A stretch of DNA of 36,397 nucleotides from Thermoplasmatota archaeon (GTDB lineage Archaea > Thermoplasmatota > E2 > UBA202 > JdFR-43): contig JAPDJQ010000003.1 in NCBI GenBank assembly GCA_029259015.1, forward strand, positions 1-36,397, written 5' to 3'. The number at the start of each line of letters is the position of its first letter. The first letter of the stretch is position 1. Positions 1 through 36,397 of the stretch are shown here, one piece after another. The notes beneath the pieces were generated by a model. The model made no database searches. It saw nothing but the letters and a program-made list of their open reading frames with translations, and was not told the DNA's origin. Both the position numbers and the translations under genes were made by a program.

Positions 1-425
1 TAAGCTGTTTCCTGATTCTCTTCTAATTTTGCATTAGTCACATCTATAGGAACTGTTCCATCCCCTCCTGTTGTACCTCCTGCTGCAGTCCCAGCTCCAG
101 AAAGGATAACAGTTGCTCCTGAGACGGGTTTACCTTTACTATCTGTTACTTTTATGGTGATTGTAAAACTTATACCTTCTATTTTGCTCGAGCCCACATC
201 ACCACTTGCATCCACTAATATTACATTTCCTGAAGAGCCATCCTTAACATGTGCCTGTGGTATAATGCTTTCGCAACTAACCTTGAGAGTTCCTGGAGGA
301 TTGATATAATTAATCATTGCCAATATCGCCGCCAAAACAGCCGCCGCCACAACCACAATTATAATCAATCGCATTGGCAGTCCTTCAATACCTCTTTTAT
401 CTTTCAACCATCTATTTTTAAACAT
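1..425 (-). CDS. Type IV pilin-like/class III signal peptide secreted protein with Ig-like (carboxypeptidase-regulatory-like) domain, truncated at window edge
   Basis: Own translation of the minus strand from ATG at 425: MFKNRWLKDKRGIEGLPMRLIIIVVVAAAVLAAILAMINYINPPGTLKVSCESIIPQAHVKDGSS...VTDSKGKPVSGATVILSG...; KRG|IEG prepilin-type site followed by a hydrophobic helix; open through base 1; SD-like GGGGGAG upstream. Not in ORF track because it is truncated. Confidence 0.8.
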   Translation of the reverse strand, partial: MFKNRWLKDKRGIEGLPMRLIIIVVVAAAVLAAILAMINYINPPGTLKVSCESIIPQAHVKDGSSGNVILVDASGDVGSSKIEGISFTITIKVTDSKGKPVSGATVILSGAGTAAGGTTGGDGTVPIDVTNAKLEENQETA

Positions 426-654
426 TTTCTCCCCCAATTAAGTAACGGAAAATTATTTTTAAATTTTTGCAACCTTATAGAGTTGCTAGATTATGAAACA
501 AATATACCCCTTCATTTCGCCTGCAAGAATAGATAGAAAAGGATGTTTAGCAAAACTATATTCATGAAGATTTTTGAAAACTTTCATTTAATGTTTCCCA
601 CCATTAAACCAATCTCAAATTATTTCCTAAAATTATTATTTGAGGAATGCATAA

Positions 655-1587
655 ATGCTTGTGGAATTGAAAGATAAAGGAAAAATAGTAATCAGGATAG
701 CAATAAGTGCAATTTTGCTTTCATTCATTATTTATACAATTGGAGTGGAAAAAATAAGAGATGTGATTTCACATACAGTGCTCTGGTTGTTTTTTGTTGC
801 TATTCTCATTGAAAATATTGGTGTAGTTATAAGTGCAAAAAAATGGCAGATTTTGCTAAAAAGCAAAGATGTGGAAATAAATTATTCTGATGCCATCTTA
901 TATTACTATATTGGCTCTTTCTTTAACACAATGATGCCTTCTTCAGTGGGAGGAGATGTCATAAAAGCATACAAGCTTGGAAAGAAAACAAATAGCATAG
1001 AAGCATTTTCTTCTGTTGTTATGGACAGAGTGACTGGTCTAATAGCAGTTGTTTTAATTGCTTTATTTGCTATTGCAACATCTCATGAAATACTGCCCCA
1101 AATAGCCATAACGCTTGCATTCATTCTCATACTATGCTTTCTTGTTTTTCTATTAATGCTTTTTAAAACAGATTTTTTTGAGAAAGCCGCCAACAAGCTA
1201 TTTTCCAGATGGAATAAGCCAAAAAAATTCCTTCAAGATGTTATTTCATCCGTTAAATCTTATAGAGATAAAAAAACATTATACACTGCCATGTTCATTT
1301 CCCTTCTTTTCCACATAATGCTTATCCTGAATAACTATATTTTATCGCTCGCCCTCAACCTAAAAATTAACATCATATATTTTTTCATATTCATTCCTAT
1401 AGCAGAAATTTTGGTGGCTCTGCCCATATCCATTCAGGGGTTTGGTGTAAGAGAAAGCAGCTATGCCATCCTTTTCTCTTCAATTGGAGTAAGCTATGCA
1501 GCCGCTTTTTCGTTAGGTTTTTTAAATCAGATTGTTAAGGTAATAACTAGCATGATAGGAGGAATAGCATATGTCATCAAAAAATAA
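655..1587 (+). CDS. Lysylphosphatidylglycerol synthase TM region-like/UPF0104 family flippase-like membrane protein
   Basis: 310 aa, multiple TM helices; motif NTMMPSSVGGDVIKAYKLGK...VVMDRVTGLIA typical of YbhN/AglD-type membrane domains. Confidence 0.75.
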   Translation: MLVELKDKGKIVIRIAISAILLSFIIYTIGVEKIRDVISHTVLWLFFVAILIENIGVVISAKKWQILLKSKDVEINYSDAILYYYIGSFFNTMMPSSVGGDVIKAYKLGKKTNSIEAFSSVVMDRVTGLIAVVLIALFAIATSHEILPQIAITLAFILILCFLVFLLMLFKTDFFEKAANKLFSRWNKPKKFLQDVISSVKSYRDKKTLYTAMFISLLFHIMLILNNYILSLALNLKINIIYFFIFIPIAEILVALPISIQGFGVRESSYAILFSSIGVSYAAAFSLGFLNQIVKVITSMIGGIAYVIKK

Positions 1588-2926
1588 GGTAATCATTGCA
1601 ATTATTCTTTTTTCCATAGTAATCAGAGTGTACAACATTGAAAATCCTTTTTCCACAAATGGAATTGATGAAGGTATACATCTATTGCAGGCAAAAATGA
1701 TAAGAGAAGGATATAACTACTATGATGATTTACAGGGGGATCAAGCTCCATTAGCCATCTTAACATTCTCCATCTTCGAAGGAAATGTGCTGGCATGCAG
1801 ATACCTTTCCTATTTTCTTTTCATTATCTCTTCCATTTTCCTTTTCCTCATTGCAAAAAAATTTGGAAAAGATGTGGCGTTGGTGACATTGCTTATCATA
1901 TCTCTTGATTTTACATTACTTAGAGAATCAAGACTTGCGAGCTTAGATTTGTTTTCTGCCACTTTGCTTTGCATCTCTTCTTTCTTTTTCCTCAGTTACA
2001 TCGAAAAAAATTGTGTTGTGAATCTCGCTCTTTCAGCAATTTTCTTTTCATTATCTCTTCTTTCCAAAATAGTACCAGTTTTCTTTGTTCTCTTTCCTCT
2101 TTTCTATCTTTTCCTGCGTAAAAAAAATATGAAACATGGCATTATATACATCTTTTTCTTTATTACTCCATTACTCACCATTTTTTTGATTTTCTCACCC
2201 CATCAACTCATTGAAGGTGTGTTGTTACGCCAAGCCCATAGAGGTTTTGATTTTTACAGCAAATTGAGTTTACTCGTTTTCATTGCATCTTGTTTCATCT
2301 ATCTTTTTGCAATAAGAAAATGGGATATTAAAAATGAGAAAATTTCATACCTTGTTGCATGGGTTCTCCTTATTTTAATCCCTCTGCTTCTGCAAGGCCG
2401 CACATTCCAGCATCATTTTGTTTACATTTCATATCCGCTTGCAATGCTTGCTTCCATAGCATTACATGAAAATTGGGATAAAAAAAGGAGAAGCATTCTA
2501 GCAGTATTTATTGCATTCAATTTATTTCTGATGGTATTTTTCATATTCACGGCCCCAAAAGATTTGGCGTATGATGTAGCAGATGAAATTAAAAATATTA
2601 CAGATGAAAATGATTTAGTAATTTCTGGCAACCCTTTGGTAAATGTTATTGCTAATCGTCCTGCCCCACCAAATTTAACAAATCTAGCAAGATATCATTA
2701 TCCAGAAACAACATTGAATGACATAAACTACTGGCTGGAGAAGAACGAGACAAAGATTATAGTGCTTTATTATCACCTGTATGAAATAGAAAGATTACGA
2801 GACTATCTTAATGAGAGCAGAGAATGGTATCTTTATGATAGAATAGAAGGGAAAGGACAAGTGTTATTTTATGGCATTTCCATGAAATTTTCAAAAGATG
2901 TTTACGAGATATATGTAAAAAGATGA
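1571..2926 (+). CDS. Polytopic membrane glycosyltransferase, GT39/ArnT-like
   Basis: Many TM helices; early NGIDEG acidic motif and DFTLLRESRLASLD motif; overlaps upstream gene. Confidence 0.65.
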   Translation: MSSKNKVIIAIILFSIVIRVYNIENPFSTNGIDEGIHLLQAKMIREGYNYYDDLQGDQAPLAILTFSIFEGNVLACRYLSYFLFIISSIFLFLIAKKFGKDVALVTLLIISLDFTLLRESRLASLDLFSATLLCISSFFFLSYIEKNCVVNLALSAIFFSLSLLSKIVPVFFVLFPLFYLFLRKKNMKHGIIYIFFFITPLLTIFLIFSPHQLIEGVLLRQAHRGFDFYSKLSLLVFIASCFIYLFAIRKWDIKNEKISYLVAWVLLILIPLLLQGRTFQHHFVYISYPLAMLASIALHENWDKKRRSILAVFIAFNLFLMVFFIFTAPKDLAYDVADEIKNITDENDLVISGNPLVNVIANRPAPPNLTNLARYHYPETTLNDINYWLEKNETKIIVLYYHLYEIERLRDYLNESREWYLYDRIEGKGQVLFYGISMKFSKDVYEIYVKR

Positions 2927-2928
2927 TT

Positions 2929-4011
2929 TTATTGCACTTTTCTCCAAGTCCATAAGCTGTTGGCAACAAAATTCCATATGAAAACAACTAATATGCCGGC
3001 TAATGCCGCCAGCAAATAATAAACACCAAAGAGTTCTTTAAGAATGCCCATGATAGAAAGTTGCATTGGAAAAGCAGGCAAGCTAATTAGATTGAACTTT
3101 GCCAATCTCTTAAGCCATTCTTTTACTCCTTTTTCCTTTCTATCCTTAAAAGTCCATATATCGTTCAGCAAAAAATTAGATAAGATGGATGCTTCTATTG
3201 AAAAAATGGCAGATAGAAGATAATAAATGCCTGCAATGTCTGTTAAAGCCCATAGTATGCCAAGATTAACAAACACCCCGGTTAAGCCAACAAATGCGAA
3301 CTTCAGCATGCGATGTATCTCTTTTGTTTCCCAAGAGAGGCGGAGTAAATGCCTCAAATATTTTATTTGATTGGTTAAATTAAGTGAGCTTTTTCCTTTT
3401 TCTCTTTTCCTGAATTTTATTGGCTCTTCTTCAACTCTATCATATTTTCCCTTTGCTAGAATTTCAAGGAGGATTTTATATCCTATAGGATCGAGTTCAA
3501 CATTTTCTATCACTTTTCTTTTAAGCATAAAAAACCCCGACATTGGATCTTTTACTATTCTACTCCTCGGCAAAAAAATATGGGCAAGTAAAGTAGCAAA
3601 TTTTGAGTAAAATTTTCTTATTGCACCCCACTCCTCAATTTCTCCACCCTCAACATATCTGCTTCCTATAACAATATCTGCTCCCTTTTTTATCCCATCC
3701 AACATATCTATAAGTTTTTCAGGAGGGTGCTGCAAATCTGCATCCATTACAGCCAAAATATCGCCATCACTATTTCTAAACCCTTCCAAAACCGCAGTTG
3801 CCAAATCCTTTTCATTTATTCTTCGTATAACTTTAACGAATGGATAATCTTTTGCCATTTGCTGTGCCAGCTCCCATGTTTTATCCGGGCTGTCATCATC
3901 CACAATAATCAATTCAAAGTCAATTTCTTTTAACACATCATTTATTTTTTTGATTAACAAAGGCAGATTTTCTCTTTCATTGTATGTCGGCACCACAATG
4001 GAAATCTTCAT
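2929..4011 (-). CDS. GT2 dolichol-phosphate mannosyltransferase-like enzyme fused to GtrA domain
   Basis: N-term ISIVVPTYNERENLPLL, DDDSPDKT, MDADLQHPPE (DPM1-like); C-term GtrA-like TM domain (FAFVGLTGVFVNLGILW...NDIWTFKDR). Confidence 0.88.
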   Translation of the reverse strand: MKISIVVPTYNERENLPLLIKKINDVLKEIDFELIIVDDDSPDKTWELAQQMAKDYPFVKVIRRINEKDLATAVLEGFRNSDGDILAVMDADLQHPPEKLIDMLDGIKKGADIVIGSRYVEGGEIEEWGAIRKFYSKFATLLAHIFLPRSRIVKDPMSGFFMLKRKVIENVELDPIGYKILLEILAKGKYDRVEEEPIKFRKREKGKSSLNLTNQIKYLRHLLRLSWETKEIHRMLKFAFVGLTGVFVNLGILWALTDIAGIYYLLSAIFSIEASILSNFLLNDIWTFKDRKEKGVKEWLKRLAKFNLISLPAFPMQLSIMGILKELFGVYYLLAALAGILVVFIWNFVANSLWTWRKVQ

Positions 4012-4165
4012 TGCAACATCAAATTTTATCTGTATAAATACTTTCTTTTATTTCCAAAAAAGAGAGACATTGTGAAGAAAATGAGATTAATTTATCACTT
4101 GTTAAGGAAATGAAAATGTGGCGCTTGCTGATCATTTCACAAGAGATTAGCAGGAAGCAACTCCA

Positions 4166-5176
4166 TCATTCTTCCATTAGTTCTTCATACATTTTTATCA
4201 AGGCATCTATTGTTTTTGAAATATCCTGCTGTTTCGCCGTTTTATATGCATTATCTGCTAATTTTTGCCGTAATTTTTTATCATTGGCAAGAGCTTCTAT
4301 TGCATCTACAAACTCATCTACGCTCTTTCCTTTTAAACAATTTTCTCCGTGGATGAACCAACCCTTGTATACTTCTATATCTCTTATAACCAAGACTTTT
4401 TTACATGCTGCTGCTTCCATCAAAACATTTCCATAACTTTCTGCATATGTTGGAAAGAAGAAGACATCTCCGCCATTGTAGGCAAGAGGCATTTCTTGGA
4501 AAGGTAAATAAGAGATATGAATAAAATTATCAGGGAAATTAATGTCTACCCTCTCCAGCCCTTTTTCAGTTGAGCCAATCCATACGAATGTCATATCCTT
4601 GCATTTTCTTGCAACTTCAACAAAATCATGTATTCCCTTCCTTGGAATCATTAAGCCTACAGAAAAAACAACAAATTTGTCATTTAAGTCATACCTTTTT
4701 CTGAATTCTTTCCTCATTTCCTCGGATGGCTTGAAAATCGAGCAATCTACCCCATTTGGAATGACATAAAGCTTCGCCTTTATTCCATTCTTTTCCATCC
4801 AATTTTTAACATAAGGTGTGGCACAAACAACAGCATCTGCTAAATTATAGAGATATCTTGAATATTTATCAAAGATTGGATAAATTATATTGCCAAATTT
4901 AAATCCGCCTTTTACCAATTCTGGCAAATGACGGGCATGTATTACAATTTTCTTTCCACTTTTCTTGGCTTTTTTTATTAAAAAAAGGAAATTTGGCATT
5001 GGATTATGCAAATGAATAATGTCGCAATCATCTGCTGCCTCATCTATACATACATCTATTCCTCTGTCCTTTAACTTCTCTACCAGAATCGGCACCTGCG
5101 TGCCCATTCCGCCTGCATTTTTAAAATCAATGAGTTTCTTGAGTTTATTCAATCCAGTTATCATACACACTTTCAT
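4166..5176 (-). CDS. Glycosyltransferase family 4 (GT-B)
   Basis: 336 aa; YVIPNGVDCSIFKP, FSVGLMIPRKGIHDFVEVA, PTYAESYGNVLMEAAACKK motifs. Confidence 0.88.
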   Translation of the reverse strand: MKVCMITGLNKLKKLIDFKNAGGMGTQVPILVEKLKDRGIDVCIDEAADDCDIIHLHNPMPNFLFLIKKAKKSGKKIVIHARHLPELVKGGFKFGNIIYPIFDKYSRYLYNLADAVVCATPYVKNWMEKNGIKAKLYVIPNGVDCSIFKPSEEMRKEFRKRYDLNDKFVVFSVGLMIPRKGIHDFVEVARKCKDMTFVWIGSTEKGLERVDINFPDNFIHISYLPFQEMPLAYNGGDVFFFPTYAESYGNVLMEAAACKKVLVIRDIEVYKGWFIHGENCLKGKSVDEFVDAIEALANDKKLRQKLADNAYKTAKQQDISKTIDALIKMYEELMEE

Positions 5177-5177
5177 T

Positions 5178-6101
5178 TTATTCCAATTTCTCCTTTATTA
5201 CATAAATCTTTTTGTTTGATGAAGAATAATAATTTCTTATCATAATCTCCGCCAGGAAGCCAGTCATGAATATCTGAAAACCCATTATCATCAAAAGTAT
5301 GCCCAATAAAAGCAAAGGACGATTTGATAGAGTTTCGCCATAAAACAGTTTTAAAATCAGGAGATAAAAATTAATTAAAAATCCAGCAAGAAACATTGTC
5401 AGGCCAATGCCTCCAAAAAAGTGGAGGGGGCGTGTCGAATAGCCAGCCCAGAATTTGAAATTTATTAAATCAAAAAGCCCTCTTGCCAGTCTTGCCATGC
5501 CGTATTTACTTTTTCCATATTTCCTAGGATAATGCTTTACCTTTACTTCCCCAACTTTATATCCTTTCCATGCTAAAATAGCAGGAATATAGCGGTGCAT
5601 CTCTCCATATAGTTCTAAGCCATCCAAACATTCTTTCTTATATGCCTTGAGGCCACAGTTAAAATCATGAAGTTTTAATCCAGTGAGCCATCTCGAAATT
5701 TTATTGGAAATGGCGGATGGAAGTTTCTTAGATAAAAAAGGATCTTTCCTATCATACCTCCATCCATTAACTGCATCATATTCATCCAGTTTTTCAACTA
5801 ATTTTGGAATATCCTCTGGATCATTCTGCAAGTCTCCATCTATTGTTACAATTACATCTCCTTTAGCCATTTCAAATCCCGCCATTAAAGCAGCTGTTTT
5901 CCCAAAATTTCTTGAGAATTTGATACATTTAACATTTTTATCTTTCGAATGTAATTCTTTTAAAATCTCGTAGCTTCCGTCTGTGCTACCATCATCAACA
6001 AAAATTATTTCGTCTTTTTCTTTTAAAATATTCTTCAATTTTTCATATAATGGCAAAATGTTCTCTTTTTCGTTGTATATTGGCACTATAACTGAAATCA
6101 T
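5178..6101 (-). CDS. GT2 glycosyltransferase (DPM1/GtrB-like with C-terminal TM helices)
   Basis: ISVIVPIYNEKENI, FVDDGSTDGS, TIDGDLQNDPEDIP; two C-terminal TM segments; start at MISVIVPIY preferred over the ORF start at 6110. Confidence 0.88.
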   Translation of the reverse strand: MISVIVPIYNEKENILPLYEKLKNILKEKDEIIFVDDGSTDGSYEILKELHSKDKNVKCIKFSRNFGKTAALMAGFEMAKGDVIVTIDGDLQNDPEDIPKLVEKLDEYDAVNGWRYDRKDPFLSKKLPSAISNKISRWLTGLKLHDFNCGLKAYKKECLDGLELYGEMHRYIPAILAWKGYKVGEVKVKHYPRKYGKSKYGMARLARGLFDLINFKFWAGYSTRPLHFFGGIGLTMFLAGFLINFYLLILKLFYGETLSNRPLLLLGILLMIMGFQIFMTGFLAEIMIRNYYSSSNKKIYVIKEKLE

Positions 6102-6140
6102 TAACATCATATATTGCTTACATATTTAAAAGATTAGATT

Positions 6141-6941
6141 ATGGAAAGAGAGTTGTTAGAAAAAGCAAAAAAAACGATGGCAAAGGAGCCAGCACTTTTA
6201 AAATTAAGTGGAAAAATAATGGTGGCAGGCGACACACATGGTGATGTAGTTATAGCAAAGCAAATAGTAAAAAAATTTTTTGATGAAAAATATGATTATC
6301 TTATATTCCTAGGAGATTATGTGGATAGAGCGCCCCCCGATATTGGCTCTTCTATGCTAAACATAAATTTTTTGCTGGAAGAAAAAATTGAGTGCTCTGA
6401 TAAAATTTATTTGCTTAAAGGTAACCATGAAGCAAATTATGCTATTCCATGCTATCCCCACGATTTTGAATATGAAGCAGGACAAATGTATAGAAAATAT
6501 GTTGAGATTTTTATGGAAATGCCCTTGGCAGCCATACTTAATAATGTTTTTGCAGCCCATGGAGGGTTCCCAATTAAAAAGAGCATATACGAAATTGATA
6601 AAAATGATATTGAAGCCATTGAAGAAATAACATGGAGTGATGTGGCTATCTCGCCAGTATATAGAGGGGCAGGCAATAAATTTGGAAAAAAAGAATTAAA
6701 TGAATTCCTGGACAAAATAAAAGCAAAAGCATTCATAAGAGGGCATGACTATAATATGAATGGCATAGTTGCATATGAAAAATGTCTTACTATATTTTCC
6801 TCCCGTTTATACAAAGACATGGGAAATGGAGGAGTACTTATAGCGAAAATTGACGGAAATATTGAAAACATGAAAGATATTGAAATAGAGGATTTTTCTA
6901 CTGGAGAATGGAGAAGATATGAGGTGAAATATATTGATTGA
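6141..6941 (+). CDS. PPP-family serine/threonine protein phosphatase (PP1/2A-like archaeal)
   Basis: GDTHGD, GDYVDRAP, LLKGNHE, AAHGG, IRGHDYN motifs in PPP order. Confidence 0.88.
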   Translation: MERELLEKAKKTMAKEPALLKLSGKIMVAGDTHGDVVIAKQIVKKFFDEKYDYLIFLGDYVDRAPPDIGSSMLNINFLLEEKIECSDKIYLLKGNHEANYAIPCYPHDFEYEAGQMYRKYVEIFMEMPLAAILNNVFAAHGGFPIKKSIYEIDKNDIEAIEEITWSDVAISPVYRGAGNKFGKKELNEFLDKIKAKAFIRGHDYNMNGIVAYEKCLTIFSSRLYKDMGNGGVLIAKIDGNIENMKDIEIEDFSTGEWRRYEVKYID

Positions 6942-6961
6942 AGGCGATATGCGATAGACCA

Positions 6962-7054
6962 TTACGTATGATAGAATATCACTATAAAACCAGACAGTAT
7001 CATAAATAACACAATGAGTATTGCTATAAGCCGCATTAACCATTCTCTTTTCAT
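6962..7054 (-). CDS. 30-aa single-TM microprotein translationally coupled to valS
   Basis: Minus-strand ATG at 7054 overlaps valS stop as ATGA; translation MKREWLMRLIAILIVLFMILSGFIVIFYHT*; fills the gap to the phosphatase gene. Confidence 0.5.
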   Translation of the reverse strand: MKREWLMRLIAILIVLFMILSGFIVIFYHT

Positions 7055-9663
7055 TTTTCTACCAATATAAACATATCTTTCGCTTTTATTAGATTTTCTT
7101 CTGCCTCCTCCACTATTTCAACAAATTCTTTATCTATCTTTACTTCTTCACCACCTATCACAAGAGTGTGATATCCTTTTTCTTCTATCTCTTTTGCAAT
7201 TGCCTCTCCATTCTTCTTTATCTCTTCAATTATTATTTTACTCTTATCTCTGAAACGAGGGCCTATCTTGTTGTACAATGGTATTGCAATCTTTTTTGCA
7301 ACTGGCTTTTCTTTCCCTCTTGCTATTTCATTTACCTTCAAAGTGCCAGCAATAATATCCTTTCCATCTATTTCACCATAAACAATTATTTTTGAGATTG
7401 GTGCATTTAATGCCATTCCCTGCTTGCTCTTCCAGTCTCTCACTCTAGCGATTACTTCTTTTATTACTTCTCCTTTTCTCTCAGATTCCTCATCTATTAG
7501 AATTGGCTCAGGCCATTTGGAAAGATGGATACTTTCATCACCTTCAAATTTTTTGTAAAATTGATGATATATTTCTTCTGTGATAAAGGGTAAGAATGGA
7601 GCAAATAATTTTGCCATACCTAAGCCAATGACATATAGAGTGTATAGAGCTGCTTTATCGTTTTTTTCATAGACTCTGTGTTTGACCATCTCCATATAAT
7701 GATCAGCGAATTCATGCCATAAGAAATATTCTGCTTCCTTCATTGCACTTGAATACTCGAAATTATTCATATATTCTGTAACTTTCTTTACGACTTTGCT
7801 GTATAAACTCAAAACCCATTTATCCACAACATGTAATTCAGTTTCTTCTGGCTTTTCCTTAATAACGCTTCCTATAAATTTCTCAACATTCCATAGCTTG
7901 TTCATTAATCTTATTCCTCTAACCAGGTCCTTAAATCGGAAAGGGTTATCTTCGCCGAGCTTGCATGTTGCCGCATAATAGCGGAGGGCATCGGTTCCAT
8001 ATTCCTCAATTATTTCTAAAGGATCCACAACATTACCCAAGGAGGTATGCATTGGCCTGCCGTCAGGAGCGAGAATGAAGCCGTCTATCATTACTTCCTC
8101 AAATGGTTTTTCATCTGTAATAAGGAAACATCGCAAGATTGTATAGAAGGCCCAAGTCCTTATTATGTCATGGGCTTGAGGACGCAGAGACATTGGATAT
8201 AATTTTTTAAATAGCCCCTCATCTCTCTCCCAGAAAGTATTGTATAAAGGAGTGATTGAGGAATCCATCCATGTATCAAAAACATCTTCGCACCCTTTTA
8301 ATTCACCGCCGCATTTTGGGCATTTCTCAACCGGCGGCTTATCCACTGTGGGGTCTACATAACACTGCTCCTCTTTTGCCAGTACAACCTCTTTACAATT
8401 TTCACACTCCCACAGAGGTATAGGGGTGGCAAAATAACGCTGCCTCGAAATTACCCAGTCCCATTTTAAGGAATTAACCCATTCTTCTAGCCTTTTGAAC
8501 ATATATTTTGGGTACCATTTCATGTTTTTTGCAACCTCTAATATTTTTTCCTTGAATGGTAAAATCTTCAAAAACCACTGCTCTGCCTGGATAAATTCTA
8601 TAGGTGTTTTGCACCTCCAGCATATGCCAACACTTTGCTCAATTTCCTCCTGTTTTGTTAAATAGCCTTCTTTCTCCAAATCCTCTATTATTGCTTTTCT
8701 TGCATCCTCCACTTTCATTCCAGCATATTTTCCAGCCAATTCATTCAGTGTTCCATCCTCGTTTATGCATATTTCTATAGGCAAGTCATATTTCATCACC
8801 CACTCCAAGTCTTCTTTATCACCTATGGTACAAACCATAACAATACCTGTACCGAATTCTGGGTCTACACTATCATCCTCAATAATTTTCACCCTTTTAT
8901 TATAGAGTGGAACGATAACTTCTTTATCAACAAGAAAAGCAGCCCTCTCATCATCTGGATGAATGGCAACAACCTGACATGTTGAGAGCATTTCTGGACG
9001 AGTTGTGGCTATTTCAATATAACTTCCCCTCTCATCCTTTTTTATTCCTCTGCCTTCCACATTTTCTGCAAGATAAAATTTTATTGTATTCAGCAATGTT
9101 TTTCTTTCAGTATGCTCTATTTCTGCATCTGCCATCGCCGTCATACAACGAGGACACCAGTTAACTGGGAATTTTCCTCTGTAAATATATCCTTTCTTAT
9201 AAAGCCGTATGAATGATATTTGGGTGAGGCGACGATAATATTCGGCATCTGTTCTATAAAAAATGCTATCATCCATGGATTCGCCCAGTATAATAAACTG
9301 ATGGATCATTTCATCTATATTTTCATCTGCAAATTGCTTGCATAATTTAATGAATTCGTGTCTATCTATGTCCTTCCTAGTTATACCATACTTTCTTTCT
9401 ACTCTCTCCTCAATAGGAATTCCATTTACATCGAAGCACAAAGGAAAGAGAACATTGTAGCCACACATTCTCTTATATCTCGCAACAAAATCAATATGAG
9501 TATAATGCACTGCATGCCCAATATGAAGTGCTCCTGAAGCATAACGGGGAGGATTATCTATAGAGTATACAGGTAGTCTGTCTCTATCAAATTTATAAAT
9601 TTTCGTCTCTTGCCATTTTTTCTGCCATTTTTTCTCAATTTCCTTTGCATTATAGGCGCTCAT
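7051..9663 (-). CDS. valS: Valyl-tRNA synthetase, archaeal type
   Basis: HIGH motif (GALHIGHAVHYTHIDFVARYKRMCGYNVLFP), FPVNWCPRCMTAMADAEIE, TSLGNVVDPLEIIEEYGTDALRYYAA; start MSAYNAKEIEKKW with upstream TATA AAATTTATAAG; ORF start at 9714 probably too long. Confidence 0.9.
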   Translation of the reverse strand: MSAYNAKEIEKKWQKKWQETKIYKFDRDRLPVYSIDNPPRYASGALHIGHAVHYTHIDFVARYKRMCGYNVLFPLCFDVNGIPIEERVERKYGITRKDIDRHEFIKLCKQFADENIDEMIHQFIILGESMDDSIFYRTDAEYYRRLTQISFIRLYKKGYIYRGKFPVNWCPRCMTAMADAEIEHTERKTLLNTIKFYLAENVEGRGIKKDERGSYIEIATTRPEMLSTCQVVAIHPDDERAAFLVDKEVIVPLYNKRVKIIEDDSVDPEFGTGIVMVCTIGDKEDLEWVMKYDLPIEICINEDGTLNELAGKYAGMKVEDARKAIIEDLEKEGYLTKQEEIEQSVGICWRCKTPIEFIQAEQWFLKILPFKEKILEVAKNMKWYPKYMFKRLEEWVNSLKWDWVISRQRYFATPIPLWECENCKEVVLAKEEQCYVDPTVDKPPVEKCPKCGGELKGCEDVFDTWMDSSITPLYNTFWERDEGLFKKLYPMSLRPQAHDIIRTWAFYTILRCFLITDEKPFEEVMIDGFILAPDGRPMHTSLGNVVDPLEIIEEYGTDALRYYAATCKLGEDNPFRFKDLVRGIRLMNKLWNVEKFIGSVIKEKPEETELHVVDKWVLSLYSKVVKKVTEYMNNFEYSSAMKEAEYFLWHEFADHYMEMVKHRVYEKNDKAALYTLYVIGLGMAKLFAPFLPFITEEIYHQFYKKFEGDESIHLSKWPEPILIDEESERKGEVIKEVIARVRDWKSKQGMALNAPISKIIVYGEIDGKDIIAGTLKVNEIARGKEKPVAKKIAIPLYNKIGPRFRDKSKIIIEEIKKNGEAIAKEIEEKGYHTLVIGGEEVKIDKEFVEIVEEAEENLIKAKDMFILVEK

Positions 9664-9706
9664 TTTCTTCTGAAGTATATTATTGCTTATAAATTTGTTG
9701 GATAAT

Positions 9707-9751
9707 TGACCCACCCCCCTTTATTTCCACTGGAAAGTTTATATGGGAGCA
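9707..9751 (+). repeat. Left copy of perfect 45-bp inverted repeat; promoter of the radical SAM gene
   Basis: tgacccacccccctttatttccactggaaagtttatatgggagca; exact reverse complement at 14160-14204. Confidence 0.95.
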
Positions 9752-9767
9752 TTGTTTAGTTTTATTA

Positions 9768-11384
9768 ATGCTTACATTATTAGATGGCTTCGTCGATGAA
9801 CCAGCATGCTTAGGCGTGCCCCCGTATATATCTCCATATGCTCGTTACATAGCTGGCGCAATAAAAGATGCTGGAGAAGAATATGAATATATGACCATTG
9901 AGGAGTGGAGGAAAGGAAGAAGAATAAAAGGAGATGTTCTCGTAATATTGGCAGGAGCTATTGTTCCTGGAAGATATCTTCGTGGGATGCCAATTTCTTT
10001 TAAAGAGTTTCGTGAAATTTGTGAAAATTTTAAAGGGATTAAAATTCTTGTAGGAGCTGCCGCAAAATATGGTTTTGGAGGTGGAGGAGGAAAAGACCTA
10101 ATAGATGGCAGTAAATTTGTTGATTATACTGCAATGGAAGACGGAGATGCTTTTGTGTATGATTTTCTCAATGGCAGCATCCAGCATAGAAAAAGGAGTA
10201 TTGAAGAATGGAAGAGATGGAGTATTTTAGGAGCGGAGGTTGCCAAACAGCATCCTGATTACCCTCTGCCATTAATAGCAGAAATAGAAACATATAGAGG
10301 ATGTGTAAGATGGTTTACCGGTGGATGTTCCTTTTGTGTTGAACCCCTTTTTGGGGAACCTATTATGAGAGATGAAAAGGATATTATAAATGAGGTTAAA
10401 GAATTAAGAAAAAATGGCGTGGTTAATTTTAGATTGGGAGCCCAATCCTGTTTCTTTTCCTATAAGGCAAAAGGACTAGGAAAAAGCGAGGTGCCGCAGC
10501 CCAATCCCGATGCCATTAAAAGATTGTTGGAGGGCATAGTGAAATTAAATCCTAAGGTGCTGCATATCGACAACGTAAATCCTGCAGTAGTAGCAGAATG
10601 GGAGGAAGAGAGCAGGAAAATATCTGAGTTGATAATAAAATATTGTACACCTGGAAATACAGCAGCATTTGGTATGGAAAGTGCAGATGAAAAGGTAATT
10701 AAAGAGAATAATCTTAATTCGACCCCTGAACAGGTAATGAATGCAGTCAGAATAATAAATGAGGTTGGTAAAGAAAGAGGAAAGAATGGTATGCCGTATT
10801 TTTTGCCTGGCATAAACATAATTTATGGATTAAAAGGAGAGTGTAAAGAAACCTATGCAAAAAATTACAGATTTTTGAAAAGAGTTTTGGAAAAAGGCTA
10901 TTTATTGAGGAGAATAAATATAAGACAGGTGGCAAATTTGAAAGGTTGGAAGATGAAAATAAGCAAAGAATTGTTTAAGAAATTTAAGAGAAAGATCAAT
11001 GAAGAAATAAATAAACCAATGCTCGAAAAATTATTACCAAAAGAAACTGTGCTAAAGGAAGTGTATCTAGAGATAAATATTGGGAATAAGACTTTTGGGA
11101 GGCAAATCGGTAGCTATCCTATACTTGTTTGTCTGCCATATAAAACAGAAGTAAATAAATTTACAGATGTCAAAGTCCTTGATCATTCTTATAGAAGTAT
11201 TACTGCTCTGGAATATCCTATTGACGTAAATGCCGCAACATTTGATATGTTGAAAAATATTCCTTTTATTGGAGAAAAGAGAGCAGCGAAAATAATTAGA
11301 AATAGACCTTTTAATAAGAAGAAAGATTTGTTAAAATTGTTTGAGAAAGATGTGAGAGAAGAAATAGCAAAATGGACTACATGA
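9768..11384 (+). CDS. COG1031-type radical SAM enzyme with C-terminal helix-hairpin-helix domain
   Basis: GCVRWFTGGCSFC (Cx7Cx2C) cluster motif, GMES motif, C-terminal IDVNAATFDMLKNIPFIGEKRAAKIIRNRPF HhH. Confidence 0.85.
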   Translation: MLTLLDGFVDEPACLGVPPYISPYARYIAGAIKDAGEEYEYMTIEEWRKGRRIKGDVLVILAGAIVPGRYLRGMPISFKEFREICENFKGIKILVGAAAKYGFGGGGGKDLIDGSKFVDYTAMEDGDAFVYDFLNGSIQHRKRSIEEWKRWSILGAEVAKQHPDYPLPLIAEIETYRGCVRWFTGGCSFCVEPLFGEPIMRDEKDIINEVKELRKNGVVNFRLGAQSCFFSYKAKGLGKSEVPQPNPDAIKRLLEGIVKLNPKVLHIDNVNPAVVAEWEEESRKISELIIKYCTPGNTAAFGMESADEKVIKENNLNSTPEQVMNAVRIINEVGKERGKNGMPYFLPGINIIYGLKGECKETYAKNYRFLKRVLEKGYLLRRINIRQVANLKGWKMKISKELFKKFKRKINEEINKPMLEKLLPKETVLKEVYLEINIGNKTFGRQIGSYPILVCLPYKTEVNKFTDVKVLDHSYRSITALEYPIDVNAATFDMLKNIPFIGEKRAAKIIRNRPFNKKKDLLKLFEKDVREEIAKWTT

Positions 11385-12033
11385 TATTTTTTAGGTGTAT
11401 TATTCTCAGTTCTATTTCTTCTTTTCCTAACAGGTTCTTCAAACCTTCTATATGCCCCTCTCCTACAATAGCTATTACTTTGCCTTTTTCTTTTAGTATT
11501 TCCCCCAATCTTTTGGCCATATGCAAATTTCTTTTATCAATTACTACTTCTTTTATCTCTGGGAAATTCTCCTCCATTTTTTTCATAAAATAATCTACGT
11601 CTTCCTGAAATTTTTCTACTTCTTTTTCTATCTTTTCTTTTCTCATGAATAAAGAAAGGAAAATAGAAAACAAGATGGATATTTTCTTTCTTAACGAAAG
11701 ATTTTGCCATAATTGTTTTATTATTTCTTCAGCATTTATATCGATATAAAATACAGGTATTCCCAGCTCTTTTGCCTTATTTATAGCTGCCAGCATTTCG
11801 CTGCCAGCAGCATTTCCAAATTTTTTGGCGATATTATCCTGTAATTTTGCAAGCAGAGAATATAAAAAATTAGGATATTTTCTTCTTTTCTCGCTAGATT
11901 GTAGAGCGAGCGCTCTTCCAACATCAAGTTCTAAAGCAATACCATCTGGCATCTCCTTCTCTATAATCTCTTCTATTTTGTTCCCAATATCGAAGACATG
12001 CCCAACTCCAACCAAAATCAACTCAGCAGCCAT
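11377..12033 (-). CDS. TraB/PrgY-like domain protein
   Basis: ILVGVGHVF...PDGIALELDVGRALAL, MLAAINKAKELGIPVFYIDI, VIAIVGEGHIEGL resembling TraB family. Confidence 0.65.
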   Translation of the reverse strand: MAAELILVGVGHVFDIGNKIEEIIEKEMPDGIALELDVGRALALQSSEKRRKYPNFLYSLLAKLQDNIAKKFGNAAGSEMLAAINKAKELGIPVFYIDINAEEIIKQLWQNLSLRKKISILFSIFLSLFMRKEKIEKEVEKFQEDVDYFMKKMEENFPEIKEVVIDKRNLHMAKRLGEILKEKGKVIAIVGEGHIEGLKNLLGKEEIELRIIHLKNIM

Positions 12034-12656
12034 TCTGCAAGTTCTTTTACTCCTTTTCCACTTCTGGCATCTGTTAAAAACACTTTTTTTGGCGCTATTT
12101 TTTTAATGTCCTCCAATACCTTATCAATATTAACATCCATATAAGGCAATAAATCTATTTTATTTATCACAATGAAATCAGATATCTGGAAAATGAGCGG
12201 GTGTTTTCTCACCATATCGTCTCCCTCAGTAACAGAAATTACAACCCCTCTTTTGTGAGTGCCCAATTCAAAATCTGCGGGGCAGACGAGATTGCCAATA
12301 TTTTCAATAAATAAGATATCTATATTGTCTAAATCCATTTCCTCAATTGCATGCTCAATTAAGTGAGCGTCTAAATGGCACTCTTTGCCCGTATTTATAT
12401 TAACTACTGGTACTCCATATTTTTTTATCCTTTTATAATCATCATCACCAGTTACATCCCCAACTATCACCCCGATTTTTTTATCTTTTAAAATTTCTAT
12501 AAGTTTCTCAATAATTAATGTTTTCCCAGAGCCAATTGAGCCCATGAAATCAACGGCCGTTATTCCTCTTTCATCAAGCAATCTCTTTATCTCTGCAGCA
12601 ATTTTTCTATTTGCTTCATATATATCTTTTCCCATCTCCAAATCAATCTTATGCAT
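12018..12656 (-). CDS. hypB: Hydrogenase nickel incorporation GTPase HypB
   Basis: FMGSIGSGKTLIIEKL P-loop, VGDVTGDDDYKRI, GKECHLDAHLIEHA, ENIGNLVCPADFELG, NKIDLLPY. Confidence 0.95.
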   Translation of the reverse strand: MHKIDLEMGKDIYEANRKIAAEIKRLLDERGITAVDFMGSIGSGKTLIIEKLIEILKDKKIGVIVGDVTGDDDYKRIKKYGVPVVNINTGKECHLDAHLIEHAIEEMDLDNIDILFIENIGNLVCPADFELGTHKRGVVISVTEGDDMVRKHPLIFQISDFIVINKIDLLPYMDVNIDKVLEDIKKIAPKKVFLTDARSGKGVKELAEWLLS

Positions 12657-12689
12657 GTCTGATTAAACAGATCGATAATTAAAATCTTT

Positions 12690-12908
12690 TCATGAAATCT
12701 TATCCTCTTTCTTCATTCTTATAGCATCTATTAAACCATGAGCATAATTTATACAACCAAATGATGTGAAATAATCCCCTTTAGAAAAATAGTATTTTGC
12801 ATCTTCATAATACCTTTTTGCCATTTCCAATATTTCTTTATCTCCCACTTCCTTACAATTTTTCTCAAATAGTTCAATATCTTTTTTTATTCTTTCTTCA
12901 ATATTCAT
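12690..12908 (-). CDS. DUF357 family small protein
   Basis: MNIEERIKKDIELFEKNC...AKRYYEDAKYYFSKGDYFTSFGCINYAHGLIDA; ATGA overlap with hflX stop supports start at 12908. Confidence 0.75.
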   Translation of the reverse strand: MNIEERIKKDIELFEKNCKEVGDKEILEMAKRYYEDAKYYFSKGDYFTSFGCINYAHGLIDAIRMKKEDKIS

Positions 12909-14146
12909 ATTACTCTTACCTCCCCACCAGCTTTTCTGCACCTCCCTATTATTTTTTCTTTCAACCTCTCACTACACTTTATTTTTATCTTCAAGCAACC
13001 ATCTAAATTCCACTCCAGAATGTTTGTATTCTCCTCTATCCATTCAATTATCTCTTTATTATTATTCATAGGAAGTTTAATTTCAAGTTTTGAAGGGGGT
13101 GGCAAAATATTATAGATTTCTTGCAAAAGTAGATCAATATTTTCTCCAGTTTTTGCGGATATTGGAATACACTTGTGGCCTAGCAATTTTTCCATCTCTT
13201 TCTTTTTTCTCTCTATTTCTTCTTTTTTCAACAAATCTATTTTATTTAATGCAATCACTATGTTCGGCCTCTCTTTCAGTCCATAAATTTCCTTCAATGA
13301 AGTGAAAGCCTTTTCTTTCATCTCATCTAATTCTTCACTTGCATCCATTAGAAGCACTACTACATCAGCTAAATAAATCTCCTCCAACGTCGAATGAAAA
13401 GCATCTATCATCCAATGTGGTAAATCTTTGATAAATCCCACTGTATCTGTAAAAAGCAAAGGAACATCTCCTTTAACCTTTAATTTACTCGTTTTTGTCG
13501 AAAGTGTAGAAAAAACTCTTTCTTCAACAACTACTTTTTCTCCTGTGAGATAATTAAGTAAAGAACTTTTTCCAGCGTTGGTATATCCTGCTATGGAAAC
13601 TAAATAAAAACCCCACCCCTTCCTTTTACCTCTCCTTATCTCTCTTTCCTTCTCAATTTTTTTCAGTTCTTCTCTTATTCTTCTCATTTGTTTTTTTATC
13701 ATTTCATAATAATCTGCTACTACATACTCTCCTCCTCCTAAAAATCCAGGGCGCTCCCCTTCTTTTACGCGATGGAAAAGTTCTCTCACAAACGGTTTTT
13801 CATATCTGAGTTTTGCCAACTTAACCTGTAATTGCGCCTCCTTCCTTTTTGCTCTATCAGCGAATATTTCGAGTATTATTCTTATTCTGTCATAAACAGG
13901 TATATTCAGATATTTTTCCAGATTGAACCATTGTGAAGGACGGAGAGCATCATTTACAAATACAGCTTCTATGTTGTTTTTTTCAACATATTCTTTAATT
14001 TCTTCGATTTTTCCTTTTCCTAGGTAGTATGGTGTAGGCTTTTCTCTAATCTGTATAAATTCTTTTTTTACTCCATGTCCCAGAGATTTTACCAGCTCTC
14101 TAAGCTCTTTTGTATCTTTTTTTATCGAAAGAATTATTCCATCCAC
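12905..14146 (-). CDS. hflX: GTPase HflX
   Basis: YYLGKGKIEEI, FVNDALRPSQWFNLEKYLNIPVYDRIRIILEIFADRAKRKEAQLQVKLAKLRYE, GYTNAGKSSLLN, DTVGFIKDLP; leaderless GTG start at 14146 proposed because ORF codons 1-21 cover a TATA promoter. Confidence 0.9.
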   Translation of the reverse strand: MDGIILSIKKDTKELRELVKSLGHGVKKEFIQIREKPTPYYLGKGKIEEIKEYVEKNNIEAVFVNDALRPSQWFNLEKYLNIPVYDRIRIILEIFADRAKRKEAQLQVKLAKLRYEKPFVRELFHRVKEGERPGFLGGGEYVVADYYEMIKKQMRRIREELKKIEKEREIRRGKRKGWGFYLVSIAGYTNAGKSSLLNYLTGEKVVVEERVFSTLSTKTSKLKVKGDVPLLFTDTVGFIKDLPHWMIDAFHSTLEEIYLADVVVLLMDASEELDEMKEKAFTSLKEIYGLKERPNIVIALNKIDLLKKEEIERKKKEMEKLLGHKCIPISAKTGENIDLLLQEIYNILPPPSKLEIKLPMNNNKEIIEWIEENTNILEWNLDGCLKIKIKCSERLKEKIIGRCRKAGGEVRVI

Positions 14147-14159
14147 ATTTTTAATATCC

Positions 14160-14204
14160 TGCTCCCATATAAACTTTCCAGTGGAAATAAAGGGGGGTGG
14201 GTCA
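14160..14204 (-). repeat. Right copy of perfect 45-bp inverted repeat; promoter of hflX and end of DP1
   Basis: tgctcccatataaactttccagtggaaataaaggggggtgggtca; includes DP1 stop codon and minus-strand TATA TTTATAT about 21-27 nt before GTG 14146. Confidence 0.95.
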
Positions 14205-15650
14205 TGCAAATTGGATAACAGAAGGTATTAAATTCCTTAAGTTCACAACAACAGCCTTTGCAGGATCTGGCATAAAATTCATCATTTTCTGATAATCTGT
14301 CTGAGATTGCCAAGCTGAGGCATTAATGAGTAAAACATTTCTGTATTGCTCAATAGCTGTTACATGAACATGACCTGTTACAAAAATATCAGGGACAACA
14401 TCAATTACCATATAATCTTCCTTTTCAGGGGCTAATGAGGAAATGCCACCATATATTGGTGCCATATGTCGGCGCTTCAGCATTTCTTTCATTATCTTTG
14501 TTGGCTGGTTTTGATTCATATTCGGCAAACAAGTTGCGAAATCCTGTATGGACTGGCCATGATATGCAAGTGTGAGCACTCCTTCTATTTCCATGTAGCA
14601 AGGGTTCCCAATAAATGTTATGTTGAGATGAGAAAATAAATCTTTTATCTCTTTCTCGAAAGCAGGTTGGGGCAACGCAGGACGAACAGCATCGTGATTT
14701 CCAGGCTGCATTAATATTTTTATCTCTGAAGGAATCTCAGATAATTTTTCTGCCAAAAGTTCGTACTGCTCATATAAATCTTCAACCATTAAATCCTTCT
14801 CCTGCCCAGGATATATCCCTACTCCTTCTATATTATCTCCAGAAATTACAATATATTTCACTTTTTCAGCCACACTTTTTTGTCTCTCATTCCCTTTCTT
14901 GCCCTTTATCCATTCTAAGAAAGCATCCCACTCTTTTTCCAGAAAACTTTTGCTGCCAACATGTAAATCTGACAGGAAGGCAACATAAATCTCTTCAGAA
15001 GAGAAATTCTTTCTTCTCTCTACCGGAATCTCTGGCCTCACTATACTTCTTGCAATAAACATTTCTCCTTTTCTCTTGCCCACAATGCCCAATACTTCGT
15101 CATGCACTATCAGTGAATCGACATTTTTTGGCACATACACTCTAATTGATTCCTCTTCATCCTCTATTTCAACAAACAAACCATTTGAGGTGCTAACAAC
15201 ATCTTTCACAATTCCAATGGTTGCTATCTCTTCGCTACTTCTCAAAGCTTTCTTAATTGGCACTGCATTTTTCATTTCCTGCCTTTTCCTTAAAAAGCCA
15301 CTCAATTTTTCAAATCTGTTACGAAATAATTTCACAAAGTCTTCAAGTGTGCCCTCACATGTACTATTCCCTGTGACATCTCTTAAAATTTTAAGTCTTT
15401 CTTTCCTTATTTTTTCTGCTTCTATTCGCACCTCCTCTCTTCCCTCTTCCTCCTTCCTTTCCTCCTTCCTCTCAAAAAAACTCCGTACCATATCAATAGA
15501 CAGTATGAAGGGCTTCTCTCCTAATTCTTTCAAAATATTTTTACACTCTTCAACACCATTCCCTCTACTCACTAAATACTCAACAGCTTCTGGTTGTATG
15601 AGCATCCCTTCCTTCTGAAAGAAATTGACTATCTCTTTCCTCACATCCAT
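14202..15650 (-). CDS. DNA polymerase II (PolD) small subunit DP1
   Basis: C-terminal calcineurin-like domain (FLSDLHVGSKSF, ISGDNIEGVGIYPGQ, QPGNHDA, VTGHVHV) typical of DP1; start MDVRKEIVNFF at 15650 because the ORF extension to 15686 enters SRP RNA. Confidence 0.92.
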   Translation of the reverse strand: MDVRKEIVNFFQKEGMLIQPEAVEYLVSRGNGVEECKNILKELGEKPFILSIDMVRSFFERKEERKEEEGREEVRIEAEKIRKERLKILRDVTGNSTCEGTLEDFVKLFRNRFEKLSGFLRKRQEMKNAVPIKKALRSSEEIATIGIVKDVVSTSNGLFVEIEDEEESIRVYVPKNVDSLIVHDEVLGIVGKRKGEMFIARSIVRPEIPVERRKNFSSEEIYVAFLSDLHVGSKSFLEKEWDAFLEWIKGKKGNERQKSVAEKVKYIVISGDNIEGVGIYPGQEKDLMVEDLYEQYELLAEKLSEIPSEIKILMQPGNHDAVRPALPQPAFEKEIKDLFSHLNITFIGNPCYMEIEGVLTLAYHGQSIQDFATCLPNMNQNQPTKIMKEMLKRRHMAPIYGGISSLAPEKEDYMVIDVVPDIFVTGHVHVTAIEQYRNVLLINASAWQSQTDYQKMMNFMPDPAKAVVVNLRNLIPSVIQFA

Positions 15651-15653
15651 TTT

Positions 15654-15982
15654 TAGCCAGCGCAGACACGCCCCAAGTGGGCACACACCACCACCAACGA
15701 TTTACTCCAGCACCCTCCTTAGTTCCGCACCCCTCTGAGCACTGGTAGTTCCTGGCTGGGCCGCTCCCTTCCGGGCCTAACCCCTTGGCCAGGACAAAGG
15801 CAGGCAGACTGGTCCTCCGGCCAGCCGGTCTGCCACCTCCAGTCCCAGAGGACGAAACTTCATCGTTGGATGCCGGATCGCTGGCAGCGGCATGCGCCGC
15901 CTTGGAAGCTTCGGCTCCGGCTAAGGCGATTTCCGGTTACAGGGGACGCCTAACCCCCCAGCCTAGTCTGCGCTTTTGGCCA
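15654..15982 (-). ncRNA. ffs: Archaeal SRP (7S) RNA
   Basis: Reverse complement contains CTAGGCTGGGGGGTTAGGCGTCCCCTGTAACCGGAAA (Alu-domain core), GGAGGTGGCAGACCGGC, and helix-8-like GGCCCGGAAGGGAGCGGCC; termini GCGCAGAC/GTCTGCGC pair to close the RNA; strongly GC-rich island in AT-rich sequence; TATA-like ACTTTATTAAG about 25 nt upstream. Confidence 0.95.
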
Positions 15983-16011
15983 GAAACAAAAATTGGCTTG
16001 GCTTAATAAAG

Positions 16012-16266
16012 TTATGGCTTTTTGAGCAGCAGGAATTGACAGCGGAAAAAGCGATAGAAAATCCATGCTAAAGATGCCACTTGAAAAGCAACATCTCTGG
16101 CGAGATGCCATAATGCTTTGCCATATTCATTTATATGCGAGGCACCAAAAGCTCTATAATAGCCAGCCCAGAAAGCATCTTTTGCCATATATACTGTTGC
16201 TATTGCAAATATTGCAATTACTATTACATCTACGTAAAAAAGCCATCTCTGCCAAGTTTTTTCCAT
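16012..16266 (-). CDS. Small two-TM hypothetical membrane protein
   Basis: 84 aa, MEKTWQRWLFYVDVIVIAIFAIATVYMAKDAFWAGY...; upstream TTTATAT about 25 nt before ATG; ends at the SRP RNA promoter. Confidence 0.6.
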   Translation of the reverse strand: MEKTWQRWLFYVDVIVIAIFAIATVYMAKDAFWAGYYRAFGASHINEYGKALWHLARDVAFQVASLAWIFYRFFRCQFLLLKKP

Positions 16267-16475
16267 GCAGAAAAATTGAAAAGGGATATAAAAGCTTATA
16301 TGTTTTGTTTTTCAGTGAGCATATTTTTAAAAAGAAAAATAGATGAATTGATGTTGAGGATATATATGGCAGCAAATTCGTTCTATAGTTTTTAACAGAT
16401 TAAAAGAAATTTGGAATTGTGTATTTTTATTCTTGTTTAACTAATGTTTAAAAACAATTTCTCATTTATTCCAAA

Positions 16476-16853
16476 ATGATAGTTACTGCTGCCATTATAG
16501 TCGAACACGAAAAAATTTTAATTGCAAAGAGGAAAGGAGACAAATGGGAATTCCCAGGAGGGTGTGTGGAGGTAGGGGAAAGTTTGGAGGGCTGTTTGAA
16601 AAGAGAGTTGAAGGAGGAGCTGGATATAGATGTAAAATTCATCAAACCCTTTGTATGTGTAAAGCACGAATACAATTTCGGAAATATTGAATTGCATGTT
16701 TTCATTGTGAAATGTAGTGGGAAATTAAAAACAAAAGAACATGAAGAAATAAAATGGGTTGGGATAGGTGAAATAGATCGATACGAGTTCATGGACGCAG
16801 ATAAAAAAGTGGTGGAAGAACTGAAGAAAAGATGGAATGAAATAAAGAAATGA
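16476..16853 (+). CDS. NUDIX hydrolase (MutT-like)
   Basis: GGCVEVGESLEGCLKRELKEELDIDV matches NUDIX box. Confidence 0.93.
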   Translation: MIVTAAIIVEHEKILIAKRKGDKWEFPGGCVEVGESLEGCLKRELKEELDIDVKFIKPFVCVKHEYNFGNIELHVFIVKCSGKLKTKEHEEIKWVGIGEIDRYEFMDADKKVVEELKKRWNEIKK

Positions 16854-16926
16854 AATTTGCAACCTCTTTCTTTTCCTTAAATCTTTTTAGAAATTTATAT
16901 TAAGGCGAAACTATTTCAAAAATTCT

Positions 16927-17748
16927 GTGATAAGAATCGGGCCGGCCGGCATACCTTTATCGTGTAAGGAAAGAACAAACATAGATGGAATAATTTATAC
17001 AAGATGCCTTGGTTTATCGGCTATGGAAATAAGATTCGCTCGTGGGTTTATTAGTGAAGAAGAAGCGAAAGAAATTAAAAAAGTTGCAAAAAAATGCGAT
17101 ATCGCATTATATGTTCATGCCCCTTATTATATAAATCTGGCAGGGGATAAAAGAAATGTTAAGATGAGCAGAGAGAAGATAGAAAAGACGATGAAGCTGG
17201 GTCAACTCATGGGGGCCAAAATTGCAACAACACATCTGGGCTTTTATGGCGATTTATCTAAAAAAGAGACTATGCATAGGATAGTGAAAAATCTTCGCCA
17301 GATAAGAGATAAAATGAAGAAAAAAGGCATTGAAATTCCTATTGGCTTAGAAACAATGGGTAAAAAAGAAGTTTTTGGAAGTCTTGAAGAGATTGTTGAA
17401 GTTTGCAAACGTGTTAGAGGAACTGTACCTGTGCTGGATATAGGCCATATCCATGCAAGATGCATAGGTTGTCTCAAAGAAAAAGAAGATTTCCAGAAAG
17501 TTTTTGATATAGTTGAAGAGCTGAATCTTAATCACTATCTCATCCATTTAACCGGAGTAAAATACGATAGTAATGGCGAGTTATATCATGTACCAATTAA
17601 AAAAGGAGATTTGCCTGTAATAAAACTTATGGAATGTATACTTGAAAATGATTATGATGTCACCATTATATCTGAATCTCCGGTCGTGGAACATGATGCT
17701 GTTTATACCCAAATCTTGTTAGATAGGGCCATGGAAATGATGAAATGA
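16927..17748 (+). CDS. Endonuclease IV-like TIM-barrel (AP endonuclease family 2)
   Basis: VHAPYYINLAG, LETMGKKEVFGSLEEI, VPVLDIGHIHAR, ISESPVVEHDA; GTG start. Confidence 0.85.
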   Translation: MIRIGPAGIPLSCKERTNIDGIIYTRCLGLSAMEIRFARGFISEEEAKEIKKVAKKCDIALYVHAPYYINLAGDKRNVKMSREKIEKTMKLGQLMGAKIATTHLGFYGDLSKKETMHRIVKNLRQIRDKMKKKGIEIPIGLETMGKKEVFGSLEEIVEVCKRVRGTVPVLDIGHIHARCIGCLKEKEDFQKVFDIVEELNLNHYLIHLTGVKYDSNGELYHVPIKKGDLPVIKLMECILENDYDVTIISESPVVEHDAVYTQILLDRAMEMMK

Positions 17749-18284
17749 AGTTTAATGATGCTTTACAGCATATCCGGGAGCAGATTCAAAAAATGCTCGA
17801 GGAGATTGGAGAAGATAAAATCGAGAAAGCCATGGAATATTTTTTTGAAGCAAACAATATCTTTGTATATGGTGCAGGCAGGAGCGGTTTAGTAGGAAAA
17901 GCATTTGCCATTCGCCTTGTCCATCTCGGCTTTCCAACATTTGTCATTGGAGAAACAATAACAAAGCCCGTTAAGAAAGGTGATTTGGTTGTTTTAATAT
18001 CTGGCTCTGGAGAAACAATTCCGGTTACCATGACTGCAGAAATTGCTCGTCGTCTTGGAGCAAAGATAATCTCCATAACTGCCAACCCTGATTCGCATAT
18101 CGCCAGATTTGCTGATTTGCTTATTGTGTTGAGGCCAAAAAAGAAAATAGCTGAATTAGCCCCGCTGGGCACACTATTCGAGGCAGCCGCTTGGTTATTC
18201 CTTGATGCAATAATTGCTGAGTTAATGGCCAGAAAGGGCGAAAACGAAGAAAGCATGAAAAGAAGGCATGCAACACTAGAGTAA
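17745..18284 (+). CDS. hxlB: 6-phospho-3-hexuloisomerase (SIS domain)
   Basis: YGAGRSGLVGKAFAIRLVHLGF, VLISGSGET, AKIISITANPDSHIARFAD, LGTLFEAAAWLFLDAII; ATGA overlap with upstream gene. Confidence 0.88.
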   Translation: MKFNDALQHIREQIQKMLEEIGEDKIEKAMEYFFEANNIFVYGAGRSGLVGKAFAIRLVHLGFPTFVIGETITKPVKKGDLVVLISGSGETIPVTMTAEIARRLGAKIISITANPDSHIARFADLLIVLRPKKKIAELAPLGTLFEAAAWLFLDAIIAELMARKGENEESMKRRHATLE

Positions 18285-18297
18285 TTATTTAAAAATG

Positions 18298-18356
18298 AAA
18301 AGACATGTTTGGCAACCTATTCCATATGTCCGCACAATTTTTGTTTCCATGTCTTT
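18298..18356. repeat. 9-bp perfect inverted repeat (AAAGACATG...CATGTCTTT) between hxlB and aIF2-beta genes
   Basis: aaagacatg 18298-18306 and catgtcttt 18348-18356. Confidence 0.5.
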
Positions 18357-18407
18357 CCTATAAAAATTATTACAATACATATTTATACCACTATATAATG
18401 CAAAAGC

Positions 18408-18842
18408 ATGCAACACTCACCAAAATATGATTATCAAAAGCTACTTACCAGAGCATTGGATGCTTTGCCAAAAGATATAGTAGTCAAGGATAGATTTCAG
18501 ATGCCCAAAGGAATTATTTTTTATGAAGGAAATACAACAATTCTGAAAAATATTGCTGAAATCGCTGATATTGTAAACAGAGATGTGGAACATCTTTTCA
18601 AATATTTACTGAAGGAATTAGGAACTGCCGGTGAAATAGATGGCGAAAGAGCAGTTTTTCAGGGTAAGATACCAGAGAACAGGGTGCAGGAGAGAATAGA
18701 AAGATATGTCAATAGATTTGTTTTGTGCAGAGAATGTGGCAGGCCAGATACGAAACTGATAAAGAAAAATAGAACGCTGATGCTTAAGTGTGAGGCATGC
18801 GGTGCGATTCATCCAGTTACTGGAAAAATAAGGAAAGGATAA
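18408..18842 (+). CDS. Translation initiation factor aIF2 subunit beta
   Basis: YDYQKLLTRALDALP, RFQMPKGIIFYEGNTTILKNIAEIADIVNRD, zinc ribbon CRECGRPDT...LKCEACGA. Confidence 0.95.
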   Translation: MQHSPKYDYQKLLTRALDALPKDIVVKDRFQMPKGIIFYEGNTTILKNIAEIADIVNRDVEHLFKYLLKELGTAGEIDGERAVFQGKIPENRVQERIERYVNRFVLCRECGRPDTKLIKKNRTLMLKCEACGAIHPVTGKIRKG

Positions 18843-19796
18843 TCATCTGTACCATGTCCATAAATTATGGGCGAAAAAGTTCCATATAAAAGCAGCTGCT
18901 ATACCGGCGATATTGGCTTTTAAAGGATGTATAAGAAAAACTTTTGTTAGGAAAGCAAGAATAAATAAATTCAGGAGCAATCCTATCAGACTTGCAAAAT
19001 TGAATTTTGCCATTCTTTTCAGAAATTCTCTTACTCCTCTTTTTCCTCTATCTCTAAATGTCCAGATTTCGTTGAGTGTGAAAGAAGATAGTATAGATGT
19101 TTCTATACTCATTAGACTGGCAAGTAATAGATAGATTCCATGAGATATCAAAAACCATAGCAAAAATTCATTTATCAATACACTGAAAGCCCCTACTATA
19201 CCAAATTTTACAAATCTTTTTATTTCTCCTTCATCCCATGCCATTCTGAGTAAATGCTTTGAATATGTGGAATATCTTTCATTAAATGTATCATCTCCTT
19301 TCAAAAACACTGGCACTTCTTCCAGTCTTTCATATTTTCCTTTAGCCAGAATCTCCAGCAAAATTTTATTGCCTATAGGATGCAATTTCGCATTTTTTAT
19401 AACCTCTCTTTTCACCAAAAAAATTTCTGATAACGGATCTTCAACTATCCTGCTTTTTGGGAAGAGAAGATTAACAAACATTCTACCTGCTACTGATTTT
19501 TTATTCCTTTTACCTATGACAATATCTGCTCCGTCCTCTGCCTTTTTTATCATTTCTTTAATGCATTTTTTCGCGTTTTGTATGCTATCATTCAGCAGCA
19601 CAATATATTCTCCCTTGCTTTCTTCAATACATTTCAGTATGGAAGTTGCTAGATTACTCTCTATGATAAATTTCACTCCCCTTTCTTTCAAATTTTTATT
19701 GGGAGATCCAGCAACCAGAATTTCACAGTTCTCTCTATCCAGTGAATCTATAACTCTTGCCAGTCTTCTTCCATATGGGAATATAATCGAAATCAT
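18843..19796 (-). CDS. GtrA-type membrane protein with degenerate GT2-like N-terminal domain
   Basis: C-terminal two-thirds parallels 2929..4011 (PIGNKILLEILAKGKYERLEE, LNEIWTFRDRGKRGVREFLKRMAKFNF) but N-term lacks the DxD-type motif. Confidence 0.8.
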   Translation of the reverse strand: MISIIFPYGRRLARVIDSLDRENCEILVAGSPNKNLKERGVKFIIESNLATSILKCIEESKGEYIVLLNDSIQNAKKCIKEMIKKAEDGADIVIGKRNKKSVAGRMFVNLLFPKSRIVEDPLSEIFLVKREVIKNAKLHPIGNKILLEILAKGKYERLEEVPVFLKGDDTFNERYSTYSKHLLRMAWDEGEIKRFVKFGIVGAFSVLINEFLLWFLISHGIYLLLASLMSIETSILSSFTLNEIWTFRDRGKRGVREFLKRMAKFNFASLIGLLLNLFILAFLTKVFLIHPLKANIAGIAAAFIWNFFAHNLWTWYR

Positions 19797-21085
19797 GCTT
19801 TCCTTACCCTTAATGTCAATCCCTTTTGTTCCACCACTACAATTTCTTCTCCTTCTTTTATCTCTTCATTTGCCTCTGCCCGCCATATGCTGCCTTTTAC
19901 CTTAACCTGGCCCGGCTTTTCAGGGCTTATATCTGTGATTGCTTTTCCTTTTAATCCTACCATATCTTCCTCACCTATTTTTGGTCTTCTCTTCTTTGCT
20001 TTTATTGCTTTTGCAAGAGCATAGGAAAAGAAAGCAGTTAAAAATATTGCTACAACTAGGCTTGCTATCCTGAATGAGGTGTACCAGCTTAAAGGCATTT
20101 CATGCATGGCTTTTTCAGCCGGGATAAGCATTATCCCAAATATAAAAGTAATGATGGCTGCTGCAGTCCAGAAGCCAAACGTTGGAGTTAAAGCTTCCAC
20201 TATAAAAAACAGGAAGGCTAGCAAAATAAGCAGAATCCCTGCCACATTAATTCCTATAAAAGAAAGCCCATACAATGCCAAAATTATGAAAATAGCGCCT
20301 ATCGTTTCAGGCAAATGAAAGCCAGGCGTTAAAAAACCAAAGATTAAGCCAAAGATGCCAATTGTTAGAAGAAGAGAAGCTATCTGAGGATCAGAAATAT
20401 AATTTATGAATTTGTCTCTAATACTCCATTTTATTATTTCTATGCTGGCATTTGAGACATTTATTTTATAAATCTCTCCTTTCACTTTAACTTCCATTCC
20501 ATCCAGCTTATCAAGCAAGTCCTTCAAATCTGATGCAACAATCTCTATCACTCCTGCATCCAAAGCCTCTCTTTCATTTAGAGCAACATTTTCAGTAACA
20601 AATTTTTCTGCCATACTCTCATTTCTTCCATGAGTTAAAGCCAGAGTTTCAATCAAAGCAGCATATGCATTGATTTCCTTTTCATCAGCTTTCTCTGGCA
20701 AACCAGTGGCAGGATTTACTATGCGAGGCTGGCAAGCTCCAATTACCGTAGAATTTGCCATAGCTGCCACATGAGAAGCCATTAAAATGAAGGTGCCGGC
20801 AGAAAAAGCTTTAGCGCCAGAAGGAGCAACATATATGACAACCGGCAAATCAGTGTTTTCTATCATTTTAATGATTTTTTCCATGGAGCCAGCCATCCCG
20901 CCATTTGTATCCAGTTTTATGATCAGTATCTCTCCATCTTTGGCTTCGCTGAGAGCTTTCTCAAATTGATTGACTGTCCCCTGAGCAATCATTCCTTCTA
21001 CTTCTGCAACATATATTTTTTTGGCAGATACCAGCGATGAAATGAATAGTAAGGTAATAAATGTCATAATCAGCAACTTTTTCAT
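19793..21085 (-). CDS. NfeD-family membrane-bound ClpP-class serine protease
   Basis: KIYVAEVEGMIAQGT, LDTNGG, PSGAKAFSAGTFILMASHVAAM, NfeD-like TM region and C-terminal OB domain. Confidence 0.92.
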   Translation of the reverse strand: MKKLLIMTFITLLFISSLVSAKKIYVAEVEGMIAQGTVNQFEKALSEAKDGEILIIKLDTNGGMAGSMEKIIKMIENTDLPVVIYVAPSGAKAFSAGTFILMASHVAAMANSTVIGACQPRIVNPATGLPEKADEKEINAYAALIETLALTHGRNESMAEKFVTENVALNEREALDAGVIEIVASDLKDLLDKLDGMEVKVKGEIYKINVSNASIEIIKWSIRDKFINYISDPQIASLLLTIGIFGLIFGFLTPGFHLPETIGAIFIILALYGLSFIGINVAGILLILLAFLFFIVEALTPTFGFWTAAAIITFIFGIMLIPAEKAMHEMPLSWYTSFRIASLVVAIFLTAFFSYALAKAIKAKKRRPKIGEEDMVGLKGKAITDISPEKPGQVKVKGSIWRAEANEEIKEGEEIVVVEQKGLTLRVRKA

Positions 21086-21127
21086 CGAGATATGAACTAA
21101 AAGAAATTATAAAGTTATTCTTTTTTA

Positions 21128-22189
21128 TTATTCCACTCTCATTATCCTCTTTTCTTTATATCCTGTAATCACTTCTATATAGCCATGCAGCATTTTATTT
21201 ACTTTCTCATCTCCAGTATCCACCTTCAAACTCTTTAAGTTATTCAATTTGTCCTTTGTTGCAACAACAATGATATTTTCCTTACCAACCTTTTCTATTA
21301 TCTCACTGCTTATTGGTTGATTCCCTCTTCCAAAAATAAAACCTGTGCCGCCCAAAGGACTCACTATAATTTTTGCTTTGTTATCTAAGAATTTTTTAAT
21401 GTCTTTTTCCCCCGCATCTTTACAGAGCAATTTGTTCCCTTTAACAACATCTATCCCCAAAAAACTTCCATCTATATCTAAAGCCTTTTTAATTTCCCAT
21501 GTTGTACTTCCACCCCCTATGATGTATACTGTTTCTCTGTCCATTTCCTCAATAAACCACTCGGCAATCTCTTTCTTTCCTCCTCCACTCAGAACATCCT
21601 TACCTGCCTGAATCTTAGCGTGAATTGGCGTGAGCGCATATCCTTTAAGCTTGACTTTAAATTCCCCTCTTCTAAAAGCTTCTTCATCAATATCCATTAC
21701 CTCTCTCTCCTCAATATCCAACGTTTCGAGGGAATCAACAATCTCTGCAGCGTCTCTAGGTGTAAAAGCAAATACAGCAGAATACATTTTCACTCCAGCA
21801 GGCACCCCAAGAATTGGTATTTTGCTATCTATGGCATCGAGTAAATCGCAGGCGGTGCCATCGCCACCAACAAAAACTATTATATCTGCCACTTCAGCCA
21901 TCTTTATTGCAGCTTTTTTGGTATCTTCCGCAGTGGTCTCCTCTGGAGCATCATATATTATCTCTGCTTTTTTATCCAATTTTTTAAAAATATCCTCTCC
22001 CATTTTGCCCGAGCAAATAAAAAATTCTCTTTCAATTCTCAAAGTTCGCAAAAATTCTTCAGCTCTTTTTGGGGCTACTGGCTTGGCCCCTCTTCTAATT
22101 GCTTCTTTCACTATTCCATCAGTCCCCTTAAGTCCTACTTTACCTCCCATTCCTGCAATGGGATTCAAAATAAATGCTACCTTCATCAT
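21128..22189 (-). CDS. ATP-NAD kinase-like protein (COG3199 type)
   Basis: FILNPIAGMGGKVGLKGTDG, VFVGGDGTACDLLDAI, LGVPAGVKMYSAVFA, VSPLGGTGFIFGRGNQPIS. Confidence 0.85.
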   Translation of the reverse strand: MMKVAFILNPIAGMGGKVGLKGTDGIVKEAIRRGAKPVAPKRAEEFLRTLRIEREFFICSGKMGEDIFKKLDKKAEIIYDAPEETTAEDTKKAAIKMAEVADIIVFVGGDGTACDLLDAIDSKIPILGVPAGVKMYSAVFAFTPRDAAEIVDSLETLDIEEREVMDIDEEAFRRGEFKVKLKGYALTPIHAKIQAGKDVLSGGGKKEIAEWFIEEMDRETVYIIGGGSTTWEIKKALDIDGSFLGIDVVKGNKLLCKDAGEKDIKKFLDNKAKIIVSPLGGTGFIFGRGNQPISSEIIEKVGKENIIVVATKDKLNNLKSLKVDTGDEKVNKMLHGYIEVITGYKEKRIMRVE

Positions 22190-22593
22190 TTAATGGCTTC
22201 GATTCTCTCCTGTATGATCTTCTGTGCTTTAAATAAAGCCTGTCTTAGACTCTCAAATTTTTCTCTTGCAGATGGCGGTAAATCTTCTGTCTCTTCCTCA
22301 ATCTGCTCGAGATATGCGCGACATGCCACTATTGTGTTGAGTAAATCATATGATACTTCTTTCAAGGGCTTTACTTCAATATCTCCTGCTCTCTCCTTTA
22401 TGAGCTGTGTCTCTGGCTCTTTTTTGCTGTTACTCACTCTTTCATATAACTCTAGATAAAGTTGCAGAGCTTTTACAAGTTCATTTCCCAAAACAGTGTG
22501 TTTTTTCCCGTATTTTTCTTCCACAAACTCTTTAAATCTGCGCCAAATCTCTTCTTGCTTTGAATCCACTCTTACTCCAATCGGTTTACTCAT
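22186..22593 (-). CDS. Ribbon-helix-helix-like archaeal protein with C-terminal helical domain
   Basis: GVRVDSKQEEIWRRFKEFVEEKYGKKHTVLGNELVKALQLYLELY N-term resembling archaeal RHH-type proteins. Confidence 0.6.
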   Translation of the reverse strand: MSKPIGVRVDSKQEEIWRRFKEFVEEKYGKKHTVLGNELVKALQLYLELYERVSNSKKEPETQLIKERAGDIEVKPLKEVSYDLLNTIVACRAYLEQIEEETEDLPPSAREKFESLRQALFKAQKIIQERIEAIK

Positions 22594-22615
22594 AATATCA
22601 TTTTGCTAACAATTT

Positions 22616-22675
22616 GTTGATAATCGCTCTTTTACATATAAATTTTTTGGTTTTTGGTTTTTAGAGATTATCAAC
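22616..22675. promoter_or_regulatory. 10-bp perfect inverted repeat GTTGATAATC/GATTATCAAC bracketing the TATA box of the RHH-like gene
   Basis: gttgataatc 22616-22625 and gattatcaac 22666-22675; minus-strand AATTTATATG between. Confidence 0.5.
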
Positions 22676-22777
22676 TAAATGGGAAAATAAAACGGTGTTG
22701 TAACAGATTTATTAACAGTAGAAAAATATGCACAAGTAACATTTCATTCCAAAAAATAAACGATCTCAGTTTTATCT

Positions 22778-22797
22778 AGGTTTATCTGTCTAAACCT
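22778..22797. promoter_or_regulatory. Inverted repeat AGGTTTA-N6-TAAACCT upstream of hypC TATA box
   Basis: aggttta 22778-22784, taaacct 22791-22797, TATA-like catttatatt near 22812. Confidence 0.4.
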
Positions 22798-22839
22798 TTG
22801 AATAGGTAAAGCATTTATATTCATGCTATATCTTTTCTC

Positions 22840-23055
22840 ATGTGTCTTGCTGTCCCAGGAAAAGTCATTGAGAGAAGAGGTAATAAAGCCATCATTGACT
22901 ATGGTGGTGTGAGAAGAGAAGCAGATATATCATTAGTTGATGTAAAGGAAGGAGATTATGTCATCGTCCATGCAGGTTTTGCCATTCAGGTACTCAGCAA
23001 AGAAGATGCTGAAGAAACTCTAAAGATCTTTGAGGAGATGTTGAAGAATGCATGA
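22840..23055 (+). CDS. hypC: Hydrogenase assembly chaperone HypC
   Basis: MCLAVPGKVIERRGNKAIIDYGGVRREADISLVDVKEGDYVIVHAGFAIQ. Confidence 0.96.
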   Translation: MCLAVPGKVIERRGNKAIIDYGGVRREADISLVDVKEGDYVIVHAGFAIQVLSKEDAEETLKIFEEMLKNA

Positions 23056-23437
23056 GTTTGCAACTATGCAACAGATTATTTATGCAATATTGGAAGAAGC
23101 AAAAAAATGCAATGCAAAAGAAGTGAGTAAAGTTTTTTTAGAAATAGGAGAACTAACTTTTCTGGGAGAAGAACAATTGAAATTTGCCTTTGACATTTTG
23201 AAGGAAGAAACTATATTGGAGAATGCAGAACTTATTATAGAGAAAGTAAAGGCAAAAATAAAATGTGAATGTGGTTATGAGGGGGGTATAGAATATGGAC
23301 TTAAAGAAGAATTTCACATTGCATTCCCTATTTTAAAATGTCCTGTTTGTGGAGGGGATGTTGAAATAATAAATGGAAGAGAATGTTTAATAAAAAAAGT
23401 TGAGATGGAGATTGAAGATGTTACAGTTGAGAGATAA
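23048..23437 (+). CDS. hypA: Hydrogenase nickel metallochaperone HypA
   Basis: MHEFATMQQIIYAILEEAK, zinc site KCECGY...LKCPVCGGDVEIINGRECLIKKVE. Confidence 0.93.
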   Translation: MHEFATMQQIIYAILEEAKKCNAKEVSKVFLEIGELTFLGEEQLKFAFDILKEETILENAELIIEKVKAKIKCECGYEGGIEYGLKEEFHIAFPILKCPVCGGDVEIINGRECLIKKVEMEIEDVTVER

Positions 23438-24476
23438 GAAAATTGCAGATGAAATTTTAGCCAGAATAAAAAAACTCAATTTACAATTAAAAATAATGCA
23501 TGTATGTGGTACCCATCAGGATACAATTGTAAGGTATGGCTTGGACAGCCTGCTGAAAAATTGTGGCATAGAAGTTATACAAGGTCCAGGTTGTCCAGTT
23601 TGCGTTACTACAACACTTGAAATTCAGAAGGCAATTACTCTTGCAAAAAATGGCGTTACAGTGGCAACCTTTGGAGATATGATAAAAGTGCCTGCTGCTG
23701 GCACAAGCCTGCAAAAAGCAAGGGCGGAAGGAGGGGATGTGAGGGTAGTATATAGCATAGATGATGCTGTTAAGATGGCAGAAAAAGGAGAGGTGGTTTT
23801 TATTGGCGTTGGCTTTGAAACGACGGCCCCATCAACAGCTGTAACCCTTCTCAATGAACCAGAAAATTTTTATGTGCTGAGCTGCCATCGTTACATACCT
23901 CCTGCCTTAGATGCTTTGCTTGGAATGGGCGAGATAAAATTGGATGGGATTATTTGCCCTGGACATGTTTCAACTATAATTGGGATGGAGCCATATAAAC
24001 CTCTTTCCTCCAGATACAAAATACCTCAGGTAATAGCAGGATTTGAACCGCTTGATATATTAATGGCAGTTTATATGATTGCAAGACAAATTGATGAAGG
24101 TAGGCACGAGGTTGAAAATGAATATGTCAGGGTTGTAAGATCGGAAGGAAATAAAAAAGCACAAGAAGCTTTAAAAGAAGTTTTTAATCCTGCTGATGCA
24201 GAATGGAGAGGATTTCCGGTCATTAAAAAATCCAAAATGGCTTTGAAGAAAGAATTTGAAGAATATGATGCAGAAAAAAGATATGAAAATTTACTCGAAA
24301 ATATAGAAATGGCTGAGGAAGCAAAAGGTTGTAGATGTGGTGAAGTGTTGCGAGGCTTGATATACCCTCAGCAATGTCCATTATTTGGCAAGATTTGCAA
24401 TCCCTCCAACCCTGTTGGACCCTGTATGGTAAGTATAGAAGGAGCATGTAATATAGAATATAGATATAAAGAATGA
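23418..24476 (+). CDS. hypD: Hydrogenase formation protein HypD
   Basis: MHVCGTHQDTIVRYG, QGPGCPVCVTT, GFETTAPSTA, CPGHVSTIIG, GCRCGEVLRGLIYPQQCPLFGKIC; start at 23418 overlapping hypA preferred. Confidence 0.96.
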   Translation: MLQLRDKKIADEILARIKKLNLQLKIMHVCGTHQDTIVRYGLDSLLKNCGIEVIQGPGCPVCVTTTLEIQKAITLAKNGVTVATFGDMIKVPAAGTSLQKARAEGGDVRVVYSIDDAVKMAEKGEVVFIGVGFETTAPSTAVTLLNEPENFYVLSCHRYIPPALDALLGMGEIKLDGIICPGHVSTIIGMEPYKPLSSRYKIPQVIAGFEPLDILMAVYMIARQIDEGRHEVENEYVRVVRSEGNKKAQEALKEVFNPADAEWRGFPVIKKSKMALKKEFEEYDAEKRYENLLENIEMAEEAKGCRCGEVLRGLIYPQQCPLFGKICNPSNPVGPCMVSIEGACNIEYRYKE

Positions 24477-24784
24477 TTGAAATTAAAAAAGGAACATTAG
24501 AGGAAAGAATAATCAAAACGTTAGAGGAAGAATATCCCATAACTTTAAAAGAATTGAGTAAAAAGTTGGGCATATCAGAAAATATACTCAAGGCAAAATT
24601 GCTGAAGATGCAAACAAAAAATATTTTAGTACTTGAACCCTTACCAGATAAAATTTATGTTCGTCTTATCCGATTTGATTTTATGTTTGTTGGAAAGAGA
24701 TCTCAATATAAGTTTATAAAAAAGAAAAAAATGAAAGGCGATAAAGAAGAGAAAGAGGATGATAATAGCATAATGTATGGGTGA
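24473..24784 (+). CDS. Winged-helix/HTH domain protein, last gene of hypCAD cluster
   Basis: LEERIIKTLEEEYPITLKELSKKLGISENILKAKLLKMQTKNILVLEP; ATGA overlap with hypD. Confidence 0.65.
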   Translation: MIEIKKGTLEERIIKTLEEEYPITLKELSKKLGISENILKAKLLKMQTKNILVLEPLPDKIYVRLIRFDFMFVGKRSQYKFIKKKKMKGDKEEKEDDNSIMYG

Positions 24785-24785
24785 T

Positions 24786-25517
24786 TTATGCAGCCCTTAA
24801 CAAATCCATTGGCTCTATTATGCCGAGATAATTTCTATTTTTACAGACAATGACAAATCCTTGCTCCTCCATTATTTCAATTATTTTTTTAGCATCATCT
24901 TTCGGGTTACATGTTCTCACTCCAGATTCCATATAACCCTTTACGGGGGCTGCTAGCAAAGAAGTTTTTTCCTGATGATAATCTGTTATCTTCTCATGGG
25001 TTGTAATCACTTTTAAAATATTTTTTACACTGATAACACCACAAAACTTTTTATTTGATACAACTGGCAGTATTTTTTCATTCTGTTTTTTCATTAAGTT
25101 GATTGTCTCTCCAATTTCGAAATCTTCTTCTATGGCATCTATCTCTCTCATCAATGATTCTGCATTGCCTTTCAATCCGATTTCCTTTGCAATATCAAGG
25201 GCAGTAACATAACCAAGCAATTCTTTCTCCTTGGTGACTATTATTTTATCAACGCCGCTCTTAATCATTTTATTCTTTGCTTTCGCTATTGAATATGTTG
25301 CATCAAGTTTTGGCACACCGACAACAAAATCCTTGATTTTTTCCTTGCCCGATAACTTGCTTTTTATTAATTTCCTTTCATCTATTATTCCCCATGGCCT
25401 TTTTCCATCCATTATTATTGGAAAATCCGTTTCTCCATACAGATAGCCAAATATCTTGCTAATTTCTTCATTTTTATCAATTTCTCTAAAATTTCTTCTC
25501 ACAATATTTTCCAACAT
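24786..25517 (-). CDS. CBS-domain protein
   Basis: Repeated CBS-like units (GVDKIIVTKEKELLGYVTALDI; KILPVVSNKKFCGVISVKNIL; GFVIVCKNRNYLGIIEPMDLLRA). Confidence 0.85.
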   Translation of the reverse strand: MLENIVRRNFREIDKNEEISKIFGYLYGETDFPIIMDGKRPWGIIDERKLIKSKLSGKEKIKDFVVGVPKLDATYSIAKAKNKMIKSGVDKIIVTKEKELLGYVTALDIAKEIGLKGNAESLMREIDAIEEDFEIGETINLMKKQNEKILPVVSNKKFCGVISVKNILKVITTHEKITDYHQEKTSLLAAPVKGYMESGVRTCNPKDDAKKIIEIMEEQGFVIVCKNRNYLGIIEPMDLLRAA

Positions 25518-25533
25518 TAGGCATAATAACAAA

Positions 25534-25542
25534 TTTTTATAC
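25534..25542. promoter_or_regulatory. Candidate bidirectional TATA element between CBS and MazG-like genes
   Basis: tttttatac (+)/gtataaaaa (-), centred 21 nt from each of the two ATGs (25559 +, 25517 -). Confidence 0.45.
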
Positions 25543-25558
25543 TAAAGCTTTTTCTATT

Positions 25559-25861
25559 ATGGAAGAAATAATTAAAAAACTTGAAGAATTTGTTGAAAAA
25601 AGAAACTGGAGGCAATTTCATTCTCCAAAAAATCTTGCCGTTTCAATAGCAATAGAAGCTGCCGAGTTATTGGAACATTTTCAGTGGCATGATTATGGAT
25701 TTGAGGAAGTCATAGCAAATGAAAAGAAAAAGAAAGAAATTGAGGAAGAAATAGCAGATATTATGATATACTGCCTCCTGTTCCTTAACTATATGGGGGC
25801 AGATATTAACGAAGTTTTAATGAAAAAAATAAAGAAAAATGAAGAAAAGTATGAAATATGA
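25559..25861 (+). CDS. MazG-like/dCTPase-type nucleotide pyrophosphohydrolase
   Basis: REWxxFHSPKNLA-like (NWRQFHSPKNLAVSIAIEAAELLEHFQW) and EEEIADIMIYCLLF motifs. Confidence 0.92.
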   Translation: MEEIIKKLEEFVEKRNWRQFHSPKNLAVSIAIEAAELLEHFQWHDYGFEEVIANEKKKKEIEEEIADIMIYCLLFLNYMGADINEVLMKKIKKNEEKYEI

Positions 25862-25940
25862 CTAGAATTTAAAGATGTGGTAATCTTGAAAAAAAGCAAA
25901 ATATTTATAAAAAAGAAGGGAATTCTTAAGTTGTCCTAAA

Positions 25941-26000
25941 ATGGAGCGAATAAAAAAGAAAAGGTTAAAAAAGGGTAAGCATTTTAGATGGCAAATTTAA
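25941..26000 (+). CDS. Putative 19-aa basic leader peptide upstream of surface protein
   Basis: ATG at 25941 shortly after TATA TTTATAAA (25904-25911); MERIKKKRLKKGKHFRWQI*; stop 12 nt before the SD-preceded ATG at 26012. Confidence 0.3.
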   Translation: MERIKKKRLKKGKHFRWQI

Positions 26001-26011
26001 GGGGGAATAAA

Positions 26012-29000
26012 ATGTATGGGAAAAAATTAGTTAAAAGGGTAGGGTGTTTAGTAATTGCAGCCGTAATAGTAGCGAGCGCTTTCGCTGTATTACCGGGGAA
26101 CTATAAGAATGTAGAGGCTTTGACAATTACAACCACTGTAGTGGTATCAGAAATAATGTATGATCCAAATGCAACGTACAATGAATGGATAGAATTGTTT
26201 AATCCAACAGATACGGTCATTAATCTAACAGGGTGGGTCATAAAAGATAAAGCAAATAATACTTTTGGCGACCTCACAAATGTTGAAATTCCTGCTTATG
26301 GCTACTATGTGGTGGAAGATTCTAATGTATTAAATAATGATGGAGATGAAATACATATTTATGATGATACCGGCGCAGAAATAATCAATATCTCCTTCAG
26401 TGATGGTGCCGCAACCAATCATTCCTTAGAACTGGGCGAAGACGATGTATGGTATGAAGGTCCAGAAGGCGGTACACCCGGCATGCCGAACAGCGTTATG
26501 AATGCCCCGGTGACAACTCATAAGCTAGAAGGAGAGGAAACTGCTTGGGGCTGGTATGTAACAAATGTAACAGTAACATTAAATGCAACAGATGAAACAG
26601 ATGTAAAAGAAACAAAATACAGCATCGATGGAGGTGCTTGGATAACTTATACAGGGCCTTTTGTAATTGAAGAGCCAGGCACCCATATTGTTGAATATTA
26701 TTCTGTTGATATTTGGGGTGTTGAAGAAGCACATCATAATTTCACTGTTAAGATTGCAAATCTTTCATCTGCCCTAGAAGTTACGCCGACTTCTGCAGAT
26801 TGGAACACAACACATACCATAATAGTGGAAAACGCTGTGGGCAATGTAGCTTTATATGCTCCTCGCGAAGACACACCTCGCAAGACAGGTACAGGCGCTT
26901 ATATCCAGTGGTCATATTTCACGTTTGATGTGAGCGGCAAATGGTGGGTTGCTGATTTTGTTGACAGCGAATGTAATGCTGTAGCAATAGATGTAAGCCC
27001 AATTGCACTCGATGTAAATGCAACCCCTGATGAAGTAGACTATGTGAAGTTTGGACAGCCAGGCAGCTATATAAACATAGAAGGAACAGTTATGATGAAT
27101 GGAGAGGCAGCAACACAAGCAACAGTTAGACTTACATATCCAGATGGAAGCTTTGACACCACAGGTGTGGCGGCGGATGGAAGTTACAGTTTCTTGGATA
27201 TAAATATTGGGCAGAAAGGAGCTGGAGAATATAATGTTTCAGCATATATTGGTGATGCAGAATATCCAAATGCATTTGGATACGATGTTGTTGTGGTTAA
27301 CCCTGTTGCGCCAAACATAACTTTGATAAGTAATAATGCAGTTGGTGGCTTTGATATTGGTACAGTTGTTTTTGAAGTAACATATCCAGAAGATGGATTG
27401 GCATTGCTTGCCAGCGATTATAACATCTCCATATACAAAGATGGTGAACTTTATGCCTGGTATACAAAGACAGGAGCAACAATTGAAACAGGAGGTCCAA
27501 TTAATTTTGATATAGTTGGCAAACTCCTCAATCTCACATCAGGTATGTGGGAAGCTGGCGATTATGTCATAAACATAAGCGTTGATGTTACAGAAGATGG
27601 AAACTGGGAATATATAGGAGAAGCAGACTATACAATTCAGGCAGCTCCTCCAGTAAATCTCAAGCTTTTGAGTTCATCAGAAATTAATGTAATGGATGCA
27701 GAGAACAACAGCCAAGTAATACAAATCCAGATATTCGGCGAGAATATGACAACATATGGAACCCCAGAAGCTTTGGGAGTAGGAGCAGATAATGAGAATA
27801 TCACAGATCGCATAAGTGTAGAAGGAGATATATTGTATGCGCCACCAAAAACAGCATATGAGTACTGGAAAGATGGAATATGGAATATAACAGTATTCCC
27901 AACAAAAGGAAATGGAAAGATTTATGTTAACGTAACATGGCCAGATAAGGGAGAAGCTGGAGAGACCATCAGTGTTATAAAAGGAGGATACATTACAGCT
28001 GAACCAGATACAATTATTGTGGATACACCAACAAACATAACAGTTACAGTTAAGGACAATTATGGAAACATAGTTCCAAATGCTCAGGTTATGATGTATT
28101 ATGAAGATGAAAATGTGCCATACAAGCTTGCAGAGGCGGTAGAGAATGGAAGCATAACTGGAGATGGCTCAAGTGGTAAGGGATTAAATGGTGTATATGA
28201 ATTCACAATTTCATCCAAATATGCAGCTCGAAATATCATTGTTGTTGCAACCTTCCAGACACCAGGTGGAGAAACCTTCTATGCATATGCAAAAATACGC
28301 TCGCAGCCAGCTCATGATTTAGATGTGGCTTTGGCACCAGCAAATGTTTTGGCTGGCGAAATGACAGAGTTTGCAGTGAATATAACAAGAAATGGCGCAC
28401 CATATGCAGATACATTTGAATTTTACATACTAAATGAAACAGAATTGCAGATGCTGCATGATGGCGAATTGGAGCTAACAGATGGAGTGGCATATACTGG
28501 AAGTGATGGAAACTATACCTTTGAGAGATACTTTACAGAGACAGGTACATATTATCTGTATGTGAGGACAACAGATAAGAAGCACGATAATATGAACAAT
28601 GAGCCGAGCTTTACCGTATCAAAAGCAACAGTAACTGTGGACCCAAGCCTACTCGTTAAGAACGTGGATAAGAATGTAACCCTCGTGTTCAATGTTGAGT
28701 GGAATGGTCAGGATGTTGATGGCACACTACTCATTTATGGATTGCAGGAAGTAGCAAGCTTCGAAGCATATGTAGAAAATGGAACATATGAACTTGCAAT
28801 AGAGAATGGAACAGGAACACTTGAAAATGTAACAGCTATTGCAACAGGTACATTAACATTTGAATTCAAGGCAGCAACAGAAGGAAGCGTTTATGCTGAT
28901 GCAGATGGCAGTTTGGAGATAACAACACCAACCATAGAGATTGTTGAGCCAGCAGAAAAGGTAGCATTCTTGGCAGAGGAAAATCTGATAACAATAGTAG

Positions 29001-29518
29001 TCAAGCATCCATTGACTGGCAATGGTGTGGCTGGATTGAAGGTAGAGATAATCACACCAACAAGAGGAGAACCAGTTGAAGTAGGCAAAACAGACGAGAA
29101 TGGAAAACTAATATTCGGAATTGTACCACTACAGACAGGAAAGATAAAGATACTGGTAGGCGGCGAAGAAGCGGGAGAGATAGACATATGGATTGGCCTG
29201 AAGATAGTCGTTGCATCAGAGATTGAGAAAGACAATGAAGTCACAATATTGATTACTACAAGAGGCGGAAAGCCTGTAGAAGGAGCAACTGTGAAGGTAA
29301 ATGGTGCAACAATTGGTACAACAGATGCAAATGGAGAGATCAAATATAAACCAACAGAAGAAGGAACAATAACAATAACAGCAGAAAAGGATGGCTATTA
29401 TGCAGCCACAAAGACAATCACTGTAAAGAAGGGAGCAGAAACACCTGGATTTGAATTTGTCGGCATTGCAGTAGCAATAGCCTTAATCGCATTGATATAC
29501 AGAAAAAGAAGAAAGTAA
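26012..29518 (+). CDS. Large secreted surface protein: signal peptide, lamin-tail domain, Ig-like/carboxypeptidase-regulatory-like repeats, PGF-CTERM-like anchor
   Basis: MYGKKLVKRVGCLVIAAVIVASAFA signal; VVVSEIMYDPNATYNEWIELFNPTDTVINLTGWVIKD (LTD); many N-x-S/T sequons; C-term TPGFEFVGIAVAIALIALIYRKRRK; SD-like GGGGG before ATG 26012. Confidence 0.88.
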   Translation: MYGKKLVKRVGCLVIAAVIVASAFAVLPGNYKNVEALTITTTVVVSEIMYDPNATYNEWIELFNPTDTVINLTGWVIKDKANNTFGDLTNVEIPAYGYYVVEDSNVLNNDGDEIHIYDDTGAEIINISFSDGAATNHSLELGEDDVWYEGPEGGTPGMPNSVMNAPVTTHKLEGEETAWGWYVTNVTVTLNATDETDVKETKYSIDGGAWITYTGPFVIEEPGTHIVEYYSVDIWGVEEAHHNFTVKIANLSSALEVTPTSADWNTTHTIIVENAVGNVALYAPREDTPRKTGTGAYIQWSYFTFDVSGKWWVADFVDSECNAVAIDVSPIALDVNATPDEVDYVKFGQPGSYINIEGTVMMNGEAATQATVRLTYPDGSFDTTGVAADGSYSFLDINIGQKGAGEYNVSAYIGDAEYPNAFGYDVVVVNPVAPNITLISNNAVGGFDIGTVVFEVTYPEDGLALLASDYNISIYKDGELYAWYTKTGATIETGGPINFDIVGKLLNLTSGMWEAGDYVINISVDVTEDGNWEYIGEADYTIQAAPPVNLKLLSSSEINVMDAENNSQVIQIQIFGENMTTYGTPEALGVGADNENITDRISVEGDILYAPPKTAYEYWKDGIWNITVFPTKGNGKIYVNVTWPDKGEAGETISVIKGGYITAEPDTIIVDTPTNITVTVKDNYGNIVPNAQVMMYYEDENVPYKLAEAVENGSITGDGSSGKGLNGVYEFTISSKYAARNIIVVATFQTPGGETFYAYAKIRSQPAHDLDVALAPANVLAGEMTEFAVNITRNGAPYADTFEFYILNETELQMLHDGELELTDGVAYTGSDGNYTFERYFTETGTYYLYVRTTDKKHDNMNNEPSFTVSKATVTVDPSLLVKNVDKNVTLVFNVEWNGQDVDGTLLIYGLQEVASFEAYVENGTYELAIENGTGTLENVTAIATGTLTFEFKAATEGSVYADADGSLEITTPTIEIVEPAEKVAFLAEENLITIVVKHPLTGNGVAGLKVEIITPTRGEPVEVGKTDENGKLIFGIVPLQTGKIKILVGGEEAGEIDIWIGLKIVVASEIEKDNEVTILITTRGGKPVEGATVKVNGATIGTTDANGEIKYKPTEEGTITITAEKDGYYAATKTITVKKGAETPGFEFVGIAVAIALIALIYRKRRK

Positions 29519-29581
29519 ACAAAACACCCCTCTTTCCTTTTCCAAAATATTTTAATACATCCTTTTTATTTTTTTTTAAAA

Positions 29582-29989
29582 ATGATATTTGATGATGAAA
29601 AAAGAAGAAAAAAAGATGCAGAAGACTTTGAGAAGATAGTTAAAGAGATGGAAAAAATAATTGAGGAGGCGTTTAAAAGCGCCTTCAATATGCAGCCTTT
29701 TGTAAAAGGTTTTTCATTAAAAATAAATGAGAATGGAGAGCCAAGCTTTGAAGAACTCGGATTTGAAGATGAAAAAGGAGATATTTTTGAAGATGAAAAT
29801 AAGATATACATAACCCTTGAATTGCCAAATGTTGATGAGAAGGAAATTAAAGTTAAGTTAAAGAATGGCGTACTTGAAATTATTGCAGGAGATGACATAA
29901 AGGAAATAAAGTTACCAACTAAGGTGAAAAAAAGAATAAAGAAAACTTTCCGTAATGGAATACTGGATATAGAACTCGAGAAACTATGA
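29582..29989 (+). CDS. Hsp20/alpha-crystallin-like protein
   Basis: C-terminal KIYITLELPNVDEKEIKVKLKNGVLEIIAGDDIKEIKLPTKV...RNGILDIELEKL. Confidence 0.75.
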   Translation: MIFDDEKRRKKDAEDFEKIVKEMEKIIEEAFKSAFNMQPFVKGFSLKINENGEPSFEELGFEDEKGDIFEDENKIYITLELPNVDEKEIKVKLKNGVLEIIAGDDIKEIKLPTKVKKRIKKTFRNGILDIELEKL

Positions 29990-31297
29990 GATATATTCTT
30001 TGAGCATATCTTTTGCACCTTCCCTTTTTTCTTTTAAATCAGTCAGGAACTGCTCAATTAGCTGATAAGCCAGCTTTTTGCATTCTCCACATAGCAACTC
30101 CCCTTCTTTGCATCTGCTGTATATGTTTTGTAATTCTTTATCGTCTTCAAGAATGCCATATGTGAACAACTCATAAATGATACATTCTTCTGGCTTTCCC
30201 CCATGCTTGCGTTGCTCTTCTGCTGTCATTGCTCCTCCCGTTTTTGCTGCCCATATCTTTTTCTTTGCTTCTTGTGGCGAATCAGTTAAAAATAATGCAT
30301 ACTGTGGTCTGCTGCTCGACATTTTGTTGCCATCCAGGCCAGAAATGAAACGATGATAGGTGGATGAAGGAAGTATGAAGCCATAGCCGCCATGGCTACG
30401 CTCTATTTTTGCCAGTTCACAATCCAAGGAGAAAATATCATTTACTTTTGCGTAAATTGCCTTGTAATCATCCTTTCTTTCAATAACTTCTCCGTGCTTT
30501 TTTATGATCTCTTCCGCTTCGTCCAACAATTCTTTCACATTTTCATTGCCTTTGACAAACACCCCTATTTTTTCATCCTGCGGGATTATGCTATAGAGGC
30601 GATGAGCATCTGCCAGGTCACGGCAAAATCTTATGTGAGGATCTTGATCCACGCCAACTGGCACAAGCGTCGGGCATAAGCCAGAATATTTTTCCATTTG
30701 GACATGCAATATATCGCCTGTTTGCACAAAAGGAGCAAATACATGTGCCATATTTGTTGAGCCTTTGAAGCCATATATCGCATTTACTTCAGATAAATTC
30801 GCTTTTTTGGCAAGTAAATAAGCCAGATCTTTCACATCTTCATTTTTTGACTGAAAGTAAATGCGGCATGGTTCCAAGCCAAGAGCTATGTAATTTAAAA
30901 TGTATTCTTCTATTGCTATCCTTTCTGCCTCTTTTAAAGAATAGCCTCTCGTGGCATATGCCTCTATGTCTGCAACAGCTATGTTGACATCTGCTCCTAT
31001 ACTCTGATAATATATTGCCTGGTCTATGACAATCTTATGTCCAAAATGCATTTTTCCTGATGGCATTAAACCTGTAAGTAAAGCCCATGGTTTGCCATTC
31101 TTTATTGCATCCTTTATTCTCTCAAAATCTCTGTGCCCAAATACTATTTTACGGCGAAAGAAAAAAGGAGGATGAGGCAAATCTTTCCATAATTCTTCCT
31201 CAAATTTTTTAATTCCAAAGTCCTCAAAGAGCTTTTCATATTCATATTTCTGTGAACCCCATGGATCTATAATCATAATTTTTGCATGCTTTCCCAT
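29984..31297 (-). CDS. trpS: Tryptophanyl-tRNA synthetase
   Basis: TGLMPSGKMHFGHKI, GLDGNKMSSSRPQYALFLTDSP; start may be MIIDPWGSQ at 31276. Confidence 0.94.
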   Translation of the reverse strand: MGKHAKIMIIDPWGSQKYEYEKLFEDFGIKKFEEELWKDLPHPPFFFRRKIVFGHRDFERIKDAIKNGKPWALLTGLMPSGKMHFGHKIVIDQAIYYQSIGADVNIAVADIEAYATRGYSLKEAERIAIEEYILNYIALGLEPCRIYFQSKNEDVKDLAYLLAKKANLSEVNAIYGFKGSTNMAHVFAPFVQTGDILHVQMEKYSGLCPTLVPVGVDQDPHIRFCRDLADAHRLYSIIPQDEKIGVFVKGNENVKELLDEAEEIIKKHGEVIERKDDYKAIYAKVNDIFSLDCELAKIERSHGGYGFILPSSTYHRFISGLDGNKMSSSRPQYALFLTDSPQEAKKKIWAAKTGGAMTAEEQRKHGGKPEECIIYELFTYGILEDDKELQNIYSRCKEGELLCGECKKLAYQLIEQFLTDLKEKREGAKDMLKEYIS

Positions 31298-31425
31298 TAA
31301 TTAAGTTTATCGATTTACGAAACAATCTTTTGCAGCATAATTGCATATGTAAAATAGACTCAGTAAATCTTTCAAGCTGAGAATAACGGGGGGAAAGAAT
31401 TTAGCGTCGACGCATTTCAATCTCC

Positions 31426-32046
31426 TCATATGAGCATCAATATACTCAAAGCCATCATCAGGGCAGTTGGAGAAAATGTTGGGATACGATGCATCTCCAC
31501 CATCTTATTCAAATCAAGTTTTTCAAATGGTATGGCAAATAATGGAAGTATGGCTAGCGTTGATACAAGATGCCACAGCATAAAGGGTATGGCTAAAGTA
31601 TAACAAAGCATTAAGCCATTCAAATCATGGCTGTACCATCCAAGCCAGCACCCAAAGTTTGTCCATAGGTCATATGCAACTACTGCTAGTATGCTGAAGC
31701 CGAAGAATTGCAACATACTTTTTCTTTTGCTTGCGTATCCAATGCTGCCCATTATGGCAAATCCACTCCAGGTGAACAGAAAAATCATGCTATTGCCTAT
31801 TATTATATCCGTTACAGCCATTATTGAGAGAGGCAACAAAAATGAGAAATAGCTACCCAAATATCTTCCTGCTACCAATGAAATGGCTGCGATAACAAAA
31901 AACACATCCATCATAAAAATTGGCTGCTTTGCGCCTGCCAATGTTATATAAATATGGGGTGCAGACGGAAGAAAATTATACAGCCATAAGCGGGCTGCTA
32001 TGCCTATGAATAATAATATTCCAGCAATCAATAATTTCTTTTTCAT
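31426..32046 (-). CDS. ECF-transporter S-component-like membrane protein (DUF6580-like)
   Basis: ARLWLYNFLPSAPHIYITLAGA...VAGRYLGSYFSFLLPLSIMAVTDIIIGNSMIF...; multiple TM; start MKKKLLIAG preferred. Confidence 0.55.
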   Translation of the reverse strand: MKKKLLIAGILLFIGIAARLWLYNFLPSAPHIYITLAGAKQPIFMMDVFFVIAAISLVAGRYLGSYFSFLLPLSIMAVTDIIIGNSMIFLFTWSGFAIMGSIGYASKRKSMLQFFGFSILAVVAYDLWTNFGCWLGWYSHDLNGLMLCYTLAIPFMLWHLVSTLAILPLFAIPFEKLDLNKMVEMHRIPTFSPTALMMALSILMLI

Positions 32047-32077
32047 CAAGTGGTTTATACTCAAGCCCTTTAAATTT

Positions 32078-32494
32078 TTAACTAAATTCTTCAAGACGCC
32101 ATTCAATCATATCACCTTCTCCTACAACTTTTTTATCTGCTCCTACCTCTCCCATTACTCCATTGACATAATAAATCCAGAATTTTCCATCTCCTCCTGC
32201 TCCTGCTATGCTATCAACGAAATAGCTGTCATACTGGCCATAATAAGTGTATTCAACATTAAATCCATTTTCATTAGCTGCTTTGAGGAGTGCATAAAAT
32301 ACTGTTGCATTTTTTTCATCTAGTGTTAGCCCAAATTGCCATTCTGTCTCGTTGCCGAAATTTATTATGAGAGTTACATTAACTGTTGCATTCTCTGTCA
32401 ATTCTTCTTTTTTCTCATTTTCAATGACATAATATGCAAAGGCCGCCGAAACAGCCACCAGCCCAACCAGTATTGCAATCAATATCCTCTTCAT
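32078..32494 (-). CDS. DUF4430 (transcobalamin C-terminal-like) secreted protein
   Basis: N-terminal signal/TM; TVFYALLKAANENGFNVEYTYYGQYDSYFVDSIAGAGGDGKFWIYYVNGVMGEVGADKKVVGEGDMIEWRLEEF. Confidence 0.85.
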   Translation of the reverse strand: MKRILIAILVGLVAVSAAFAYYVIENEKKEELTENATVNVTLIINFGNETEWQFGLTLDEKNATVFYALLKAANENGFNVEYTYYGQYDSYFVDSIAGAGGDGKFWIYYVNGVMGEVGADKKVVGEGDMIEWRLEEFS

Positions 32495-32509
32495 CTTTTC
32501 ACCATCAAA

Positions 32510-32533
32510 TTTATTTTACAAAAGTAAAATAAA
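32510..32533. promoter_or_regulatory. 24-nt palindrome TTTATTTTAC-AAAA-GTAAAATAAA in divergent promoter of DUF4430 and METTL5-like genes
   Basis: Perfect 10-bp arms, 4-nt loop; further GTAAA/TTTAC half sites to 32539. Confidence 0.5.
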
Positions 32534-32564
32534 ATTTACTATAAAAAAGTTTTTATCTTTTGGA

Positions 32565-33185
32565 TTGCATAAATGGAATGTGAAAAAGAAAGAATTGGAA
32601 ATCATGCTTCAAAAAATTGAAGTGCCTGAGAAAATCAAAGCAGAGCTAGAGCAATATATTACGCCTGCATCAATAGCTGCTGATATTTTATGGCTTGCAT
32701 ATTATAATGGAGACATAGAGAACAGGATTGTTATTGATTTAGGGTGCGGAACAGGCATTTTTTCAATAGGGGCGGCATTATTGAAGGCGAAAAAAGTCAT
32801 TGGTGTGGATATAGATGAAAGGCTAGTAAAAATTGCAACAAAGGAGGCAAAAAAATTAGGAGCTATAGTAGATTTCCTTGTAATGGATGTTGAGGATTTC
32901 AATTTGCAAGGAGACACAGTTATTATGAATCCTCCATTTGGTGCGCAATATGCAAATAGAGGGGCAGATAAAAAATTTGTTAAAAAAGCAATGGAGATAA
33001 GCAATGTTTTTTATTCCCTCCATTTAAAAGATAGCGTAGAGTTCATAAAAAAATTGGTAGAAAAAAACGGATGGAAGATTGAAGGGCAGAAATTATACAG
33101 ATTTCCAATAAAAGCCTCTTTACCATTTCATGAAAAAAGAGTAGCCCACTATGATGTTGTGATGATAAATGCAAGAAAAATTTAG
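32565..33185 (+). CDS. METTL5-like (COG2263) RNA N6-adenine methyltransferase
   Basis: LEQYITPASIAADILW, VIDLGCGTGIFSIGAALL, VIMNPPFGAQ motif. Confidence 0.9.
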   Translation: MHKWNVKKKELEIMLQKIEVPEKIKAELEQYITPASIAADILWLAYYNGDIENRIVIDLGCGTGIFSIGAALLKAKKVIGVDIDERLVKIATKEAKKLGAIVDFLVMDVEDFNLQGDTVIMNPPFGAQYANRGADKKFVKKAMEISNVFYSLHLKDSVEFIKKLVEKNGWKIEGQKLYRFPIKASLPFHEKRVAHYDVVMINARKI

Positions 33186-33899
33186 CTACAGCACTTCCAC
33201 GATTATGAATGCAATTAATGCGGTCATGGATATTGATATTAAATTGACATCGCTATTTGTTAATACTGTATCTTCTCCCGTTATCGCTCCTTTATATCTT
33301 CCCTGGAAAGTCGCCCCAAGCACTGAATCTATATGGCAGCCTATTAGGCCTAAAACAATGCACAAAATTGTTTCATTTAATGATAAGCCAAGTAAAAAAT
33401 ATCCTGCAATTGATATGAGAACAGCTCCTAAAAAAGCAACTCCCTCCCCCAGTAATGAGATGGCTCCGTTTGTGCCGGGCTCGACTTTCTTAAAATTAGT
33501 TATAAGATAGGCGTTGTTGGAGAGCACTCCGAGCTCAGAGGCTAAAGTATCTGACATAGCAACTGCAATGGCAGCAACGAATGGCACGGAAAAATCGTAT
33601 GTTAATGAAAATACAGCCAGTATGGCAGGAATCAAGCCATTCGCCATTACATTTGTCGCTCTTCTTGCTGCTCTTTCATGCAATCTTTTTCTCTTAAAAT
33701 TTCTTTTATAGCTTGTAGCCATTGAGCCAAAAATTAAAAAAATTAGAAGCAAAACAAACCATGATATTCCCTGAGTAAAGAGAATGGTTGCTCCTATTAT
33801 CACTGCAAAAACAGTCCCTCCTGAATCAAGCACTTTGAATTTTAAAGCTAGGACGGCAAATGCAGCACATATTACTATTTTCATCAGTAACTCTATCAT
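33186..33899 (-). CDS. DUF92 family membrane protein
   Basis: [77 protein letters not shown]. Confidence 0.9.
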
Positions 33900-35359
33900 C
33901 CTTTTACTACACCCAAGGGCACCATTTTTGCTACTTTAAGCGATAATCCAGCTCCATGAGTTACATTGACAACTTGGCTGACATCCTTATATGCATCTGG
34001 ACTCTCCTCCGCCATAACACTCCAGCTTGCAGGATGTGCATATATGCCGCGCTGCTCAAGCATCCTTGCAATTTCCCTCCCATTCCATCTTCTCTTTGCC
34101 TGATGTCTCGACATAACTCTTCCTGCTCCATGGCACGTTGAGCCAAATGCCTCCTCAGATTCATTAGTGCCGCGAAGCAAATAGCTTTCTGTTCCCATAT
34201 CTCCAGGAATCAAAACTGGCTGACCCACTTGCTGATATTTCTTCGGTATTTCTTTTCTACCCGGTCCAAAAGAACGAGTGGCTCCTTTCCTGTGAACATA
34301 CAAAAGCATTTTCTTGCCATCTACAACATGCTCTTCCACCTTTGCAATATTATGGCACACATCATATACAATGTGCATTCCAAGCTCTTCAGCATCTCTG
34401 CCAAGAACATTCTCAAAAGACTGCCTTACCCAGTGAACAATCATTTGCCTGTTAGCCCATGCAAAGTTTGCAGCACATGCCATGGCTTTGAAATAGCTTT
34501 CTCCTTCCTTGCTTTTTACAGGGGCGCATGCAAGCTGGCGATCTGGCAAACTTATATTATATTTCCTTACTGCCTGCTCCAGAACTCGTAGATAGTCTGA
34601 ACATATTTGATGGCCGCAGCCTCTTGAGCCGGTATGAATCATAACAACTATCTGGTCTTTCTCTACTCCATATATTTTTGCTGCATTTTCATCGAAAATC
34701 TCTGCCACTCTCTGTATCTCCAGAAAATGATTTCCTGCCCCTAGTGAGCCTACTTGAGATTTTCCACGCTCCTTTGCCTTTTCAGACACATAGCTTGCAT
34801 CTGCAATTTCCATGCATCCATTTTCCTCCAGGTATTCCAGATCCTCTTCCCATCCATAGCCATTTTCAACCGCCCATCTTGCACCCATCTGCAAAACATC
34901 ATCAAGCTGAGCCCTATTCAACCTAACTTTTGCCTGGCTACCTACTCCAGATGGAATATTTTTAAAAAGCTCGTCAACCAACTGCCTTATTTTATTTCTA
35001 TCCAAGTCACCAATTTTTAAATTTGTTCTGACAAGCCTCACTCCACAATTTATATCAAAGCCTACCCCTCCCGGCGAGATGACACCCTCTTCGGCATCAG
35101 TGGCAGCCACCCCGCCAATAGGAAAACCATAGCCCCAGTGTATGTCTGGCATCGCAAGAGACCTGCCAACTATACCTGGCAATGTTGCAACATTTGCTGC
35201 TTGCTTCGGAGCATTATCCTTTCTTATTGCTGGAAGCATCTCCTCGCTTGCATAAATTAAGGCAGGGACCCTCATTTTCAGATTACCATTTATCCCTCTG
35301 TATGTTTTTGGTATCTCGTATCTGTACTCTCCTATCTTATTTAATGGACCACTCCACAT
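33896..35359 (-). CDS. rtcB: RNA-splicing ligase RtcB
   Basis: [93 protein letters not shown] before ATG 35359; no intein. Confidence 0.97.
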
Positions 35360-35370
35360 TTTCAATCACC

Positions 35371-35778
35371 TTATATATCAAATAATACTTTAATGGTTAC
35401 TCCTTTTTTATTTCTTTTTATCTCGAGCATGTGATATGTTACTGCCTTGATATCCATTCCATATCCGTGTTTTTGTCTGTCATATTTCTCTCCATAAGCA
35501 TAGCCAACCAACTTATCATTTATTTTCACATCAAATTCTCCAAATACTAGGCCTTCAACATCATGAATGTATAACAATTCGTTAAGCCAGTCAACAAGTA
35601 GAATTTCCTCGTCTCTATCAAATGGAATTTCGATTTTTCTTTTTACTTTGCCTTCTATTTTACTTCCATCTGTTATTATTGCAAACATCCCCTTGGCAGC
35701 CTCTTCAAATGCCTCTTCCAAAGTTTTCCCATGAGCTTCTATGCCTACATCGGCAGTGTGCTCAATGATTTTATACAT
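35371..35778 (-). CDS. Archease (tRNA ligase activator)
   Basis: MYKIIEHTADVGIEAHGKTLEEAFEEAAKGMFAIITD; upstream TATA TTTTTATAA supports start at 35778. Confidence 0.93.
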   Translation of the reverse strand: MYKIIEHTADVGIEAHGKTLEEAFEEAAKGMFAIITDGSKIEGKVKRKIEIPFDRDEEILLVDWLNELLYIHDVEGLVFGEFDVKINDKLVGYAYGEKYDRQKHGYGMDIKAVTYHMLEIKRNKKGVTIKVLFDI

Positions 35779-35811
35779 GCTTTTGAAAAAAGCCAAATTA
35801 TAAAAACATTG

Positions 35812-35857
35812 GGGAGGGTAGGAAAAAGACGTGGAGGCACCTTTTAAAAACCCTCCC
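35812..35857. repeat. GC-rich 9-bp inverted repeat GGGGAGGGT...ACCCTCCCC upstream of archease promoter
   Basis: ggggagggt near 35812-35820 and accctcccc near 35849-35857. Confidence 0.5.
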
Positions 35858-36002
35858 CTCACTAAAAATTAATATGTTGTTTTTAAATGTTTTGTTTTTA
35901 ATGTGGGAGAATTAACAATTGCTAATAAATGCTGGAACGGGCTATTTATCATGCAAATACCTAAATAAATGTTTCATCATTTTCAAAAATTGATAATCAA
36001 TA

Positions 36003-36397
36003 TTATTTTTTCATTTTCTTTTTCGTTTCAGGACATTCAATGAGTTTGCCTTCATTACAATAAATTTTGAATCTTTCTAACCATTTTGGCTTTTCATGTT
36101 TTTGCATAAATTCAACAAACTTTGTCAATATTTTCATAGTTTCATTTGATGCAATATGCTCAATTTTGCAGGCATCATCATCTGCTGTCTTTTCATCGAT
36201 TCCTATCAAAATAAAAAAATTTTTTAGTGTTTCGTGTCTCCTTTCCAAATTTTTAACAATTTTTCTCCCCTTTTCAGTTAATGTTACGCCTCCATACTTC
36301 TCATAATTTATGAATCCTTCTCTATCCAATTTTTGGAGCATTTCAGTAACAGTTGGAGGGCTGACATTCATTGCCTTTACAATATCCTTAGCTCTTG
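36003..36397 (-). CDS. DtxR/MntR-family metal-dependent transcriptional regulator, N-term truncated by window edge
   Basis: Frame open to window end: RAKDIVKAMNVSPPTVTEMLQKLDREGFINYEKYGGVTLTEKGRKIVKNLERRHETLKNFFILIGIDEKTADDDACKIEHIAS. Confidence 0.92.
   Translation of the reverse strand, partial: RAKDIVKAMNVSPPTVTEMLQKLDREGFINYEKYGGVTLTEKGRKIVKNLERRHETLKNFFILIGIDEKTADDDACKIEHIASNETMKILTKFVEFMQKHEKPKWLERFKIYCNEGKLIECPETKKKMKK

Follow-up and report, generated by a model that had tools for sequence, protein, structure and literature searches.

Gene order in related archaeal genomes supports the conclusion that a convergent block of five genes and 4.4 kb, bounded by two inverted copies of a promoter, has flipped repeatedly during the history of one family of Thermoplasmatota. 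From this and from the sequences of the copies, we consider it probable that they are a promoter-module pair undergoing homologous recombination, in which crossover would flip the block and conversion would homogenise the copies.

In the window (the whole stretch of 36,397 nucleotides that was analysed), a repeat search returned a perfect inverted repeat with arms of 45 nt at 9707-9751 and 14160-14204, 100% complementary and with 4408 nt between them. The preliminary description of this DNA had reported the same repeat and judged it too good to be chance, a view borne out by arithmetic, which gives an expectation below 1e-15 for a perfect 45-mer in 36 kb. It had also called for a genome-wide search for further copies of the 45-mer; in the window genome (a MAG of 1.41 Mb, 86% complete) there are only these two, even with up to three mismatches allowed. 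Among perfect inverted repeats with arms separated by 300 bp or more, the runner-up measures 21 bp (446 kb of the window genome, scanned piecewise). Both copies face the block interior, the left one (plus strand) holding the radSAM promoter and the right one (minus strand) that of hflX, and each contains the C tract, the 13-bp palindrome and the TATA box that had been described before, in this order: a C-rich tract (CCCACCCCCC at 9710..9719, plus strand; 14192..14201, minus strand), the palindrome TTTCCACTGGAAA (9724..9736, plus; 14175..14187, minus), the right half of which overlaps the expected BRE position in the left copy, and the TATA box TTTATAT (9738..9744, plus, for radSAM; 14167..14173, minus, for hflX). 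The right copy opens with the TGA stop codon of the polD small subunit gene (14204-14202). From TATA box to start codon we measured 23 nt to the radSAM ATG at 9768 and 20 nt to the hflX GTG at 14146, in line with the earlier estimates of about 24 and 21 nt. Leaderless mRNAs are an established feature of archaea, and both gaps fit such mRNAs.

The block is convergent, with radSAM reading inward from one side and hflX, the DUF357 gene, hypB and traB from the other. The radSAM gene (9768..11384, plus strand; Pfam and NCBIfam) encodes a radical SAM protein with a C-terminal HHH_3 motif and a similarity to B12-type radical SAM proteins that is below cut-off. On the minus strand lie hflX (12905..14146, GTG start; TIGR03156 above cut-off), a gene for a DUF357 protein (12690..12941; profile match), hypB (12018..12656; TIGR00073 above cut-off) and a gene for a TraB/PrgY/gumN family protein (11377..12033; profile match). 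The flanking genes are both on the minus strand: the polD small subunit gene (14202..15686; NF003118 above cut-off), and valS (7051..9663, probable ATG at 9663; profile match and gene order), which in the window's genus is the constant neighbour at the opposite end of the block. Among the relatives, the block of G008 (L051) has no match to TraB or HypB, most genomes of genus g7 carry a HypB-like gene that is just about 35% identical, and G016 (L061) has an additional gap of roughly 700 bp 3' of radSAM. In G019 (L066:5404-5616) radSAM is truncated, matching over the first 84 residues only and followed by TraB, and the upstream repeat is retained.

Of the genomes compared, 17 belong to the family of the window (f1, which includes JdFR-43) and 5 to the rest of the order (f2 and f3). 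The radSAM protein brought up named relatives that are all Thermoplasmatota MAGs; they include JdFR-43, which comes from the Juan de Fuca subseafloor, and B78_G9, with a scaffold name that suggests Guaymas; the JdFR-43 family is reported from hydrothermal vents (PMC10811742). A 31-mer core of the repeat, searched with up to three mismatches, was present in 17/17 family genomes and in 0/24 other genomes searched, and in all 17 it marks the same locus. The 31 distinct family copies give the consensus acccac.CCCC.T.aTTTCCACTGGAAAgTTTATAT, and every one of them keeps TTTCCACTGGAAA together with TTTATAT; the C tract is conserved for the most part. In f2 the C tract and palindrome are kept at both end genes, with small changes at most, and the two TATA regions are unlike one another; the element therefore predates the family, and what has been shared longest is its upstream half. 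The recent duplication suggested earlier is wrong as an origin, since the pair was in place before the family arose and the neighbouring one has shorter versions of it. The other palindrome copies that we examined in the order and class are isolated 13-mers lacking the C tract or TATA box, and were taken as chance. A search of plasmid records gave no match. We also rejected a transposon with terminal inverted repeats, as there are two copies per genome, always at one locus, and no transposase.

We scored the orientation of the block against polD as the fixed flank, polD lying either beside hflX (orientation H) or beside radSAM (orientation R). Eight family genomes are H (G000, G003, G005, G006, G007, G008, G011 and G013) and nine are R (G001, G002, G004, G009, G010, G012 and G016, plus G014 and G015, whose calls rest on far-flank homology); in the neighbouring family f2, H is seen in G019 and G020 and R in G021. 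The order in the window is valS, repeat, radSAM through to hflX, repeat, polD. Its closest relative, G001 (about 90% identical), has valS, repeat, hflX through to radSAM, repeat, polD, with the outer neighbours unchanged. When G000 is set against G001 and G002, the block alone is reversed, valS and polD being collinear, and G005 and G012, which belong to one genus, share polD and a far gene (not valS) on either side of a reversed block. Opposite orientations are found inside each of four genera (g1, g2, g3 and g7). The inversion model put forward in the preliminary description is supported by this at the species level, the block being flipped between collinear flanks; divergence of the promoters in relatives, which had been named as evidence against that model, is not what we found, for the promoters are conserved there and the gene order is inverted.

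A tree of 20 genomes (17 from the family and 3 from the neighbouring family) was built from a protein alignment of 1953 columns. By parsimony this tree needs at least 8 orientation changes, 6 of which are forced by starred (well-supported) branches; shuffled labels need 7.0 on average, so orientation keeps no phylogenetic signal. The fit of a two-state rate model hardly changes above about 3 flips per substitution per site and has dropped by 2 log units at about 1.5. This bounds the flip rate from below at about 1.5 flips per amino-acid substitution per site and leaves it unbounded from above. G000 and G001, which are 0.105 apart, differ in orientation, and G015 and G016, 0.078 apart, agree.

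The two copies of the repeat evolve in concert. In the 14 genomes with both copies, the unbroken match between them is 37-77 bp (mean 50.5), whereas between genomes the match averages 24, for radSAM against hflX copies and likewise for copies of the same gene. For the TATA-to-start spacer, the sequence of which is not otherwise constrained, identity is 0.74 within a genome, compared with 0.41 for radSAM against the hflX of other genomes and 0.44 for one gene compared across genomes (permutation p 5e-5 for the within-genome excess); there is no such excess further out or past the start codon. The final codons of polD with their stop (ATA TCC TTC ACC TAA) have a second copy on the valS side in G003, within the common tract, and in G009, G013 and G016 the common tract extends through the start codon. 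Because copies within a genome are far more alike than the same promoter is between genomes, gene conversion together with crossover between the repeats is indicated. Gene conversion was among the options raised at the outset, and the within-genome likeness, the spacers and the copied polD codons all support it. Tract ends are variable and some tracts have later decayed (G008, G010 and G012), so that copying is recurrent, though probably not in every generation. The decayed tracts also favour flipping over evolutionary time rather than within populations.

We propose that the two copies are one promoter module placed at both ends of the convergent block. Homologous recombination between the inverted copies, presumably RadA-dependent, would have two outcomes: a crossover would invert the 4.4-kb block, and non-crossover repair would copy one promoter onto the other. 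Since each repeat carries a whole, putatively active inward promoter, both end genes would keep an intact promoter after a flip, which should be silent for them; only the outer neighbour would be altered, polD reading either toward hflX or toward radSAM. Flips may be nearly neutral, and would for that reason be random with respect to the tree, and gene conversion would maintain repeats long enough for recombination. A RadA-type protein is above cut-off in 21/22 genomes of the order. We searched the literature on archaeal short-homology recombination and found nothing directly usable; that repeats of 37-77 bp may recombine in these organisms is suggested by analogy with ISWpi1 of Wolbachia, where recombination between 23-bp terminal repeats produces inversion with conversion (PMC3004938). 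One observation counts against this model, namely that the constraint on the palindrome exceeds the needs of a pure recombination substrate.

The main reservation on the inversion finding is assembly error, with short-read assemblers joining the repeat in either direction and merging its copies. The genomes with known records are short-read MAGs, the window genome is also a fragmented assembly, and random misjoining would yield the tree-random orientation that is observed. However, ordinary short reads are longer than these repeats of 37-77 bp, and in ten genomes a single contig crosses both copies. In five genomes (G002, G003, G009, G013 and G020) the two junctions lie on separate contigs and give the same orientation, and the contig name of G001 has the MEGAHIT k141 form, with a word length exceeding that of the repeat. 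We consider such an artefact very unlikely. Identical copies might also arise if one transcription factor controlled both promoters, with the differences in gene order being incidental. The invariant palindrome lies directly against the TATA box, across the BRE position, and in the genome these two promoters alone have the element, as a promoter pair under one regulator would look at the level of sequence. Nevertheless, selection on a single operator leaves the genome-specific identical TATA-to-start spacers unexplained, as it does the copied polD stop codons and the start codons, and a shared regulator does not account for flips confined to the repeat-bounded block between collinear flanks. 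As a full explanation shared regulation seems scarcely probable. The part of the preliminary description that proposed it is compatible with our data as the likely reason for the invariant palindrome and TATA box, and fails on the spacers and the copied polD codons; the palindrome is likely to be a common operator.

Inversion of the block at the palindrome by a site-specific recombinase, as a regulated switch, would be in keeping with the invariance of the 13-bp palindrome in every family copy, and a syntenic serine recombinase (Resolvase and Recombinase domains, 280 aa) is present in 18/20 orientation-scored genomes at an identity of at least 71%. Yet orthologues of this protein (57-72% identical) are spread over the class, which lacks the repeat there, G017 has the repeat without the recombinase, and G020 has the repeat with only a distant relative (29-31% identical) at that site. 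Moreover, the leader of the recombinase gene has an unrelated 12+2+12 palindrome, GTGGCTAACGGTNNACCGTTAGCCAC, which is a better candidate site. The class-wide spread, the absence from G017, the replacement in G020 and the different leader palindrome all weaken the serine recombinase as a dedicated invertase, and we regard it as still a candidate, not the favoured one. Tyrosine recombinases are patchy across the genomes, and we rejected them as a universal agent after finding none in G005, G013, G017 and G021; neither the block genes nor the genes adjoining the block include a cognate invertase. Variable-length conversion tracts, furthermore, are not predicted by conservative site-specific recombination. 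We therefore think such a switch unlikely. We would attach a similarly low probability to a programmed flip-flop, in which a host recombinase would act on the palindrome, both orientations would be present in populations and polD read-through would change between hflX and radSAM.

Known invertons usually have one promoter inside the segment, plus an invertase. Here, by contrast, both repeats carry the same promoter motif, so that a flip would not be expected to switch any gene off. Invertons and phase-variable invertible promoters (PMC11892184, PMC11868660) share with the locus described here a segment of alternating orientation bounded by inverted repeats. Homologous recombination between promoter modules, as we propose it, resembles the FLNA-EMD region of the mammalian X chromosome, which like other human inversions recurs between inverted repeats (PMC3961182): the same genes are flipped over and over on the phylogeny with unaltered flanks, although the repeats there are large segmental duplications, while here they are 37-77 bp, archaeal, and the promoters of the end genes. 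ISWpi1 provides a prokaryotic case of inversion and conversion between very short inverted repeats (23 bp; PMC3004938), but what is inverted there is a transposon at two loci, and here it is a core gene block at one locus in a whole family, with no transposase. In Thermococcales, which like these organisms include deep-sea archaea with frequent inversions, flipping by the pTN3 integrase is large-scale and integrase-driven, and has been shown on DNA segments down to 104 bp (PMC5495485); our case concerns one small block and has no universal tyrosine recombinase. What is new is that several features come together: the repeats are very short, contain the promoters, evolve in concert, and have persisted at a single locus throughout a family and outside it. 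The locus is a natural record of inversion and conversion between repeats of 37-77 bp across a whole archaeal family, with a shorter form in its neighbour, and it makes the minimum length of recombining repeats in uncultured thermophiles testable. A promoter inside the repeat could render inversion harmless, so that gene order may flip indefinitely.

The serine recombinase gene is found in G000 on contig C27:9527-10366 (L142:4525-5367), on the minus strand beside rpS8e and SRP19, and is syntenic beside these two genes in nearly all f1 and f2 genomes. The catalytic part of the protein is closest to the TP901-1 integrase, and the protein looks domesticated; several genomes of the class have a second recombinase, about 31% identical, in tandem with it. 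The near-perfect 26-bp palindrome of its leader lies between the TATA box and the start codon (G000:C27:10373-10398, with equivalents in 13 genomes), and a second copy with 3 mismatches is at G000:C83:3686-3711 (L191); it is possibly a crossover site, an operator or an RNA hairpin. The recombinases of G008 (L150) and G006 (L148) are 95% and 91% identical to that of the window, and the one of G001, from the same genus, only 85%. Most block proteins are about 63-79% identical where the recombinases of G008 and G006 reach these values, which we read as in-place replacement or horizontal transfer of this one gene.
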